From: Microbacterium sp. | GTDB lineage: Bacteria; Actinomycetota; Actinomycetes; Actinomycetales; Microbacteriaceae | Reading direction: 5' to 3' | Length of the DNA stretch: 64,000 bases | Assembly (NCBI GenBank): GCA_031177765.1 | Contig: JAPSKH010000003.1 | Location: 1-64,000 of the forward strand | Shown here: positions 1 through 64,000 of the stretch, one piece after another | Position numbering within the stretch: the stretch's first letter is position 1 | Layout of the letters: each line of letters starts with the position of its first letter | Made by a program: the position numbers and the translations under genes | The notes under the pieces: model-generated | The model's database searches: none | What the model saw: the letters and a program-made list of their open reading frames with translations, nothing else | What the model was told of the DNA's origin: nothing

Positions 1-1899
1 CTGCGCGCCGAGGCCGAAGCAGCCGAGGCGCAGTTGCGGGCCGCGCAGGCCAGAGCGGCGCTGGCCGCAGCGGAGGCGCAGGCCGCGAAGGCGAGAGCCT
101 CCACCGCGGTGGATGCCGCGGCGACCGCGCCGCCGGCAGCCGCGAAGGAGGGCCCCGCCGCCGCGGCTGCGGCCGCGCCGCCGGCAGCCCCGGACGAGAT
201 CGCATCCCGGGACGAAGCATCCGCTCCCGCGGATCCGCCCGCGGCGCGAAGCGCTTCGGAAGCGCAGAGCCCCCTCGACGCGGACCAGGTCGCCGCCATC
301 GTGCAGGGGTACACCTTCGACACGGAGACGCTCGACCTCGGTGCGCTCGTCAACGGCGAGGCGGTGCCCGCTGCGCAGATCCGGATCCCGCTGGCGATGA
401 TGAACCGGCACGGCCTCGTGGCCGGCGCGACGGGCACCGGCAAGACGCGGACGCTGCAAGGCCTTGCCGAGCAGCTCGCGGCGAAAGGCGTTCCGGTGTT
501 CGCCGCCGACATCAAAGGCGACCTGTCCGGCGTCGCGACGCCCGGAGAGCCGAGCCCCCGACTGCTCGAGCGCACGGCGGGCATCGGGCAGTCCTGGACG
601 CCGCAGGCGTCGGCGACCGAGTACTTCGCGCTCGGCGGCGTCGGCAGGGGCGTCCCGGTCCGCGCGACGGTGTCCGGGTTCGGGCCGCTGCTGCTGAGCA
701 AGGTGCTGGGCCTGAACGCCACGCAGGAGTCGAGCCTCGGCCTGGTGTTCCACTACGCCGACCAGCAGGGACTGGCGCTGGTCGACCTGGCCGACCTGCG
801 CGCGGTCCTGACGTATCTCACCAGCGACGAGGGCAAGCCCGAGCTGAAGGAGCTGGGCGGGCTCTCGGCATCGACCGCCGGGGTCATCCTGCGTGAACTC
901 ATCGCGTTCGCCGATGACGGCGCGGACGTGTTCTTCGGCGAGCCGGAGTTCGACGTGCGCGACTTCCTGCGGACCGCCTCGGACGGCCGGGGCGTCATCA
1001 GCCTGCTCGAAGTCCCGGGTGTGGTGGACAAGCCCGCGCTGTTCTCGACGTTCCTGATGTATCTGCTCGCGGAGCTGTTCGAGATCCTTCCCGAGGTCGG
1101 AGACGTCGACAAGCCGAAGCTGGTGTTCTTCCTCGACGAGGCGCACCTGCTGTTCCGGGATGCCTCGAAGGACTTCCTCGCCGCCATCGTGCAGACCGTG
1201 CGGCTCATCCGCTCCAAGGGCGTGGGTGTGTTCTTCGTGACGCAGACGCCCAAGGACGTGCCCGGCGACGTGCTCGCCCAGCTCGGCTCGCGGGTGCAGC
1301 ACGCGCTGCGCGCTTTCACCCCCGACGACGCCAAGGCGCTGCGCGCGACGGTGGGCACGTACCCGCGATCCGGGTACGACCTGGAGCGCGTGCTGCAGGA
1401 GCTGGGCACCGGCGAGGCGATCGTGACGGTCCTGAGCGAGAAGGGGGCGCCGACGCCCGTCGCCTGGACCCGCATGCGTGCGCCGCAGGGGTCGATGTCC
1501 CCGACACCCGATGCCGACATCGACGCCGCGGTGCAGGCATCCCCGCTCCTGGCCGGGTACGGCACGCCGATCGACCGAGAGTCGGCGCGGGAGGTGCTGA
1601 CAGCCAAGATGAAGGCGGCCGAGGAACGGGCGGCCGCGGAGGAGGCGGCCCTCGAGAAGGCGAAGGCCGACGCCGAGCTCGCCAAGCAGCGGGCCGCGAT
1701 CGACCGCGCGGACGCGGCCGCCGAGAAGAAGGCGCAGCAGGAGTACGAGCGCCTGCTCAAGAAGACCGCGGGCACCACGCGCACCCGGCGCACGACCCGG
1801 AGCCGGCGCTCGCCGATCGAGCAGATCCTCGCATCGCCGTCGACGCAGGACGTCATCGGCACCGTGATCCGCGGCATCTTCGGCACGGGCCGGCGCTGA
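1..1899 (+). CDS. HerA-like / DUF853 ATPase (YjgR type), 5' end outside window
   Basis: The frame is open from base 1, so the TTG at 34 in the ORF track is not a believable start and the gene begins upstream. The visible N-terminus (about 90 codons) is Ala/Glu-rich and coiled-coil-like. The DUF853 core then begins at the GYTFDTETLDLG stretch. Walker A is GATGTGKT (near base 425) and Walker B is LVFFLDEAHLLF (near base 1125). The C-terminus is charged coiled coil followed by a basic RTRRTTRSRRS tail, as is usual for this family. Members are HerA/VirB4-like hexameric ATPases; the cellular role is not settled. The long Ala-rich N-terminal extension is beyond the usual ~500-residue length. Family is confident; function is only by family. 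Confidence 0.9.
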   Translation: MRAEAEAAEAQLRAAQARAALAAAEAQAAKARASTAVDAAATAPPAAAKEGPAAAAAAAPPAAPDEIASRDEASAPADPPAARSASEAQSPLDADQVAAIVQGYTFDTETLDLGALVNGEAVPAAQIRIPLAMMNRHGLVAGATGTGKTRTLQGLAEQLAAKGVPVFAADIKGDLSGVATPGEPSPRLLERTAGIGQSWTPQASATEYFALGGVGRGVPVRATVSGFGPLLLSKVLGLNATQESSLGLVFHYADQQGLALVDLADLRAVLTYLTSDEGKPELKELGGLSASTAGVILRELIAFADDGADVFFGEPEFDVRDFLRTASDGRGVISLLEVPGVVDKPALFSTFLMYLLAELFEILPEVGDVDKPKLVFFLDEAHLLFRDASKDFLAAIVQTVRLIRSKGVGVFFVTQTPKDVPGDVLAQLGSRVQHALRAFTPDDAKALRATVGTYPRSGYDLERVLQELGTGEAIVTVLSEKGAPTPVAWTRMRAPQGSMSPTPDADIDAAVQASPLLAGYGTPIDRESAREVLTAKMKAAEERAAAEEAALEKAKADAELAKQRAAIDRADAAAEKKAQQEYERLLKKTAGTTRTRRTTRSRRSPIEQILASPSTQDVIGTVIRGIFGTGRR

Positions 1900-2084
1900 G
1901 CCCCGGCGGCGTGAGCCGGCCCCGGATCGAGCGGATCAGCGGACTTCCGTACGCCGCCGAGAAGCCGGGGTCTGCGGCAGGCGTGGGATCCGGCATGCCC
2001 GCCGTGCTGTCGGTGCCCGCCATGTGCTCGACCAGCTCGGAGGCATCGGCCACTGATGCCGGTCGTGCGGGTCGCCGCGATCGC

Positions 2085-2750
2085 TCACGGCGCGTCGTTG
2101 CGGCGGACGTCGCCGCGCGCGTGCGCCTCTTCCACGACGCCCTCCGTGTCCACGCCGCGGGTGAGTCCGTCCGCCACGACGACGGTGATCGCGAGGTCGT
2201 CCATCAGCGCCTGAACCGAGGCGCTTCGCCCGCCGTCGGGAAGCGCGGATGCCGCGGCGCGCAGCGCCGCCGTGCGGTAGACGCCGATGAGCCACCGTGG
2301 CCGGCTCGAGGCATCCGCGAGACACATGCCGTCGCTGTCGGAGGGGAGGAGCACGAGATCGGACAGAAGCCGCGCGACGATGGCGCCGGCGCCGGGGAGG
2401 TCGCAGGCCAGCAGCAGAGTCCATGCCGGGTCGCGAGCCGCCGACAACGGCGAGGAGTGCAGCGCCGCCGGTGAACGCCACGACTCCAGCGCCGCGACGA
2501 TCGCGGCGGCGCTGCCGGCCTGCGCGGGCTCCCCGCGCACCCGATCGACGGGCAGCGTCGCATCCAGCACAGGCCCGACCACCGTGACGGGTCGCGCGCC
2601 TGCCGCAGTCGCGGCGCCCACTGCGGCTGCGAGCGGTGCTCGATCGGCGGGCTCGACAAGCGGCGGCGCCGCACCGTCGACGCCGGTGGCGCTCGCAGAG
2701 GCGAGGACGATCGCACCGAGCCCGCCCGGAACCTCCATCGTCGCCATCAT
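2085..2750 (-). CDS. MobA-like NTP transferase domain protein (divergent)
   Basis: A 221-residue protein resembling molybdenum cofactor guanylyltransferases and related nucleotidyltransferases. It starts with the beta-strand GAIVLASAS, where family members have LAGGxxxRxGxxK, and has a clear LLLACDLPGAGAIVARLL strand with the conserved Asp of the metal site. A later YRTAALRAA segment also fits the fold. The N-terminal nucleotide-binding signature is degenerate: no GG and no R..G..K pattern. It may therefore be a diverged or inactive relative rather than a working MobA. No molybdenum cofactor genes are adjacent. It is transcribed divergently from the GNAT gene. Two tandem ATG codons sit at the start and either could be used. 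Confidence 0.65.
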   Translation of the reverse strand: MMATMEVPGGLGAIVLASASATGVDGAAPPLVEPADRAPLAAAVGAATAAGARPVTVVGPVLDATLPVDRVRGEPAQAGSAAAIVAALESWRSPAALHSSPLSAARDPAWTLLLACDLPGAGAIVARLLSDLVLLPSDSDGMCLADASSRPRWLIGVYRTAALRAAASALPDGGRSASVQALMDDLAITVVVADGLTRGVDTEGVVEEAHARGDVRRNDAP

Positions 2751-2933
2751 CGCCCGCCGGGGCGGTGCTGGTCGACGCTCCTGCCTCCGGTCCTGGCCCG
2801 GACGCGGCTCTCGTCGATGCGCGTGCTCTCGCCGCGGCCCGCCTCGTCGAGTTGCGTGAAGCTCATGGAATCAGGATGACATCGACGAGATCGCCGGCGG
2901 CCGTCGCGGCGACGTGGCCGGACGGCGCCGTCC

Positions 2934-2939
2934 TAGAAT
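2934..2939 (+). promoter_or_regulatory. -10 element TAGAAT, leaderless promoter for GNAT gene
   Basis: TAGAAT lies exactly six bases before the GTG start. This spacing puts the transcription start at or next to the GTG, so the mRNA is probably leaderless; no Shine-Dalgarno sequence is present. Confidence 0.6.
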
Positions 2940-2945
2940 CGCCCG

Positions 2946-3545
2946 GTGGCACACATCCGACCGTTCCGCGCCGGTGACGAGCCGGCTCTCGCCGACATCT
3001 GCCTGCGGACCGCCGACTCGGGAGCCGACGCGACCGGCCTCCTCGACGACGACGATCTGTGGGCCGAGATCTTCGTGCTGCCGTATGTCGCGCGGCATCC
3101 CGATCTCGCGTTCGTCGTCGAGTCCGACGACGGGCGTGTCGTGGGGTACATCGTGTCTGCCCCCGACACCGCGGCGTTCGAGGAGTGGTTCCGTGCCGAG
3201 TGGTGGCCGCGGCACAGTGCTCGCTGGCCACGTCCCCCCGCGGAGCGGTCCCGTCAGGACGGCATCCTCCAGTACGCCTACGGCCGGGGACGGGCGGATG
3301 TGCCGTACAGCGCGCAGTACCCCGCGCATCTGCACATCGACCTGCTCCCCGAGGCGCAGGGGCAGGGGTGGGGGCGCCGGCTCATCGACATGCTCGTGGC
3401 GGAGCTGCAGGGGCGTGGCGTGCCGGGGCTCCATCTCGTCGCGACCGCCGACAACGCCGGTGCGCTGTCGTTCTACCCGCGCGTCGGCTTCACGCCGCTG
3501 CCGTCGAGCGCCGGAGTGCAGGCGTTCGGACGCGCGCTCGCCTGA
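2946..3545 (+). CDS. GNAT family N-acetyltransferase
   Basis: A 199-residue acetyltransferase of the GNAT superfamily, transferring an acetyl group from acetyl-CoA to an unknown amine. The start is GTG (protein MAHIRPFRAGDEPAL), the usual beta-1 opening. The acetyl-CoA pyrophosphate-binding motif A is LPEAQGQGWGRRLI (Q-G-x-G-x-G, residues about 137-150). The C-terminal DNAGALSFYPRVGF segment is the typical motif B (NxxAxxFYxxxGF). An insert in the middle (about residues 75-125) resembles the longer protein/sugar-acetylating GNATs. The substrate cannot be read from sequence. The promoter is leaderless (TAGAAT-N6-GTG). It is followed after about 73 bp by the SDR/DUF2867 gene, which has its own promoter. 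Confidence 0.85.
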   Translation: MAHIRPFRAGDEPALADICLRTADSGADATGLLDDDDLWAEIFVLPYVARHPDLAFVVESDDGRVVGYIVSAPDTAAFEEWFRAEWWPRHSARWPRPPAERSRQDGILQYAYGRGRADVPYSAQYPAHLHIDLLPEAQGQGWGRRLIDMLVAELQGRGVPGLHLVATADNAGALSFYPRVGFTPLPSSAGVQAFGRALA

Positions 3546-3606
3546 CACGCGACGCACAGCGGTCGGCTCCGACGTCAAGGCCCCGGAGTGCGCCCCTGCG
3601 CGCACG

Positions 3607-3612
3607 TACTCT
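3607..3612 (+). promoter_or_regulatory. -10 element TACTCT, leaderless promoter for SDR/DUF2867 gene
   Basis: TACTCT is six bases before the ATG at 3619 and no ribosome binding site lies between. This fixes 3619 as the start over the longer frame that opens at 2914. Confidence 0.6.
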
Positions 3613-3618
3613 GCCGTC

Positions 3619-5160
3619 ATGGAGGACCTCTCGGCGCCCACCGGCCGCGAACCCGGTCTGACCGCCGTGCCGAGGCCCGACGGCCGGTCGCCGCGCGCGC
3701 TGGTCGTCGGTGCGACCGGGTACATCGGCGGGCGCCTCGTACCGCGGCTGCTCACCGCCGGCTACACGGTGCGCGTGCTCGCCCGGGACCCGGCGCGCGT
3801 GACCGCGTTCTCGTGGGGCGACCGCGTCGAGGTGGTGACCGGGAATGCGACGGATGCCGACGCCGTCGCCCGCGCCGTGGACGACGTCGATGTGCTCTAC
3901 TACCTCGTCCACGGCATGGCAGCGGGCAAGGGCTTCGCCGACGCCGATCGCCGCGCCGCCCGAACGGTGGCGGACGCCGCCGAGAGCGCGCGCGTCGGCC
4001 GCATCGTGTACCTCGGCGGGCTGCATCCGGAAGGCGCCGCACTCTCGGCCCATCTGCGCTCGCGCGTCGAGGTCGGTGACATCTTCCTCGCCGGCGGGGT
4101 GCCCGCGCTGGTGCTGCAGGCGGGGGTGGTCATCGGGTCCGGCTCGGCGTCGTTCGAGATGGTGCGCCACCTCACCGAGGTGCTGCCCTACATGCCGGCA
4201 CCGAAGTGGGTGCGCAACCGCATCCAGCCCATCGCCGTGCGTGACGTCCTCCACTACCTGCTGGGGGCCGCCCGTGTCGCGCCCGGTGTCAGCCGCGCCG
4301 TGGATATCGGCGGCCCCGACGTGCTGCGCTACGGGCAGATGATGAACGGCTATGCCAAGGAGGCGGGGCTCCGCCAGCGTCCGATCGCGGCGCTTCCGGT
4401 GCTCACGCCGCGACTGGCTTCCCTCTGGGTGGCACTGGTGACGCCGATCCCGGCGGTGATCGCGCGGCCGCTCGTGGAGTCCCTGCAGAACGAGTGCGTC
4501 GTCAAGGACCACGACATCGACACCCTCCTCCCGCCGCCCGACAGAGGCCTCACGAGCTACCGCGACGCCGTCCGCCTGGCCCTCGCTCGCGTCGAGACCG
4601 ACACGGTCGAGACGAGCTGGGCCGATGCCCAGGTGCTGGCCGTCCCGAGCGACCCGCTGCCGAACGACCCCGAGTGGGCGCGGCGGGCCGTGTTCACCGA
4701 CGCCCGCACGGCGCACACGTCCGCGTCGGCGGACGCGCTGTGGCGCGTGATCGAAGGCATCGGCGGCGACAACGGGTGGTATTCGTCGCCGCTGCTGTGG
4801 ACGATCCGCGGCTGGATGGACCGGCTCGTCGGAGGAATCGGCCTGGCGCGCGGACGCCGCTCCCGCACGAGGCTCGGTGTGGGCGATGCCCTCGACTTCT
4901 GGCGCGTCGAAGCGATCGAGCCCGGGCGGATGCTGCGGCTGCGCGCCGAGATGAAGGTGCCCGGCCTCGCCTGGCTCGAGCTTCGGGCATCGCCCGAGGA
5001 CGAGGGCGCACGCTACGACCAGCGTGCGGTGTTCTTCCCCCGTGGCCTCGCCGGACGCCTCTACTGGTTCGCCGTGCTGCCCTTCCACGGCTTCGTCTTC
5101 GCCGGGATGGCGCGGCGCATCGCCGCTGCCGCTGTCGGCGCGCCGGCGCCGGCGCGGTGA
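3619..5160 (+). CDS. SDR family NAD(P)-binding protein with C-terminal DUF2867
   Basis: A 513-residue protein. The N-terminal half is an extended/atypical short-chain dehydrogenase (NmrA-like) with the nucleotide-binding motif GATGYIGGRLVPRLL near residue 30 and the YYLVHGM and GRIVYLGGLHP segments. The C-terminal ~150 residues (from about HTSASADALWRVIEGIGG) are a DUF2867/SRPBCC-like domain. This two-domain architecture is common in actinobacteria and its substrate is unknown. The ORF track opens the frame at 2914, but the ATG at 3619 has a leaderless promoter six bases upstream and the protein similarity starts there. It is convergent with cydC, 124 bp away. Confidence 0.85.
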   Translation: MEDLSAPTGREPGLTAVPRPDGRSPRALVVGATGYIGGRLVPRLLTAGYTVRVLARDPARVTAFSWGDRVEVVTGNATDADAVARAVDDVDVLYYLVHGMAAGKGFADADRRAARTVADAAESARVGRIVYLGGLHPEGAALSAHLRSRVEVGDIFLAGGVPALVLQAGVVIGSGSASFEMVRHLTEVLPYMPAPKWVRNRIQPIAVRDVLHYLLGAARVAPGVSRAVDIGGPDVLRYGQMMNGYAKEAGLRQRPIAALPVLTPRLASLWVALVTPIPAVIARPLVESLQNECVVKDHDIDTLLPPPDRGLTSYRDAVRLALARVETDTVETSWADAQVLAVPSDPLPNDPEWARRAVFTDARTAHTSASADALWRVIEGIGGDNGWYSSPLLWTIRGWMDRLVGGIGLARGRRSRTRLGVGDALDFWRVEAIEPGRMLRLRAEMKVPGLAWLELRASPEDEGARYDQRAVFFPRGLAGRLYWFAVLPFHGFVFAGMARRIAAAAVGAPAPAR

Positions 5161-5284
5161 GGTCTCGCACGCGGCGCCGCTGCACTTCCCGTCCGACGAG
5201 CCCGGCGCAGGCTGCGCGCCCTGTGTCGGCGCGGATCCGCGCGATCGTGGCGGCATCGTCCCTGGACGCGGTGATCGGTCAGCG

Positions 5285-6988
5285 TCATGGACCCACGCTT
5301 TCGAGGAGACGACCGTCCTCGACGCGCACCACCCGATCCACCAGGCGGCCGGGCACCGAGACGTGCGAGATCAGCACGACCGCCTGGTCCTCTCGCACCG
5401 CGCCGAGGAGATCCTGCAGCAGCTCCTCGGATGCCTCGGGATCGACCCCGGCCGTCGGCTCGTCGAGCACCAGGACCGGGAACCCGCGCAGCAGGGCGCG
5501 AGCGAGCGCGAGGCGCTGCGCCTGGCCGCCGGACACGAGCGCGCCGCGCTCGCCGACCGGTGCATCCAGTCCGCCGCGCGCACGCAGCCACGACGCGAGG
5601 CCCACGCGCGCCAGCGCATCCTCGAGGTCGGCATCCGTGGCGGTCTCGCGCGCGAACAGCAGGTTCTGGCGGATGTCCTCGTCGAAGAGCATCGGATGCT
5701 GCTCGCAGAGGCCGACCGTCCGCCGGACGTCGTCGGCGGCCAGGTCGTGCACGGAGCGTCCGCCGATCTCGTAGACGCCGTCGGTGTCGAGGAAGCGCAC
5801 CAGCGCGTGGGCGAGCGTCGTCTTGCCGGAGCCGCTGGACCCCACCACGAGCACGCGCTCGCCGGGGCGGAGATCGAAGTCCACCTCGCGCAGCGTCGCC
5901 ACGGCCGCGCCGGGCCAGCGCACCGACGCGCCCCGAAGCCGCAGCCCGTCGCCGAGCGCCGGTGCCTCGCCGGTCGGAGCGACGGAGTCGTGGACGAGCT
6001 CGGGAGGCACGTCGGCGGGCACGGACGCGGCGATGCGCCCGGCGGCGGAGCGCACCTGCCGCCACGCCGAGGCTGCGAGCGGGACGGTTGCGAACACCTC
6101 GAAGACGGCGAGGGGGATCAGTGCCACCACCGCGAGGGACGGCGCGTCGAGGACGCCGGCCTGAGAGCCGGGCATCGCGGTGACGACGGCGGCGATCGTG
6201 GCGGCGCCGGCGGCGAGCGACACGAGGGCCGAGGTGCCCGCCTGGGCTCCGGTTCGCCGCACCGTCGCGCGCCGCAGCGCGGCGTCCGCCGCCACGATGC
6301 GGTCGCGGCTCTCGGCCTCGGCGCCGTAGGCGATCAGCACGTCCAGGTTCGTCAGGTGGTCCAGCACCGCGTCGGCCAGGCGCCCGCGCAGGGGAGCGAT
6401 GTCGCGTTCGGCGCGCGAGCCCGAGGCCCAGCCCCAGCCTGCCGCCGCGGCGGCTGCGATCAGGAGGCAGCCCGACAGCGTCAGCGCGGCGGGCCACCAC
6501 ACGAACGCCACGAGGACGACCGCGCCCGCGGCGACGAGCGCCGAGGAGGCGAGCGGCTGCACCACGCGCAGGGGCAGGTTCTGCAGCTCGTCGATGTCGT
6601 CCACGAGTGCGCCGAGGACCGATCCGCGTCGCGCGCGGAGAAGTCCGTCTGGCGCCAAAGGCACGAGCCGGCGGACCAGGTCCGCTCGCGTCGCGGCCAG
6701 CTGCCGCAGCGCCGCGTCGTGGCCCATCAGGCGCTCGCCGTAGCGGAAGACGGCCCGCGCGATCGCGAAGAACCGCACGCCGACCACAGCGGCCGTCAGG
6801 TACAGCACGGGCGGCTGCTCGCTCGCCCGCACGATGAGCCACGCGCTCACGGCCAGCAGCGCCACCGCGGAGGCCTCTGAGGCGAAGCCGGCAGCCAGGG
6901 TCCACCGGAGCCGGCGTGCCGGCGGCATCGCGTCCCGCAGCACGTCGCGCGCCGTGCGCGTCTCGGCGCGGCCCCGCGAGGCGGTCAT
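5285..6988 (-). CDS. cydC: CydC: ABC transporter permease/ATP-binding subunit for cytochrome bd assembly
   Basis: A 567-residue half-transporter. With CydD it forms the inner-membrane heterodimer exporting reductant (glutathione/cysteine in E. coli) that is needed to assemble cytochrome bd. An N-terminal six-helix exporter domain spans about residues 20-310. The C-terminal nucleotide-binding domain has Walker [12 protein letters not shown], signature [15 protein letters not shown], Walker [13 protein letters not shown] and the H-loop LISHVS. The start was chosen at 6988: its ATG overlaps the TGA of cydD (ATGA), showing translational coupling. The longer frame to 7405 in the ORF track runs through cydD. 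It is the last gene of the operon. Confidence 0.93.
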
Positions 6989-8682
6989 GCCAGGACCTCG
7001 CTGGCCTCGACGGGAACGACGCGGTCGGCGATCCCGCGGGCGGCCGTGCGATGCGAGACCAGCAGCACTGTCGCGCCCTCGTCGGCGAGGGACCGGATGC
7101 CGCGCCACAGGCGGGCTTCGGTCGGCGCATCGAGCGCGGCGCTCGGCTCGTCGAGCACGATGACGCGGGCGCGACCCCGCAGGTACCGGTGGAAAGCACG
7201 AGCCACGGCCACGCGCTGCGCCTGCCCGCCGGACAGGCCCGCACCCTGCACGCCGAGTTCGGACTCGGGATCGAGGCCGTCGGCACACGCGAGAGCGAGG
7301 GCACGCCGGAGCGCGGGCTCCGTGGGCGAAGGGTCGCCCAGCGTGACGTTGTCGCGGATCGTCCCCGCGAGAAGGCCGGGGTGCTGATCGGCCCACGCGA
7401 GCCACGACGCCGGCGGGAGTCCGCGCACATCCCGACCGCCGAACGTCGCCTCGCCCTCGAACGCCGCGGCGCCGCGGAGAGCCGAGAGGATGCTGGACTT
7501 GCCGGCGCCGCTCGGTCCCTCGATGAGCGTCACCGTGCCGGGTGCGGCCTCGAACGACACCGGTGGCAGCAAGAGGTCCCCGCGGCGCACCCGCAGCCCG
7601 TCGACGCGCAGGATCGCGTCATGCCAGGGGCCCGCATCCCGCCGGAGGAAGGGGACTGCCGGGGGCACGCCACGTGCGGCATCCAGGACGTCGAAGACGT
7701 CGTCGGTCGCCGCGACACCTTCCGCGGCGGCATGGAACTGGACGCCCACCTGGCGCAGCGGCAGGTACGCCTCCGGGGCGAGCAGCAGCACGAACAGCCC
7801 GACGCCGAGCCCCAACGAGCCGTCGATGAGCCGGAACCCGATCGAGACCGCGACGATGGCCACCGAGATGCTCGCGAAGAACTCCAGCGCGAATCCGGAG
7901 AGGAACGACACGCGCAGCACGCGCAGTGTCTCGCGGCGGTAGTCGTCGGTGACCCGCTCGATGGCGGCCGCCGCCCGGTGCTGGCGACCGAACACGGTGA
8001 GCGTCGCCAGACCCTCGACGGTGTCGGCGAAGCGTGCGGCAAGTCGCTGCAGGGTCCGCCACTGCCGCTGCTGCACCGTGCGGGTCGCGAGCCCGATGAG
8101 CACCATGAAGACGGGGATGAGGGGGAGGGTCAGCAGCACCGTGATCGCGGAGATCACGTCCTGCCACCACATCACGGCGACGAGGATCGGCGTTGCGACG
8201 GCGGTCTGCACCAGTGCAGGGAGATACCGGCCGAAGTACGCCTCGAGCGCCTGCAGGCCACGGCCTGCGGTCACCGCGAGCGCGGCGGAGTTCCGCGTCG
8301 CGAGCCATCCCGGGCCGAGCGTGCCGATCGCCGAGACGAGCGCTGTGCGAAGCTGCGTCTGCACGCGGGCTGCGGCGCGGATGGCGACGGCCTCCCGGAC
8401 CCACAGCAGCGCGCCACGCGCCGCCACGACGGCTGCGAGAGCCCCGAGGATCGCCGCCGCCTCGGGCAGCGGCATCCCGTCGATCAGCCCCGTGATCGCG
8501 CGGGTGAGCAGCCAGGCGAACGCGACGATCACAGCCGTCTGCGCTGCGGCGACCAGACCGATCGCGAGGAAGAACCCGCGTGATGCGGCGGCATACCGCA
8601 GGAGCCGCGGGTCCACCGGGCGGCTGGGGCGCGACCCGGCGTCCGCCCGTCCGGCGGCGGGCTCGGAGCTGCTTCCTGCCAT
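6985..8682 (-). CDS. cydD: CydD: ABC transporter permease/ATP-binding subunit for cytochrome bd assembly
   Basis: A 565-residue partner of CydC. Membrane domain residues are about 30-320 (LIGLATRTVQQRQW and QVGVQFHAAAEGVAA are typical CydD segments). The nucleotide-binding domain has Walker A GPSGAGKSSIL, signature LSGGQAQRVAVARAF, Walker B RVIVLDEPSAALD and H-loop LLVSHR. The start at 8682 (MAGSSSEPAAG) lies eight bases after the cydB stop, with GGGGAACC just before it. The ORF-track start at 9045 falls inside cydB. The N-terminus is a short Ser/Ala/Arg-rich stretch before the first helix. The TGA overlaps the cydC ATG. Confidence 0.93.
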   Translation of the reverse strand: MAGSSSEPAAGRADAGSRPSRPVDPRLLRYAAASRGFFLAIGLVAAAQTAVIVAFAWLLTRAITGLIDGMPLPEAAAILGALAAVVAARGALLWVREAVAIRAAARVQTQLRTALVSAIGTLGPGWLATRNSAALAVTAGRGLQALEAYFGRYLPALVQTAVATPILVAVMWWQDVISAITVLLTLPLIPVFMVLIGLATRTVQQRQWRTLQRLAARFADTVEGLATLTVFGRQHRAAAAIERVTDDYRRETLRVLRVSFLSGFALEFFASISVAIVAVSIGFRLIDGSLGLGVGLFVLLLAPEAYLPLRQVGVQFHAAAEGVAATDDVFDVLDAARGVPPAVPFLRRDAGPWHDAILRVDGLRVRRGDLLLPPVSFEAAPGTVTLIEGPSGAGKSSILSALRGAAAFEGEATFGGRDVRGLPPASWLAWADQHPGLLAGTIRDNVTLGDPSPTEPALRRALALACADGLDPESELGVQGAGLSGGQAQRVAVARAFHRYLRGRARVIVLDEPSAALDAPTEARLWRGIRSLADEGATVLLVSHRTAARGIADRVVPVEASEVLA

Positions 8683-8690
8683 GGTTCCCC

Positions 8691-9722
8691 TCAATGCGCG
8701 ACCGCCGCCGCCTTCTCGATGTGGGAGCGCGTGACCCGCTGGCGGAACACCCAGTACGTCCACCCCTGGTACAGCAGCACCAGCGGAAGGAAGATCACCG
8801 CGGCCCACGTCATGATCGTCAGCGTGTAGTCGGTGCTCGAGGCGTTGTCGATGGTGAGGCTGTACGCCGGGTCGGTCGTCGAGGGCATCGCGAACGGGAA
8901 CAGCGCGAACCACAGCGAGAGCACCACCGCCAGCACCGTGACGGCGCCGAACGCGAACGCCCACCCCTCGCGACCGCGCGCGTTCGCCACCGAGGCTCCG
9001 ACGAGGTGCAGTCCGGCAGTCACCGTGCACGCGACGGTCAGCCACGCCAGGTCACGGCCCTCGGAGAACGCCAGAAGGCTCGTCCACACCAGGAACGCCG
9101 CGGCGAGGAGGATCGCCACCAGGCCCGCCCGACCCGCGAGCCGGCGGGCGTCCGCGCGCACCCGGCCGTCGGTCTTCAGCGCGACGAAGAGGACGCCGTG
9201 CGTGAAGAACAGCAGCAGCGTGGTCAGACCGCCCAGCAGCGCGTACGGGTTCAGCAGCGTCAGCAGCGACCCGGTGACGTTCATCTCGGCATCGATGGGC
9301 ACGCCCTGCACGATGTTCGCCAGGGCGATGCCCCACAGCAGCGCGGGCACGGCGGACCCCACCACGATCAGCGTGTCGAAGCGCTTGCGCCAGCGGGCGC
9401 TGTCGCGCTGGTGGCGGTACTCGAACGACACCCCGCGGGCGATGAGGGCGAGCAGGATCAGCAGCAGCGGGAGGTAGAACCCGCTGAACAGCGTCGCGTA
9501 CCAGTGGGGGAACGCCGCGAACAGGCTCGCGCCGGCGACGATCACCCACGTCTCGTTGAGGTCCCACACCGGGCCGATGGTGTTGATCACCTGGCGGCGG
9601 CTGATGTCGTCCCGTCCCAGGAACGGCAGCGACATGCCGACGCCGAAGTCGAACCCGTCGAGGACGAAGTACCCGACGAAGAGGAATCCGACGATCCAGA
9701 ACCAGAGGTGGGCGAGATCCAT
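8691..9722 (-). CDS. cydB: CydB: cytochrome bd ubiquinol/menaquinol oxidase subunit II
   Basis: A 343-residue integral membrane protein with eight to nine helices, the second subunit of the bd oxidase that reduces oxygen with menaquinol. The N-terminus LWFWIVGFLFVGYFVLDGFDFG is the family hallmark (the DGFDFG motif). GPVWDLNETW and the Arg-rich SFEYRHQRDSARWR segment are also conserved. It starts 28 bp after cydA in the same direction, and the operon continues into cydD eight bp downstream. Length is normal for the family. Confidence 0.95.
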   Translation of the reverse strand: MDLAHLWFWIVGFLFVGYFVLDGFDFGVGMSLPFLGRDDISRRQVINTIGPVWDLNETWVIVAGASLFAAFPHWYATLFSGFYLPLLLILLALIARGVSFEYRHQRDSARWRKRFDTLIVVGSAVPALLWGIALANIVQGVPIDAEMNVTGSLLTLLNPYALLGGLTTLLLFFTHGVLFVALKTDGRVRADARRLAGRAGLVAILLAAAFLVWTSLLAFSEGRDLAWLTVACTVTAGLHLVGASVANARGREGWAFAFGAVTVLAVVLSLWFALFPFAMPSTTDPAYSLTIDNASSTDYTLTIMTWAAVIFLPLVLLYQGWTYWVFRQRVTRSHIEKAAAVAH

Positions 9723-9750
9723 GGCGTGCTCCGTGTGCGCTCGGGTGTGG

Positions 9751-11169
9751 TCAGTAGACCGTCGTGGGGGTGTGTGCGTCGGCGTCGGCGCGGGCGTCGC
9801 CGTCAGAGAGGGGGTCCGGCCCCGTCCGGGCGGCCTTGAGGATGAGACCGAGCTCGACGACGGCCAGGGTCGCGTAGATGAGCGTGAAGGCGACGAGCGA
9901 GATCAGCACGGTCCACCCGGGCACGTTGGGCGAGACGCCGTCCTCGGTGAGCATGAGGCTGAACACGATCCAGGGCTGACGGCCCATCTCGGTGAAGACC
10001 CAGCCCACGAGGCTGCCCAGCAGCGGCAGCGGGGCCGCCCAGATCGCGACCCGCCACATCCACGGGGCCACGGGGCGCGGCGCGTTCCTCCGCGTGAACC
10101 ACAGCCCCGCGAGCGCGACCAGCGCCGCGGCACCGCCCAGCGCGATCATCCAGCGGAAGGACCAGTACGTCACCCACACGATGGGGCGGTAGTCCACGCC
10201 CGCGCCGAACTGCTCGCTGTACTGCGCCTGCAGATCGTTCAGGCCCTCGACGCAGCCGTCGAGACTGTGGGTCGACAGCAGCGACAGCAGGTACGGCACA
10301 CGCAGCGACCACACCTCCTCCGTGCCGTCGGGGGTGCCGATCGACAGCAGCGAGAACGAGGCATCCGCTCCGCAGGCGGAGTTCCAGATCGCCTCGGCCG
10401 CGGCCATCTTCATCGGCTGGGTCGCCACCATGACCAGACTCAGCTGGTCCCCGCTGACGGCCACGCCCGCGAAGGAGACGATCACGGCCCACAGTCCGAA
10501 CCGCAGCGATGACCGCATGGTCTCGAGGTGCTGCCCGCGGGCGAGGTGCCAGGCGGAGACCGCGACGACCACCGTGGCCGAGAACATCCACGCCGCGAAG
10601 ATCGTATGGGGGAAGGCGGCCAGAACCACGGGGTTGGTGAGCACGGCGCCGATGTCGATCAGCTCCGCCCGCGATCCGTCGGCGGCCATCCGGAAGCCCA
10701 CCGGGTTCTGCATGAACGCGTTGGCGGCGAGGATGAAGTACGCCGACGCGGTGGAGCCGAGCACCACCATCCACATCGACAGCAGGTGGAGGATGCGGGG
10801 GAGCCGGTCCCATCCGAAGATCCACAGGCCGATGAAGGTGGCCTCGAAGAAGAACGCCATGAGGCCCTCGAAGGCCAGCGGCGCGCCGAACACGTCGCCG
10901 ACGAAGCGCGAGTAGGCCGACCAGTTCATGCCGAACTGGAACTCCTGGACGATGCCGGTGACCACGCCCATGGCGAAGTTGATCAGGAAGATCTTCCCGA
11001 ACAGCCGGGTGAGGTGCAGCCACTTCACATCGCCGGTGCGGTGCCACACCGTCTGGAAGATCGCGACCACCAGCGCCATGCCGAGGGTGAGCGGCACGAA
11101 CAGGTAGTGGTAGAGCGTCGTGAGCCCGAACTGCCAGCGGGCAAGGAGCAGGGGGTCCAGCAGATCCAC
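9751..11169 (-). CDS. cydA: CydA: cytochrome bd ubiquinol/menaquinol oxidase subunit I
   Basis: A 472-residue catalytic subunit of the high-affinity terminal oxidase. Conserved features: LLLARWQFGLTTLYHYLF with the heme b595/d ligand His, the FPHTIFAAW helix with a b558 ligand His, QPMKMAAAEA (Q-loop Lys/Glu) and GRQPWIV. The Q-loop is the short actinobacterial/Bacillus type. The ORF track starts at 11217, but the GTG at 11169 (MVDLLDPLLL) has GGAG eight bases upstream and matches the family's N-terminus. The upstream region holds two palindromic sites. It is the first gene of cydABDC. Confidence 0.95.
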   Translation of the reverse strand: MDLLDPLLLARWQFGLTTLYHYLFVPLTLGMALVVAIFQTVWHRTGDVKWLHLTRLFGKIFLINFAMGVVTGIVQEFQFGMNWSAYSRFVGDVFGAPLAFEGLMAFFFEATFIGLWIFGWDRLPRILHLLSMWMVVLGSTASAYFILAANAFMQNPVGFRMAADGSRAELIDIGAVLTNPVVLAAFPHTIFAAWMFSATVVVAVSAWHLARGQHLETMRSSLRFGLWAVIVSFAGVAVSGDQLSLVMVATQPMKMAAAEAIWNSACGADASFSLLSIGTPDGTEEVWSLRVPYLLSLLSTHSLDGCVEGLNDLQAQYSEQFGAGVDYRPIVWVTYWSFRWMIALGGAAALVALAGLWFTRRNAPRPVAPWMWRVAIWAAPLPLLGSLVGWVFTEMGRQPWIVFSLMLTEDGVSPNVPGWTVLISLVAFTLIYATLAVVELGLILKAARTGPDPLSDGDARADADAHTPTTVY

Positions 11170-11203
11170 GATGTGTCTCCGATCGCTGCGAGGGCGGACC
11201 GTG

Positions 11204-11239
11204 TGTGGTCTGACCACAATACCATGTGGTCAGACCACA
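11204..11239 (-). promoter_or_regulatory. Twin palindromic operators in the cydABDC promoter
   Basis: Two 15-bp perfect palindromes with a free central base, TGTGGTC-T-GACCACA (11204-11218) and TGTGGTC-A-GACCACA (11225-11239), have centres 21 bp apart, i.e. two helical turns. They lie 35-70 bp upstream of the cydA GTG. The core TGGTC-N-GACCA fits the TNGTNNNACNA consensus of FadR-subfamily GntR regulators. The outer TGTG/CACA also resembles CRP/FNR and Rex sites, though the 15-bp length and GTC/GAC core do not match Rex well. The regulator is not identifiable from the window. Confidence 0.7.
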
Positions 11240-11300
11240 GGTATCGTCACGCGCGACTCAGCGTGATCCCGCCGCACCGGGACGGACGCCAGACACGCCA

Positions 11301-11332
11301 CTGCCCACCGATCCACGGGGGAGGGTGGGCAG
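11301..11332 (-). terminator. Probable terminator of dps
   Basis: CTGCCCACC (11301-11309) pairs perfectly with GGTGGGCAG (11324-11332) around a 14-base loop. It starts 18 bases after the dps stop codon. No clear U-tract, as is usual in this GC range. Confidence 0.5.
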
Positions 11333-11349
11333 CGTGAGGGCGCCTGGGG

Positions 11350-11940
11350 TCACCGCGTCGGCGTGCGGTTCTCCGCGCTCACCATCCACGAGAGCTGCTC
11401 CATCCGCTCGAGGATGGCATGCAGGATGTCGGCGCTCGTGGGGTCTTCCTCGTCGACGTCGTCGTGCACCTCGCGGCACGTCGTCGCGACGGCGTCCAGT
11501 CGCTCGGTCATGAGGTCGATGACCTCGGTCGTCTCGATCTCGCCCTGGGGGAACTCCGGCAGGGTCGTGGTCTGGGCCACCTCGTCGCTGCGCCCATCGG
11601 GCAGCGCGTGCAGCGAGCGCATGCGCTCGGCGATGGTGTCGGAGAACTCACGCGCGGACTCGATGATCTCGTCCAGCTGCAGGTGGGTGTCGCGGAAGTT
11701 GCGCCCGACGACGTTCCAGTGCGCCTGCTTGCCCTGCAGCGACAGCTCGATCAGGTCGACGAGCACCTTCTGCAGGTTCTCGCTGAGGGCCTCGGAGGCG
11801 GTGAAGCCGCGCTCGGCGTTCTGCTCCGATGTCAGCTCGGCGCCCCCGCCGCCGCGAGCCGGCCGGCGCTTGTTACCCGCCGTCGATGCGCCCGCGCTCT
11901 TGTCGCCGCTGCTCTTGCTGGTGGTCGTGCTGGGGGTCAC
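11350..11940 (-). CDS. dps: Dps family DNA-starvation / ferritin-like protein
   Basis: A 196-residue Dps protein, which forms a dodecamer that oxidises and stores iron and shields DNA. The ferroxidase site is seen in HWNVVGRNFRDTHLQLDE followed by SDTIAERM (His, His, Asp, Glu pattern). Compared with the ~160-residue core there is an N-terminal extension of about 35 residues rich in Ser, Thr, Lys, Arg and Gly. Such basic tails bind DNA in other Dps proteins. It lies downstream of the cyd promoter region in the same direction but has its own start context, so the two are probably independent. Confidence 0.92.
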   Translation of the reverse strand: MTPSTTTSKSSGDKSAGASTAGNKRRPARGGGGAELTSEQNAERGFTASEALSENLQKVLVDLIELSLQGKQAHWNVVGRNFRDTHLQLDEIIESAREFSDTIAERMRSLHALPDGRSDEVAQTTTLPEFPQGEIETTEVIDLMTERLDAVATTCREVHDDVDEEDPTSADILHAILERMEQLSWMVSAENRTPTR

Positions 11941-12063
11941 GATCTCTCCGTTCTGATGCCTGCCCCGAGGTTAGCCAGGCACAGGGTGGGGAGGCAGGGG
12001 TATTGCCGGAACGGTGGCGGCGTGCTACCCGCCCGCCCGGTCGTGCGTGGTGGGATGGAAAGG

Positions 12064-13473
12064 ATGACCACCTCTTCCGATCTGCCTCCCGACGCCCGTG
12101 CGATCGGCTCCGCCGTGCGGCGCGGCCAGATCTCCGCGGTCGAGGTGACCCGGGCGCACCTGGAGCGCATCGCCGCCGTGAATCCTCACGTGAACGCCCT
12201 GACCGTCGTCTTCGAGGAGCGCGCTCTCGCGCTCGCGGCCCACCTCGACGCAGCGCGTGCCGCCGGGGAGGACCCGGGGCCGCTGGCCGGTGTGCCGATC
12301 TCGGTCAAGGAGAACATCGACCTCACCTGGTCGGCGACGACCAACGGCTGGCGGGGCCTGGCAGACGCCGTCCCGGCCGTCGACGCCGCCATCGTCCGGC
12401 GGATGCGGAAGGCCGGCGCCGTGCCGGTCGGGCGCGGCAACATGCCGGACTTCGGCATGCGGTGGGACACCGACAACGACCTCTTCGGTCGCACGCTCAA
12501 TCCGTGGGATGCCGGCCGCAGCGCCGGGGGATCGAGTGCGGGCGACGCCGTCGCGGTCGCGACGCGCATGAGCGCGATCGGGCTCGGCAACGACTTCGGT
12601 GGCTCGCTGCGGCTCCCGGCGTACGCGGCAGGTGTCTGCGGGCTGCGTCCCTCGCGGGGGCTGGTCCCTCGCGCGGCTGTCCGTGAGAGCGGCGTCGCAC
12701 TGACGCTGCAGAGCTTCTCGGTGAACGGGCCGCTCGCCCGCCGCGTCGACGACCTCGAACTCGCCCTCGACGTCGTGCGGGGGTGGGATGCCGACGACCC
12801 GGTGTCGCTCGAGGCTCCCCGCGTACGGCCCGACGCGCGGCCCCGACGGGTCGGCGTCGTGCGGGATCCGCTGGGCTGGGGCGCCGACGAGCAGGTGCTC
12901 GCCGCAGTCGACCGGGCGGCGGCATCCCTCTCTGGTGCCGGTTGGGAGATCGTCGAGATCGAGCCGCCCCTGCTCGAGGAGGCGGCGGTGCTGTGGCGCC
13001 GCCTGTCGTGCACCGACATGCTGACCTCGCTCGCCCCCGAGGTCCTCGGCGCGCCGCTCGGACGCTCGGCGACCCGGTTCCTCCGGGACAGCACGGCGGC
13101 TGCGCGTCCGTACGAGACCGCGGCCGAGTACGCGCAGGCGTGGGCGCGCTCGGCCGTCGTCGCGGCTCGGTGGCGGCGGCTGCTCCTCGAGGTGCCGCTG
13201 ATCCTCGGACCGGTGTCGACCTCCCGCATGCGCGAGCCCGATCACGACCTGGGCGGAACGGATGCCGCCGACCGGGCCTGGCGCGACCTCCGGCTCACGG
13301 TCGCGGCCAACTTCCTCGGCCTGCCGGCGCTCGCGCTGCCCACCGGGCTCGACGACGGCGGACTGCCCACCGGCGTGCAGGTGATCGGCCCGATGTTCGG
13401 CGAGGACCTGGTCTTCGCCGCGGCGCGGGACATCGAGGCGGCCGTCCCGCCGCTGCCCGCCCCACCGGTGTGA
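12064..13473 (+). CDS. Amidase (amidase signature family)
   Basis: A 469-residue hydrolase of the amidase-signature superfamily with a Ser-cisSer-Lys triad. Catalytic Lys is in GVPISVKENID (about residue 82). The Gly/Ser-rich signature is AGGSSAGDAVAVA (about 155-168), followed by IGLGNDFGGSLRLPA with the nucleophilic Ser. It cleaves a C-N amide bond; the substrate is unknown. The ORF track starts at 11419, inside the antisense of dps. ATG 12064 is preceded by GGAAAGG, and ATG 12055 is an alternative giving three more residues. It is convergent with the TIG protein gene, with a strong hairpin between. Confidence 0.9.
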   Translation: MTTSSDLPPDARAIGSAVRRGQISAVEVTRAHLERIAAVNPHVNALTVVFEERALALAAHLDAARAAGEDPGPLAGVPISVKENIDLTWSATTNGWRGLADAVPAVDAAIVRRMRKAGAVPVGRGNMPDFGMRWDTDNDLFGRTLNPWDAGRSAGGSSAGDAVAVATRMSAIGLGNDFGGSLRLPAYAAGVCGLRPSRGLVPRAAVRESGVALTLQSFSVNGPLARRVDDLELALDVVRGWDADDPVSLEAPRVRPDARPRRVGVVRDPLGWGADEQVLAAVDRAAASLSGAGWEIVEIEPPLLEEAAVLWRRLSCTDMLTSLAPEVLGAPLGRSATRFLRDSTAAARPYETAAEYAQAWARSAVVAARWRRLLLEVPLILGPVSTSRMREPDHDLGGTDAADRAWRDLRLTVAANFLGLPALALPTGLDDGGLPTGVQVIGPMFGEDLVFAAARDIEAAVPPLPAPPV

Positions 13474-13485
13474 CCCCGGGAACGA

Positions 13486-13525
13486 GCGAACACGCGGCGC
13501 CGCCGAAGCGACGCCGCGTGTTCGC
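13486..13525. terminator. Bidirectional terminator between amidase and TIG protein genes
   Basis: A perfect 14-bp stem, GCGAACACGCGGCG (13486-13499) with CGCCGCGTGTTCGC (13512-13525), and a 12-base loop sit between two convergent stop codons (13473 and 13531). Confidence 0.75.
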
Positions 13526-13530
13526 GGTGA

Positions 13531-16500
13531 TCAGGCCGTCCGGCGGCGCCGGAACACGGCCAGCGCCCCGAGAAGGAGCAGCATTCCGCCCAGGAGGGCC
13601 AGGAAGGTGGCATCCGCGCCCGACCCGGTCTGCGCGAGCGACCCGCCGGCTGCGGCCCCGGCGACGTACCGGAAGCCGTCCTCCAGCACGCCCGTCCCGC
13701 ATGTGCCTGCGCCGACGACGGTGACATCGACCGTCCCGGCGGTCGCCGCCTTCGGCGTCAGGGCGCGGATCGTGGTGTCGTTCACCACTTGGAACTCCGT
13801 GGCCGGGATGCCGCCGAACAGCACGGCGGTGGCGCCGGTGAAGCACTGCCCCGTGATGGTCACGATGGTGCCGCCACCGGTCGGTCCCGTGCCGGGTCGG
13901 GTGCCGTCGACATCGGTGACCGGGTAGTACACGAACGAGCCGGGGTCGCTGATGCCGTCCGGGCCGGTCACGAGAACCAGCGCCGGACCCGGGGTGCCCG
14001 GAGGCGTCGTCACCCGGATCTCGGTGTCGCTGACCACCGTGAGGTCGGTGCCCGGCACGCCGTCGAAGGTCACGGAGGTCACGCCGGTGAAGTTCCACCC
14101 CGTGATGGTGACGGCGGTTCCGCCTGTCTCGGGGCCCGAGGCGGGCTCGAGCGAGGTGATGACCGGCTCGTCCAGGTACTCGTACCCGTCGGGCAGCGTG
14201 TCCTCGCCGCACGCGGCGGAGCCCACGACCGTGATGTCGACGATCCCCACGCCGGCAGGGGCGACCGCGGTGATCTGCGTGTCGCTGACGACGGTGAAGC
14301 TCATGGCCGGCCTGTCGCCGAAGAGCACCTCGGTCGCCCCTGTGAAGCACGAGCCGGTGATGGTGACCGTGTTCCCGCCTGCCTCCGGTCCGATCTCGGG
14401 CTCCACGCCGTCGATCTCGGTGCCCGGAACGAAGGTGAACCGGCCCGCGTCGGCATCCGCCACGGGGTGCTGCACGACGACCGGCACGGTGGCGGGGGCG
14501 TGCGCCGGGGTCGTCACCCGGATCTCGGTGTCGCTGACGACGGTGAAGCCGGTGCCGGGGATGCCGTCGAAGGTCACGCCGGTCGCCCCGGTGAATCCTT
14601 CGCCGGTGATCGTGGCGACGGTGCCGCCGTCCTCCGGTCCGGAGGTCGGGCTCAGGTCGGCGACCGTCGGCACGTCGAGGTAGTCGAAGTCACCGGCGCC
14701 GACGTCGCCGCCCGGGTGCTGCACGCTCACGGGCGCGAGGCCGGGGACGTGCGCCGGAGTCGTCACCCGGATCTCGGTGTCGCTGACGACGGTGAAGCCG
14801 GTGCCCGGGATGCCGTCGAAGGTCACGCCGGTCGCGCCGGTGAAGCCCTCGCCGGTGATCGTCACGACGGTGCCGCCGGTCTCCGGACCTGAGGTGGGCT
14901 CGAGGTCGGCGACGACGGGGGGTGCGATGTACTCGTAGGCATCCTCCACCACGGCAGTGCCGCAGTCACCGGCGCCGACGACGCTCACGTCGACGATGCC
15001 GGTGCCGGCGGGCACGATGGCGGTGATTCGCGTGTCGCTGTTCACGACGAAGCCGGTCGCGGCGGTGCCGCCGAACAGCACCGCCGTCGCGCCGGTGAAG
15101 CAGTCGCCGGTGATGACGACCTCGTCGCCTCCTGCCTCGGGGCCGGAGCCCGGCTCGACGCCGTCGATCTCCGCCACGTCGAAGTACTCGAACTCCATCG
15201 GCTCGGACGGTCCCACCTCGTTGGTCACGACCACGTCGACGACGCCCGGGGCGTGCGGCGGGGTGACCACCGTGATCTCGGTGTCGTTCACGACGGTGAA
15301 GGGCACCTCAACGCCGTCGACGGTCACGGAGGTGGTGCGGGTGAAGTCGTCACCGGTGATGGTCACGGAGGTGCCCCCGGTCTCGGGGCCGCGACCCGGC
15401 ACGATCGACGTCAGCACCGGCGCATCCGGCTCGACGTAGGTGAAGGCATCCTCCTGTGTCGCGTCGCCGCACTCGGTGGGGTTCACCACGGTCACGTCCA
15501 CGGGGCCGACGGCGCCCGCGGGCGCGAGCACCCGGATCTCGGTGTCGCTGACGACCGTCAGGTCCGTCCCGGGCTGGTCGCCGAAGAGCACCTGCGTCGC
15601 ACCGGTGAAGCACGTGCCGGTGATCGTGACCGGGTCGCCACCGGCGGTCGAGCCGCTGTCAGGCGCGATCCCGTCGATGCGGGTGACGTTGTAGTAGGTG
15701 AAGGTGAGGGTGGACGTCGAACCCTCGGAGTTCGTGACCGTCACGGGAACGGCGCCGGGCGCGGCCTGCGACGGCGCGGTCGTGCGGATGTCGCCGTCCG
15801 GGTCGATCGTGAAGGACTCCACCGGCACGGTGCCGAAGAGGATCTCGGTGACATCGCCGAGATTGTCGCCCGTGATCGTCACATCGGTGCCGCCGGTGAG
15901 CGGTCCGCGCACGGGCGTCATGGCGAGGTTCGCGGGGACGACGAGCGGGATGGCGCGCACGGTCGCCGAGGCCAGATCCAGGGCGATCGCGCCGCCCGTG
16001 ATGCCCGGGGCGACTGTCAGGGCGACGGCGCGCTGGGTGAAGGAGCCTGCGTCCAGGCCGTTGGGATCGCGGAACTCTCCCTGCTCCTCCTGCACGTTCA
16101 CGACGATCGTCACGACCCGGTTCAGGGCGGCCAGCACCGGCTGCAGGGCGCTCACCGCGCTCGTGAGCGTGGCGGTGAGGGATCCTTCCAGCGCCTCCAC
16201 GTTCGAAGTCGTGCCGACGACGGCGCCGACGGCCGGCACGATGGTGCCCAGCACGTAGCCCGTGATCGGCGTGAGAAGCGACCCCACGGGTAGGCCGGCG
16301 ATGTCGGTGCCCTCGAGCGACACGGCGGGGGGCGCGGAGCCCGGGGTGCCGAGGAAGCCGCCGAGCGTTCCGTCGATCGTGATGGCGAGGTTCCCGATCG
16401 GAAGGACCGTGCGGACCCCCGCGGCGATCGAGATGTCGAGGCTCGTGGTGTTCAGCACGGTGTCGAGGGCCGAGGACAGCGCCGTCGGCAGCTGGTCGGT

Positions 16501-17532
16501 GAGGATGTCGCTCAGCGCCTCGGCGATCGTGGGGTTCAGTCCGGCATCCGAGAGCAGCGTCGTGTTCGCGGGAAGGTCGTTGAGCGCGTACAGCTCGTCG
16601 AGGTCGATGACGATCTCGCCGCTGCCCAGCGTCAGGGAGAGCGGTCCGGAGACGAAGCGGTCGTCCGAGACGGCGTCGAGGGCCGCGCCCAGGTCGGCCG
16701 AGAGCGTCGCGGTGACGGAAGGATCGTCGAGGTCGACCAGACCCAGGAGCAGGCCCTCCAGGATGGCGTCGATCCCGCCCAGCAGTCCGCCGACGGTCGT
16801 GTCGATGGGGCCGCCGTCGCCGGCGAGCGCGTTGACGCTGGTGCTCGTCGACGCGAGAGTCGCGTCGAGGCTCTGCGCGACCTCGCCCAGGACCGGCGAG
16901 GTGAGGGTGAGCTCGCCGCTGGCGATCTGGTAGTCGCTCGACACAGTCACCGCACCGGGAGCGCGGGTGGCCTGAGCGGATGCCGACACGGCGCCGAGCT
17001 CCAGGGACAGCGTGTCGATCAGCGCGTCGACGCCGACGGCCTCGAGCACCGGGCCGAGGTTGAGGGTGGTGTTCTCACCGGGCGCTCCCGTGCCCGCCTG
17101 GATGGCGCCGTCGGAGCCGATGAGGCCCGATGAGGCGAACGCGTTCCCGACGACCGCGCGGCCATACTGACCGGTTGCGCCGAGAGTGAGGACGTCGTTG
17201 CCGCCGAACAGCTGCATGCCCAGACCCAGGTCGATCAGGCTGAGCGCCGTCGAGTCGATGGCGGCGTCGGCCACGCCTCCGGGCGGAAGGTCCCGGTAGG
17301 CACCGGCGAGAGCGGCGACGGCATCGAGGTCGACCAGGCCGCCGCCGGAGAGGAACAGGCCCTCGGCTTCGGCCCGGTCGTCCGCCGCGGCGAGGGCCGC
17401 GCCACCGCCGAGGGTGGTGAGGACGATGCCCGTCACGACGCCTGCCGCCGCGGCGGCTGTCACCCGTCGCGGGCTGCGCTTGTCACCCCCTCTCGATCTC
17501 GACGACGTCCAAAGCGATCGCGGTTCGAGCAT
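13531..17532 (-). CDS. Cell-wall-anchored choice-of-anchor G protein with nine IPT/TIG repeats, LAQTG sorting signal
   Basis: A 1333-residue secreted surface protein. Order: basic N-terminus and signal peptide (to about residue 50, GGGAALAAADD); a choice-of-anchor G-type domain of about 480 residues rich in Leu/Asp/Gly; nine IPT/TIG immunoglobulin-like repeats of 80-85 residues from about residue 535; then LAQTG, a hydrophobic helix and RRRR at the C-terminus. LAxTG is the motif used by class E sortases, so the protein should be covalently attached to peptidoglycan. Four repeats (2, 4, 7, 9) contain CFTG plus a second Cys near the end and probably form a disulfide; the others lack Cys. Likely an adhesin or surface-layer component; no ligand can be inferred. 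No sortase gene is nearby. Confidence 0.88.
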   Translation of the reverse strand: MLEPRSLWTSSRSRGGDKRSPRRVTAAAAAGVVTGIVLTTLGGGAALAAADDRAEAEGLFLSGGGLVDLDAVAALAGAYRDLPPGGVADAAIDSTALSLIDLGLGMQLFGGNDVLTLGATGQYGRAVVGNAFASSGLIGSDGAIQAGTGAPGENTTLNLGPVLEAVGVDALIDTLSLELGAVSASAQATRAPGAVTVSSDYQIASGELTLTSPVLGEVAQSLDATLASTSTSVNALAGDGGPIDTTVGGLLGGIDAILEGLLLGLVDLDDPSVTATLSADLGAALDAVSDDRFVSGPLSLTLGSGEIVIDLDELYALNDLPANTTLLSDAGLNPTIAEALSDILTDQLPTALSSALDTVLNTTSLDISIAAGVRTVLPIGNLAITIDGTLGGFLGTPGSAPPAVSLEGTDIAGLPVGSLLTPITGYVLGTIVPAVGAVVGTTSNVEALEGSLTATLTSAVSALQPVLAALNRVVTIVVNVQEEQGEFRDPNGLDAGSFTQRAVALTVAPGITGGAIALDLASATVRAIPLVVPANLAMTPVRGPLTGGTDVTITGDNLGDVTEILFGTVPVESFTIDPDGDIRTTAPSQAAPGAVPVTVTNSEGSTSTLTFTYYNVTRIDGIAPDSGSTAGGDPVTITGTCFTGATQVLFGDQPGTDLTVVSDTEIRVLAPAGAVGPVDVTVVNPTECGDATQEDAFTYVEPDAPVLTSIVPGRGPETGGTSVTITGDDFTRTTSVTVDGVEVPFTVVNDTEITVVTPPHAPGVVDVVVTNEVGPSEPMEFEYFDVAEIDGVEPGSGPEAGGDEVVITGDCFTGATAVLFGGTAATGFVVNSDTRITAIVPAGTGIVDVSVVGAGDCGTAVVEDAYEYIAPPVVADLEPTSGPETGGTVVTITGEGFTGATGVTFDGIPGTGFTVVSDTEIRVTTPAHVPGLAPVSVQHPGGDVGAGDFDYLDVPTVADLSPTSGPEDGGTVATITGEGFTGATGVTFDGIPGTGFTVVSDTEIRVTTPAHAPATVPVVVQHPVADADAGRFTFVPGTEIDGVEPEIGPEAGGNTVTITGSCFTGATEVLFGDRPAMSFTVVSDTQITAVAPAGVGIVDITVVGSAACGEDTLPDGYEYLDEPVITSLEPASGPETGGTAVTITGWNFTGVTSVTFDGVPGTDLTVVSDTEIRVTTPPGTPGPALVLVTGPDGISDPGSFVYYPVTDVDGTRPGTGPTGGGTIVTITGQCFTGATAVLFGGIPATEFQVVNDTTIRALTPKAATAGTVDVTVVGAGTCGTGVLEDGFRYVAGAAAGGSLAQTGSGADATFLALLGGMLLLLGALAVFRRRRTA
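14419..14913 (-). repeat. Near-identical tandem TIG repeats 5 and 6
   Basis: Repeats 5 (14665-14913, 83 codons) and 6 (14419-14664, 82 codons) share an almost unbroken block from TITGEGFTG through DTEIRVTTPAH, and the DNA is nearly identical over about 90 bp (for example around 14511-14597 and 14760-14846, period 249 bp). The other repeats are much more diverged, so this looks like a recent duplication. Confidence 0.8.
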
Positions 17533-17841
17533 GTCGACTCCAAGTCAGGGCGTCCTCGCGGACTGGGGACCCGCAAGGTGGCTGCGCGCGCGTCGCGAAC
17601 TGGGACTCGCAGGAGGGCTGCGCACGGCCGCGCCTCGAACCTAGGGTTCCGACGCGCGCCTTCCGGGGCCGTTTCGCGGACTTCAGTCGATCCTGAGGCG
17701 CTGTTTGCCGACTGTTAGGGGTATCCCTGGGTTCCCACTGGCCATCTCACGCCGGCCTCCCGTGGGGAGCCGGGCTGTCAAGCCCCGCGTGAGAGCCCGT
17801 GCGGACCGGGATCCTGGTAGCGATCCGAGGAGGACTTCTTC
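17533..17841. other. Intergenic region between divergent TIG-protein and small membrane protein genes
   Basis: 309 bp without a supported gene. It should hold the divergent promoters. The right-hand third can fold into a compact three-way junction just upstream of the 17842 gene (separate entry). The left part shows no clear feature. Confidence 0.6.
17745..17826 (+). promoter_or_regulatory. Candidate structured 5' leader (three-way junction plus hairpin abutting the SD)
   Basis: Pairings seen by eye: P1 17745-17752 with 17787-17794 (8 bp); P2 17753-17761 with 17765-17772 (8 bp with one bulged C, GTG loop); P3 17773-17776 with 17781-17784 (4 bp, GTCA loop). A further GGATC/GATCC hairpin (17809-17813 with 17822-17826) ends one base before the GAGGAGG ribosome binding site. 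It matches no riboswitch class known to me. It could be a regulatory RNA or chance folding of GC-rich DNA. Confidence 0.35.
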
Positions 17842-18222
17842 ATGACCGACCCCGCGTCCGAACCCCACGGCCCCGAGAAGCTGCCCGATCAGCAGCCGGC
17901 CGACCCGACAGACCTCACCAACCAGCCGGCGCTGCAGTCCGGCGCGACGTCTCGCTGGCTCGTGCCGGCCGCAGTGCTGACCCTGATCGCGCTCGTGCTG
18001 TATGCCTGGGCGTTCTCGCTGCAGCTGATCCTGCCGATCATCGGCATCGTCTACGTGCTCGTGATGCTCGCGCTGATGATCCTCGTGTCGCGCCGGCGGG
18101 GAGACGCTCGGCGCAAGAACGTGCGTCTGGCGTGGTACATGGGTGCGCTCGCGGCCGGGGCCCTCATCGTCTTCCTCGGCATCTACGCTGTCGAGATCCT
18201 TCGGGTCGCGCCGAACGGCTGA
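17842..18222 (+). CDS. Small hypothetical membrane protein, three predicted helices
   Basis: A 126-residue protein with an acidic/Pro-rich, probably cytoplasmic N-terminus of about 35 residues, then three hydrophobic helices (about residues 38-56, 58-76 and 95-118). A basic RRRGDARRKN loop lies between helices 2 and 3. I do not recognise a named family. The start ATG has GAGGAGG eight bases upstream. It is followed by the DUF2975/XRE pair, which has its own promoter. Function unknown. Confidence 0.7.
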   Translation: MTDPASEPHGPEKLPDQQPADPTDLTNQPALQSGATSRWLVPAAVLTLIALVLYAWAFSLQLILPIIGIVYVLVMLALMILVSRRRGDARRKNVRLAWYMGALAAGALIVFLGIYAVEILRVAPNG

Positions 18223-18230
18223 GGCCACCC

Positions 18231-18280
18231 TTGTCTTTTCTATCGAAGAACGATAGCTTGAAGCCGTTCTTCGATAGAAA
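18231..18280 (+). promoter_or_regulatory. Promoter with perfect 16-bp inverted repeat, probable operator of DUF2975-XRE operon
   Basis: TTTCTATCGAAGAACG (18237-18252) is repeated as its exact reverse complement at 18265-18280 with a 12-base spacer. The left arm also forms a second palindrome, CTATCG-N5-CGATAG (18240-18256). A plausible promoter is TTGTCT (18231-18236), 17 bases, TAGCTT (18254-18259), so the repeats cover the spacer, -10 and +1. The downstream XRE protein is the obvious candidate to bind here. Confidence 0.65.
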
Positions 18281-18289
18281 GGTACGCCG

Positions 18290-18775
18290 GTGGGAAGAAA
18301 AACCATCCTGGCGCTGCGCGTCGTGATCGCGCTGTCGCTGCTGGGCTCGCTGTTCGTGCAGACGGTCCTCCTGCCGCTGATCTGGATCGACCTCGAGGGC
18401 GCGGAGCTGTGGGCTCGCATCGCGTTCGTGACGATCGCGGCGCTGTGGATCGTGACGCTGCAGGTCACCGCCATCTGCATCTGGCAGCTGCTGACCCTGG
18501 TCCGCCGCGGCGCGGTGTTCTCGTCGGCATCCTTCCGTTATGTCGACGTCATCATCGGTGCCATCGCCGCCGCCGCCGTCCTCACCTTCGCCCTCGCCGT
18601 CCTGCTCGCGCCCGGGCCGACCGCGCCCGGCGTCGTCGGGCTGGTGTGCGGGGCGGCGCTGGTGACGGCGGGCGTCGCCCTGGTCATCGTCGTGATGCGG
18701 ATGCTGCTGGCCCAAGCGGTCGACCGCGAGTCCGAAGCGCGCCGCCTGCGCTCCGAGCTGGACGAGGTGATCTGA
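18290..18775 (+). CDS. DUF2975 domain-containing membrane protein
   Basis: A 161-residue protein with four predicted transmembrane helices (about residues 7-28, 42-65, 85-107 and 113-137) and a charged C-terminus ending RRLRSELDEVI. It belongs to DUF2975, a family typically encoded directly before a small YozG-type XRE regulator, as here. The start is GTG at 18290, ten bases after the right arm of the inverted repeat. The stop overlaps the next gene's ATG (TGATG). Function is not established; it may sense membrane or envelope state for the partner regulator. Confidence 0.85.
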   Translation: MGRKTILALRVVIALSLLGSLFVQTVLLPLIWIDLEGAELWARIAFVTIAALWIVTLQVTAICIWQLLTLVRRGAVFSSASFRYVDVIIGAIAAAAVLTFALAVLLAPGPTAPGVVGLVCGAALVTAGVALVIVVMRMLLAQAVDRESEARRLRSELDEVI

Positions 18776-19032
18776 TGCCCATCATCGTCGACATCGACGT
18801 CATGCTGGCCCGACGCAAGATGGCCGTCGGGACCCTCGCCGAGCGCGTCGGCATCACGCCGGCCAATCTCGCAGTGCTCAAGAACGGTCGTGCCAAGGCT
18901 GTGCGGTTCACGACGCTCGATGCTCTGTGCGAGGTGCTGCAATGTCAGCCCGGCGACCTGCTGCGCTGGGAACCCGACCAGGCCGCGACGGCGGAACCGG
19001 AAGAGCGCGGTCTGGCCGAGTCGTCGGCCTGA
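18775..19032 (+). CDS. Small XRE (Cro/C1-type) transcriptional regulator, YozG-like
   Basis: An 85-residue protein, almost entirely a helix-turn-helix domain: IDVMLARRKMAVGTLAERVGITPANLAVLKNGRAK is the core with the recognition helix around ANLAVLKNG, and DALCEVLQCQPGDLLRW is the usual closing segment. The C-terminal tail is acidic. Its ATG overlaps the DUF2975 stop by one base, so the two are co-translated. It probably binds the inverted repeat upstream of the operon and autoregulates it. Confidence 0.9.
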   Translation: MPIIVDIDVMLARRKMAVGTLAERVGITPANLAVLKNGRAKAVRFTTLDALCEVLQCQPGDLLRWEPDQAATAEPEERGLAESSA

Positions 19033-19047
19033 TCGGGGGCCGACGCC

Positions 19048-19989
19048 TCAGACGCGTTGGAGTGTGTCGCGGGGGTGCACGCCGTATTCGGCGCGATAGT
19101 ACGTGGCGAAGCGCGACACGTGAAGGAAGCCCCAGCGGCGCGCGATCTGCGCCACCGATCCGACGCCGCGCACGAGGTCGTCGTGGGCTCCGGCGATGCG
19201 CGCACGGCGAAGGTACTCGCGGGGCGAGACGCCGAACTCGCGCTTGAACGCGTACTGGAGGCCTCGGGTGGAGATGTGCACCGACTGCGCCACGTCGTCG
19301 ATGGTGATCGGCAGACGCGCGTGCTCATCCATGAAGGCCGCGGCCCGTCGCGCCGTCGTCGGCGCCGGCGACCGCTGCGCCGGGCTCTCGAGGGCGCGCA
19401 GGAAGGTCGTGGGGAACGTGGTGAGCGTCGTGACGAGCGCGTGGCGGGTCAGCTCGGCTTCGAGCAGCGCGTGGGTCTCGCCGGGGGCCGCGAGCGTCGC
19501 GAGAGACGTGTGGACATGCCGGTGCACGTTCTCCCACAGGGCTCCAGCGGTGGAACTGATCGGCGACGAATCGGTGACCCGGAGCTCGAGGCGATCGTCT
19601 CCCGTGAGCCGACGGGCGAGCTGCTGCGCGGCCGCGCGGTGGAAGACGAAGGCGCGCACCTCCGCCATGTCTTCCCAGCCCACGAGCACCGGCGCGTCCG
19701 AGCAGGCCCACGGCGACCGTGGATCCAGGTCGCGCCGAGCTTCGTTCACCCAGCCGTCCTCGACGACCACTCGGCATGCGAGGAGCTGATCCTCAGGCTG
19801 CACGGTCGACCGGACACCGGCTGAGAGCTCGTAGCGGATGACGCTGAAGTCGGCCACCTGTGCCGACGCCCAGGCGAATCGGCAGCGCTGGGGATCGAGC
19901 GCCTGAACACGCGCCGAAGGGACGAACTCCGACCACGTCTCCTGCACCGTCTCCACATCGCTGCTGGAGCGTCGGAGTACGTGCGGCAT
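19048..19989 (-). CDS. AraC family transcriptional regulator
   Basis: A 313-residue regulator. The C-terminal AraC-type double helix-turn-helix spans about residues 215-310 (LPITIDDVAQSVHISTRGLQYAFKREF and the closing SRFATYYRAEYGVHPRDTL signature). The N-terminal ~200 residues are an AraC-binding-like sensory domain (cupin-like, FxxxRYELSAGVRS) of the kind seen in AraC_binding_2 proteins. It is divergent from the zinc alcohol dehydrogenase gene and could regulate it. Effector unknown. Confidence 0.88.
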   Translation of the reverse strand: MPHVLRRSSSDVETVQETWSEFVPSARVQALDPQRCRFAWASAQVADFSVIRYELSAGVRSTVQPEDQLLACRVVVEDGWVNEARRDLDPRSPWACSDAPVLVGWEDMAEVRAFVFHRAAAQQLARRLTGDDRLELRVTDSSPISSTAGALWENVHRHVHTSLATLAAPGETHALLEAELTRHALVTTLTTFPTTFLRALESPAQRSPAPTTARRAAAFMDEHARLPITIDDVAQSVHISTRGLQYAFKREFGVSPREYLRRARIAGAHDDLVRGVGSVAQIARRWGFLHVSRFATYYRAEYGVHPRDTLQRV

Positions 19990-20147
19990 CGGGTCCGAGG
20001 TTATCGCAGGCGGGGCGTACGGCAGCGGTCCGGAACACCTCGGCAGGCGCGTGACCGCGTCTCTTTGCCATCCGCGGTCGCCTCGCGCAACCCCCTCTGC
20101 ACCGGGAGGGATCCGGGTGAGAGTCGAAGGAGACCGAGGAGGACCGA

Positions 20148-21293
20148 ATGAAAGCCATGACGTATCGCGGGCCCTACAAACTCCGCGTCGAGGAGAAGCC
20201 CGATCCCGTGATCGAACACCCGAACGACGCCATCGTCCGCGTCGAGCTGGCGGCCATCTGCGGATCGGACCTGCACCTGTACCACGGCATGATGCCCGAC
20301 ACCCGGATCGGCCACACGTTCGGCCACGAGTTCATCGGGACGGTCGAGGAGATCGGCCCGTCCGTGCAGAACCTCGCAGTCGGCGATCGCGTGCTGGTGC
20401 CGTTCAACGTCTACTGCGGCAGCTGCTTCTTCTGCGCGCGCGGCCTGTACTCCAACTGTCACAACGTGAACCCGAACGCCACGGCGGTCGGCGGGATCTA
20501 CGGGTACTCGCACACCACGGGCGGGTACGACGGCGGTCAGGCGGAGCTCGTGCGTGTGCCTCTCGCGGACGTCGGGCCGTCGGTGATCCCCGACGACATC
20601 CATCCCGAGGACGCTCTTCTGCTGACGGATGCCTTCTCCACGGGCTACTTCGGCGCTCAGCTCGCCGACATCGAGGAAGGCGACACCGCGGTCGTGTTCG
20701 GTGCGGGCCCGGTGGGGCTGGCGGCCGCACGATCGTGCTGGCTCATGGGCGCGGGACGAGTCATCGTCGTCGATCACCTCGACTACCGGCTGCGCAAGGC
20801 CGAGGAGTTCGCGTTCGCCGAGACGATCAACTTCGGCAAGGTCGGCGACATCGTGCGCGAGCTCAAGTACGCCACGGGCGGGCTGGGCGCGGACGTCGCG
20901 GTCGAGGCGGTGGGCGCCGAAGCCGACGGTCACGTGCTGCAGCACGTGACCTCCGCCAAGCTGAAGCTGCAGGGCGGCTCGCCGGTGGCGCTGAACTGGG
21001 CCATCGACTCCGTCCGCAAAGGCGGCACGGTCTCTGTCATGGGAGCCTTCGGGCCCATCTTCAGCGCGGTCAAGTTCGGCGATGCCGTGAACAAGGGGCT
21101 GACGATCCGGACCAACCAGGCACCGGTGAAGCGCCAGTGGCCGCGCCTGTTCGAGCACATCCGCGCCGGCCACATCTCGCCGCGCGACATGATCACGCAC
21201 CGGTTCCCCCTCGACGACATCGCCGAGGCGTACCACGTGTTCTCATCCAAGCTCGACGACATCATCAAGCCGATCGTCGTTCCGGCCCCCTGA
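20148..21293 (+). CDS. Zinc-dependent alcohol dehydrogenase (MDR family)
   Basis: A 381-residue medium-chain dehydrogenase/reductase that oxidises an alcohol or aldehyde adduct with NAD(P). Catalytic zinc ligands: CGSDLH (about residues 39-44) and GHEFIG with GHTFGHE. Structural zinc: CGSCFFCARGLYSNC (four Cys). The Rossmann motif is VFGAGPVGLAAA (about 184-195). The family is close to glutathione-independent formaldehyde dehydrogenase-like enzymes. The start has GAGGAGG six bases upstream. The next gene (21342) follows after 48 bp and may be cotranscribed. Confidence 0.9.
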   Translation: MKAMTYRGPYKLRVEEKPDPVIEHPNDAIVRVELAAICGSDLHLYHGMMPDTRIGHTFGHEFIGTVEEIGPSVQNLAVGDRVLVPFNVYCGSCFFCARGLYSNCHNVNPNATAVGGIYGYSHTTGGYDGGQAELVRVPLADVGPSVIPDDIHPEDALLLTDAFSTGYFGAQLADIEEGDTAVVFGAGPVGLAAARSCWLMGAGRVIVVDHLDYRLRKAEEFAFAETINFGKVGDIVRELKYATGGLGADVAVEAVGAEADGHVLQHVTSAKLKLQGGSPVALNWAIDSVRKGGTVSVMGAFGPIFSAVKFGDAVNKGLTIRTNQAPVKRQWPRLFEHIRAGHISPRDMITHRFPLDDIAEAYHVFSSKLDDIIKPIVVPAP

Positions 21294-21341
21294 CCGCCGG
21301 CGCCGCACACATCACGCCCTGACGACTCACTCGGAGGAATC

Positions 21342-21923
21342 ATGCCGTACACCGCAGACAAGCCCATCCCGCCGCCGGACAGCTCCTCGCTGCGCGAGCG
21401 CATCCCCGGCTGGGGCGCCGACCTCGATCCGGCCAACCGGCCGGCGTTCCCTCACGAGCAGCCGGGCATCCCGACCGGCGCCCACTGGGAGCTCCCGGAG
21501 CAGCAGCCCGAGAAGCAGCCGCGCGAACGGTCCGTCGAGCACACGCGACTGACGCCGGTCTTCGGCACGGCGCAGCCGCTGCACGGGCTCTCGGGAAGGA
21601 TCCGCCGCTTCGCGTACGACACCTACAGCGAGGGTCAGGCAGCGCACTGGCTGCTGCTCATCGTGGGCGACCGCGTGGACGCCATCACGTCGCATCTGCG
21701 ATCGTTCGTCTCCGCTCGCCCGGATGAGCCCATCTCGCAGTCGGGCATCCTGGGTGAGCGCGGTCGCCGTCCGGTCGCGTCCCGGGTGGCGCCGGGACGC
21801 ATCGACCTCAAGCACACCTGGCTCGACCCGATCCTCGTGGTGGGCCCATGGCTCCTCGTCGCCTACGGGGTGTTCAAGGTCGGCAAGGCGATCGTGAGGC
21901 CGGGCTCGCGGCGATCGTCGTGA
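21342..21923 (+). CDS. Hypothetical protein with one C-terminal hydrophobic segment
   Basis: A 193-residue protein I do not recognise. The N-terminus (to about residue 80) is Pro- and Glu/Gln-rich (repeated PxxP, EQQPEKQP) and likely disordered. The middle is amphipathic (SGRIRRFAYDTYSEGQAAHWLLLIVGDRV). A hydrophobic stretch (DPILVVGPWLLVAYGVFKVGKAIV) at about 163-186 could be a membrane anchor. GGAGG lies six bases before the ATG. It sits just after the zinc dehydrogenase and shares its terminator, suggesting one transcript. Confidence 0.65.
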   Translation: MPYTADKPIPPPDSSSLRERIPGWGADLDPANRPAFPHEQPGIPTGAHWELPEQQPEKQPRERSVEHTRLTPVFGTAQPLHGLSGRIRRFAYDTYSEGQAAHWLLLIVGDRVDAITSHLRSFVSARPDEPISQSGILGERGRRPVASRVAPGRIDLKHTWLDPILVVGPWLLVAYGVFKVGKAIVRPGSRRSS

Positions 21924-21977
21924 TCCGTTCCGGCGGGTCGCCGGCGGCTGAGGCCGCTCGAGCGACGCGCTGACGCG

Positions 21978-22020
21978 ATCGCGCCGGCATCCTCCTGTCG
22001 TCAGGGGATGCCGGCGCGAT
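21978..22020. terminator. Bidirectional terminator
   Basis: ATCGCGCCGGCATCC (21978-21992) pairs perfectly with GGATGCCGGCGCGAT (22006-22020); loop of 13 bases. It lies between convergent stops at 21923 and 22049. Confidence 0.75.
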
Positions 22021-22048
22021 GCTGTGATGCTGTTCGCCGTCGCGGCTG

Positions 22049-22258
22049 TCAGTCCTTACGAAGGGCGTCGCCCTTGTGCGCAGCGCGCTTGCCGCTCTTG
22101 TCCGACTCGACGATGTAAGACGGCTCGTCCTCCGAGGCGGTGAAGTGCTGTCCGTCGAAGGTGAAGTCCTTCGTGCGGCGCTCGACGATATGGCCGTGTG
22201 TGCGGCCCTGCGAGGTCTTCCAGCTCACCCGGTCGCCCTTGGACAGATTCTTCGTCAT
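22049..22258 (-). CDS. DUF2945 family protein (HVA1/TUDOR-like)
   Basis: A 69-residue basic protein. The opening KGDRVSWKTSQGRTHGHIVERRT and later PSYIVESDKSGKRAAHK are characteristic of DUF2945 (hypervirulence-associated protein, TUDOR-like fold). The molecular role is unknown; it is often encoded with general stress genes. The gene is ten bases downstream of the SRPBCC gene in the same direction, so the two probably form an operon. Confidence 0.85.
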   Translation of the reverse strand: MTKNLSKGDRVSWKTSQGRTHGHIVERRTKDFTFDGQHFTASEDEPSYIVESDKSGKRAAHKGDALRKD

Positions 22259-22268
22259 GGCCGTCTGG

Positions 22269-22724
22269 TCACCGCGGCACGTCGCCGCGCCAAGCGCCGG
22301 TCTCGTGGCCGGTCTTCTCGATGAACTTCTTGAAGTTCTCGAGGTCCTTCTTCACAGCGTGCTTCCCAGCGCCCACGAGCGAACCGAGCTTCTCGATCGC
22401 GTCCGTCGGCTCCCAGTCGATCTGCACGGTGACGCGCGAGGAGTCGTCGTCGAGCTTGTGGAACGTCACGACGCCGGCGTGCGCGGTGTCGCCGCTGGTG
22501 CTGCGCCACGCGACCCGCTCATCCGGGTGCTGCTCGGTGATCTCGGCGTCGAACTCGCGCTCGAACATGCCGACCTTCACCTTCCAGCGCAGATGCGTGT
22601 CGTCGTACTGCGTGATGGACTCGACCTCGTCGAGGAAGTGGGGGAAGCTCTCGAACTGCGTCCACTGGTTGTAGGCGGTCGTGACGGGAACGTTGACGTC
22701 GATGCTTTCGATGATCTGGCTCAT
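22269..22724 (-). CDS. SRPBCC family protein (cyclase/dehydrase-like)
   Basis: A 151-residue START-like fold protein. The N-terminal VNVPVTTAYNQWTQFESFPHFLDEVESI and the WEPTDAIEKLGSLVGAGK helix are typical of the polyketide cyclase/dehydrase (COQ10-like) branch. Such proteins bind hydrophobic ligands in a deep pocket; the ligand here is unknown. It probably heads an operon with the DUF2945 gene. The preceding small Pro-rich gene runs the same way, 39 bp upstream. Confidence 0.85.
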   Translation of the reverse strand: MSQIIESIDVNVPVTTAYNQWTQFESFPHFLDEVESITQYDDTHLRWKVKVGMFEREFDAEITEQHPDERVAWRSTSGDTAHAGVVTFHKLDDDSSRVTVQIDWEPTDAIEKLGSLVGAGKHAVKKDLENFKKFIEKTGHETGAWRGDVPR

Positions 22725-22763
22725 GGCTTCTCCTGAGTGGGGTCGGTGCCGGTCGGTCGAATG

Positions 22764-22985
22764 TCAGGATTCGGGTGGGACCGGGAAGGTCGGCTCTTGC
22801 GGATTCGGCGCCGGCGGCTCCTCCGGCGTCGGCGCCAGGGGCTCGCTCGGATAGGGGCGTTCCGGTTCAGGCACCGACGGCTCGCTCGGCATCGGCGCGC
22901 CAGGTGTCGGCGCCCCGGGCGCCGTCGGGTCCGGGGGCATCTGGCCCGGCAGGGGCTCGGGCGATGTCGGATCGGTGGTGCTCAC
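22764..22985 (-). CDS. Small proline-rich hypothetical protein
   Basis: A 73-residue protein with about one third Pro, with repeating PxxP/PEP units (PGAPTPGAPMPSEPSVPEPE). There are no hydrophobic segments or Cys, so it is likely disordered. The reading frame has normal high-GC codon bias and starts with MSTTDPTSPEP, like the tails of many Microbacterium proteins. GAGGAACC lies before the ATG. Function unknown; moderate confidence that it is translated. Confidence 0.5.
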   Translation of the reverse strand: MSTTDPTSPEPLPGQMPPDPTAPGAPTPGAPMPSEPSVPEPERPYPSEPLAPTPEEPPAPNPQEPTFPVPPES

Positions 22986-23153
22986 GGTTCCTCCTCGGGG
23001 CCGTACGGCCGACCGCCACGCTGGACGGGCGACGGCTCATGCTCCAGCATCCGCGGGCGGGGAGAGCGATCGCACCCCCTTGACCACGGCAGTCCTGCCG
23101 CGCTATCGCGCACGGACGGCTACGGTGGCTCCAAGCGGGGAGGAGGGGCGGAT

Positions 23154-23801
23154 GTGGTCGCTGCAGTGATCATCCGCGTGGCGGACCTGATCATCCACGT
23201 CGCGCTGATCGTCCTGGGGTTCCTCATCGTCGACGCGGAGAACGCCAAGCTGACGATGGACCTGCTGGCCGTGTGGTCCGTACTGGGAACGCTCTACTGG
23301 CTCGCCGCGGTGATCGCGGTGGGATCGAGCGTGCGGCGCTCCCGCCCAGGTCTGCCGGGGTGGCTCTCGCGGTTCGAGCTGCACCCCGTGATCAGCATCA
23401 TCGTGACCATCTCGACCTTCACCACGAGCGCCGTGGGCATCATCGCGGCGGTCGAGATCCTCGTGCTGAGGGATGACCCCGAATGGGCGGGGTGGGTGGA
23501 ACCGGTGGCGGTGTGGGCGATGCTGCTCTCGTGGGCGCTGTTCCAATGGGGCTTCGCGCGGATCTACGAGCGCCGGTGCCGGCAGGACCCCACCCCTCAG
23601 CTGCACTTCCCTCGGACACCGGAGCCTCGCCTCGGGGACTTCGTGTACTTCTCCTACACGAACGCCACGACATTCTCGGTCTCGGATGTGCAGGTGCTCA
23701 CGACGCGCATGCGCTGGACCGTGGTGTGGCACACCACCCTGAGCTTCTTCCTCAACGCCCTCATCATCGTGCTGGCGTTCAGCACGATCATCAGCGGGTG
23801 A
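23154..23801 (+). CDS. DUF1345 family membrane protein
   Basis: A 215-residue protein with five predicted helices and the DUF1345 hallmark FVYFSYTNATTFSVSDVQV, followed by TTRMRWTVVWHTTLSFFLNALIIVLAF. The ORF track opens at 22737, but the GTG at 23154 has GGAGG seven bases upstream and gives the family-length protein. Function unknown (inner-membrane family). It is convergent with the ABC transporter operon, separated by a perfect hairpin. Confidence 0.85.
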   Translation: MVAAVIIRVADLIIHVALIVLGFLIVDAENAKLTMDLLAVWSVLGTLYWLAAVIAVGSSVRRSRPGLPGWLSRFELHPVISIIVTISTFTTSAVGIIAAVEILVLRDDPEWAGWVEPVAVWAMLLSWALFQWGFARIYERRCRQDPTPQLHFPRTPEPRLGDFVYFSYTNATTFSVSDVQVLTTRMRWTVVWHTTLSFFLNALIIVLAFSTIISG

Positions 23802-23805
23802 CAGG

Positions 23806-23840
23806 CGACGACGCCACCCGCGGAACGGGCGGCGTCGTCG
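23806..23840. terminator. Bidirectional terminator
   Basis: CGACGACGCC (23806-23815) pairs perfectly with GGCGTCGTCG (23831-23840); it lies between convergent stops at 23801 and 23859. Confidence 0.65.
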
Positions 23841-23858
23841 ACACCCTGCGTGAGCCGC

Positions 23859-24770
23859 TCAGCTCAGGCCGTTCTCCGCGAGCCAGTCCGTGGCGATGTC
23901 CTCCGACGAACGCTGCTCCTGCGTCGACTGCACGTTGAGGGCTACGAGACCTTCCGGAGTGAGAGCCGCGCTCACCTCGTTGATGACGTCCGCGATCTCG
24001 TCGGCGACGTCCTCGTTGACGAGCGGGACCACGTTCGAGGCGAGGAACAGGCCTTCGGGGTCCTCCAGCGTCACGAGGTCGTCCGTCTCGATGCGCGGGT
24101 CGGCGCTGTAGACGTTCGCAATCTGGATGTTCCCCGCCACAAGCTCGTCCACGGTGGTGTCGGCCGTCGCCTGGAACGTCACCGTGACTCCGTAGACCTC
24201 CTGCAGACCCTTCGGCCCGTACGGGCGCTCCTCGAGCTCGGGCGCGCCGCCGAGCACCAGGCCGTCGATCCCCGCGAGGTCGGCGATCGAGCTGACGTCG
24301 TTCTCCTCCGCGAACGCGGCTGTGACGTTGTAGGAGTCCTGGTCGGTCGCGGAGGACTGATCGAGCACCGTCAGGCCCTCGGGCAGCGCCTCCTGCAGCG
24401 CGGCGTAGACGTCGTCGCTGGTCGTCGCGGTGGTCTCGGGATCGAAGTACTGCAGCAGGTTGCCGGTGTACTCCGGGAAGAGGTGGATCGAGCCGTCCTC
24501 GATCGAGGGCATGTAGGCATCGCGCTGACCGATGTTGAACTGGCGTTCGACCTCGAACCCGGCGCCCTCGAGAGCCTGGGCGTAGATCTCGGCGATGATC
24601 TCGTTGGAGTAGTACGCCTGCGAGCCGACGACGATGGTCGACGTGTCGGCGGCCGCGCCGCCTGAACCGCCCTGCAGCGGGTCGGATGCCGCGCATCCGG
24701 CGAGGACGAGCGAGGCGAGAGCCGTGGCGCCGAGTGCAAGCGTCAGGCGGCGGGTGCGTGTGGTGGGCAT
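23859..24770 (-). CDS. Glycine betaine/osmoprotectant ABC transporter, substrate-binding lipoprotein
   Basis: A 303-residue OpuAC/ProX-family binding protein. The signal peptide ends in the lipobox LVLAGC (about residue 25), so it is lipid-anchored outside the membrane. The mature part opens IVVGSQAYYSNEIIAEIYAQALE and contains FPEYTGNLLQYF, both typical of OpuCC/OsmF-type proteins for betaine or choline. It is the last gene of a four-gene operon, 26 bp after the second permease. The ORF track begins at 25496 inside the permease; ATG 24770 (MPTTRTRRLTLAL) is the proper start. Confidence 0.92.
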   Translation of the reverse strand: MPTTRTRRLTLALGATALASLVLAGCAASDPLQGGSGGAAADTSTIVVGSQAYYSNEIIAEIYAQALEGAGFEVERQFNIGQRDAYMPSIEDGSIHLFPEYTGNLLQYFDPETTATTSDDVYAALQEALPEGLTVLDQSSATDQDSYNVTAAFAEENDVSSIADLAGIDGLVLGGAPELEERPYGPKGLQEVYGVTVTFQATADTTVDELVAGNIQIANVYSADPRIETDDLVTLEDPEGLFLASNVVPLVNEDVADEIADVINEVSAALTPEGLVALNVQSTQEQRSSEDIATDWLAENGLS

Positions 24771-24796
24771 TGTGGAACCTCCGGGGTGGGTGGGGG

Positions 24797-25522
24797 TCAG
24801 GCGGAAGAGTCGGCGAGCAGAGTGGGGGCCTGCGAGCGGGCGGTCGAGGGCGCGCGGCGCTCGGCGGCGCGGATGGCTGTGAACCGCGAGAGCAGCGCGA
24901 AGACGCCGTCCAGAACGAGGGCCAGGAGGATCACGACGATCGACGCGCCGAGGATCTGATCGAAGCGGCGGATGTTGATGCCCTGGATCAGGTAGAACCC
25001 GAGCCCGCCGAGGCCGACGTACGCCGCGATGGTCACGGTTGCGACCACCTGCAGCGTGGCGGAGCGCAGACCGCCGATGAGAAGAGACAGTCCGAGAGGC
25101 ATCTCGATCCGGAACAGGATCTGCCACTGCGTCATTCCCATCGCCCGGCCGGCGTCGATCACCGATCGGTCGATGGCCTCGATGCCGGCGTAAGCGCCGG
25201 CGAGGATCGAGGGGATCGCCAGCAGCACGAACGCCGCCACCGCCGCTTCGGTCTTCTGTGTGACGCCCAGAACCATGACCAGGAGCGTGACCACGCCCAG
25301 GGCGGGCAGAGCGCGGGCGGCGCCGGACAGGAACACCGCGATCTCGCGTCCGCGGCCGGTGTGGCCGATCAGCCAGCCGAGCGGGATCGCGATCACGGCG
25401 GCGATCAGGACCGAGACGAAGGTGAACGCCAGGTGCTGCAGGATCGCGACAGGCAGGGGAAGGGCTCCGCCGAGGCGGTCGGGAGAGAGGATCCACACGA
25501 ACGCGTCGATGAAGGAATTCAT
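24797..25522 (-). CDS. Osmoprotectant ABC transporter permease
   Basis: A 241-residue BPD-type permease with about six helices. The coupling (EAA) loop is seen in DAGRAMGMTQWQILFRIEMPLGLSLLIGG. It is paired with the 25519 permease; OpuC-type systems use two different permeases. The start at 25522 overlaps the upstream stop (ATGA), giving translational coupling; the ORF-track start at 26080 lies within the other permease in a different frame. The C-terminus is a Ser/Ala/Arg tail. Confidence 0.9.
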   Translation of the reverse strand: MNSFIDAFVWILSPDRLGGALPLPVAILQHLAFTFVSVLIAAVIAIPLGWLIGHTGRGREIAVFLSGAARALPALGVVTLLVMVLGVTQKTEAAVAAFVLLAIPSILAGAYAGIEAIDRSVIDAGRAMGMTQWQILFRIEMPLGLSLLIGGLRSATLQVVATVTIAAYVGLGGLGFYLIQGINIRRFDQILGASIVVILLALVLDGVFALLSRFTAIRAAERRAPSTARSQAPTLLADSSA

Positions 25523-26190
25523 GCTGTCACCGCCCTCGCTCGAGGTGGTCGCGGCCGCGCCGCACGGGTCCACGGCATGAGGGCGCGTCCGAGCAGCACG
25601 AGCAGCAGATCGATGATCAGCGCCACGACGACGACCGCCACGACGCCGGCGAACACCTCCTCGACGATGCGCCGCTGGTAGCCGTTCGTGAACAGGTACC
25701 CCAGGTTCTGAACGCCGACCAGGATTCCCACGGTGGCGAGCGAGATCGTCGAGACCGCCGTCACGCGCAGCCCGGCGAGGATCACCGGCCCCGCGAGCGG
25801 GAGGTCCACGGTCCAGAAGCGTCGCCACGGGCCGAAGCCCACCGCGACCGCGGCGCCGCGCGCATCGGCATCGACCGAGCCCAGTCCGTCCGACACCGAG
25901 CGGGTCATGATCGCGACCGCATAGATCGTCAGTGCGACGACGAGGTTCGACTCGGACAGCATCGGGATGCCGAGGGCCGCGGAGATCAGCGCAAACAGGC
26001 CGAAAGACGGCACCGTGTACAGCAGGCTCACCCCGGTCAGCACTCCGCCGCGCAGCCGGGTGTAGCGGAACGCCGCCCACCCGATCGGCAGCGAGATGAG
26101 GAATCCCACGGCGATCGCGATGGCGCTCTGACGCAGGTGGTCCACCGTCAGCCGCCCGATGAGATCCAGGTTGTCGAGCACCCAGTTCAC
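25519..26190 (-). CDS. Osmoprotectant ABC transporter permease
   Basis: A 223-residue permease of the same family, with the EAA loop at ARGAAVAVGFGPWRRFWTVDLPLAGPVILAG and about five or six helices. The start is GTG at 26190, overlapping the stop of the ATPase gene (GTGA), and the stop overlaps the next permease (ATGA). The basic C-terminus RAARPRPPRARA faces the cytoplasm. Confidence 0.9.
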   Translation of the reverse strand: MNWVLDNLDLIGRLTVDHLRQSAIAIAVGFLISLPIGWAAFRYTRLRGGVLTGVSLLYTVPSFGLFALISAALGIPMLSESNLVVALTIYAVAIMTRSVSDGLGSVDADARGAAVAVGFGPWRRFWTVDLPLAGPVILAGLRVTAVSTISLATVGILVGVQNLGYLFTNGYQRRIVEEVFAGVVAVVVVALIIDLLLVLLGRALMPWTRAARPRPPRARAVTA

Positions 26191-27011
26191 GGGGCGTCCT
26201 CGACGAGCACGCCCTGGGTCCGTCCCGCCTCGTCGACCAGGACGGTGCCGCGCGGCGTCTGCTTGCGGCGCAGGGCGCGGGCGCCGCGCTCCGCGCCGAT
26301 GAACTCGGCGACGAAGGCGCTGGCCGGATTCTCGATGATCTCGCTCGGGCTGCCGACCTGCGCGATCCGCGCGCCCTTCTGGAGGATCACCACCTGGTCG
26401 CCGAGGAGGAACGCCTCGTCGATGTCGTGGGTGACGAAGACGATCGTCTTGTCGAGCTCCTCCTGCAGCCTCAGCGTCTCGGCCTGCAGCTCCTTGCGCA
26501 CGATCGGATCGACCGCGCCGAACGGCTCGTCCATCAGCAGGATGTTCGGGTCGACCGCCAGCGCGCGCGCGACGCCGACCCGCTGCTGCTGTCCTCCGGA
26601 CAGCTGACCGGGGTAGCGGTCGGCGAGGGACCGGTCCAGCCCGACGACGTCCATCAGCTCCCGGGCACGCTCCCGCGCCTGGCGTCTCGGCACGCCGTTG
26701 AGGACCGGAACGGTGGCGATGTTGTCGACGACGGAGTAGTGCGGCAGCAGGCCTGCGTTCTGCAGCACGTATCCGATGCCGCGCCGCAGCTTGACCGGGT
26801 CGCGCCGCGAGATCGGCTCGTCGTCGATGAGGATCTCCCCGGTCGTCGGCTCGACGAGGCGGTTGATCATCCGCAGCAGCGTCGTCTTGCCCGATCCGGA
26901 CGAGCCCACGAGCACGGTGGTCTTGTGCGCAGGGAGGAACAGGCTGAAATCCTCGACAGCGGCAGGGCCGTCGCCGAAGCGCTTCGATACCGCGCGGAAC
27001 TCGATCGCCAT
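26187..27011 (-). CDS. Osmoprotectant ABC transporter ATP-binding protein
   Basis: A 274-residue ATPase: Walker [14 protein letters not shown]-loop, signature LSGGQQQRVGVARAL, Walker B ILLMDEPFGAVDP, H-loop FVTHDIDEA. The C-terminal ~40 residues after the ATPase core lack the CBS pair found in OpuCA of Bacillus, so ionic-strength sensing by CBS domains is absent. The start at 27011 (MAIEFRAVSKRFG) is the first gene of the operon; the ORF-track extension to 27119 overlaps the divergent gene. It energises uptake through the two downstream permeases. Confidence 0.92.
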   Translation of the reverse strand: MAIEFRAVSKRFGDGPAAVEDFSLFLPAHKTTVLVGSSGSGKTTLLRMINRLVEPTTGEILIDDEPISRRDPVKLRRGIGYVLQNAGLLPHYSVVDNIATVPVLNGVPRRQARERARELMDVVGLDRSLADRYPGQLSGGQQQRVGVARALAVDPNILLMDEPFGAVDPIVRKELQAETLRLQEELDKTIVFVTHDIDEAFLLGDQVVILQKGARIAQVGSPSEIIENPASAFVAEFIGAERGARALRRKQTPRGTVLVDEAGRTQGVLVEDAP

Positions 27012-27097
27012 GCTGTCCTTTCGGCGGGATTCAAGGAAACCACAGGCGTCGGACATGGGCGCCGAACCTTTCGCGCCCCGACGTCGGCCGGCGCCGC

Positions 27098-27103
27098 TAC
27101 GTT
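27098..27103 (+). promoter_or_regulatory. -10 element TACGTT, leaderless promoter of FAD oxidoreductase
   Basis: TACGTT lies exactly six bases before ATG 27110, inside the 98-bp divergent region with the ABC transporter operon. Confidence 0.55.
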
Positions 27104-27109
27104 GGGCGG

Positions 27110-28525
27110 ATGAGCACACGCGAGTACGACCTCGTCGTCGTGGGAGCGGGGCCGGTCGGCGAGAACGTGGCCGATCGTGCCGTTCGGGGCGGATTGTCGG
27201 TGGCGGTCGTCGAGGGGGAGCTGGTCGGCGGCGAGTGCTCGTACTGGGCGTGCATCCCCTCCAAGGCGCTGCTCCGACCGCAGGCGGCGCTGCGAGCGGC
27301 GCGCGATGTCGAGGGTGCGAAGCAGGCGGTGACCGGATCGCCGGATGTCGCGGCGACGCTCGCCCGGCGCGATGCGATCGTCCACCACTGGGACGATGCG
27401 TCCCAGGTGAGGTGGCTGGAGGGCGCGGGAGTCCAGCTCGTGCGCGGGCGGGGGAGGCTCAGCGGTGAACGCCGGGTGACCGTGACGGAGGCCGACGGGC
27501 ATGAGACGGTCCTGATCGCCCGCCACGCCGTCGCCGTGTGCACGGGGTCGGATCCGCTCGTGCCCGACATCCCGGGTCTGCGTGAGGCCCGGCCATGGAC
27601 GAGCCGGGACGCCACCGGCGTGCGCGAGGTCCCGGCATCCCTCGCGATCATCGGCGGCGGCGTCGTGGGCAGCGAGATGGCCACGCTCTTCGCGTCGCTG
27701 GGTACCGCGGTCACGGTCATCGCTCGGTCGGGACTGCTTCCCGCCGTCGAGCCGTTCGCCGGCGAGGCGGTCGCCGCGGCGCTGCGGGATGCCGGCGTCG
27801 AGGTCCGCACCGGTGCGGGCGTGGACCGCGTGCGTCGGAGCGAAGGCGGCGTCGTCCTGTCGCTCTCGGACGGCTCGCAGGTCCATGCCGATGACGTTCT
27901 CGTCGCCACCGGACGGGAGCCGCGCACGAAGGATCTCGGACTCGACGCCATCGGCCTGCAGCCCGGGGACTGGCTCGACGTGGACGACACGATGCGCGTG
28001 CGGGGGTACGACTGGCTCTACGCCGTGGGCGACGTCAATCACCGTGCGCTTCTGACCCACCAGGGCAAGTACCAGGCGCGCGCGGCCGGCGACATCATCG
28101 CCGCACGCGCACGGGGAGACGCGGTCGACGACGGCCCGTGGGGGAGGCATGTCGCGACGGCGGATCACGGGGTCGTGCCGCAGGTGGTCTTCACCGATCC
28201 CGAGGTCGCCGCGGTAGGGCATACCGAAGCGTCCGCGATCGCCGCGGGCATCGGCATCCGGGTGCTCGACTACGACCTGTCGTGGCTCTCCGGAGCCAGC
28301 ACGCGCGCCGACCACTATCGCGGCCGCGCACGGGCGATCGTCGACGAGGCGCGGCGCGTGATCGTCGGCGCCACCTTCGTCGGACCCGACGTCGCCGAAC
28401 TCCTGCATGCAGCCACGATCGCCATCGTGGGGGAGGTGCCGCTCGACCGGCTGTGGCACGCGGTGCCGTCGTTCCCCACTGTCAGCGAGGTGTGGCTCCG
28501 ATGGCTCGAGGCGTACGGGCGCTGA
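27110..28525 (+). CDS. FAD-dependent pyridine nucleotide-disulfide oxidoreductase
   Basis: A 471-residue flavoprotein of the lipoamide dehydrogenase/mercuric reductase family. FAD site: VVVGAGPVGENVA. Redox-active disulfide: GGECSYWACIPSKALLRP (C-x4-C). NAD(P) site: AIIGGGVVGSEMATLFASLG. Second FAD contact: WLYAVGDVN. The C-terminal HAVPSFPTVSE corresponds to the catalytic His-Glu of the dimer interface. The electron acceptor is unknown, as no lipoyl complex genes are nearby and there is no N-terminal heavy-metal domain. Leaderless promoter. Convergent with the FMN reductase gene. Confidence 0.88.
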   Translation: MSTREYDLVVVGAGPVGENVADRAVRGGLSVAVVEGELVGGECSYWACIPSKALLRPQAALRAARDVEGAKQAVTGSPDVAATLARRDAIVHHWDDASQVRWLEGAGVQLVRGRGRLSGERRVTVTEADGHETVLIARHAVAVCTGSDPLVPDIPGLREARPWTSRDATGVREVPASLAIIGGGVVGSEMATLFASLGTAVTVIARSGLLPAVEPFAGEAVAAALRDAGVEVRTGAGVDRVRRSEGGVVLSLSDGSQVHADDVLVATGREPRTKDLGLDAIGLQPGDWLDVDDTMRVRGYDWLYAVGDVNHRALLTHQGKYQARAAGDIIAARARGDAVDDGPWGRHVATADHGVVPQVVFTDPEVAAVGHTEASAIAAGIGIRVLDYDLSWLSGASTRADHYRGRARAIVDEARRVIVGATFVGPDVAELLHAATIAIVGEVPLDRLWHAVPSFPTVSEVWLRWLEAYGR

Positions 28526-28541
28526 CCCTGCTCGTCGTCGC

Positions 28542-29144
28542 TCAGGGGCCGGGGTAGGGGCGCTCCTTGAGGAGCGTCGCCAGGTGCGCCGCGTGTCGCG
28601 CGAGTGTCGCCGTGGTCGAGGCGACCTTCTCCGGTGTATCGAGGAGGTCTTTGTAGTCGGTCGTGTGCATGGCCTCGCCGTTCCAGTAGACCCCGCCCTG
28701 CGAGGGGACGTTGAATCCGACATCGACGAGGCCCTGATAGAGCGCCGCCGTGACCGCATGGGCGCCGTCCTCGTTGCCCACCACGACGGTCACCGCGACC
28801 TTGCTCGACAGGATCGGCCGTCCGTCGTCGTCGGTCTCGGAGATCTCCGCGTCCAGCCGCTCGAGCACGCGCTGGGCGACGCTGGACATGTGGCCCACCC
28901 ACGTGGGGGTCGCCATGACGAGGATGTCGCTCTGCATCAGCTTCTCGCGGATCTGCGGCCATTGGTCGCCATCGCCCATGTCGGCGAGGACACCGGGCCT
29001 GATGTCGTGGTCCACGACACGCAGCTGCTCGCCATCGACGCCATGCTGATCCAGCGCGTCCAGCACCTGCTGGGCGAGCAACTGGCTGCTCGACGGCTCC
29101 GGCGACGGCTTGAGGGTGCAGTTCAGAGCGAGTGCGCGAAGCAT
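28542..29144 (-). CDS. NAD(P)H-dependent FMN reductase / flavodoxin-family protein
   Basis: A 200-residue flavodoxin-like protein. LALNCTLKPSPEPSSS is the FMN phosphate-binding loop and MATPTWVGHMSSVAQRVLERLD is the second flavin contact and dimer helix, as in NADPH-dependent FMN reductases/WrbA relatives. The listed 29195 start adds an unlikely leader; ATG 29144 has AAGGGA eight bases upstream. Probably an NAD(P)H:quinone or flavin reductase. The promoter region is shared divergently with the PadR gene. Confidence 0.82.
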   Translation of the reverse strand: MLRALALNCTLKPSPEPSSSQLLAQQVLDALDQHGVDGEQLRVVDHDIRPGVLADMGDGDQWPQIREKLMQSDILVMATPTWVGHMSSVAQRVLERLDAEISETDDDGRPILSSKVAVTVVVGNEDGAHAVTAALYQGLVDVGFNVPSQGGVYWNGEAMHTTDYKDLLDTPEKVASTTATLARHAAHLATLLKERPYPGP

Positions 29145-29263
29145 CGGTGATCCCTTCTCGTCCACCGGCACGCTAGCCACGGCAGCGACGATCAACGCAG
29201 GGTCTTGACACGCCGTGACCCGATCGGACGCCGACCACGGCGCCGCGAGCGTTATTCCAGTAC

Positions 29264-29269
29264 TAGAGT
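29264..29269 (+). promoter_or_regulatory. -10 element TAGAGT, leaderless promoter of PadR gene
   Basis: TAGAGT sits within TACTAGAGTA, six bases before ATG 29276. The TACT-N2-AGTA dyad over the -10 may be an autoregulatory site. Confidence 0.5.
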
Positions 29270-29275
29270 ATCGCC

Positions 29276-29794
29276 ATGACGCTCACGCCCTCCGAGCTGG
29301 TGGTGCTCGGGCTCCTCGTCGAGAAGCCCCGGCACGGCTACGAGCTGGAGCAGACCATCGAGCAGCGCGGCATCCGGCAGTGGGCGCCATTGGCGTTCTC
29401 GTCCATCTACTACGTGCTCACCAAGCTCGAGAAGCGCGGCCTGGTCGCGGCGCACTCGTCGTCGAGCGCCAGAACGCGGCGGGTCTTCACCGCGACGGAT
29501 GCCGGGCGCGCGGAGGCCTCCGCGGCCGTGATCCGGGTCATCGCTCATCCGGCATCGCTCGCCTCGCCGCTCGCGGTCGGTCTGGCGAATGCTCCGCTGG
29601 CGGATGCGGAGGACTTCGCGGGCGCCATCCGGACGCGCATGGCGGCGCTGGACGCGCAACGCCGTGCCGTGGAGGCGGCGCGGTCGGCTCAGCACCCGGT
29701 GCCCGAGCCCGCGGAGTGGGTGTTCTCGTACTCGCTCGCCATGCTGATCGCCGAACACGACTGGCTGGCCGCAAGACTGGAGGACATGCGATGA
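29276..29794 (+). CDS. PadR family transcriptional regulator
   Basis: A 172-residue regulator. The N-terminal winged helix (ELVVLGLLVEKPRHGYELEQTIEQRG, then SSIYYVLTKLEKRGLV) is the PadR signature. The C-terminal half is a helical Vir_C-like dimerisation region. The stop codon overlaps the ATG of the GyrI-like gene (ATGA), so regulator and possible ligand-binding partner are coupled. The effector is probably a small aromatic or drug-like compound by family precedent; not shown here. Confidence 0.88.
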   Translation: MTLTPSELVVLGLLVEKPRHGYELEQTIEQRGIRQWAPLAFSSIYYVLTKLEKRGLVAAHSSSSARTRRVFTATDAGRAEASAAVIRVIAHPASLASPLAVGLANAPLADAEDFAGAIRTRMAALDAQRRAVEAARSAQHPVPEPAEWVFSYSLAMLIAEHDWLAARLEDMR

Positions 29795-30426
29795 AGATCG
29801 ACTTCAAGAAGGAGATCCCCTCGTACCGCGCGCGGCGGGGCGTCTTCGAGGCCGTCGATGTGCCGCCGCTGCAGTACCTGATGGCCGACGGGCACGGGGA
29901 TCCCAACGTCGTGGCCGACTACGGCGAGGTCGTCTCGGCGATCTACGCGGTGGCCTACCGCCTGAAGTTCTTCAGCAAGCGGGAGCTCGACCGCGACTAC
30001 GCGGTGATGCCCCTGGAAGGCCTGTGGTGGGCGGACGACATGGAGTCGTTCACCGGCGCGCGCGACAAGTCCCGCTGGGACTGGACGATGCTCAACATGG
30101 TGCCCGACTGGATCACCGACGACTACTTCGAGCGCGCCCTCGAGGCGGCCGCGGCCACGGACGAGCCCGCCCCGGGGCTGAGCCGGCTGCGGCTGGAGAC
30201 CTACGCCGAGGGCCTGTCGGTGCAGACGCTGCATGTCGGCTCCTTCGACGACGAGGCGCCCGTGCTGGCGCAGCTGCACGACGAGGTCATCCCCGCACGT
30301 GGCCTGCGCATGACGGGCAGGCACCATGAGGTCTATCTGAGCGACCCTCGCCGCACGGAGCCGGCCAGGCTGCGCACGATCCTCCGCCAGCCGGTCGCCG
30401 CGGAAGACGCCGACAGCGGCGACTGA
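29791..30426 (+). CDS. GyrI-like small-molecule-binding domain protein
   Basis: A 211-residue protein of the GyrI/SOUL-like superfamily: it opens KIDFKKEIPSYRARRGVFEAVDVPPLQYLMADGHGDPN and has the YGEVVSAIYAVAYRLKF and EGLWWADDMESF segments typical of the large stand-alone GyrI-like proteins. Some members hydrolyse cyclopropanoids or bind drugs. The start overlaps the PadR stop (ATGA). The ORF-track start at 29215 runs through padR in another frame. Likely part of a sensing or detoxification pair with PadR. Confidence 0.85.
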   Translation: MKIDFKKEIPSYRARRGVFEAVDVPPLQYLMADGHGDPNVVADYGEVVSAIYAVAYRLKFFSKRELDRDYAVMPLEGLWWADDMESFTGARDKSRWDWTMLNMVPDWITDDYFERALEAAAATDEPAPGLSRLRLETYAEGLSVQTLHVGSFDDEAPVLAQLHDEVIPARGLRMTGRHHEVYLSDPRRTEPARLRTILRQPVAAEDADSGD

Positions 30427-30459
30427 CGCACAGCTGATTCGCACTCCGCCCTCTTGTTG

Positions 30460-30473
30460 ACCGATATATCGGT
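30460..30473 (+). promoter_or_regulatory. Perfect palindrome ACCGATATATCGGT upstream of PadR gene
   Basis: A 14-bp perfect palindrome overlapping TTGACC (30457-30462, a -35-like hexamer), 46 bp before the PadR ATG at 30519. AT-rich CGATATATCG cores are unusual in this GC-rich window. Probable autoregulatory operator. Confidence 0.55.
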
Positions 30474-30518
30474 ATGTATCGTCAGAGCATCCGCAGCATC
30501 GAGGCGAGGAGGTTCATC

Positions 30519-31091
30519 ATGAACGGTTCGTTCGGGGAAGAGCGGTTCGGCTCGCGCCACCGTGGGCCCGACATCACAGGGCTGGGCGCCGGCCTGTGGG
30601 AGGCGATGGACCAGTTGCGCGGCATGTTCGAGACGCGACCGAGCGGCACCCGGATGGGCAAAGGCGACGTCCGCGCTGCGGTCCTCGCGCTCTTGGCGGA
30701 GCGGCCGATGCACGGCTACCAGATCATCCACGAGATCGAGGAGCGCAGCGACGGGTCGTGGAAGCCGAGCCCGGGATCGGTCTATCCGACGCTGCAGCTG
30801 CTCGCCGACGAGGGCCTGATCAGGGCCGAGGAGTCCGGCGGTCGGAAGACCTACTCGCTCACCGAGGCCGGGCGCGCCGAGGCGGAAGGGGCCGAGGGAC
30901 GGTCGGCGCCGTGGGAGTCCTCGGGAGCGCGCGAGTCCGGCCGAGCAACGGCGCTCCCCAAGGCCGGGGCCCGGCTGGCGCAGGCGGCGGCGCAGGTCGG
31001 AAGCAACGGCACAGCGGAACAGGTCCAGCAGGCGGTCGATGTGCTCGACGAGGCTCGCCGCAAGATCTACGCCATCCTCGCGCAGGACTGA
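30519..31091 (+). CDS. PadR family transcriptional regulator (long N-terminal type)
   Basis: A 190-residue regulator. After an N-terminal Gly/Arg-rich tail of about 45 residues, the winged helix runs KGDVRAAVLALLAERPMHGYQIIHEIEERSDG with PSPGSVYPTLQLLADEGLI, the subfamily-1 PadR signature. A short C-terminal helix (VDVLDEARRKIYAIL) completes the dimerisation unit. ATG 30519 has GAGGAGG six bases upstream; the ORF-track ATG at 30474 lies right on the palindrome and has no ribosome site. It may control the downstream UbiB-like gene (55 bp away, same strand). Confidence 0.85.
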   Translation: MNGSFGEERFGSRHRGPDITGLGAGLWEAMDQLRGMFETRPSGTRMGKGDVRAAVLALLAERPMHGYQIIHEIEERSDGSWKPSPGSVYPTLQLLADEGLIRAEESGGRKTYSLTEAGRAEAEGAEGRSAPWESSGARESGRATALPKAGARLAQAAAQVGSNGTAEQVQQAVDVLDEARRKIYAILAQD

Positions 31092-31145
31092 CCGGATGCC
31101 GCCGGAATGCCGGCAGCGGACCATCGGCTCCTGAAGGTGAGGTCG

Positions 31146-32834
31146 ATGGCCGACGCCGATCATCTGCGCGCCCGCTATCGCCGCATCCTGCGCTTCGCGG
31201 CAAGGTACATGGTTCAGGCGTGGTGGTTCGAGCTGTTCCTGCCGCGCATCGGTCTGAGCGCACTCGCAGCCCGCGGTCGCGCGGGGCGTCTGCGCGGCAT
31301 CGCCCGAAGCTTCCACGGACTGGCGGTCTCGCTCGGCGGACTCATGATCAAGGTCGGGCAGTTCATGTCATCGCGGCTCGACGTGCTGCCGCCCGAGATC
31401 ACCAAGGAGCTGGAAGGCCTTCAGGACGAAGTGCCGCCGGTGCCGTTCGCCGCCATCCGCGCCTCGGCCGAGGCCGAACTCGGGATGCCGCTGGAACGGG
31501 CGTTCGCGTACGTGGATCCCGTGCCGCTGGCCGCGGCTTCGCTCGGTCAGGCGCACCGGGCGCGACTGACCGAGGCTGACGCCGATGACGCGGGATTCGC
31601 TGACGTCGTCGTGAAGATCCAGCGGCCGCACATCGACGAGATCGTCGATGTGGATCTCGCGGCGCTGCGGCGGGTGGCGCGCTGGCTGATGCGGGTGCGG
31701 GTGATCTCCGAGCACGTCGACCTGCCGCATCTGGTCGAGGAGTTCGCCCACACCAGCCGGGAGGAGATCGACTACCTCCACGAGGCGCGCAACGCCGAGC
31801 GGTTCGCGGAGAACTTCGCCGATGACCCGCGCGTGTCCGTCCCGGAGGTGGCGTGGGAGCGAACGACGCGGCGGGTGCTGACTCTCTCTGACGTCAGCGC
31901 GATCAAGATCAACGACGTCGATGAGCTGCGTGCCGCAGGCATCGACCCGGCGCAGGTCGCGGCGGAGTTCGCCACGGTGATGTTCGACCAGCTGTTCGTC
32001 GACGGCTATTTCCACGCCGACCCCCATCCCGGGAACATCTTCGTCACTCCCACCGCTGCCGGTGAGGACCGGGGGTGGCGGTTCACGTTCATCGATTTCG
32101 GCATGATGGGCCACGTTCCGGACCGCCTCCGCCGCAGCCTGCAGCGGCTGATCATCGCCGTCGCAGCGCGCAACGGCCGTCAGATGGTCGAGAGCATCCG
32201 CGATGTCGGCGTGCTGCTTCCATCGGCCGACACGGTGCAGCTCGAGCGAGCCATGACGGAGTTGTTCGCGCGGTTCGGCGGCATGGGATTCGCCGAGCTG
32301 CAGAAGGTCGATCCGCGCGAGTTCCGCGACTTCGCGACCGAGTTCGGCGATGTCGTGCGCGCCATGCCCTTCCAGCTGCCGGAGAACTTCCTGCTCATCG
32401 TGCGGGCGGTCTCGCTCACCTCCGGCATGTGCAGCTCGCTCGACCCGGCGTTCAACATCTGGGATGCCGTCGAGCCGTATGCCGACCAGCTGATCCGCGA
32501 CGAGCGCGGCACCTTCGTGCAGGAGCTCGGTAACGAGGCCACAGCGGTGGGCGGCATCCTGGCACGCCTGCCCCGCCGCCTCGATGACGCCCTCACGCGC
32601 CTGGACGACGGCCGGACCATCGTCGACACGCCACGCCTCGATCAGCGCATCCGCGGTCTGGAGCGCATGGGTCGTCGCCTGCTGTCGGCCGTGCTCTTCG
32701 CGGGGCTGCTGATCGGGGGAAGCGTGCTTCTTGCCACGGCGCGGATCTTCGGCGGTGTCCTGATGTCGCTGTCGACGGTCCCGCTGCTGCACGCCCTCCT
32801 CGCGGGCATCGTGGGCCGTCGCAGCCCGCGCTGA
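31146..32834 (+). CDS. ABC1/UbiB (AarF) family atypical protein kinase
   Basis: A 562-residue protein. The family-specific KxGQ motif is seen in GGLMIKVGQFMSSR, the Ala-rich loop in PLAAASLGQAH, the VAVK-like lysine in VVVKIQRP, the catalytic loop in GYFHADPHPGNIF and the DFG in FIDFGMMGH. Two hydrophobic helices at the C-terminus (about 510-555) anchor it in the membrane. Relatives support quinone or isoprenoid lipid metabolism through an unusual ATPase activity. ATG 31146 has GAAGGTGAGG upstream and was preferred to 31107. It follows the PadR gene closely and may be its target. Confidence 0.9.
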   Translation: MADADHLRARYRRILRFAARYMVQAWWFELFLPRIGLSALAARGRAGRLRGIARSFHGLAVSLGGLMIKVGQFMSSRLDVLPPEITKELEGLQDEVPPVPFAAIRASAEAELGMPLERAFAYVDPVPLAAASLGQAHRARLTEADADDAGFADVVVKIQRPHIDEIVDVDLAALRRVARWLMRVRVISEHVDLPHLVEEFAHTSREEIDYLHEARNAERFAENFADDPRVSVPEVAWERTTRRVLTLSDVSAIKINDVDELRAAGIDPAQVAAEFATVMFDQLFVDGYFHADPHPGNIFVTPTAAGEDRGWRFTFIDFGMMGHVPDRLRRSLQRLIIAVAARNGRQMVESIRDVGVLLPSADTVQLERAMTELFARFGGMGFAELQKVDPREFRDFATEFGDVVRAMPFQLPENFLLIVRAVSLTSGMCSSLDPAFNIWDAVEPYADQLIRDERGTFVQELGNEATAVGGILARLPRRLDDALTRLDDGRTIVDTPRLDQRIRGLERMGRRLLSAVLFAGLLIGGSVLLATARIFGGVLMSLSTVPLLHALLAGIVGRRSPR

Positions 32835-32889
32835 CCCGGTGGTCGACGGATGCCGTCGCGCCTGGGTTGGCCCCGGGACCCGCCGGCCG

Positions 32890-33900
32890 TCAGACGCGGC
32901 GGTACGTCGCAGCCATGGGGCAGTCGAACGGGTCGCGCGCGGCGAGCCCGACGCGGTTGAGGTACGCGATGACGATGCCGTACGAGCGCCACAGGGTGGT
33001 CTCGGTGTAGGGCACGTCGAGCGTGCGGCACTGCTCGATGACGATCTGACGGGCGCGCGCGAGATGCGGGCGCGGCATGTTGGGAAAGAGGTGGTGCTCG
33101 ATCTGGTAATTGAGCCCGCCCATCAGCCAGGTCGCCCACCAGCCGCCCCCGACGTTGCGCGAGGTGCGGACCTGCTTGCTGAAGAAGTCGAGCTTGGCGT
33201 CCTTCGCGATGACGGGCATGCCCTTGTGATTCGGGGCGAACGACGCGCCCATGTAGACGCCGAAGACCGCGAGCTGCACGCCGAGGAAGGCGAAAGCCAT
33301 GCCGAGGGGGAGGAACACGAAGACCGGGGTCCAGATGATGCCGAACCTGATGGCCAGCATGCCGAGCTCGATCCAGCGTCCCTTGACCGGCTCGCGGCTG
33401 AACAGGTGCTTGAACGCGATGAAGTGCAGGTTGAGGCCCTCGAGCGTGAGGAGCGGGAAGAAGAGCCATCCCTGACGGCGAGTGATGAAGCGGCGCACGC
33501 CGCGGGCGGTGGCGGCATCCTCGTCGAGGAACGAGATCGTGTCGATCTCGATGTCGGGGTCCTTGCCGACGCGGTTGGGGTTCGCGTGGTGGCGCGTGTG
33601 CTTGGTCGCCCACCACGAGTAGCTCATGCCCACGACGCCGTTCCCCAGGATGCGGGCCAGCCGATCGTTGGCGGGACCCGACGTGAGGATCTGGCGGTGC
33701 GCGGCCTCGTGGGAGAGGAAGGCGACCTGGGTGAACAGAATGCCGAGCGCGGCTGCGATGAGCAGCTGGAACCAGCTGTCGCCGAGGAGGATGAACCCGG
33801 CGACGCAGCCCGCGAAGGCGAGGGCGATGAGCATGCCGACCATGGCATAGAACCACGGGGTGCGGCGGAGCAGGCCGCTCTCACGGACCACCTGCGACAC
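32890..33900 (-). CDS. Membrane fatty acid desaturase (acyl-CoA/acyl-lipid desaturase)
   Basis: At least 336 residues. Three His boxes of di-iron desaturases are present: HEAAHRQ, HTRHHANPN and QIEHHLFP, with four hydrophobic segments between. It inserts a double bond into a membrane lipid acyl chain. The start given is the GTG at 33900, but the reading frame stays open upstream and encodes a convincing N-terminus (SSTTLEPRLGPVRQTYAS, then DFPPIARAYTDVS) back to an ATC codon at 33996 with no ATG, GTG or TTG between it and an upstream TAG. Either translation starts at a rare codon or the true start codon has been mutated. A TATACA -10-like element lies at 34082-34087. Confidence 0.85.
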   Translation of the reverse strand: MSQVVRESGLLRRTPWFYAMVGMLIALAFAGCVAGFILLGDSWFQLLIAAALGILFTQVAFLSHEAAHRQILTSGPANDRLARILGNGVVGMSYSWWATKHTRHHANPNRVGKDPDIEIDTISFLDEDAATARGVRRFITRRQGWLFFPLLTLEGLNLHFIAFKHLFSREPVKGRWIELGMLAIRFGIIWTPVFVFLPLGMAFAFLGVQLAVFGVYMGASFAPNHKGMPVIAKDAKLDFFSKQVRTSRNVGGGWWATWLMGGLNYQIEHHLFPNMPRPHLARARQIVIEQCRTLDVPYTETTLWRSYGIVIAYLNRVGLAARDPFDCPMAATYRRV

Positions 33901-34249
33901 GTCGGTGTAGGCACGTGCGATCGGCGGGAAGTCGGAAGTGCTGGCGTAGGTCTGTCGAACGGGTCCGAGTCGCGGCTCGAGCGTAGTGGAAGAGATGTGA
34001 GCACCGGGTTTCGGTCGGGACCTTCTTCGGCCCGTCTGAGCAACGGCAATTGCCTATCGCTGTCCTCAGGTTACGCCGCCTTGTATAGACGGACCGGAAT
34101 ACGGGGCGACTCCCAGGTATCCGACAGGCAACCTCGATGTTCGGGCCGCCGTGGCGGGTGACGGCAAAGCGCCCGCCCCGTGACCGGGACGGGCGCTTGT
34201 GACCCGAGTCGGCATCGGCGCTGTCGCAGCGCCCGCCGGCCGAGTCGGA
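33901..34249 (-). other. Intergenic region between cspA and desaturase
   Basis: About 350 bp. The left ~96 bp are probably coding for the desaturase N-terminus (see that entry). TATACA at 34082-34087 (minus strand) is the likely desaturase -10. The right part holds the cspA terminator. No other gene supported. Confidence 0.5.
34167..34198 (-). terminator. Terminator of cspA
   Basis: AAGCGCCCGCCCCG (34167-34180) pairs with CGGGACGGGCGCTT (34185-34198), one mismatch, four-base loop; 52 bases beyond the cspA stop. The minus-strand tail is TTTGCC. Confidence 0.7.
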
Positions 34250-34453
34250 TCAGAGTGCGCGGATGTTCGCAGCCTGCATGCCCTTGGGGCCGCGCTCGGC
34301 GTCGAATTCGACCTTCTGGTCTTCGCGGAGCTCCTTGAAGCCGTTGCCGGCGATCGCGCTGAAGTGCGCGAAGAGATCCGCCGAGCCGTCGTCGGGTGCG
34401 ATGAACCCGTAGCCCTTCTCGGAGTTGAACCATTTCACGGTGCCAGTGGCCAT
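34250..34453 (-). CDS. cspA: Cold shock protein CspA family
   Basis: A 67-residue single cold-shock domain: [20 protein letters not shown] contains RNP1 (KGYGFI), and DLFAHFSAI contains the RNP2-like VFxHxS motif with F for V. It is a single-stranded nucleic acid chaperone. The start ATG at 34453 has AAAGGAAAG about six bases upstream. The ORF track shows 211 residues because the frame is open far upstream without a stop; the upstream part is described separately. Confidence 0.93.
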
Positions 34454-34780
34454 CGTGTCTTTCCTTTTACTATTCGGGCCGCCGGAGCGACCGGGGGTGC
34501 CGCGCCGACGTATGCGGAGCGGACGTGTGAGAAGCATCGCACGCCGAGGCGCCGGTGCGGGTCGTGTGACGGATGCCGCCACCGCAGCGCGGGCGGCGTC
34601 GTGCGTGTCGTACGCGCCGAGGTCTTCTCCGAGCGCGCTGTGGGCGTGGATGCCGCGCAGAGTGACGTCGACGAAGCCGGCGTACTCGCCGGCGTGCGTA
34701 GCGACGAACACATCGTCGTCGGCCTGGCGCCAGTCGAGCACGGCGCGCGTGAGCACCGGCGAGGAGGTGAGAGTAGTCAA
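34454..34780 (-). other. Upstream ORF in frame with cspA (possible N-terminally extended form)
   Basis: From TTG 34780 (AAGG five bases upstream) the frame encodes [24 protein letters not shown], then a compact acidic/aromatic domain of about 65 residues ending around ARAAVAAS, followed by a 45-residue basic linker directly into the cspA ATG with no stop. The domain part has strong third-position GC and protein-like composition. It could be a small separate protein reading into cspA, or a long 176-residue CspA isoform. A minus-strand -10 TAGGCT lies at 34928-34933, implying a ~470-nt transcript before cspA. Confidence 0.4.
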
Positions 34781-35042
34781 GAAAGCCTTGGGTCTGCGCG
34801 AATGTTCGTGGATGTCGCGCGAAAGAGATGGAGATGGAAGGGCCGCCGGTGGCGGTGTGGGCGTCTGCGCTCTGCTTCTCCACAATGAGGCAGAGGACTC
34901 GGACGCGCATGCCGAAAGGCAACCAACAGCCTAGCACGGATACGGCGTTCGCAATGACCACCACGGCGGGGAGGTCGGCGAGGCGCCGAGCGAGTCGGAC
35001 GAGACCCTTGCCCGCGGCCGGCTGCGCGAGGATCGTGGAGGC
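34781..35042. other. Divergent promoter region, cspA transcript and NTF2-like gene
   Basis: 262 bp. On the minus strand, TAGGCT (34928-34933) is a likely -10 for the cspA transcript. On the plus strand, GATCGT-N6-ATG before 35043 resembles the leaderless pattern but lacks the first T. No gene supported. Confidence 0.4.
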
Positions 35043-35444
35043 ATGGGCAGCGGTGCGGCTGCGTCGGCGTCTGGTGATGCGCGCGAGCGGGTGGTGGAGG
35101 CATCCCGGGCCCTCGCCGACGCCATCGTCGCGAACGACGCCGACCGGATCGCGCAGTGGTTGGCGGAAGAGTGGCGCCTCATCGATGAGGACGGCGAGAC
35201 CTCGCGGATGCGGTTCCTCGAGGTGGTGCGCAGCGGCGAGCTGCGCCACTCGGAGATGCGGTCTGTCGGCGAGATCGAGGTGAGGGTCTACGGGAACGTG
35301 GCCATCGTCTTCGCGCGTGTGGTCAACACCGCGCACGTCGGGAGCCGCACGTTCGACGCGGACGAATGGACGACCGACGTGTTCGCGCTTCGCGACGATC
35401 GGTGGCGCTGCGTCCACAGCCACGTCACGTCCGTCCGGACCTGA
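35043..35444 (+). CDS. Nuclear transport factor 2-like / SnoaL-like (DUF4440) protein
   Basis: A 133-residue cone-fold protein: RVVEASRALADAIVANDADRIAQWLAEEWRLIDEDGE is the helix-hook opening, and NVAIVFARVV with WTTDVFALRDDRWRCVHSHVTSV is the curved sheet of DUF4440 proteins. Ligand or enzymatic role unknown. The last 20 bp overlap tail-to-tail with the glycosyltransferase gene on the other strand, leaving no room for a separate terminator. Confidence 0.82.
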   Translation: MGSGAAASASGDARERVVEASRALADAIVANDADRIAQWLAEEWRLIDEDGETSRMRFLEVVRSGELRHSEMRSVGEIEVRVYGNVAIVFARVVNTAHVGSRTFDADEWTTDVFALRDDRWRCVHSHVTSVRT

Positions 35445-36231
35445 CGCACCTCGCCTTCGCGCCGCGCAGCATCCGCCGCAGCAGCAGTCGGGTCCAACGC
35501 ACGGGAGGGAAGTCCCGCGGCCAGTGCACCACGACCGACCGCACCCCGCGCCACACGCGCCGCGCGAAGGCCCGCCCATCGGTGAAGGGTCGCATCGAGA
35601 TCCCCATGGCGGCATCCCGCGCGTAGCCGATGCGGCAGCGCTCGCCGAGGTGGAACGCGAGGTCGAAGTCGTCGTGCACTTCGGGGTCGCCGCGATGCAC
35701 ACTCCATCGGATGCGCTCCCACGCCTCGCGTCGCATTCCGAGATTCGAGCCGAACAACGGCAGGTGCCCGAGCGACAGAAGGGCGACGATCGCGTACGCA
35801 CCGAGGTACGTCGCGGCGAGCGTGACACGCAGCGCACGCGGCCCGTCCACGAAGCGGGCGCCCCCGCTGAGCGCCGCCACGCCCGGCCGTCGATCGAACG
35901 CGCCCATCATCGCGCCGATCCATGACGCCGCCGGAATGCAGTCGGCGTCGAGCCTCAGGATCACATCGCCGAGCGCGGCGTCGTAGCCCGCCGCGCTCGC
36001 GGCGGGGATCCCCGGGGTCTCGCACCGGATCACGCGGGCACCGTACTCTCGGGCGACGGCAGCCGAGGCATCCGTCGAGCCGTTGTCGACGACGACGACC
36101 TCGTCGGGCCGCCGTGTCTGCAGCTCGAGCGCGCGAAGGCAGCGGGCCAGCTCCCTCTCGTCGTCCTTGACCGGGATCACGACCGACACGGTGACAGCCT
36201 GCGCGCCGCGTGCACGCGCGGGATCCGTCAC
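35425..36231 (-). CDS. Glycosyltransferase family 2 protein
   Basis: A 268-residue GT-A fold enzyme: SVVIPVKDDERELARCLRAL is the nucleotide-sugar N-terminus, DEVVVVDNGSTD follows, and DVILRLDADCIPAASW carries the DxD metal site. A short hydrophobic stretch (ATYLGAYAIVALLSLGHLPLF) may associate with the membrane. Acceptor unknown. Start GTG 36231 overlaps the CtaG-like stop (GTGA), so it is the third gene of the DUF2243-CtaG-GT2 operon. The 717-residue ORF-track entry is a run-through of upstream frames. Confidence 0.87.
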   Translation of the reverse strand: MTDPARARGAQAVTVSVVIPVKDDERELARCLRALELQTRRPDEVVVVDNGSTDASAAVAREYGARVIRCETPGIPAASAAGYDAALGDVILRLDADCIPAASWIGAMMGAFDRRPGVAALSGGARFVDGPRALRVTLAATYLGAYAIVALLSLGHLPLFGSNLGMRREAWERIRWSVHRGDPEVHDDFDLAFHLGERCRIGYARDAAMGISMRPFTDGRAFARRVWRGVRSVVVHWPRDFPPVRWTRLLLRRMLRGAKARCVRSGRT

Positions 36232-37022
36232 GACGGCATCCCGCCCGCCGCCCGTCGGCGTTGCACTCCTGCTGCGCGATACCACTGGGCGCAGAAGACG
36301 ACGATGATCACCGCCTCCACCCAGGTCCCCGCGTAGTACATCACCTGTGCGCCGGCGCGGACATCGGCCGCCGCGAAGGCCGCAGGCGGATGAGCGTAGA
36401 GGTACTTGGCCAGGACGCCGTGCGCCGCGAGCGCGAGCACGAGCACGGCCGCAGCGATGGGACGCGCGACTGGATGCGGGCGGGGGTCGGGGGAGATCAT
36501 CGCCGCGGTGAAGAGGTACCCCGCAAGCAGGAGGTGTCCGTGCACGGCGACGTGCACGAGCGGGGAGGCCCGCATCGCGTCGAGGATCGGCGTGAGGTAG
36601 ATGAGCCAGAGCCCTCCCGCGCTCAGCACGGCGGCGGTCACCGGGTGGGTGAGCACCCTCGCCGGCGCGCTGCGCAGCAGTCGCGACAGTCGGCGCGCGG
36701 GCGTCGGCGCCAGAGACCGCAGTGCGAGCGTGACGGGCGCGGCGAGCACGAGCAGCAGGGGAGCGATCATCCCGGCCAGCAGATGAGCGGTCATGTGGGC
36801 GACGAAGCCCTCGTGTGCCGCCGCGGCGAGTGGTCCGATGACGGATGCCGCAGCCAGCACGATGCCCGCGCACCAGCACAGCGCGCGACGCAGTGGCCAC
36901 GTCCGGCCGCGGCGGCGGGAGATCGTCATCCCGGCGAGGTACGCAGCGATCGTGGTGGCCGCAAGGCCGACGACCAGCAGCTCGACGACGGGGAGGGGGC
37001 TCGCGGGGTGCATCGTGTGCAT
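36228..37022 (-). CDS. Cytochrome c oxidase assembly protein (CtaG/caa3 type)
   Basis: A 264-residue membrane protein with seven or so helices. HMTAHLLAGMIAPLLLVLAAP and VAVHGHLLLAGYLFTAAM are the His-containing helices typical of the CtaG-like family (caa3_CtaG), which helps copper insertion or assembly of caa3 oxidases. A second ATG three codons in is an alternative start. It lies nine bp after the DUF2243 gene and overlaps the GT2 gene. No oxidase genes are adjacent. Confidence 0.87.
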   Translation of the reverse strand: MHTMHPASPLPVVELLVVGLAATTIAAYLAGMTISRRRGRTWPLRRALCWCAGIVLAAASVIGPLAAAAHEGFVAHMTAHLLAGMIAPLLLVLAAPVTLALRSLAPTPARRLSRLLRSAPARVLTHPVTAAVLSAGGLWLIYLTPILDAMRASPLVHVAVHGHLLLAGYLFTAAMISPDPRPHPVARPIAAAVLVLALAAHGVLAKYLYAHPPAAFAAADVRAGAQVMYYAGTWVEAVIIVVFCAQWYRAAGVQRRRAAGGMPS

Positions 37023-37031
37023 CGGAGAGCC

Positions 37032-37517
37032 TCACCGGAGGCGCGACGCCGCCGCACCCGCGCTGCGCGTCCTGTACAGGATCACCGCTCCGGCGACGAT
37101 CATCGCAAGGGCGACCACGTTCCAGACGAGGTCGTAAGGGAGGACGTTCTCGACGTATCGGATCTGGTGGATGCGCAGCAGGATGTGGTGCACCGTGCCG
37201 TCGTAGAGCTGGAAGATCCCCGCTCCGACCAGGACGCCGCCGATCCAGCGCGGCCAGTGCAGAACGCGGCGACGCCGCAGATCGGCCAGGAGGAACAAGC
37301 CGGCGATGGTTGCGAACCAGCTGAACGCGTGGAAGAGCCCGTCCGAGACCAGCCCCACCTCCGTGGTGGCGAGGTCGTAGAAGTGGTGCCAGTGCAGCAG
37401 CTGGTGGAACACCGCCTCGTCGATGAAGGCGATCGCTCCGATGCCGAACAGCACGCCCGACCAGACGTTGCCGATCGTGCGCGGCCGGGTCGCGGCATCC
37501 GTCGATGCTCTGTCCAT
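37032..37517 (-). CDS. DUF2243 family membrane protein
   Basis: A 161-residue protein with four helices and the DUF2243 signature GIGAIAFIDEAVFHQLLHWHHFYD and IFQLYDGTVHHILLRIHQIRY, both rich in His and likely metal- or heme-related. It is frequently encoded next to CtaG-like genes, as here. Start ATG 37517 has AGGAGA seven bases upstream. First gene of the operon. Function unknown. Confidence 0.87.
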   Translation of the reverse strand: MDRASTDAATRPRTIGNVWSGVLFGIGAIAFIDEAVFHQLLHWHHFYDLATTEVGLVSDGLFHAFSWFATIAGLFLLADLRRRRVLHWPRWIGGVLVGAGIFQLYDGTVHHILLRIHQIRYVENVLPYDLVWNVVALAMIVAGAVILYRTRSAGAAASRLR

Positions 37518-37754
37518 GGAAGTCTCCTGTCGCCACACGTGCGACGTCAGTACAGCAGGGCCGGCTCCGGCGACACACGGGCCTTGCGTTCGTGTTGCCG
37601 CTGTGGGACGCGGCGGTCGCTGCCGTGCCGCTGACGGGCGCAGCGCACCGAGGCTGTGCGCACGGAAACGGTGGTGAAACAGGCAGGCAACACGCAGCTG
37701 ATCGGATGACGAAGGGATCGCTCGACGCGGTTCCTGCTCACCGAAAGGAACCCC

Positions 37755-39842
37755 TTGCGCGCGCGCCTGCCTTCCACACCACCACGAATCCTCACCCGCC
37801 TGACCGCCTGGGTCGCCGGCGCAGCGGTGATCGCGGCATCCGCCGTCGCCGCCCCCGCCGCGGCAGCCACCCCCGACCAAGCCTGGACCGTTCTCGAGGA
37901 CCGCCTCGCGGTCCTGATCGCAGAGGCCGAGGCCGACGGCGTCCGCATGGGGGTGAGCGTGCAGGACCTGAGCGGAACCTACGGCGACGCGACAGCGAGC
38001 GTGGGCAACCAGGAACGCTACAAGGCGGCAAGCGTGATCAAGCTCCCACTCCTGGCTCTGCTGATGAGCTATGCCGACGCCGGAACCCTCAGTCTGGATG
38101 AGACCATCACGATTCCGGCGAACGACAGCAACATCGTCGGCGGCTCGGGCACCCTCCGTGACCGCGAGTTCCCCCTGGACATCACGGTGCGCGAACTCAT
38201 GGAGCTGATGGTGCAGGTGAGCGACAACACCGCCACGAACGTCCTCATCGATCGTGCCGGCGGCTTCGACGCGGTGAACGAGTACATCTCCTCACTCGGG
38301 TTCTCGCAGATGTGGCTGGGACGCAAGATGATCCATCCCGCTTCCCCTCCCCTTCAGGAGAACTGGCTGAACGCCGACGAGGTGACCGAGCTCGTCTCGA
38401 TGCTCTATGGGCACGAGATCCTCACCGCCGCCTCGAGCGAGCACATCCTCGAGCTCATGCGCGGGCAGCTGGTCGACACCAAGTTCGGCGCGGTCATCCC
38501 GCGCGAGGTGCTCGGCAACAAGACGGGGGAGCTCGCCGATGTGTCGCACGACAGCGGAGTGATCTTCCTGCCCGGTCGCGAGGTCGCTCTCACGGCGACG
38601 ACGGCGTTCGCGGCATCGCGTCCGCGCACCGAGGCCGACCTGTACGTGCAGCGCGCCGCCACGATCGTGTACGAGTTCCTGCAGGAGCCGCTCGACGAAC
38701 CGGAGGAGCCGGTCGTCATCCCCGCGCCGACGATCCCCGCCTCCGACGCGTGGCCCGGGCTGTCCAGTGCGATCGAGCCGATCATCATCGAGGCGCGCGC
38801 TGCGGGTGTCGAGCTGGGGGTCGCCATCTCGGACCTCTCCGGCTACTACGACGACCGGGCACTGTATGCGGGCAAGCTCGACCGGTTCACGACCGCGAGC
38901 ACGATCAAGATGTCGCTCGCGGCGACCGTCATGCACCAGGTGCAGTCCGGCGTGCTGAGTCTGGATCAGCTCGTCACGATCACCGAAGAGGAGCGCTACG
39001 GGGGCTCGGGCGTGCTGCAGGACCGGGCCTTTCCGCTCGAGGTCTCCGTGGGTGAGATGCTCGAGCTGATGATCACGGTCAGCGACAACACCGCGACGAA
39101 CAAGCTCGTGGACGTCGTGGGGGGCTTCGACCCGATCAACGCGCTCACCCAGTCCGCCGGCATCTCGATGGGCGACCTGCATTTCGGCCGCAAGATGTTC
39201 GGCCCCATCGTGCCGCCCGCCGGAGACATCTGGCTCACTCCGTACGGCGTGAATCAGCTGATGACGCTGTTCTACGAGATCGCGGGGGGCGCCAGCACCG
39301 ACGACGACTTCCTGACAGCGGAATCGGCGCAGCTGATCGTCGACCTGATGCTGCAGCAGCAGGTGAAGACGAAGCTCGGCGCCGTCATCCCGGCGGAGGT
39401 GCTGGCACACAAGACCGGCGAGAACGCCGACGTCAGTCACGACATCGGGATGATCCTGCTGCCGGGGCAGGAGGTGACCCTGTCGGTGTTCTCCACGCGC
39501 GGCCTGGGCTTCGCCGGCGACATCCAAGCGGTGGCGAATCCGTACCTTCAGAGGATCGGCGGCGTCGTGTACGAATACCTTCTCGCCACCGCCCCGCAGG
39601 TCGTCGAGCCGCCCGCCGGCGAGCCCGGAGCCGCCGATGGGCAGGGCCAGGGTCCCGGAGGGGATGCCACCGGCCCAGCGCCGGCGGTTTCGCCCCGCGA
39701 GGGTGCCAGCGATCTGGCGTCGACGGGGTCCGGGTGGACACCGGAGGGTCTGTTCGCCATGACGGGGCTGGCCGCGCTGTTCGTGGTCGCGGGCGCCGCA
39801 GCCGTGCTCATCGCGCGGCGCCGATCCCTCACCGCGGACTGA
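37755..39842 (+). CDS. Surface-anchored protein with two tandem beta-lactamase-fold serine hydrolase domains, LASTG signal
   Basis: 695 residues. Signal peptide to about residue 38 (APAAAATP). Domain 1 (about 45-312): S93-x-x-K96 (ASVIK), S156-D-N158, K256-T-G258. Domain 2 (about 335-620): S382-x-x-K385 (ASTIK), S443-D-N445, K553-T-G555. So both domains keep the full SxxK/SDN/KTG set of the penicillin-recognising fold. Neither has the class A Glu166 motif after the LGRKM/FGRKM position, so efficient penicillinase activity is doubtful. The C-terminus is a Pro/Gly-rich stalk, LASTG, a helix and RRR, i.e. class E sortase wall anchoring. Start TTG 37755 has GAAAGGAA just upstream. Transpeptidase/carboxypeptidase-like or binding roles are possible. 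Confidence 0.85.
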   Translation: MRARLPSTPPRILTRLTAWVAGAAVIAASAVAAPAAAATPDQAWTVLEDRLAVLIAEAEADGVRMGVSVQDLSGTYGDATASVGNQERYKAASVIKLPLLALLMSYADAGTLSLDETITIPANDSNIVGGSGTLRDREFPLDITVRELMELMVQVSDNTATNVLIDRAGGFDAVNEYISSLGFSQMWLGRKMIHPASPPLQENWLNADEVTELVSMLYGHEILTAASSEHILELMRGQLVDTKFGAVIPREVLGNKTGELADVSHDSGVIFLPGREVALTATTAFAASRPRTEADLYVQRAATIVYEFLQEPLDEPEEPVVIPAPTIPASDAWPGLSSAIEPIIIEARAAGVELGVAISDLSGYYDDRALYAGKLDRFTTASTIKMSLAATVMHQVQSGVLSLDQLVTITEEERYGGSGVLQDRAFPLEVSVGEMLELMITVSDNTATNKLVDVVGGFDPINALTQSAGISMGDLHFGRKMFGPIVPPAGDIWLTPYGVNQLMTLFYEIAGGASTDDDFLTAESAQLIVDLMLQQQVKTKLGAVIPAEVLAHKTGENADVSHDIGMILLPGQEVTLSVFSTRGLGFAGDIQAVANPYLQRIGGVVYEYLLATAPQVVEPPAGEPGAADGQGQGPGGDATGPAPAVSPREGASDLASTGSGWTPEGLFAMTGLAALFVVAGAAAVLIARRRSLTAD

Positions 39843-39851
39843 GCGAGACGA

Positions 39852-39884
39852 CGGATGCCGCGGCCCGACGGGCCGCGGCATCCG
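39852..39884. terminator. Bidirectional terminator
   Basis: A perfect 15-bp stem CGGATGCCGCGGCCC (39852-39866) / GGGCCGCGGCATCCG (39870-39884) with a three-base loop, between convergent stops at 39842 and 39903. Confidence 0.8.
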
Positions 39885-39902
39885 CTGTACGAGCGCTGAT
39901 CG

Positions 39903-40463
39903 CTACGCGGTCCGGGTGGCGTCCTCGCGCTTGGGCAGCACCCACCCCGCACGCGGGAAGTGGCAGGTATAGCCGTTGGGATACTTGATCAGGTAGTCCT
40001 GGTGCTCGGGCTCGGCCTCCCAGAACGGCCCGGCGGGCTCGATCGTCGTGACGGCCTTGCCCGGCCAGAGCCCCGACGCGTCGACGTCGGCGATGGTCTC
40101 GCGCGCGATGTGCTCCTGCTCGGGCGTGAGCGGGAAGATCGCGGAGCGGTAGCTCGTGCCGATGTCGTTGCCCTGGCGGTTCAGCGTCGACGGGTCGTGG
40201 ATCTGGAAGAAGAACGCCAGGATGTCGCGGTACGACGTCTGCGACGGGTCGAACACGATCTCCACAGCCTCGGCGTGACCGGGGTGGTTGCGGTAGGTCG
40301 CGTGGTCGTTGTGTCCTCCGGTGTAGCCGACGCGTGTGCTGAGCACTCCCGGCTGGCGGCGGATCAGATCCTCCATGCCCCAGAAGCAGCCCCCGGCGAG
40401 GACGGCCGTCTCGGTGCCGGGTGTGCGGGTGATCTCTCCGGTGTCGGTGGGTCCGCTGGTCAT
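39903..40463 (-). CDS. msrA: Peptide-methionine (S)-S-oxide reductase MsrA
   Basis: A 186-residue enzyme reducing the S-epimer of methionine sulfoxide in proteins. Active site [13 protein letters not shown] carries the nucleophilic Cys. [26 protein letters not shown] and [12 protein letters not shown] are the family-conserved blocks. The ATG overlaps the last codons of a degraded msrB (ATGA), so the two were once translationally coupled. It probably needs thioredoxin. Function secure. Confidence 0.95.
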
Positions 40464-40644
40464 GATGCGTCCTTCTGATTGTCGGTGTCGAAGAGGGTCG
40501 GGGAAGCGCCGTATCGCGCGGCGTCGAGGTCCGAAGCGGCGACGAAGCGCAGTGCGGCCGAGTTCATGCAGTATCTCAGGCCGCCGGCGGTCCGTGGGCC
40601 GTGCGGCTGAGCGCCTCGGGGGTCCTGCGGTACTGGTCGGTCAC
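40460..40644 (-). pseudogene. msrB: msrB remnant with large internal deletion and frameshift
   Basis: From GTG 40644, with a perfect GGAGGAAT ribosome site, the frame reads [12 protein letters not shown], the normal MsrB N-terminus. After about 14 codons the sequence jumps, in another frame, to [20 protein letters not shown] and continues [14 protein letters not shown] to a TGA overlapping msrA. That is the normal MsrB C-terminus with its catalytic Cys. The central ~90 residues (zinc Cys motifs and core sheet) are missing: 185 bp instead of about 400. In the original frame translation stops at GGPPAA-stop. Almost certainly inactive. Confidence 0.85.
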
Positions 40645-40743
40645 GATTCCTCCTGGAGCGACGCGGCTGGCTGCGGCGTCATCGGAGGACAACGGATGCC
40701 GGCGCACGTTTGGTCCCGCGAACCTGGGAGCGAGCTTCGAGTT

Positions 40744-41412
40744 CTACGCCGCCAGACTCTCCGGAGCAGGGGCGCCGGACCCGTCGGCCGGTGTCGACGG
40801 CGCGAAGGAGCGCAGGCCACGGGCGATCAGGTATATGGCGAACCAGATCTCGAACGCGAAGATCGGAGCGGCGCACAGGCCGGCGATGGTGCCGTTGAGG
40901 GGGATGAGGCCGAGCAGCTGCGCGGTGTTGCTGAGAAGCACGAGCACGCCACCGGCGAGGCCGAGCAGCGCGAGCGCTCGCGGCACCACGCGGGCATCGA
41001 GCAGCAGCCAGCCCAGCACGATCGTGTTGACGCTGATCACGAGGCCCTGCCCGACCAGGAATGCCGCGGTGTGCAGCTGGACCAGCGTGTCTCCGAGGAC
41101 CGACCCCAGCGTGTCCGTCCACACCAACGCGAGCATCGGCAGGGTCCCCGCACAGATGACGGCCGCCTCCACCGCGCGCAGTGCCGCGAAGGTTCCCGCC
41201 CGCACCAACCCGTGCGACCGAAGAAGTGCCAGGAGCAGGATCCCGGTGCCGAGGCATCCGAGCGCGAGCGCGAACTCGAGTGCGACGCCGACGCGGATGC
41301 CGAAGGCGTTCGACCCGTCGCCGTAGGCCACGACGGCGAGCACCGAGGTCGCGTGCGTCGTGAGGTAGAGGATCCCTGCGGCGCGGGCGTAGAGGCGGGG
41401 GTGTGGGGTCAT
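40744..41412 (-). CDS. DUF4386 family membrane protein
   Basis: A 222-residue protein with six or seven hydrophobic helices. It opens LYARAAGILYLTTHATSVLA, the typical DUF4386 start (ARxxGxxYLxxxV), and later has QGLVISVNTIVLGWLL and IPLNGTIAGLCAAPIFAFEIWFAIYLIARG. Function unknown. Start ATG 41412 was chosen over the ORF-track 41505, which lies within the TetR operators. It is divergent from the TetR gene and is its likely target. Confidence 0.85.
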   Translation of the reverse strand: MTPHPRLYARAAGILYLTTHATSVLAVVAYGDGSNAFGIRVGVALEFALALGCLGTGILLLALLRSHGLVRAGTFAALRAVEAAVICAGTLPMLALVWTDTLGSVLGDTLVQLHTAAFLVGQGLVISVNTIVLGWLLLDARVVPRALALLGLAGGVLVLLSNTAQLLGLIPLNGTIAGLCAAPIFAFEIWFAIYLIARGLRSFAPSTPADGSGAPAPESLAA

Positions 41413-41447
41413 GGCGGTCTCGCGATCTCGAGGTCGGTCAGTACGAC

Positions 41448-41500
41448 AGGTGTACGGCGTATACCTGCCCCGCATCAGCTTAGGTATACGCTGTATACGT
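41448..41500. promoter_or_regulatory. Twin TetR operators between DUF4386 and TetR genes
   Basis: Site 1: AGGTGTACGGCGTATACCT (41448-41466), a 19-bp palindrome with one mismatch pair. Site 2: GTATAC-GCT-GTATAC (41484-41498), perfect. Centres are 34 bp apart. Site 2 covers the TetR -10 element TACGCT (41487-41492), which is six bases before the GTG start, so binding should block the leaderless tetR transcript. Site 1 lies upstream of the DUF4386 gene. Confidence 0.75.
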
Positions 41501-42182
41501 GTCAAGCTCGAGGACGGCGCGGCAGGCGCTGGATCGCCAGAAGGTGATCGATGCGGCGATCGCTCTGGCTGATGGCGTCGGGTTGGAAGCGACGAGCATG
41601 AGGCGACTCGCTGAGGAGCTGGGGGTCACCCCGATGGCGCTCTACAAGCACGTGGGCAGTCGCGAGGACCTGATCGACGGCATGGTCGATCAGATCGTTC
41701 GACGCATCTCGGCCGTCGGGACGGGCGGCCCGTGGAAAGCCGTGCTGCGCGAGCGCATCATGGCGGCCCGCTCGGTCGTGACGCAGCATCCGTGGGCGCA
41801 ATCGGCGATCGAGTCGCGCACCGCCGCGAGTCCGACGGTCATCGGGTACATGGACGGCCTGATGGCCGTGATGTTCGAGGGCGGATTCAGCGCCGACCTC
41901 GTGCATCATGCGATGCATGCGCTGAGCACACGGATGTGGGGGTTCACGCGCGACGTGATGCCGACGCCCAGCGTCCCCGAGGACCCCGTGGAGCGCGAGC
42001 GGGCGATGGCGGCATTCGCGCAGCGGTACCCATCGATCGTCCGCATGGCCACGACGGCTCCGCACGCCGGAGTCGGCTGTGACGACGATGCCGAGTTCGC
42101 GTTCGCGCTCGACATCCTTCTCGATGGGCTCGACAGACTGCACGCCGCGGGCTGGTCGTCGGCCACGCGAACGGGTCGCTGA
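41499..42182 (+). CDS. TetR family transcriptional regulator (TetR_C type)
   Basis: A 227-residue repressor. N-terminal helix-turn-helix: KVIDAAIALADGVGLEATSMRRLAEELGVTPMALYKHVGSRE. The C-terminal part resembles the tetracycline repressor C-terminal domain (ESRTAASPTVIGYMDGLMAVMFEGGFSADLVHHAMHAL). Start is GTG 41499, leaderless. It probably represses itself and the divergent DUF4386 gene through the twin GTATAC operators. Ligand unknown. Confidence 0.9.
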   Translation: MSSSRTARQALDRQKVIDAAIALADGVGLEATSMRRLAEELGVTPMALYKHVGSREDLIDGMVDQIVRRISAVGTGGPWKAVLRERIMAARSVVTQHPWAQSAIESRTAASPTVIGYMDGLMAVMFEGGFSADLVHHAMHALSTRMWGFTRDVMPTPSVPEDPVERERAMAAFAQRYPSIVRMATTAPHAGVGCDDDAEFAFALDILLDGLDRLHAAGWSSATRTGR

Positions 42183-42216
42183 GCACAGCGGAGTCTCGGC
42201 GGAAGGCGGAGGCGGC

Positions 42217-43158
42217 TCAGCTGTCGGTCGGATCGGGGCGATGGATCTCGATCGCCCAGCGGACCGCCGATCCGAGCGACGCCACGATGGCGGCGACGAG
42301 GACGAGCCGCGGCGCCACGGCGGGCGAGAAGAGTGCGGCTGCGAACACCTGAAGCGCGTACTCCGTCATGGCTGCCGGGTCCTCGGCGAGCACGCGGCTC
42401 CCGCCGGCTGCGGCGATGGCCGTCACTGCGGCCGGCACGATCCACAGCAGAGCGAGACTGGCAAGCGCGCCGCCGATGCGGCCGGCGGTCTCGATCCCCG
42501 CCCACGCGATGGCGATACCCGTCAGCAGCGAGGTCACCAGGGGAAGGAAGCTGAGGACGGGAAGCGACCACCCGTAGCCGTACAGCGCGGACGGGAGGAA
42601 GAGAGCGCTCAACCACGAGGGCGCCGCGATCGCAGCGAGCGTCAGGCCGATGACGGCCCCGGCGCGCGGCGACAATGCGATGAGCGCTCCCGCGAACCCG
42701 CCGATGAGCAGCGACAGCAGACTCGCGCCCACAAGCCCGGTCACGTAGCCGGCCGCCTCCGCATCTGCCGGCAGTCCCGCATTCGTCACGAGCGCCGCCT
42801 GCGCGATCGCGATCGCCTGCACCAGCGGGGCGGTGCCCAGCATCACGGCGAGTCCCCTGCGGCTGAGCCTGGTGCGCAGACCGCGAGCCACGACGCCCGT
42901 GACGGCCGTCCCGACGATGAGCAGCGCGAAGATCTGCGTCAGTGCATACCGGCTGAACGGCAGCAGCGCGATGGGCATGTCGCCGGCGGGGACAGGGCGC
43001 GTCCACAGCTCCTGCTCCGGCAGTCGAGCCCCGGTCACGAGCCACGGCAGCAGGCCGACGAGTGCGGCTGCGAGGGAGAGGAGGGCCGCAGCCCAGAGAG
43101 GGACTTCCCGCCGGGGAGCGTCGGCAGGTGCGGATCCGATGCGCCTTTCGGTCATCAT
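42217..43158 (-). CDS. Hypothetical polytopic membrane protein
   Basis: A protein of 313 residues (start at ATG 43158, MMTERRIG; the ORF-track start 43182 adds eight residues). Eight or more hydrophobic helices, Ala/Leu-rich, with little charge. The first extracellular loop contains LPEQELWTRPVPAGDMPIALLPFSRYALTQIFALL. No family recognised. It stands alone, convergent with tetR and divergent from the HNH nuclease gene. Confidence 0.7.
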   Translation of the reverse strand: MMTERRIGSAPADAPRREVPLWAAALLSLAAALVGLLPWLVTGARLPEQELWTRPVPAGDMPIALLPFSRYALTQIFALLIVGTAVTGVVARGLRTRLSRRGLAVMLGTAPLVQAIAIAQAALVTNAGLPADAEAAGYVTGLVGASLLSLLIGGFAGALIALSPRAGAVIGLTLAAIAAPSWLSALFLPSALYGYGWSLPVLSFLPLVTSLLTGIAIAWAGIETAGRIGGALASLALLWIVPAAVTAIAAAGGSRVLAEDPAAMTEYALQVFAAALFSPAVAPRLVLVAAIVASLGSAVRWAIEIHRPDPTDS

Positions 43159-43332
43159 CGCGGACTCCGTCCTGCCCTCCACGCGCGGGGCCTGGTGGGC
43201 GTCAGCCTATCCCGCGGGGACGCTCGGCCGGCCGTTCGGCGGAGGTTCGCCGAGCCGTCACCCTCGCGCGTGAAGCCGCGATGTCGCCGCCATCCCGGAT
43301 GATCGAGGGGTGCGAGACAGCGGAGCAGGGCG

Positions 43333-44088
43333 ATGACCACGACGAGGGGCAGGGGGAGACCACGACGGCGTGCACGTCGCTCGTGGCTGACGCGATCGGT
43401 CGTCGTCCTCGTCATGGCGCTGGTGGCCGCGGTCGGCATCCCTGTCTGGACCGCTCTTTCTCCCAGGCCCTCCGCGGCGGAGCCGGGCGCGACACCCGAG
43501 GTGTCGATCGACGCGACACCGGCCTATCCGTCGTCGCCCGCGGCGCTCGAGGCCCTCGCCGAGCTCGAGACGGTTCCGGGTCAGTCGATCGCGCGGTACT
43601 ACCGTGAGTCGTTCGGGCAGGCCTGGTACGACCTCGACCGGAACGGCTGCGACACCCGCAACGACATCCTGCGGCGCGACCTGGAGCAGGTGGTGCTCAA
43701 GGCCGACACGAACGGGTGCAAGGTTCTCGAAGGCGTGCTGCAGGACCCGTACACCGGCGAGACCCTGTCCTTCGTGTCGGGGGCCGACACCTCGGTGCTC
43801 GTGCAGATCGACCACCTGGTTCCGCTGTCGTGGGCCTGGCGGCACGGCGCCGAGTTCTGGACCGACGACCAGCGCGTCGCGTTCGCGAACGATCCCCGGA
43901 ATCTCCGGGCGACGTCGGGTTCGGTCAATCAGTCCAAGAGCGACTCGGGCCCTGCCGAGTGGATGCCGCCGTCGGCGGCCGCGCACTGCATCTACGCGAT
44001 GGACTACGTCGCCGTGCTGTCCGGATGGCATCTCGGCATCAACCGGGCCGATCGCGCGGCCCTCGAGCGCACCCTCCACGCCTGCTGA
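43333..44088 (+). CDS. Secreted HNH endonuclease family protein (DUF1524/GmrSD-C-like)
   Basis: A 251-residue protein. A basic N-terminus and signal helix (TRSVVVLVMALVAAVGIPVWTAL) suggest export or membrane anchoring. The nuclease core is QIDHLVPLSWAWRHGA (DH of the HNH/beta-beta-alpha-metal site) with NDPRNLRATSGSVNQSKSDSGPAEW (N..N..K). Four Cys residues (CDTRND, GCKVL, HCIYA, final C) may form disulfides, consistent with export. Actinobacterial relatives are secreted nucleases for DNA scavenging. GGAGCAGGG precedes the ATG. Confidence 0.88.
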   Translation: MTTTRGRGRPRRRARRSWLTRSVVVLVMALVAAVGIPVWTALSPRPSAAEPGATPEVSIDATPAYPSSPAALEALAELETVPGQSIARYYRESFGQAWYDLDRNGCDTRNDILRRDLEQVVLKADTNGCKVLEGVLQDPYTGETLSFVSGADTSVLVQIDHLVPLSWAWRHGAEFWTDDQRVAFANDPRNLRATSGSVNQSKSDSGPAEWMPPSAAAHCIYAMDYVAVLSGWHLGINRADRAALERTLHAC

Positions 44089-44120
44089 CCTGTCGGCCTG
44101 CGGCCTTCGCATCCCCGGTC

Positions 44121-44126
44121 TACCCT
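44121..44126 (+). promoter_or_regulatory. -10 element TACCCT, leaderless promoter of DUF3054 gene
   Basis: TACCCT is six bases before GTG 44133; this favours the short start over the ORF-track 43716. Confidence 0.5.
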
Positions 44127-44132
44127 CGAAGG

Positions 44133-44543
44133 GTGACCACGAGAGGACCCAGGGCGGCCGTCGACGCGGCGCGGACGCCGGTGACGAAGCCGGTCGTCCT
44201 GTCGTTCCTCCTCGACGCGCTGCTCGTGGTCATCTTCGCGGCGGTCGGGCGCGCGAGTCACAGCGAGAACGTCCTCGCCGGACTGTGGAACACCTCCTGG
44301 ACGTTCCTCCTCGCCCTCGTCGCCGGCTGGGGCGTCGCCCGCGCATGGCGGGGCCCGGCCGCCCCGATCCGCGCCGGGCTCCCGGTCTGGGGTACGACCG
44401 TGGCGGGCGGGATGCTGCTGCGCGGGGTGAGCGGCCAGGGAGTGCAGATGGCCTTCGTCATCGTCGCGGCCATCGTGCTGCTGCTGATGCTCGTCGGCTG
44501 GCGGGTCATCGCAGCGCTCATCGGCCGGCGCGCTCGGCGCTGA
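44133..44543 (+). CDS. DUF3054 family membrane protein
   Basis: A 136-residue protein with four helices. VLSFLLDALLVVIFAAVGRASHSEN is the DUF3054 signature (D..vvvFa..GR.sH), followed by LAGLWNTSWTFLLALVAGW and GTTVAGGMLLR. Function unknown; the family is nearly restricted to actinobacteria. Start GTG 44133 with a leaderless promoter. Convergent with the XRE-cupin gene, 12 bp apart. Confidence 0.88.
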   Translation: MTTRGPRAAVDAARTPVTKPVVLSFLLDALLVVIFAAVGRASHSENVLAGLWNTSWTFLLALVAGWGVARAWRGPAAPIRAGLPVWGTTVAGGMLLRGVSGQGVQMAFVIVAAIVLLLMLVGWRVIAALIGRRARR

Positions 44544-44555
44544 CGGGCCGCGCAG

Positions 44556-45140
44556 TCACGCCGAGCCGCTCCACGGCGCCGGCACGATGACCCAGACGAC
44601 CGTCGCCGGCCTGCCTCCCTCGACGTGCCACGTGTGCGGCTCCCGGCCGGGGAAGGTCAGCGCGTCGCCGGCGCCGAGCGTCACGGAGCGGTCGGCGAAG
44701 CGCACGGTGACGGCTCCGTCGATCACGTGCAGCACTTCGACGTCGCAGTTGATCGTGTACAGGTCCGACCCGCCGTGGGCGTCCGGCTCGAGCTCGGAAC
44801 GCAGCAGCTGCACCCGGTGCTCGCCGCGCGGCGACATCAGGCGCTCCTCGGCCTGCACCCCGCCGAGGTTGATCCGCGGCGCGTCCGCATACGACACGCG
44901 CTGGATCTCCGGCTCGGCGAAGAGCGCTCCGACCGGAAGGGACAGCACCTGACACAGCTGCACGAGCGTGGCGACGCTCGGGGAGGTCTCGTCCCGTTCG
45001 ACGCGGCTGAGGAACCCTTTCGACAGTCCCGTCGTGTCGGCGAGCTGGCCGAGCGACATCCCCTGGCCTGTCCGCGCCGCCCGCAGCTTCGCTCCGATCG
45101 GGGTCGCGGTCGTGTCGGCGTCGGGATGAATGGCGCGCAT
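44556..45140 (-). CDS. XRE-cupin transcriptional regulator
   Basis: A 194-residue protein. N-terminal Cro/C1 helix-turn-helix ([41 protein letters not shown]) and C-terminal cupin barrel ([51 protein letters not shown]). XRE-cupin regulators commonly control adjacent catabolic genes for amines and amino acids (PuuR-like). Start ATG 45140 has GAGAGG upstream. It is divergent from the ureohydrolase gene with a 93-bp intergenic region and is its likely regulator. Confidence 0.9.
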
Positions 45141-45233
45141 CGCAGCCTCTCGTTTCGGACGCACTTGACGCCGTGGCGCCGCGGGCGTAGCTTTACCGCA
45201 GAGTTGCTTACAGAGTATCGAAAGTTGTCATAT

Positions 45234-46235
45234 ATGCAACCCATTCCTCCCGCCGACTCCAACGACGGCGCCCGCGGCACCGGCGCCGCCTCCGTCGGCG
45301 GAGCGCCGGTCGGACCGGTCGACGCCAGCGTCGTCCCGCGCTTCGCCGGCATCGCGACGTTCGCGCGCCTGCCGCGCCTCGACGAGGTGGGAAGAGCGGA
45401 TGTCGCCGTGGCCGGCGTGCCCTTCGACAGCGGTGTCAGCTACCGGCCGGGTGCCCGGTTCGGCCCGGCGCACGTGCGCGAGGCATCCCGTCTGCTGCGC
45501 CCGTACAACCCGGCGCAGGACGTCTTCCCGTTCGGCTCCCAGCAGGTCGCCGACGCGGGCGACATCATCGGCAACCCCTTCGACATCGCCGCCGCAGTCG
45601 ACGAGATCGAGGCCGGCGCCCGCGAGCTCCGCACCCGCGCCGACCGTCTCGTCGTCATCGGCGGCGACCACACCATCGCGCTGCCGCTGCTGCGTGCGGT
45701 GCACGCGGAGCATGGACCGGTCGCCGTCCTGCACTTCGACGCCCACCTGGACACGTGGGACACCTACTTCGGTGCTCCCACCACGCACGGCACGCCGTTC
45801 CGCCGTGCGTCGGAGGAGGGGCTCATCGACCTGACAGCGAGCATGCACGTCGGCATCCGCGGGCCGCTCTACGCCAAGAGCGACCTCGAAGACGACGAGC
45901 GCCTCGGGTTCGCGATCGTCTCGAGCGAGTTCGTCGAAGAGCACGGCGTGCCGGCGGCCATCGACCGCATCCGCGCGCGCATCGGCGACAAGCCGCTGTA
46001 CATCTCGATCGACATCGACGTGCTCGATCCGTCGCACGCGCCCGGCACAGGCACCCCCGAGGCGGGCGGCCTCACCAGCCGGGAGCTGCTCCGGATGCTG
46101 CGCGCCCTGGCGGACCTCCGCATCGTCGGCGCCGACGTGGTCGAGGTCGCGCCCGCCTACGACCACGCGCAGGTCACGGCCGTGGCCGCGAGCCATGTCG
46201 TGTACGAGCTGCTCAGCGCGATGGCGCCGCGCTGA
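45234..46235 (+). CDS. Ureohydrolase (agmatinase/guanidino-acid hydrolase family)
   Basis: A 333-residue arginase-fold enzyme that hydrolyses a guanidino group to urea using two Mn ions. Metal motifs: [20 protein letters not shown] and [22 protein letters not shown], all intact. The substrate could be agmatine, guanidinobutyrate, guanidinopropionate or similar; sequence alone does not decide. The ORF track starts at 44625, but the first credible start is ATG 45234 ([11 protein letters not shown]). It heads a run with an NTF2-like protein, an NCS1 permease and a cyclase-type hydrolase. Confidence 0.9.
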
Positions 46236-46267
46236 TGGCATCCGGCCCGTCTTCGAAGGAGAAGCGC

Positions 46268-46657
46268 ATGACCACCCCTGATCCGGCGGCCGTCGAAGCG
46301 GCGGCGGCGGCCATCGTCGACGCGTTCGGCGCCAACGACGGCGACCGATACTTCGACGGGTTCGCTCCCGAGGCGACGTTCGTGTTCCACACCGAGCCGC
46401 GACGCCTCGAGAACCGGGCCGAGTACGAGCGCCTGTGGGACGAGTGGGTCGAGAGCGGATGGCGCGTGACGTCGTGCAGCTCCAGCGACCGGCGCGTGCA
46501 GGTGTTCGACGGCGGGGCGGTGTTCTCGCACACCGTCGACACGTCGGTCGAGACCGCGGACGGCCCGGAGTCGTACCGCGAGCGCGAGACCATCGTCTTC
46601 ACCGCTGACGGCGACCGCCTCCTCGCCGTCCACGAGCACCTCTCCCCGTTCGCCTGA
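46268..46657 (+). CDS. NTF2-like / SnoaL-like protein
   Basis: A 129-residue protein with the NTF2 cone-fold pattern: AAAAAIVDAFGANDGDRYFDGFAPEATFVFHTEPRRLENRAEYERLWDEW, ending VFTADGDRLLAVHEHLS. Start ATG 46268 has GAAGGAG six bases upstream. It sits between the ureohydrolase and the permease and probably acts in the same pathway, perhaps as an isomerase or binding protein. No catalytic assignment possible. Confidence 0.8.
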   Translation: MTTPDPAAVEAAAAAIVDAFGANDGDRYFDGFAPEATFVFHTEPRRLENRAEYERLWDEWVESGWRVTSCSSSDRRVQVFDGGAVFSHTVDTSVETADGPESYRERETIVFTADGDRLLAVHEHLSPFA

Positions 46658-46753
46658 CCGGTCGATGAACGCCATGCGATGCCCGCGCTGAGCGCCCGCC
46701 TCCGTTCCGGCACCTACACCCGAACCCGAAACCGAACCCGAAGGAGCACGACG

Positions 46754-48145
46754 ATGTCGCTCTACACTCGCCTCGAGCAGCGGCTCGAGGCTCAATCCGA
46801 CGACGCCGGTCCTGTCCGCGGCACGTATTCGACCGGCCGCCTGTTCATGATCTGGCTGGCCGCGAACCTCGTCGTCACGACGCTGCTCACCGGCACTCTC
46901 TTCATCCCGGACGTCCCCTACGGGCTGGTGCTGCTGCTCATCGTCGGGGGGACGGTCGCAGGCGCCGCCGTCCTCGTCGCGGTGGGCACCATCGGTCGTC
47001 GCACGGGCCTTCCGACGATGGCACTCACCCGCGGGCCGTTCGGCACGCGCGGCAGCCTGCTGCCGGTCGCCGCGAACGTCATCATCCTCATGGGGTGGAG
47101 CTGGGTGCAGGCGATGCTCGCCGGCATCGCGCTGGACTACATCGTCGCGAGCCTCACCGGTTTCTCGAGCCCGGTGATCTTCGCGGTGCTGTGCCAGACG
47201 ATCGTGGTGATCCTCGCGATCTTCGGCCACGCCGGGGTCGCGCGCGTGGAGCCCTGGTTCGCCGCGGTCATCCTCGCCATCGCCGCGTACATCTTCATCG
47301 TCGCATTCGCGTCCTTCACTCCCGGCGCCTTCGGAACGATCCAGAACACGCCCGAGCCGTTCTACTCGCCCGGTCTGGTGTTCGACGTCGTGCTGGCGAC
47401 CGCGATCTCGTGGACGGTGCTCGCGGCGGACTTCAACCGCTTCGCGGGCAGCACCCGGGCGAGCGTCGTCGGATCGGGGGTCGGCTACACGCTGTCGACC
47501 GTGATCTCGATGTCCCTCGGGGCGACGGCGATGGCCTACGTCATCCTGAGCGGCGGAGAGGCGATCCCGTTCGACCCGGTGACGATCATCGCGCCGTTCG
47601 GCTGGCTGTTCGGCGTCGCGATCTTCCTGTCCGTCATGGCGACGAACACGATGGTGGTCTACGGCATGGTCACGACCGTCGTGAACTCGCTGCCGGGCAA
47701 GCGCATCAAGTTCCTGCCGACGGCCCTCGTGCTCGGGGCGATCTCGATCATCGGGGCGACCTTCTTCGGCCTGCTCAACCAGTTCACGACGTTCCTCGTG
47801 ACGATCGGCGCCCTGTTCGCCCCGATCTTCGCGATCATGATCGTCGACTACTACGTGATCAAGCGCAGCTCGTACGACCGCGACATCCTGCGTCCGATCG
47901 GCGGCCGGTACTGGTACACCGCCGGCATCAACTGGCTGGCGATCGGGGCCTGGGTCGTCGGGGCCGTCCTGGCGTACGTGTGGGCGTACGTGTGGCCGCT
48001 GCCGTTCGGCTCGACGGCCCCCGCGTTCATCGTGACGTTCCTCCTGTACCTGCTGGTCTCGCTGCCGTCCCGCCCGAAGGGGCCGATCACTCCCGTCGGC
48101 AACCTCGCGGACCAGACGGACACAACGACGACCGTGAGGGCATGA
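46754..48145 (+). CDS. NCS1 family permease (purine-cytosine permease type)
   Basis: A 463-residue transporter with 12 predicted helices. Family features: GPFGTRGSLLPVAANVIILMGW (helix 1-3 region), NRFAGSTRASVVGSGVGYTL and FAPIFAIMIVDYYVIKR, as in CodB/HyuP-type permeases for nucleobases, hydantoins or allantoin. Start ATG 46754 has GAAGGAG seven bases upstream; the ORF-track 46679 lies within a short CCGAACCCGAA direct repeat. It likely imports the compound processed by the neighbouring hydrolases. Confidence 0.9.
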   Translation: MSLYTRLEQRLEAQSDDAGPVRGTYSTGRLFMIWLAANLVVTTLLTGTLFIPDVPYGLVLLLIVGGTVAGAAVLVAVGTIGRRTGLPTMALTRGPFGTRGSLLPVAANVIILMGWSWVQAMLAGIALDYIVASLTGFSSPVIFAVLCQTIVVILAIFGHAGVARVEPWFAAVILAIAAYIFIVAFASFTPGAFGTIQNTPEPFYSPGLVFDVVLATAISWTVLAADFNRFAGSTRASVVGSGVGYTLSTVISMSLGATAMAYVILSGGEAIPFDPVTIIAPFGWLFGVAIFLSVMATNTMVVYGMVTTVVNSLPGKRIKFLPTALVLGAISIIGATFFGLLNQFTTFLVTIGALFAPIFAIMIVDYYVIKRSSYDRDILRPIGGRYWYTAGINWLAIGAWVVGAVLAYVWAYVWPLPFGSTAPAFIVTFLLYLLVSLPSRPKGPITPVGNLADQTDTTTTVRA

Positions 48146-48152
48146 TCGGAGG

Positions 48153-48797
48153 ATGCTGCGCGACCTCAGCCATCCCGTCCGCGACGGCATGATGGTCTAC
48201 CCCGGTGATCCCGGGGTGACCATCGGTCCCGGGCTGACCCTCGATGCCGACGGCGTGGCCGTCGCGCGCATCGATATGGGGTCCCACACCGGCACGCACG
48301 TCGACGCGCCGGCGCACACGGTGCCCGGTGGGCGCACGATGGCGGACGTCGCACTCGACGAACTCGTGGGCGAGGCGATCGTGCTGCGCGTTCCCGGTGC
48401 GACGCAGGCACGGCCGTACGGCTGGCAGGACTTCGTCGTGGACGGCGGGATGCCCGCGTCCCTGCCGCCGATCGTGATCATCGACACCGGCTGGGCGCCC
48501 TGGTTCGGCGATGTGCTCGCGCTGCGGCATCCCTCGCTGGACGCCGCGGCCGCGCGGGAGCTGATGCGCCGCGGCATGCGGGTGCTCGCAGTCGACACGC
48601 TGAGCCCTGACCCGACGGACGCCGCCGCCAGCGGCTTCCCGGTGCACGAGGTCGTGCTCGGAGGAGACGGGCTGGTCGTCGAGAACGTGTGCGGGCTGGA
48701 GGGTCTCCCGTCGCGCGTGCGGGTCGGGTTCTTCCCCTTCAAGCTCGAGGGCGACGGCGCGCCGGTCAGGGGCGTGGCGTTCCTCGACGCGCTGTGA
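48153..48797 (+). CDS. Cyclase family protein (kynurenine formamidase-like hydrolase)
   Basis: A 214-residue metal-dependent hydrolase. The family motif HTGTHVDAPAH (HxGTHxDxxxH) binds the metal, and the start LRDLSHPVRDGMMVYPGDP is typical. Relatives hydrolyse N-formylkynurenine, isatin or other cyclic or linear amides. Only seven bp separate it from the permease gene, so it belongs to the same operon. Together with the ureohydrolase it suggests stepwise hydrolysis of an imported guanidino/amide compound. Confidence 0.88.
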   Translation: MLRDLSHPVRDGMMVYPGDPGVTIGPGLTLDADGVAVARIDMGSHTGTHVDAPAHTVPGGRTMADVALDELVGEAIVLRVPGATQARPYGWQDFVVDGGMPASLPPIVIIDTGWAPWFGDVLALRHPSLDAAAARELMRRGMRVLAVDTLSPDPTDAAASGFPVHEVVLGGDGLVVENVCGLEGLPSRVRVGFFPFKLEGDGAPVRGVAFLDAL

Positions 48798-48926
48798 GCG
48801 TCGCGTGGGAGCGGCCCGGGACGTGGAACGCCTCGGGCTCTCATACGGATTCGGCGCGCCCCTGTCCAGCCCTGATCAGGACCGGTCCGCTTCTGGCAGG
48901 CTCGGCACACGCGAGGAGGAGAGAAC

Positions 48927-49817
48927 GTGAAGCAGCGCACTCTGGCAGGACGACAGGTCTCGGCGATCGGGCTCGGCGCCATGCCGCTGTCGATGAACAA
49001 CGACAAGGAGTATCCGTCGTTCGAGGATGCCGTCGCGACGGTGCACGCGGCGCTCGACGCCGGTGTCACCCTGATCGACACCGCAGACATCTACGCTCCT
49101 GCGTGGGACCAGATGGGCCACAACGAGCGCATCGTCGCCGAGGCTCTGAGCACGTGGGACGGCGACGCGTCGACCATCTTCGTCGCGACGAAGGGCGGCA
49201 TCACCCGCAGTGAAGGCGAGGTGTTCGGCCGTGACGGATCGGAGGCGTACCTCCGCAAGGCGGTCGAGAAGTCACTCGAGATCCTCGGCGTCGACCAGAT
49301 CGAGCTGTACCAGTACCACCGTCCCGACCGCTGGCGCGTGTACGGCGACATCATGAAGACCCTGGCCGGGCTGCAGGAGGACGGGCTCGTGCGCGCCGTC
49401 GGCATCTCGAACGCCAGTGTCGAGGAGATTCAGATCGCGCTGGACGTGCTCGGCGAGGGCAACCTCGCGAGCGTTCAGAACGAGTTCTCGCCGAAGCATC
49501 CGGGCAGCATCGGCGAGCTGCGCTTCTGCGCCGAGCACGACATCGCCTTCCTGCCGTGGAGTCCGCTCGGCGGCACGGGCGGGGGAGCCCGCAGCGTCGG
49601 CGATCGGTTCTCGGCCTTCCGCGAGGTCGCCGAAGCTCACGGCGTCAGCCCGCAGCGGGTCGTGCTCGCCTGGGAGCTCGCCCTCGATCCGCACGTCATC
49701 CCGATCCCCGGAGCGCGGCGCGCGGCCTCCATCATCGACTCGGCTCAGGCGGCGGACCTCGAGCTCAGCGCCGATGAGGTGACCCGCCTGTCGGCGTCGG
49801 TCGGCATCTTCGACTGA
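48927..49817 (+). CDS. Aldo/keto reductase
   Basis: A 296-residue NADP(H)-dependent reductase with a TIM barrel. Catalytic tetrad: Asp and Tyr in DTADIYAP, Lys in VATKGG, His in QYHRPD. The C-terminal IPIPGARRAASIIDSAQAADL is the cofactor-binding segment. Start GTG 48927 has GAGGAGGAGA upstream. It is 129 bp from the cyclase gene and may have its own promoter, so membership of the upstream pathway is uncertain. Confidence 0.9.
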   Translation: MKQRTLAGRQVSAIGLGAMPLSMNNDKEYPSFEDAVATVHAALDAGVTLIDTADIYAPAWDQMGHNERIVAEALSTWDGDASTIFVATKGGITRSEGEVFGRDGSEAYLRKAVEKSLEILGVDQIELYQYHRPDRWRVYGDIMKTLAGLQEDGLVRAVGISNASVEEIQIALDVLGEGNLASVQNEFSPKHPGSIGELRFCAEHDIAFLPWSPLGGTGGGARSVGDRFSAFREVAEAHGVSPQRVVLAWELALDPHVIPIPGARRAASIIDSAQAADLELSADEVTRLSASVGIFD

Positions 49818-49914
49818 GTTCGCGCCGCCTGGGGCGACGCCACTCCGCTCCTGCGGGGTCAGTCCGTGGCTGAGCCGAGGGCGCATCCGAGCCGCGGCGC
49901 GTGTCGAGTAGGGC

Positions 49915-50565
49915 TCAAGGGCCCGCAGCAGCGGCATCCGCCGTCGTCGTGTGACGATCGCGCACGGCACCGATGACCGACACGGCGGCGTAAAGGAAAA
50001 GAGCACCGGCCGCGACGGCGACGACGACGGTGCGGTTGGAGCCGTTGAGGAGGGTGTTCACCCACCCGAGCAGCGGCAGGCTGTACCAGAGCTTGCCGCG
50101 GACCTGCACCTCGCGGACGGGCTCGGGGTCGACCGTGTCGTTGTTGTCGCCCTTCGTCACGAACGTGAGCTCGCCGTCGGCGTACGTCTTCGACATCACC
50201 CTGTGGCTGACGACCGCCGCTTCGCCCGATCGGATCTGATACGTGATCACGTCGCCGACGCGGATGTCGTCGACCGGTGTCGGCCGGACGACGACCAGTG
50301 TGCCCGGTGGCAGTCCCGGCTCCATCGACTGGGTCAGCACCGTCATCGCGCTGCCGCCCGTCAGAGCGGGCAGGCCGATCACGGCGACGGCGACACCGAG
50401 CAGCAGCACGAGGAGCGCCGCGCTCAGTGAGACCGCGAGGTAGTGCAGCAGGCTCTGACCCTCTTCGCGGCGGCGGATCTCGGCGCGGATGAGCCGGCGC
50501 GTTCCGGATGCCGCGCTGAGCGTGGGCACGGTGACGGTGGTCGTCATGGGCGTCGTGGTCGTCAT
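49915..50565 (-). CDS. Signal peptidase I, SipW/ER type
   Basis: A 216-residue membrane protease. Catalytic Ser in TQSMEPGLPPGTLVVVRP; His instead of Lys in VVSHRVMSK; Asp in VTKGDNND. This is the SipW/Sec11-type Ser-His-Asp arrangement rather than the usual bacterial Ser-Lys dyad. One helix lies near residue 50 and one near the C-terminus. ATG 50565 overlaps the upstream stop (TGATG). SipW-type peptidases process TasA-like proteins with special signal peptides, exactly the type encoded by the three genes before it. Confidence 0.9.
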   Translation of the reverse strand: MTTTTPMTTTVTVPTLSAASGTRRLIRAEIRRREEGQSLLHYLAVSLSAALLVLLLGVAVAVIGLPALTGGSAMTVLTQSMEPGLPPGTLVVVRPTPVDDIRVGDVITYQIRSGEAAVVSHRVMSKTYADGELTFVTKGDNNDTVDPEPVREVQVRGKLWYSLPLLGWVNTLLNGSNRTVVVAVAAGALFLYAAVSVIGAVRDRHTTTADAAAAGP

Positions 50566-51482
50566 CAGCAGTGGTAGTTCGGGGACAGCTGCAGAAGGTC
50601 CAGGAGTGAGGTCGATCGGATGACGCGGACGGTCGCGCTGGCCGGTGCGGTCGTCGCGCCTCCCGTCGTCTCCTTCGCCTCGATGGCGAGCCGGTAGGTG
50701 CCGTTCGAGCCGATCATGTGGCCGGAGAAGACGATCGACACGTTGGCGTTGGCGCTCGCCACCGTCGCGAACGTCGTGCCGGACGCGCTGTCGTACACGC
50801 GGTAGGACACAGGAGCGGTGTCGGCCCGGTTGGTGGGAGCGGTCCAGGTGAGCCGGACGGTGCTCGCGGACTCGGCTGAGCACGTCGGGGTTCCGGCGGC
50901 AGCCAGGCGGTACACCGACTGCGTCACCGCGGCGGCGGTCGCCGAGGTCGTCCAGCTCGTGCCCACGGCGCCGGTGACGCGGAAGGTCGCGGTGGCGCTC
51001 TGACCCTGCAACGACGCGTTCGACGCTCCCTCGACCTGAGTCGAGACGCACACCGTGACCGAAGCGCCGGCGGCGAGGGAGCGCGCCGCCGCAGGCAGCG
51101 CGGGCGCGGTGTTGGCGAGCGACGTGGTCACCGCGTCGGCCGGCGCCGTCGCACCGCACGCGCCCGTCCACAGCCGCAGCGTGGTCTTCTGCGCGAGCGC
51201 GGCGCTGCCGCCGACCTGATTCGCGAGCGCGTACGACAGGGGCGCGCCGCCGGTGTTGGTGATCGTCAACTGCCCGGAAGCCGCCGTCGACGCGGTGCCG
51301 GAGTAGCGGTAGGTGGTGCTGAGCGCGCCGGTCTGCGCCAGGGTGGTCGCGATGGTGGTGGAGGAAGCGGATGCCGACACCGAAGCGCTCGCGATCCACG
51401 CGGCGGACGCTCCGCCGGCGCCGCCGAGCACCGCGAGGGTGACCAGCGCGGCGACGGGGCCGAGGAGGCGGCGACGGGTCAT
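50565..51482 (-). CDS. Exported protein with SipW-type signal peptide and fibronectin III-like domain
   Basis: A 305-residue protein. The N-terminus TRRRLLGPVAALVTLAVLGGAGG followed by ASAAWIASASVSA is a SipW-dependent-type signal (Arg cluster, hydrophobic core, aromatic just after cleavage). The middle is a Ser/Thr/Ala-rich beta domain (LTITNTGGAPLSYAL). The C-terminal ~95 residues (VRLTWTAPTNRADTAPVSYRVYD) form a fibronectin III-like fold, ending in Cys. Probably a minor fibre subunit or anchor. ATGA overlap with the upstream gene. Confidence 0.8.
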   Translation of the reverse strand: MTRRRLLGPVAALVTLAVLGGAGGASAAWIASASVSASASSTTIATTLAQTGALSTTYRYSGTASTAASGQLTITNTGGAPLSYALANQVGGSAALAQKTTLRLWTGACGATAPADAVTTSLANTAPALPAAARSLAAGASVTVCVSTQVEGASNASLQGQSATATFRVTGAVGTSWTTSATAAAVTQSVYRLAAAGTPTCSAESASTVRLTWTAPTNRADTAPVSYRVYDSASGTTFATVASANANVSIVFSGHMIGSNGTYRLAIEAKETTGGATTAPASATVRVIRSTSLLDLLQLSPNYHC

Positions 51483-52078
51483 GAGCGGACCTGCGTTCCG
51501 GAGACGGTGATCGTGAGGGCGGATGCCGCCGCACCGGCGGCTGCGGCGGGCGCGGTCTGGGGCATCCCGATCCCGATGCAGAGGATGGTGGAGGCACCCG
51601 GGGCCAGCGTCAGCTGCAGGTCGGAACCGGCCGCGGCCCCCACGGGGGTGGTCACGGTCGGGGTGACGCGACCGGCGGTGCAATCGGCGCTCGAGACGGT
51701 CTTTCCGACCGACACCACGAGGGACGCGGTGAACGTGGTCGGCGTCGCGGGCCCCTTGACCGGATCGAGCGTGAGGGCGAGGGGCGCGGTGCCGGAGTTG
51801 GTCACGGTGGTGGACGCGTAGAGGGTGCGACCCGGATAGAGACCGGCGGCAGACAGGTTCAGGGCGCCGGCGGTGAGTCCGGCGGACCCGGCCCTGAGGG
51901 TCGTGGTGGCGGCGGCCGCGGGGGCGGCGACGGTCCAGACGGCGAAGGTCCCGCCGCCGGCCAGTACGCCCAGGACGATCGCGCCCGCCGTCCCGAGGGC
52001 ACCGAGGAGCAGACGCGCCGGCGCCGCGGCGCGACGCTGTGCGCGTCGGGCGGCGTGGCGACGGATGCGGCGGCTCAT
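51479..52078 (-). CDS. Exported protein with SipW-type signal peptide
   Basis: A 199-residue protein with a very basic N-terminus (SRRIRRHAARRAQRRAAA), hydrophobic core LLLGALGTAGAIVLGVLAGGG and TFAVWTVAAP after it, the SipW-class pattern. The mature part is Ala/Thr-rich with TTVTNSGTAPLALTLDPVKG, a beta-sandwich pattern shared with the next gene, and two Cys. Likely an exported accessory or minor subunit. Its stop overlaps the next start (ATGA). Confidence 0.75.
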   Translation of the reverse strand: MSRRIRRHAARRAQRRAAAPARLLLGALGTAGAIVLGVLAGGGTFAVWTVAAPAAAATTTLRAGSAGLTAGALNLSAAGLYPGRTLYASTTVTNSGTAPLALTLDPVKGPATPTTFTASLVVSVGKTVSSADCTAGRVTPTVTTPVGAAAGSDLQLTLAPGASTILCIGIGMPQTAPAAAAGAAASALTITVSGTQVRS

Positions 52079-52108
52079 TCTCGGTCCTCGTCGGGAATCG
52101 GACGGTGC

Positions 52109-52136
52109 GGGGCTCGCCTGCGGCGAGGCGAGCCCC
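52109..52136 (-). terminator. Hairpin inside the SipW operon, possible partial terminator
   Basis: GGGGCTCGCC (52109-52118) pairs perfectly with GGCGAGCCCC (52127-52136), eight-base loop, seven bases beyond the stop of the first gene and before the second. It could reduce read-through, making the first product the most abundant, or protect its mRNA 3' end. Confidence 0.6.
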
Positions 52137-52142
52137 GTTCGG

Positions 52143-52715
52143 TCACTTCGTGTTCTGCGTGAGGCTGACGGTCAGCGCGTCGAGCGTGACGGCGCCGTTC
52201 ATGGCGTTGTTGTTGCCGCCCGCGGTGTCGCCGTAGGGGAAGGTGATCGTCACGGTGACGGTGACGTTCTGGTTCACCACGCCGGCGCCCGGCGTGACGG
52301 TGAAGGTGGGCCCTGTGCCGGTGATGCCCGAGCCGGACGCGGTCAGCACGGCGGAGTCGGTCAGGTAGCTCGCCAGCGCCACGTCGGCGGGCTTGGTGTT
52401 GTCGGCCGGAGCGATCGACGAATCGGTCAGTGACAGCGTCGCGCTGAGGCTGTCGCCCTCGGCACCGACCTTCATCGTCTTCGTGTACGTGAGGACATCG
52501 CCGGGGGCGACGCGGTAGTCGCCGATCGTGATCGCCGTGCCGTTGGCCGTCCATGCGCCCGGGGTGTCCGAATCCTCGACGACCAGGTTGCCGGCGACGA
52601 TCGAGCCGCCCGCGACGGAGGCCGAGGAGTTCCAGGTGGCGAACGTGCCGGCGCCGCCGAGCAGCAGGATGACGCCGGCGGTGGTGGCGATGGACGCCTT
52701 GACGATCTTCTTCAT
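52143..52715 (-). CDS. TasA/RER_14450-like exported protein with alternate-type signal peptide
   Basis: A 190-residue protein. The N-terminus KKIVKASIATTAGVILLLGGAG followed by TFATWNSSA is the alternate (SipW-processed) signal; TxATW after the core is diagnostic. The mature domain is a beta-sandwich rich in Thr/Val/Gly with no Cys, resembling the alternate signal-mediated exported proteins (RER_14450 family) and TasA/CalY fibre proteins of Bacillus. The start has GGAAGGA seven bases upstream, the best ribosome site of the operon. Likely the major extracellular subunit; biofilm or fibre function is inferred. Confidence 0.85.
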   Translation of the reverse strand: MKKIVKASIATTAGVILLLGGAGTFATWNSSASVAGGSIVAGNLVVEDSDTPGAWTANGTAITIGDYRVAPGDVLTYTKTMKVGAEGDSLSATLSLTDSSIAPADNTKPADVALASYLTDSAVLTASGSGITGTGPTFTVTPGAGVVNQNVTVTVTITFPYGDTAGGNNNAMNGAVTLDALTVSLTQNTK

Positions 52716-52866
52716 GGTGATGTCCTTCCGCGGTTTGCAGCCCGCTTCAGTAGGGGAGTGTCGGGGTGCCGCGGAGAGGCGAGCCGGTGCGGACCGCTGC
52801 TCCTCGAACACGTCCCTCAGTCTCGGGCGCTCGCCGCAAGGCGCTGCCGAGTCGTCGGCAGGGCTT

Positions 52867-52942
52867 CCGCAAGATCGCGACAAGATCCGGGGATGCCTCA
52901 GCGTGATCGGCGGCGAACCGCAAGAACAGCGCAAGACCGGGG
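52867..52942 (-). repeat. Duplicated CCGCAAGA-N6-CAAGA element, candidate response-regulator site
   Basis: Copy 1 (52867-52892) and copy 2 (52918-52942) each contain CCGCAAGA, then a second CAAGA 11 bp after the first, then CCGGGG. CAAGA occurs at 52870, 52881, 52921 and 52932, and a CAAGG at 52837 (33 bp, three periods, earlier). An 11-bp direct-repeat period is typical of OmpR/PhoB-family binding. On the operon strand it reads TCTTG. Confidence 0.6.
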
Positions 52943-53270
52943 CGCCGCGAGGCGTCGCGGCTGTCGTGTGCCGCTGCCTTGGCCGGTATCGGACCCGCGC
53001 GTAAGGGGTCGCGATCGTCGCCTATGAGATGCTCGCGGAATGGGCGTGGAATCGCCGGCGCCCGTGGCTGATGGCGAGCGCCGATCCGTGGGGATCACGG
53101 CGACGGGTTCGCGTCGGAAGCTCGGGTCTGCGAAGGACGACGAGATGGCCTGAAGGGGGATGCCGACCTCGTGGCATCCGCGGCCGCCGACAGCGCGGCA
53201 GGTCTCGCGGCGGGCGATGGCCGACCTCGGTGTCGGCCGCCCGGCATCCGGTGCGGCGGGCTGAAGCGTC

Positions 53271-53307
53271 GATCCGGTCGACCGCCGATGTGGCGGCCGA
53301 CCGGATC
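53271..53307 (-). terminator. Terminator of the FxLYD-type membrane protein gene
   Basis: GATCCGGTCGACCGCC (53271-53286) pairs with GGCGGCCGACCGGATC (53292-53307), 15 of 16 positions, five-base loop, 14 bases beyond the stop at 53321. Confidence 0.75.
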
Positions 53308-53320
53308 TGATGGCCGGACG

Positions 53321-54550
53321 TTACAGGGAGGGGTACGCCTCGAACGTCGTGTCGGCGGGGAGCGGCTCGAAGAACACCGCTTCGAACTGGACCTTGCTGC
53401 CGTCGTTGGGCAGCCGCTCGATGTACGTGGCCTCGGCGCCGATGATGGCCCCGGCGGCGTCGCGAGCGATCACGACGACATTGACGAGCTCCTGCTCGCT
53501 CTCGAAGTCGGCGCTGACCGTTCCGTGCACGGTCGTGCTGTATTCGTCGGTGGTGGCCTGCACCCCCTCCACGGTGAACACGCCGGTCTCCTCGAGCGGT
53601 GCCTCCACCGCGGCGGTCGCCTCCGGACCCCGCACGTTGAGCGAGGCGATCTCGCCGTCGCCGACGGAGAAGAACGCGCCGGTGATGGCGGTGCGGCCCG
53701 ACAGCAGCGTGCGATAGTCCGTCGCGGTGTCGAGGATCGTCCCGGCGGCATCGAGCGCTTCGACGCTGATGTCGGCGAAGTCGAAGACGTAGTCCTCGTT
53801 CGGGTTGTCGAGGACGACGGTGTACCACCAGGTGCCCTCGTCGTAGGTCGTGCGGCCGAAGGCCGCCTCGACGACCGACAGATCCTCGGCGTCGCCGGCG
53901 ACAGGTGCCGGCTCGTCCTCGGCGGGCGCTGCGTCGGCGTCGTCGACGCTCGAGGAGGTGCCCTCCCGCAGCGCGTCGTCGATCGCTGCCTGACCCAGCA
54001 GGCCGATGGAGACGATCGTCATCACGATCGACACGATCCATCCGACGACCGACACGACGACCGCGGCGATGCTGAACGGCTTGCCGCCGTGCTTCTTCGC
54101 GATCAGGGCGACCAGGCCGACGATGAAGCCGGCGAGCAGGACCAGGCCCGAGAACCAGGTCACGAACGGGATGAACGCGAGGATGAGCCCGAGTGCGGCC
54201 AGGCCCAGCGCGACGAACGCGAGGGTCTTCGGTCGCGCGTCACGCGGGGGCTGGGTGGCGTAGCCGGCCGGCGGGGCGTACTGCGGCGGAACGCCCTGTG
54301 CGAACGTGTTGCCCGGCGCGACCGGCGCCACGGGGTGGCCGGGCGCGGCCTGGGGCGGCACGGGATGACCGGGACTCGGCGCCGGCGCGGGGTTCTCGGA
54401 TGTCGCCTGCGCCGTCGGCTGCCCCGCAGCCGTCTGCGGCATGGGCTCGCCCGGCGTGGTCGGCGTGGACGCGCCGGAAGCGGCGGGGGACGGGGGAACG
54501 GGCGACGACGACCCCGGTTCGGGTGTCGACGGCGAGGTGGGATCGGACAA
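53321..54550 (-). CDS. Membrane protein with Pro-rich N-terminus and FxLYD-like extracellular domain
   Basis: A 409-residue protein. Residues 1-105 are Pro/Ser/Thr/Gln-rich and disordered. Three hydrophobic helices (about 108-130, 133-150 and 160-185) form a DUF4190-like unit. After an acidic linker comes a beta-rich domain of about 200 residues with VVLDNPNEDYVFDFADISVEALDAAGTIL, the FxLYD/late-embryogenesis-like pattern, followed by a second similar unit near the end (NVVVIARDAAGAIIGAEATYIERLPNDGS). Probably a surface-exposed sensor or structural protein; no specific function known. Confidence 0.75.
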   Translation of the reverse strand: MSDPTSPSTPEPGSSSPVPPSPAASGASTPTTPGEPMPQTAAGQPTAQATSENPAPAPSPGHPVPPQAAPGHPVAPVAPGNTFAQGVPPQYAPPAGYATQPPRDARPKTLAFVALGLAALGLILAFIPFVTWFSGLVLLAGFIVGLVALIAKKHGGKPFSIAAVVVSVVGWIVSIVMTIVSIGLLGQAAIDDALREGTSSSVDDADAAPAEDEPAPVAGDAEDLSVVEAAFGRTTYDEGTWWYTVVLDNPNEDYVFDFADISVEALDAAGTILDTATDYRTLLSGRTAITGAFFSVGDGEIASLNVRGPEATAAVEAPLEETGVFTVEGVQATTDEYSTTVHGTVSADFESEQELVNVVVIARDAAGAIIGAEATYIERLPNDGSKVQFEAVFFEPLPADTTFEAYPSL

Positions 54551-54814
54551 ATGAACTCCTTCCAGGCGTTCTCATGCATGCATGTGCCGCACGGCGGATG
54601 CCGCGCAGCGACGGCGGGATGACCCGGGGCGTCCATGCGCACGAGACCACCGACGCGACCCTCGCTGCTGCGAGCTTCGCGCGTGGACGTCACTGGTGTC
54701 GCGGGCGTTCGTTCCCTCGACGCATCCCCCCAGCCGGTTCCCCCCGGCGAAGGGCACGTTACCGGATATCGGCGACATCCGTTCGTCGCGCCTGCGCGCG
54801 CCGGTGGAAGGCGC

Positions 54815-56062
54815 TCAACGGTCGGTCAGGGCGTTCGCCTTCTCACGCAGCACCCGCTGCTGCGCCGCGTTCGCGGTCAGTCCCGCTGCGGTCAGGAGCT
54901 CCGCCCGGGCTTCCTCGATGCGACCGAGCTGCGCGAGCAGCTCGCCGCGGACGCTCGGCACCAGGTGCGATCCGCGCAGGGAACCGGCCTCCTCGAGCGC
55001 GTCGACGATGCGCAGTGCCTCGGTGGGGCCGGAGGCCATGGACACCGCGGCCGCCCGGTTGAGTTCGACGATCGGGTTCGGTGCGATACGGCCGAGCACC
55101 TCGTAGAGCAGCACGATGCGGTGCCAGTCCGTCTCGGCGACGCTGGGTGCGATCGCATGGCACTGCGCGATCGCGGCCTGCAGCGCGTACGGCCCGCGTC
55201 CGACGCGGCGTGCCGCGGCGATGGCATCCGCTTTCGCGAGGAGCCCGACAGCGCGCGCGATCTGGCCGCGATCCCAGCGGGAGCGGTCCTGGTCGGCGAG
55301 CAGGACGGGCGCCCCCGAGCGCGACTCGCGGGCGGCGAAGCGCGAACGCTGGAACTCCATGAGCGCCACCAGTGCAAGCGGCTCGGGCTCGCGTGGCAGC
55401 AGGCCGGCGATGATGCGCCCCAGCCGCAGCGCCTCGTCGGCGAGGTCAGGACGCACCCACCGGTCGCCGCCGGTGGCGGCATAGCCCTCGGTGAAGACCA
55501 GGTACACCACGCCGAGCACAGCCGACAGGCGCACCGTCCACTCCGACGGATCCGGCGTCTCGAACGGCACGCGCGCCGCCGCCAGCGCCTTCTTGGCCCG
55601 CGTGATGCGCGCCTGCACCGTCGGAACCGTGGTGAGCAGCATCCGCGCGATCTCCTCCGTCGACAGGCCCGCGACCACCCGGAGGGTGAGCGCCACCTGC
55701 GACTCGCGCGAGAGCGCGGGGTGGCATGCCGTGAAGATCAGACGCAGGACGTCGTCGTCGATCGGCTCCCACGCGTCGTCGGTCGCCTCATCGAGCGTGT
55801 GTGCGATGGCGGCATAGCGCTCGTCGAGCCGCTCGCGGCGCCGCCACGCGTCGATCACACGGCGCTTCGCGACCGCGGTGAGCCATGCGCCCGGGTTGAC
55901 CGGAACGCCCTCGCGCGGCCAGGATCCGAGGGCTTCGACGAGCGCCTCCTGCGCGACATCCTCGGCGAGGCCGAGGTCGCCGGTCATCTTGGCCACGGAT
56001 GCCACGATCCGCAGACCCTCGATGCGCCAGACGGCCTCGACCGTGCGCCGGGTGTCGTTCAT
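54815..56062 (-). CDS. ECF42-type RNA polymerase sigma factor with C-terminal DUF6596/TPR-like domain
   Basis: A 415-residue sigma factor. Region 2 is seen in LAEDVAQEALVEALGSWPREGVPVNPGAWLTAVAKRRVIDAWRR and region 4 in ESQVALTLRVVAGLSTEEIARMLLTTVPTVQARITRAKKAL. The long C-terminal half (about 185-415) is the helical DUF6596 domain of the ECF42 group (LRLGRIIAGLLPREPEPLALVALM, LLYEVLGRIAPNPIVELNRAAAV). This group has no anti-sigma factor; it is linked to YCII/DGPF proteins, and such a gene is directly upstream. Start ATG 56062 chosen over 56170, which overlaps the neighbour. Confidence 0.9.
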   Translation of the reverse strand: MNDTRRTVEAVWRIEGLRIVASVAKMTGDLGLAEDVAQEALVEALGSWPREGVPVNPGAWLTAVAKRRVIDAWRRRERLDERYAAIAHTLDEATDDAWEPIDDDVLRLIFTACHPALSRESQVALTLRVVAGLSTEEIARMLLTTVPTVQARITRAKKALAAARVPFETPDPSEWTVRLSAVLGVVYLVFTEGYAATGGDRWVRPDLADEALRLGRIIAGLLPREPEPLALVALMEFQRSRFAARESRSGAPVLLADQDRSRWDRGQIARAVGLLAKADAIAAARRVGRGPYALQAAIAQCHAIAPSVAETDWHRIVLLYEVLGRIAPNPIVELNRAAAVSMASGPTEALRIVDALEEAGSLRGSHLVPSVRGELLAQLGRIEEARAELLTAAGLTANAAQQRVLREKANALTDR

Positions 56063-56087
56063 CCTCGTGCGTGCTCCCGGTGGCGGC

Positions 56088-56507
56088 TCATTCGGTGCCG
56101 AGCTCGGCGCGCCACTCCTTCTCCTTCTGGATGTACTCGTTCTCGGAGAAGTCCGCGAAGTCCGCCTCATCGGTCACACGGCGCACCTCGAGCTTGCTGC
56201 CGGGGCCCAGCGGGCACCGCTTGGCCCACTCCAGGGCCTCCTCGGCGGTGGCGGTCTGGATGATCCAGAAGCCGTTGAACAGCTCGTGCACCTCGCCGTA
56301 GGGGCCGTCGCTGACGATCGGCGTCTCGCCGGAGAAGTCGACGACGTAGCCCGGCTCGGGCGCGAGTCCCTCGCCGGCGACCATCACGCCGGCCTTCATC
56401 AGGGACTCGTTGTAGGCGCCCATCGCATTGATGACGGCCTCGAAGTCCATGTTCTCGTAGTTGTCCACGGCCTCCTGCGTCGCCCGCATGATCAGCATGT
56501 GCTTCAT
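56088..56507 (-). CDS. YCII/DGPF domain protein, ECF42 partner
   Basis: A 139-residue protein of the YCII-related superfamily: KHMLIMRATQEAV opening, and VVDFSGETPIVSDGPYGEVHELFNGFWIIQTATAEEALEWAKRCP with the DGPF-like DGPY. These proteins occur next to ECF42 sigma factors and probably take part in signalling. Start ATG 56507 has GGGAG upstream, inside a duplicated leader segment. 25 bp before the sigma gene, same operon. Confidence 0.9.
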   Translation of the reverse strand: MKHMLIMRATQEAVDNYENMDFEAVINAMGAYNESLMKAGVMVAGEGLAPEPGYVVDFSGETPIVSDGPYGEVHELFNGFWIIQTATAEEALEWAKRCPLGPGSKLEVRRVTDEADFADFSENEYIQKEKEWRAELGTE

Positions 56508-56508
56508 T

Positions 56509-56558
56509 GTTCGCTCCCTCTGTGTCGGTTCTCTCGGAGGGAACCGTTCGCTCCCTCT
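56509..56558 (-). repeat. Direct repeat in the YCII gene leader, carrying two SD-like copies
   Basis: GTTCGCTCCCTCT occurs at 56509-56521 and 56546-56558 (period 37 bp). On the minus strand each copy reads AGAGGGAGCGAAC; the proximal one supplies the ribosome binding site for the YCII ATG. Confidence 0.6.
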
Positions 56559-56618
56559 CACTATCGCGTCGAATGGGCGCGAGAGAAATCGACATCGGCT
56601 CCGAATTCTTTTCGTGGC

Positions 56619-57146
56619 TTACAGGTGGTCGGCGAACCGATCCACGAGGCGCAGGAGCGTCGGCAGGCCGCGGGATGACGCGTGTCCGTCCGTCAGGCGC
56701 TCGATGACCGGCGTGGCATTGCCCTCGCCCTCGCGCTCGTTGCGCACCAGGGCCCAGCCGCGACCGGCGTCGACGACCACGCAGCGGCGCACGGCGGCTT
56801 GTTCGATGACATCCCGGCTGCGGCGGTCGATCACGTCGCCATGGTGCAGCGTGAGCTCGAAACGGCGGGCGGCGGCCGCCGCTCGGCGGGCGTCGACGAC
56901 CGCGACGAGCTCGTCGAACGCCATCGCGAAGGCATCGCGTTCGAGACCCGTCCGCGCCGCGATCGACGCGATGACCGTCTCGAGCACGAGGGCGGGATCT
57001 TCGGCTTCGAAGAGCACGGTGCCGTTGCTCTGGAACAGGACGGCGCCGGGGCATCCGGCATCCGCGAAGGCCCCCACGATGTCGGCGGTGGAGGGGTGAC
57101 CGCGCTGGCCCTGGTTGACGTTCCTCAGGAACGCGACGTACCTCAT
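56619..57146 (-). CDS. DUF1697 family protein
   Basis: A 175-residue protein. YVAFLRNVNQGQRGHPSTADIVGAFADAGCPGAVLFQSNGTVLFEA is a variant of the DUF1697 opening (usual xALLRGINVGGxxxV..L); the GINV/K core is changed to RNVNQGQRG. The rest (AARTGLERDAFAMAFDELVAVVD) fits. Function unknown. A TACGGT -10-like hexamer lies six bases before the ATG, suggesting a leaderless mRNA. Confidence 0.75.
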   Translation of the reverse strand: MRYVAFLRNVNQGQRGHPSTADIVGAFADAGCPGAVLFQSNGTVLFEAEDPALVLETVIASIAARTGLERDAFAMAFDELVAVVDARRAAAAARRFELTLHHGDVIDRRSRDVIEQAAVRRCVVVDAGRGWALVRNEREGEGNATPVIERLTDGHASSRGLPTLLRLVDRFADHL

Positions 57147-57152
57147 GGCATG

Positions 57153-57158
57153 ACCGTA
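57153..57158 (-). promoter_or_regulatory. -10 element TACGGT, leaderless promoter of DUF1697 gene
   Basis: On the minus strand TACGGT is followed by six bases and the ATG at 57146. Confidence 0.5.
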
Positions 57159-57223
57159 GCCCCGGCGTCCGACGCGACGGATGTCGGCCGGGCGCCGGCG
57201 CTAGCGCATCTGGTGCAACCTCA

Positions 57224-58411
57224 CTACGCGGCGGCTTCGCGCTCCTCCATGTGCGCGTCGAGCGCCCGCCCCATGCGCAGGACGGCTTCCCGCAGCAGCG
57301 GGCGAGGGAGAGCGAACACGAAGCGGGTGTGACCGATCGCGGCCTCTCCGCACGCGGCGCCGTCGGTCATCGCGACGCCGGCGTTCTCGCGGAACCACTC
57401 GCCCAGATCGCCTTCCAATCCGTAGTCGCGGAAGTCGATGAGTGCGATGTAGGTGCCCTCCGGAAGGGTCATGCGGGCGCGCGGCAGGTGCTCCGCGACC
57501 AGGTCGGCCAGCAGACGACGGTTGCCGTCGAGGTAGTCCACGACGTTGTCGAGCCACTGGGCGCCGGCGGAGTACGCCGCCGTGTTCGCCAGGACGCCGA
57601 GCGTCGAGGTGCCGTGTCCGGCCCACATGCCGAAGGATTCCCAGGCCTCGGCGTCGGCGTCGTTCGACAGGATCACCTGCGCACACTTCAGGCCCGCGAG
57701 GTTCCACGCCTTGGAGGCGGATGCCGCGGTGATGGTGTGAGACGCCGCCTGTTCCGACACGGATGCGTAGGGGATGTGCTGTGCGGGTCGATAGACGATC
57801 GGCGCGTGGATCTCGTCGGAGAACACGCGCCCTCCCTTCGCGGCGACGACATCGGCGAGGGCGAGGAGCTCGTCGCGGCGGAACACGGTGCCGAGCGGAT
57901 TGTGCGGGTTGCACAGGACGACCATCCCGGCGCCCTCGTCGAAGGCGCGGGCGATCGCCTCGAGGTTCATCGTCATGCGTCCGTCGACCTCGATGCTCGG
58001 CACCTCGATCACCTCGCGCCCGTGCAGCTGGGGGACGAAAAGGAACGGCATGTACGCCGGCGTGGGAACGATCACGGCGCTGCCCGGCGCGGTGAACTTC
58101 TCGAGCGCGAGCTCGAAGGCGGCGATGACGTCGGGAACGTGGTGCACCCGCTCCGCAGGCACCGCCCATCCGTAGCTGTCGGTGTACCAGGAGGCGGTCG
58201 CCTCCGACATGTCACGAGCGACCTGCTGAGGCAGATATCCGGTCAGTCCGCGGTCGAGCGTGTCCTTGAGCGCCTCGCTCACGGCGGGGGCCAGTCCGAA
58301 GTCCATCTCGGCGACCCAGGCGCCGATCGTGTCGGGGAACGTCGTCCACTTGACGCTTCCGGCGTCCCTGAGATCGGCGGCGGAGATGGCGTCGAAGTCC
58401 TGCTGCAGCAC
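57224..58411 (-). CDS. MalY/PatB family aminotransferase-like cystathionine beta-lyase
   Basis: A 395-residue PLP enzyme. KWTTFPDTIGAWVAEMDFGLAPAV is the MalY/PatB opening, VLCNPHNPLGTVF the PLP/substrate loop, FSDEIHAPIVY the PLP-pyridine Asp, and TAASASKAWNLAGLKCAQ carries the Schiff-base Lys. It cleaves C-S bonds of cystathionine or related thioethers, or acts as an aminotransferase. Start GTG 58411 has GGAAGGAA seven bases upstream; the longer ORF-track start at 58531 is unlikely. Single gene, divergent from the SrmL-type gene. Confidence 0.9.
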   Translation of the reverse strand: MLQQDFDAISAADLRDAGSVKWTTFPDTIGAWVAEMDFGLAPAVSEALKDTLDRGLTGYLPQQVARDMSEATASWYTDSYGWAVPAERVHHVPDVIAAFELALEKFTAPGSAVIVPTPAYMPFLFVPQLHGREVIEVPSIEVDGRMTMNLEAIARAFDEGAGMVVLCNPHNPLGTVFRRDELLALADVVAAKGGRVFSDEIHAPIVYRPAQHIPYASVSEQAASHTITAASASKAWNLAGLKCAQVILSNDADAEAWESFGMWAGHGTSTLGVLANTAAYSAGAQWLDNVVDYLDGNRRLLADLVAEHLPRARMTLPEGTYIALIDFRDYGLEGDLGEWFRENAGVAMTDGAACGEAAIGHTRFVFALPRPLLREAVLRMGRALDAHMEEREAAA

Positions 58412-58605
58412 GGGTTTTCCTTCCGTCGGAGGCGCGTCGGCATTGGAGGCAACGGCGGCCGACCCCGCCGCCATTCCCACGCCGACGCGTAGGGTCCTGA
58501 CACTACCGACGGCTCCCGACGCCGCATGCACGTCCGGTGGGCGACACGGCGCCGAGCCCGTGCGCCCGACGGAGCACGGCTTGGCGGCTGCGTGCGGGCG
58601 TGCAT

Positions 58606-58611
58606 TACTCT
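58606..58611 (+). promoter_or_regulatory. -10 element TACTCT upstream of the SrmL leader
   Basis: TACTCT-N6-GTG fits the leaderless pattern seen elsewhere in the window, here placing the transcript start at the GTG of a possible leader peptide about 144 bases before the ligase ATG. Confidence 0.5.
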
Positions 58612-58617
58612 GGTGCC

Positions 58618-58686
58618 GTGCTCACGCAGCGGCGATTTCGGAACCCCCGGCCGGGTTATGGCCGCGGGGTCGACGCGCGCTCGTAG
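58618..58686 (+). CDS. Possible leader peptide ORF (22 residues)
   Basis: GTG 58618 to TAG 58684-58686 encodes a basic peptide beginning LTQRRFRNPRPGYGRG. It overlaps the first hairpin, so its translation could decide which fold forms. There is no run of one amino acid; it contains single Phe and Tyr codons. Very tentative. Confidence 0.25.
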   Translation: MLTQRRFRNPRPGYGRGVDARS

Positions 58687-58761
58687 CACGAGGTCTCCGC
58701 AGGTACGGCCGGGGGAAGTTCTCATCCTTCGCGAATTTGCCATCGACCTGGAGACCTTCTC

Positions 58762-59880
58762 ATGTCGCATGCCGACTATCTGACTGTTGACCAACTCTGC
58801 CGTGCGCTGAAGCTGCGTGACCTCACCGATCCTGCTCAGGGTGCGCACGCCATTCAGGCCCTTCTCGATTCCGCCGTGCACGCGCTGCGGTCCGAATGGG
58901 GTAGCACCGTCCGCTCTGTGCGCAACGCTCCGCTCGTGCCGGTGCGCGAGAACTATGATCGGCTCGGCTACGACCCCGGTGATGTCACCCGTGCCCGTCG
59001 ATATACCCGCTACATCAGCCCGACGGTGATGCTTCGCAGCCACACGAGCGCCGACCTTCCGCGTGCCCTCGAGGACTACGCGGGACGGAACGAAGTCGAT
59101 GAGCTGATCGTGGCCCCCGGGCTCGTCTATCGGCGCGACGCCGTCGATCGCACCCACGTGGGGGAGCCGCACCAGGTAGATCTCTGGCGCATTCGCAGCA
59201 CTCCGGATACCAGCGACGACGACATGGTCACGATGATCGGCTGCCTGGTCGACGCGCTGCTTCCGGGCGCGCAGTGGAGGACGACCGATGTCACGCACCC
59301 CTACACGGTGCGCGGACGGCAGATCGACGTGCTCCACGCTGGCGAATGGCTCGAGCTCGCCGAGTGCGGGCGCATTCATCCTGATGTGCTGCGCGGGTCC
59401 GGCCTCGACCCCGAGCGGTGGTCCGGCCTCGCGCTCGGGATGGGATTGGAGCGCGCTCTGATGCTGCGCAAAGGCATCCCCGACATCCGATATCTACGGG
59501 CGAAGGACCCCCGCGCCGCCGCGCAGATGCTCACCCTGCAGCCGTGGCAACACGTATCGCCTCTGCCTGCAGCTCGGCGCGACATTTCGGTCGTCGTGGC
59601 GGCAGAAGAGGACGAGGAGACTCTCGGGGACCGCGTCCGCAACGCACTCGGCGACGATGCCGATGTCATCGAGCGCGTCGAAGTGCTCAGCTGCACCGCG
59701 CACGAGGAACTGCCCGAGGCGGCGCGCTCCCGGCTCGGCACACAACACGGTCAGGTCAACATCCTGTTGCGGATCGTGCTGCGCCCCATCGACCGCACAC
59801 TCACCTCGCACGAAGCGAACGCTATCCGCAACTCGATCTATCGAGCCGTGCACCAAGGACCGGTGCTGGAACTGATCTGA
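58762..59880 (+). CDS. srmL: PheS-related ligase with FDX-ACB domain (SrmL type)
   Basis: 372 residues. The core is a class II aminoacyl-tRNA synthetase catalytic domain of PheS type: motif 2 region LRSHTS (91-96), VAPGLVYRRD (117-126), THVGEPHQVD (131-140); WLELAECGRIHP (196-207); motif 3 SGLALGMGLERA (221-232). The C-terminus (about 267-372) is an FDX-ACB (PheT-type anticodon-binding) domain (PLPAARRDISVVV ... LTSHEANAIRNSIY). Such a one-chain arrangement resembles mitochondrial PheRS. The PheS coiled-coil N-terminus is absent. Pocket residues differ: PheS has FPFTEPS, here HPYTVRG (179-185); GFAFG is GLALG. So phenylalanine specificity is probably lost. NCBI uses 'PheS-related mystery ligase SrmL' for such proteins (from memory). 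Codon use is slightly less GC-biased than its neighbours'. Confidence 0.82.
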   Translation: MSHADYLTVDQLCRALKLRDLTDPAQGAHAIQALLDSAVHALRSEWGSTVRSVRNAPLVPVRENYDRLGYDPGDVTRARRYTRYISPTVMLRSHTSADLPRALEDYAGRNEVDELIVAPGLVYRRDAVDRTHVGEPHQVDLWRIRSTPDTSDDDMVTMIGCLVDALLPGAQWRTTDVTHPYTVRGRQIDVLHAGEWLELAECGRIHPDVLRGSGLDPERWSGLALGMGLERALMLRKGIPDIRYLRAKDPRAAAQMLTLQPWQHVSPLPAARRDISVVVAAEEDEETLGDRVRNALGDDADVIERVEVLSCTAHEELPEAARSRLGTQHGQVNILLRIVLRPIDRTLTSHEANAIRNSIYRAVHQGPVLELI

Positions 59881-59919
59881 GGTTCCGCGGCGGTCGGAAT
59901 CTCGGCTCCGACCCTCCCG

Positions 59920-60687
59920 TTATGCGGCCGCGTGCGGGTCGTGCGCGTTGAGCGTCGCTACGACGGTCGCGTAGTCGCCGCGCGCCTCGCCGTATCGCAG
60001 GAACTTCACGCGTTCGACCTGCACCTCCGTCACGTCGGGATCGTCGCGCAGGATCCGCATGACCTCGTCGGCGAAGTCGTCCAGCGGCATCGCGAAGGCG
60101 CTGCCGCGCTGGCCGGGCAGCAGGTCGGTGGCGACCGACGGCGGCTCGAGTTCCACGACGCGCACCGATGTGCCGGCCAGTTGGAGGCGCAGCGACTCGC
60201 TCAGCATATGGATGGCGGCCTTGCTGGCGTTGTAGCTCGGCGTGACGCGCAGCGGTGCGAACGCGAGGCCGGACGAGACGGTCATGATGGTGGCATCCGG
60301 CTGCCGGCGCAGCTGCTCGATGAATGCCCCGATGAGGCGGATCGGGCCGAGGATATTGGTCGTCACGGTGTCCTCGGCGGACTCGAGGAAGCCGGCCGAA
60401 GTCGTCCAGTCCTCGAGGCGCATGATCCCGGCCATCGTCACGAGCACGTTGAGATGCGGGTGGCGCGCGATGACCTCGGATGCGGCGGCCCTGATGGAGG
60501 CGGCATCCGTCGTGTCGATCCGAACAGTGTCGATACCGGGATGCTGCGCCGCGATCTCGTCGAGCAGCTCCCGGCGGCGCCCGCCGACGATGACGGTGTT
60601 GCCGGCCTCGTGCAGGCGCTCGGCGAGGGCCAGGCCGATGCCGCTGGTGGCACCGGGGATGAAGATGGTGTTTCCGCTGATTCGCAT
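59920..60687 (-). CDS. SDR family NAD(P)-dependent oxidoreductase (DltE-like)
   Basis: A 255-residue classical short-chain dehydrogenase. Cofactor motif FIPGATSGIGLALAERL (TGxxxGIG with P-G-A-T), NVLVTMAGIM (NNAG-like with TMAG), catalytic YNASKAA (YxxxK) and VSSG before it with Ser. It resembles DltE-type oxidoreductases. Substrate unknown. Start ATG 60687; the ORF-track 60924 start overlaps the divergent HTH gene, which probably regulates it. Confidence 0.88.
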   Translation of the reverse strand: MRISGNTIFIPGATSGIGLALAERLHEAGNTVIVGGRRRELLDEIAAQHPGIDTVRIDTTDAASIRAAASEVIARHPHLNVLVTMAGIMRLEDWTTSAGFLESAEDTVTTNILGPIRLIGAFIEQLRRQPDATIMTVSSGLAFAPLRVTPSYNASKAAIHMLSESLRLQLAGTSVRVVELEPPSVATDLLPGQRGSAFAMPLDDFADEVMRILRDDPDVTEVQVERVKFLRYGEARGDYATVVATLNAHDPHAAA

Positions 60688-60787
60688 GCTCCGAGTCTTC
60701 GAGCCGCGCGAACGGCGCTCCAGAGAGCGCTGATCGGGGGAGTGGCGATCCCTGGATGCCGTGGCGCCGCGCGAGCAGGATGGGTGC

Positions 60788-61651
60788 ATGGATCGCGAAG
60801 CCCTCGCCGAGTTCCTCCGCACGCGCCGCGAGCGGCTGCAGCCGGCCGACGTCGGGCTGAGCTCCGGCGCGCGGCGGCGTGCGCCCGGACTGCGACGCGA
60901 GGAGGTCGCGCAACTCGCCCTCATGTCGGCGGACTACTACACCCGCCTCGAGCAGCAGCGGGGGCCTCAGCCCAGCACGCAGATCCTCGCATCACTCGCC
61001 CGGGCGCTGCGGCTCACCGCCGACGAGCGCGACTATCTCTACCGGATGGCGGGGCAGCCGGCTCCTGATCGCCTCCGTCCCGCGGGACACGTCGCACCCG
61101 CGCTGCAGCGGGTGTTCGATCGCCTCTCCGACACTCCGGCGCTCATCATCTCGAATCTGGGTGAGACGCTCGTGCAGAATCCGCTCGCAGCCGCGCTGCT
61201 CGGCGATCACGTGGGGGCGTCGGGCTGGGAGCGGTTCGAGCCGTGGCGCTGGTTCGTGAACCCGGATGCCGAACGCCGCCGCTACCCGGAGCACGACCGC
61301 CCGCGTCAGAGCCGGGCGCTGGTCGCGGGCCTTCGAGCGGCGTACGGGGCGATGGGGCCGTCGTCACTGGCCGGTGAGCTGGTGGCAGAGCTGTCGAAAC
61401 GAAGCGCGGAGTTCCGGCAGCTGTGGGACCGGCAGGAGGTCGCCCAGCGCTTCGCCGACCACAAGGTCCTGGTCCACCCCGAGATCGGACCGATCGAGGT
61501 CGACTGCCAGGTCCTGTTCACCGAGGACCGTTCCCAGGCGCTGCTCGTGCTGACACCGGAGCCGCGGAGCGAGGACGAGGAGAGGATCCGGCTGCTGGGA
61601 GTGCTCGGGGTGCAGCGATTCGCCACGGGCGAGAAGACTGCGGCGCCGTAG
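60788..61651 (+). CDS. Helix-turn-helix regulator with MmyB-like ligand-binding domain
   Basis: 287 residues. N-terminal XRE domain (LAEFLRTRRERLQPADVGL, then RRRAPGLRREEVAQLALMSADYYTRLEQQRG) is the signature of the MmyB/HTH_31 group, and the C-terminal ~170 residues are the MmyB-like PAS-fold domain (PALIISNLGETLVQNPLAAALLGD; VDCQVLFTEDRSQALLVLTPEP). Members regulate divergent SDR genes, as here. Start ATG 60788 (CAGGAT-N6-ATG upstream). Ligand probably a fatty acid or similar hydrophobic molecule by family analogy. Confidence 0.9.
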   Translation: MDREALAEFLRTRRERLQPADVGLSSGARRRAPGLRREEVAQLALMSADYYTRLEQQRGPQPSTQILASLARALRLTADERDYLYRMAGQPAPDRLRPAGHVAPALQRVFDRLSDTPALIISNLGETLVQNPLAAALLGDHVGASGWERFEPWRWFVNPDAERRRYPEHDRPRQSRALVAGLRAAYGAMGPSSLAGELVAELSKRSAEFRQLWDRQEVAQRFADHKVLVHPEIGPIEVDCQVLFTEDRSQALLVLTPEPRSEDEERIRLLGVLGVQRFATGEKTAAP

Positions 61652-61723
61652 CCGCACCGATCGGTGAGACGGGAACCTGCTCGCACACCGAGTCAACCCG
61701 GGCCGAGCGTGAACCGTACGGGT

Positions 61724-61729
61724 TAGTGT
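61724..61729 (+). promoter_or_regulatory. -10 element TAGTGT, leaderless promoter of PUA/EVE-like gene
   Basis: TAGTGT-N6-ATG (61736). Confidence 0.5.
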
Positions 61730-61735
61730 CGGCGG

Positions 61736-62197
61736 ATGGCCGAGGCATCCGAGTTCTGGCGCGACGCGGGCATCATCCTGGGATGGAATCCGAATCTCTG
61801 GAATGAATGGCCGGGGTCGTACGCCGCCGTGGTCAGGGGCGTGTGCGGCGGGGAGCCCTACGTGACGCAGTGGTCGATCGGCTCGCGACGCTCCGTGGAC
61901 CTGGGCACCGACGCCTGGCTGCTGCGGCAGGGTGGGTCGTACGGGATCATCGGCCACGGCACGGTCGTCTCCGACCCCTATCAGGACGCTCACTTCGCCG
62001 ACCCGCGCAAGCCGGCGACCTTCGTCGACGTCGCGTTCGACGGGCTGGTCGTGGAAGATCACCGGATCCCGCGCGACCTGCTCGAGGTGGTCGTGCCCGA
62101 GGTCGCGTGGCGGTTCCAGTTCCGGTCCGGCAACCGGATCGCCCCGGAGCCCAACCGGCGGCTGCGAGACCTGTGGCAGGAGACGCTCGCCGACTGA
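61736..62197 (+). CDS. Orphan PUA/EVE-like domain protein (normally fused to HNH endonucleases)
   Basis: A 153-residue protein. GIILGWNPNLWNEWPGSYAAVV, then TQWSIGSRRSVDLGTDAWLLRQGGSYGIIGHGTVVSDPYQDAHF and FVDVAFDGLVVEDHRIPRDLLEVVVPEVAWRFQFRSGNRI, follow the pattern of the N-terminal EVE/PUA-like module in many HNH restriction endonucleases that read modified bases. Here it stands alone, without an HNH domain. The next gene is an HNH protein of a different family. Leaderless promoter TAGTGT-N6-ATG. Possible modified-DNA or RNA reader; not certain. Confidence 0.7.
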   Translation: MAEASEFWRDAGIILGWNPNLWNEWPGSYAAVVRGVCGGEPYVTQWSIGSRRSVDLGTDAWLLRQGGSYGIIGHGTVVSDPYQDAHFADPRKPATFVDVAFDGLVVEDHRIPRDLLEVVVPEVAWRFQFRSGNRIAPEPNRRLRDLWQETLAD

Positions 62198-62288
62198 GGG
62201 AGGGCGCCACGGCGGTCCCGCACACGACTCCTCCACCGGATGAACGCGGTGCTGCATTCCCACCGTCGCCGACCGCGCACGAGGAATG

Positions 62289-62308
62289 TCGTACATATGT
62301 TCTAAAGT
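62289..62308 (+). promoter_or_regulatory. LexA (SOS) box-like operator over a leaderless promoter of the DUF222-HNH gene
   Basis: TCGTAC-ATAT-GTTCTA (62289-62304) matches the actinobacterial SOS box TCGAAC-N4-GTTCGA at 10 of 12 positions. It overlaps the -10 TAAAGT (62303-62308), which is six bases before ATG 62315. Mycobacterial DUF222-HNH (13E12) genes are known LexA targets. Confidence 0.6.
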
Positions 62309-62314
62309 CGAATC

Positions 62315-63586
62315 ATGTTCGACGTACCGGCGCATCCGCACTCAGGGATGCTGGACGCGCTGGACGAAGTCGCCGAGGCGGACGTGATGATGACGTCCCT
62401 GGCAGCCCGCCGGCTGCACAAGATCGACGTCCTCCGCCGCGAGGCGCTCGCCGATGCCGCTCGTCATGGACGAGAACTCACCGAGGTGATCGAGCGGGGC
62501 GTCCGCTTGGAGCTGGCCGCACGCCTGCGGATCACCGAGCACGTGGCGGGTCGGCTCATCCGCTATGCGTCGGCGCTGACGCACGATTACCCGGCCGTCA
62601 TGGCCTCCTTCCGGCTGGCCCGGATGACTCAGCAGCATGCGGAGCTGCTCGTGGACGGGTTCGATCAACTCGAGCCAGACCTCCGCGACCGGCTGCTCCC
62701 CGAAGCGATCGACCTCGCCGAGGCGCATCCGGTCGGCAGCTTCCGTCGAGAGCTGAAGAAGATGATCGACGCGGCTCGCGCCGTCACGCTCGCCCAGCGC
62801 CATGAAGAGGCGCTCTCGGCACGTCGATTCGTCGTGGAGCCGGACGCCGACGGCATGTCATGGCTGCATGCCTACGTGCCATCGGTCGAGGCTCGCGCGA
62901 TCGAGACGCGGATCACCGCCGAGGCGAAGGCTCTTCTCAACGATGAGAGCGAGACCCGCACCCTCCACCAGGCGCGGGCGGACGTCCTGTGCGATCTTCT
63001 CATCGACGGCGAGACGTCGTATCGCACGCCCGAATCCCGCGGAATCAAAGCCACCGTGGTCGTCACCGTGCCCGCACTTGCGCTGTTGGCGACAGGGGAT
63101 GCGGAACGGGATGCCGCCGGCCTGGCGCCGGCCGTCGTGGAGGGGGTCGGGCCGATTCCGCTCGCTCGTGCCAAGGAACTGTGCGGCAGCGCAGACGGCT
63201 GGATGCGGGTCCTCACCCATCCTGAGACCGGTGCCGTCCTCTCGGTGGGCCGGGAGCAGTACCGGCCGCCCGCCGCGCTGGCGCGGATCGCGAAATGGCG
63301 TGCCGACAGGTGCATGGCACCCGGATGCGGCATCCCGGCCAGCCGATGCGAGATCGATCACACGATCGCATGGGAGGACGGCGGCCACACCTCGCTCGAC
63401 AATCTCGCGCCTCTCTGCAAAGGGCACCACACTGTCAAGCACCACGGCGGGTGGCGGGTGAGACAGGTGCCCGACAGCGGTGGCGCCTTGGAGTGGACCT
63501 CCCCGGCGGGGCGACAGTACGTGGTGCAGCCGGAACGACCAGTGCCGGTGTTCCGGCCATCCCACGCTGGTGACGCCCCCTTCTGA
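62315..63586 (+). CDS. DUF222-HNH endonuclease signature protein (13E12 repeat family)
   Basis: 423 residues. The N-terminal ~300 residues are DUF222 (VIERGVRLELAARLRITEHVAGRLIRYA; ARADVLCDLLIDGE). The C-terminal HNH motif is CMAPGCGIPASRCEIDHTIAWEDGGHTSLDNLAPLCKGHHTVKH, with the zinc-like Cys pair, catalytic DH and HH. Found in many copies in actinobacteria; function unresolved, perhaps a homing or SOS-linked nuclease. The promoter carries a likely LexA box and gives a leaderless mRNA. Confidence 0.92.
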   Translation: MFDVPAHPHSGMLDALDEVAEADVMMTSLAARRLHKIDVLRREALADAARHGRELTEVIERGVRLELAARLRITEHVAGRLIRYASALTHDYPAVMASFRLARMTQQHAELLVDGFDQLEPDLRDRLLPEAIDLAEAHPVGSFRRELKKMIDAARAVTLAQRHEEALSARRFVVEPDADGMSWLHAYVPSVEARAIETRITAEAKALLNDESETRTLHQARADVLCDLLIDGETSYRTPESRGIKATVVVTVPALALLATGDAERDAAGLAPAVVEGVGPIPLARAKELCGSADGWMRVLTHPETGAVLSVGREQYRPPAALARIAKWRADRCMAPGCGIPASRCEIDHTIAWEDGGHTSLDNLAPLCKGHHTVKHHGGWRVRQVPDSGGALEWTSPAGRQYVVQPERPVPVFRPSHAGDAPF

Positions 63587-63713
63587 CGCGTCGCCCATCA
63601 CGACCGAGTCCTGACCAGCGCGGAAGGCAGCCGGCCGACGATGAAGCGTCGGGCCGGGGAGAGCATCTTCGGCGGGGGAGGCGGCGTCCGTAGCGCGGCG
63701 CTACGCTGACGGC
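63587..63713 (+). other. Short intergenic region between the DUF222-HNH and DUF2200 genes
   Basis: 127 bp. Contains the -10 TACGCT (63702-63707) for the next gene, six bases before its GTG. No other feature seen. Confidence 0.5.
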
Positions 63714-64000
63714 GTGCACCGGATCTTCACCACGAGCTTCGCCTCGGTCTACCCGCACTACGTGACGAAGGCGGAGCGCAAGGGGCGCTCGCAGGCGGAG
63801 CTCGACCATGTGATCCAGTGGCTCACGGGCTTCGACGACGCCGAGCTGCGAAGACACATCGACGAGCACACGAGCTTCGAGGACTTCTTCGCCGCCGCAG
63901 ACCTCAACCCGAACGCGTCTCTCATCACCGGGGTCGTCTGTGGCATGCGCGTCGAGACCATCGAGGACCCCCTCATGCAGAAGATCCGCTACCTCGACAA
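63714..64000 (+). CDS. DUF2200 family protein, 3' end outside window
   Basis: The first 95 codons of a DUF2200 protein (about 120 residues in the family). Start GTG 63714: [26 protein letters not shown] is the family opening, and [35 protein letters not shown] the C-terminal core. Function unknown. Not listed in the ORF track because it runs off the end. Leaderless promoter TACGCT-N6-GTG. Confidence 0.9.

Follow-up and report, generated by a model that had tools for sequence, protein, structure and literature searches.

An accessory operon of Microbacterium encodes a SipW-type signal peptidase and three candidate exported subunits of a TasA-like fiber

Introduction

The closest described counterparts of the operon reported here are the fiber operons of Bacillus, tapA-sipW-tasA of Bacillus subtilis and sipW-calY1-calY2 of B. 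cereus. In TasA fibers, the most conserved contact between subunits is a “proline box” made up of F29, P62, and Q232 (PMC10151520), and TapA is reportedly not conserved even within Bacillus (PMC10151520). Archaeal bundling pili have also been described as TasA-related fibers (PMC9674648).

The DNA analyzed here is a 64,000-nucleotide stretch of a Microbacterium sp. contig (JAPSKH010000003.1, positions 1 to 64,000; the window), taken from an assembly that is 73% complete. An initial annotation of the window proposed that it holds a SipW-type signal peptidase operon whose role in Microbacteriaceae is undescribed. Our survey of the open-access literature likewise gave no description, although absence there is not proof.

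Results

The four genes of the operon follow one another on the minus strand of the window in the order P1, P2, P3, and an ER/SipW-type signal peptidase. The features are as follows.

52143..52715, minus strand: P1, 190 aa, predicted major fiber subunit; member of TIGR04089, with the TasA fiber as the best PDB match of its model
52108..52137, minus strand: stem-loop with a 12-bp GC stem between P1 and P2, beginning 6 nt past the P1 stop codon
51479..52078, minus strand: P2, 199 aa, putative minor TasA-like subunit with W48, P82, and Q196 and invariant C133 and C167
50565..51482, minus strand: P3, 305 aa, probable end subunit with a TasA-like N-domain, W29, no Pro-Gly, and an FN3-like C-terminal part
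49915..50565, minus strand: SipW/ER-type signal peptidase I, 216 aa, with S80, H121, D140, and D146

The P2 and P3 genes overlap by four bases (ATGA) and the P3 and peptidase genes by one base (TGATG). The overlaps that had been described for the whole set do not extend to P1 and P2, which are separated by a gap of 64 bases containing the hairpin. In a genome scan with single proteins, the four genes were found in the same order in five named Microbacterium genomes, at identities of 79 to 85% for P1, 66 to 73% for P2, 57 to 74% for P3, and 72 to 83% for the peptidase. This recurrence confirms the four genes as real and conserved. The same operon is present in the cultivable relative Microbacterium sp. 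Leaf288. The operon is flanked downstream by an aldo/keto reductase gene on the plus strand and upstream by genes for a proline-rich membrane protein, an ECF sigma factor, and a YCII-like protein; a relation of these genes to the operon is not obvious. The genes for the ECF sigma factor, which carries DUF6596, and the YCII-like protein (54815-56170 and 56088-56507) also lie upstream of the operon in a close relative (locus L061). Within the operon region, we found no Rfam family or riboswitch, the one snoRNA match being far below threshold, and saw no sigma-70-like promoter.

We then determined the distribution of the operon. TIGR04089 proteins above the cut-off were present in 14 of the 59 Microbacterium genomes searched and in 83 of 200 Microbacteriaceae genomes. 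A phylum-wide set of 297 genomes contained just 2 with such a protein, both from Microbacteriaceae. Close SipW homologues (E<1e-24) were present in 14 of the 59 Microbacterium genomes, all of them among the 15 with P1, one of which (G043) has a P1 just under the TIGR04089 cut-off. The fifteenth P1 genome, G016, lacks a close SipW homologue, and its P1 lies on a 3-kb contig. The chance of such nesting is about 1e-12 if genomes are taken as independent, which those of Microbacterium are not. Because it is missing from most Microbacterium genomes, the operon is accessory in this genus. A SipW-type gene was present in 48 loci of the 57 searched plus the window, where the 57 include two distant, weakly matching loci and several absences are gaps of a simple gene caller; the usual order was P1-P2-P3-(P4)-SipW, with P4 an additional gene described below. 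In one genome, P1-P2-P3 sets are duplicated around a single SipW gene (L090, 3074-11309). In several genera, the operon appears by eye to lie next to glycogen-metabolism genes, judged by GlgE-like or glycogen-phosphorylase-like termini in the flanks of L077, L081, L082, L104, and L107.

We assign the peptidase, from its sequence, to the ER/SipW type because it matched TIGR02228 at 103.3 bits (cut-off, 51.85), aligned to human SEC11A and SEC11C, and has Ser80, His121, Asp140, and Asp146 invariant across 19 homologues. The Ser-His-Asp catalytic set named in the initial annotation was thereby upheld. Against the Bacillus SipW equivalog model NF046067, the peptidase reached 76.8 bits, below the 190-bit cut-off.

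P1 matched TIGR04089 (exp_by_SipW_III) over positions 1 to 179 of 179 at 132.1 bits (cut-off, 60) and the SipW-dependent signal model TIGR04088 at 22.7 bits (cut-off, 19). TIGR04089, “alternate-type signal peptide domain-containing protein,” is a family without an assigned function. The P1 match is consistent with the earlier description of the first protein as RER_14450-like, which we take to be a nickname of this family. A Trp ends the signal peptide in all three proteins (W28 in 46/46 P1, W29 in 20/20 P3, and W48 in 20/29 P2 sequences), and the predicted mature N terminus of P1 is T27-W28. Thus, of the Arg-rich start and terminal aromatic that had been attributed to these signal peptides, the aromatic holds throughout, but P1 begins with MKK and is not Arg-rich.

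Comparison with TasA would place these Trp residues at a fiber interface. In the P1 alignment (n=46), W28, P71, G72, and Q187 are invariant; only ten columns are invariant, and all three proline-box counterparts (W28, P71, and Q187, with Trp in place of Phe) are among them. P2 has P82, G83, and Q196 in 29 of 29 sequences, giving the Pro and Gln counterparts. By hhalign, W28 sits where TasA has F29, and P71 falls in the same xPGD motif as P62. Q187 lies in a TQ motif at the C terminus and is placed like Q232, a match that rests on this motif and on the position at the domain end. The P1 profile aligned to the TasA precursor with an E value of 6e-7 in an alignment that includes the signal peptide. 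When the mature parts were compared with TasA, P1 scored 28.1 and P2 25.8, and the best of 60 shuffles scored 21.6 and 21.3, respectively; TasA entered this comparison as one sequence, whose mature part had been compared residue by residue with 8aur and 5of1. No match was obtained in a TasA search of plasmids aimed at a family profile, in an hmmsearch of PDB sequences with the P1 profile, or, at E<1, between P1 to P3 of the window and the TasA model NF046066 or the camelysin (M73) models.

To compare folds, we used AlphaFold2 models of P1 (mean pLDDT, 82) and P2 (mean pLDDT, 80.5). For P1, Foldseek ranked the TasA fiber 8aur first of 350,542 PDB chains; the likeness to TasA thus held in rank but was weak in absolute terms (E=0.019; full-length TM-score, 0.35; rmsd, 10.8 Å). 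The P2 model likewise matched 8aur first (E=2.9e-4), followed by the archaeal bundling pili 7ueg (E=7.6e-4) and then FimF. The full-length TM-scores of the two models against the TasA fiber are low (0.35 to 0.39), perhaps in part from the free signal peptide and donor strand in a monomer model.

The three proteins are related to one another. Profile-profile comparison of mature parts joined P1 to P2 over 136 columns (E=5.6e-8) and P2 to the N-domain of P3 over 141 columns (E=3e-15). P1 and P3 gave no significant match in direct profile-profile comparison, and P3 had no match to TasA, to which it is connected only through P2. Because the P2 profile found only P1, P2, and P3 in the window's own genome and TIGR04088 found only P1, the operon seems, as judged from these searches, to hold all SipW substrates of the genome, within the limits of the 73%-complete assembly.

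P2 and P3 of the window matched no curated family. Among the 29 P2 homologues, four matched TIGR04089, three matched TIGR04088, and three matched the TasA equivalog NF046066 (best E=4e-5). The description of P2 as a Cys-containing minor protein agrees with the invariant C133 and C167 of its alignment, yet P3 also carries Cys: Cys109, Cys145, and the C-terminal Cys305 are invariant in its own alignment. The P3 alignment (n=20) has the donor W29 in all sequences and TQ in 15, and Pro-Gly is absent from the corresponding region in 20 of 20. The C-terminal part of P3 homologues is variable, with a ricin-type lectin domain in 7 of 20 and FN3 in 3 of 20. FN3 is therefore a feature of some relatives, but in the P3 of the window, which had been annotated as FN3 bearing, it was detected only below threshold (E=0.011). 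Pfam CDtoxinA matches on two P3 homologues were taken as a shared beta-trefoil fold and not as toxins. P3 homologues are often far longer than that of the window, at loci such as L077, L088, L089, L099, L104, L105, and L107; these ricin-type or long P3 loci were assigned by reading the alignment. Since P3 keeps the aromatic donor, lacks Pro-Gly, and has relatives with FN3 or lectin domains, it is probably a donor-only end subunit. The earlier suggestion of a tip or anchor is accordingly plausible as to an end position, which may be the tip or the base.

Next, we scored gene ends of the loci by one rule. A strong stem (score of at least 11) followed P1 in 30 of 55 cases, compared with 37 of 449 other gene ends of the same loci; the loci are related, so these counts overstate independence. 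Such stems were found after P2 in 1 of 26, after P3 in 2 of 55, and after SipW in 1 of 48 cases, and at 0.2% of shuffled P1 ends. The stems after P1 are GC stems of 11 to 18 bp whose sequences are unrelated from one species to another; most have no T-run. Strong P1 3′ stems occur in the window (52108-52137) and at L059, L061, L066, L074, L077, L082, L089, L107, and other loci. The recurrent stem-loop suggests that P1 is made in excess; a hairpin that stabilizes or partly terminates the transcript, raising P1 over P2, P3, and SipW, would fit a major subunit.

In many Microbacteriaceae operons from other genera, the additional gene P4 lies between P3 and SipW (L077, 8685-9305; L082, 2301-3074; L088, 3317-4060; L089, 3055-3993; L107, 8888-9817; and other loci). 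From the Pro-Gly of its TasA-like domain onward, P4 matched P2 in profile-profile comparison (E=3.5e-11), and it has an ordinary signal peptide without the SipW-type aromatic N terminus. In 8 of 13 P4 sequences, an LxxTG motif (LAxTG in 6) is followed by hydrophobic residues and a tail rich in Arg, which suggests that P4 may be a sortase-fixed wall anchor. P4 is absent from the operon of the window, and a search of the 73%-complete own genome, run without a positive control, was empty; no wall anchor was recognized at the window locus.

Discussion

A SipW-dependent TasA-like fiber system is supported by the interface residues, the profile alignments, the predicted folds, the conservation of the operon, and the co-occurrence of SipW and P1. 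We consider it probable (roughly 0.75) that the operon makes a TasA-class surface or matrix fiber with P1 as the bulk, P2 as a minor, and P3 as an end subunit, and with the hairpin favoring P1. The genes, the operon, the catalytic and invariant interface residues, the P1-P2 and P2-P3 homologies, and the predicted folds were obtained directly; from them we infer a cleavage site, donor-strand exchange, polymerization, the roles of P2 and P3, and the effect of the hairpin. P1, P2, and P3 would be exported via Sec and cut by the co-encoded SipW right after a conserved Ala (Ala26 in P1), exposing a short strand that in P1 would start with Thr27-Trp28-Asn29. The exposed strand of one subunit would complete the beta-sandwich of the next, its Trp docking in a pocket formed by the C-terminal Gln and the xPGD Pro, in the manner of the TasA residues F29, P62, and Q232. 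Both P1, as the bulk subunit, and the minor, probably disulfide-bonded P2 would donate and accept. P3 would donate and seems unable to accept via the pocket, which would place it at one fiber end, where it would carry a binding domain, FN3-like in the window and a ricin-type lectin in several relatives. The hairpin after the P1 gene would shift expression toward P1.

The orientation of such a fiber bears on the role of P3. That P3 instead resembles TapA and starts a real fiber from the cell surface, with its FN3 or lectin part bound to the producer's own wall, has in our judgment somewhat less than an even chance. TapA donates its N terminus, is membrane associated, and has a complete fold (PMC10151520), and P3 matches this in retaining the donor Trp without Pro-Gly in all 20 sequences at a locus with no separate anchor gene. 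P4 of the other genera argues the opposite, since it keeps Pro-Gly, lacks the SipW-type aromatic N terminus, and frequently has an LAxTG-like tail at its end. This arrangement would fix the acceptor end of the fiber to the wall and leave P3 at the tip. For operons with P4, the simplest reading of the sequences would be a shaft of P1 and P2, with P3 as a donor-only end and P4 as an acceptor-only, wall-attached end. Beyond this, Microbacteriaceae might build multipart donor-strand fibers as a Gram-positive analogue of chaperone-usher pili on the TasA fold, with P1 and P2 carrying both halves of the contact, P3 a donor with a lectin or FN3 tip adhesin, P4 an LAxTG-anchored acceptor, stoichiometry set by the hairpin, and the window holding a version without P4; we regard this extension as tentative and rather doubtful.

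If the likeness to TasA reflected only ancestry and the signal peptide, P1 to P3 could be SipW-processed, secreted or surface beta-sandwich monomers, as the weak structural match of P1 and the inclusion of the signal peptide in the best TasA sequence match would allow. We think this unlikely: the invariant residues beyond the signal peptide correspond to inter-subunit contacts in TasA fibers, the Pro and Gln are distant from each other in sequence, and one operon encodes three related proteins that differ in which of these residues they carry, as would suit an assembly. That P1 to P3 are camelysin-type metalloproteases or another set of enzymes is highly improbable, given that they lack a significant enzyme family match and that their invariant alignment columns hold no His/Glu/Asp metal motif.

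Actinobacterial SipW-dependent proteins have been catalogued without a function, and the invariant TasA contact residues provide a concrete and testable one. The uneven spread of these residues among the related proteins predicts the position of each protein in the fiber. If the fiber reading is true, TasA-class donor-strand fibers extend to a large family of environmental and plant-associated actinobacteria.

Among known families, TIGR04089 includes P1 as a full-length member, and P2, P3, and the operon lie outside the model. BsaA-type matrix proteins (TIGR04090) are likewise SipW dependent; 1 of the 29 P2 homologues matches this model weakly, and the proteins of the window do not. Archaeal bundling pili, the second-best PDB fold match of P2, differ in being archaeal, and no match at the sequence level was seen. 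With the B. subtilis and B. cereus operons, the window shares a dedicated ER-type signal peptidase, an aromatic residue near the new N terminus, the xPGD motif, the C-terminal TQ motif, and the TasA fiber as best structural match. The initial view of a complete TapA-SipW-TasA counterpart is not supported: P1 to P3 matched none of the TapA models in NCBIfam and no TapA homologue was recognized, the substrates are mutually related, the gene order is different, and the anchor-like gene of many other Microbacteriaceae operons is missing. Compared with the Bacillus fibers, the operon of the window has Trp in place of the Phe of the pocket, invariant Cys residues in P2 and P3, the order P1-P2-P3-sipW, a P3 of the FN3- or lectin-bearing type, and a hairpin after P1.
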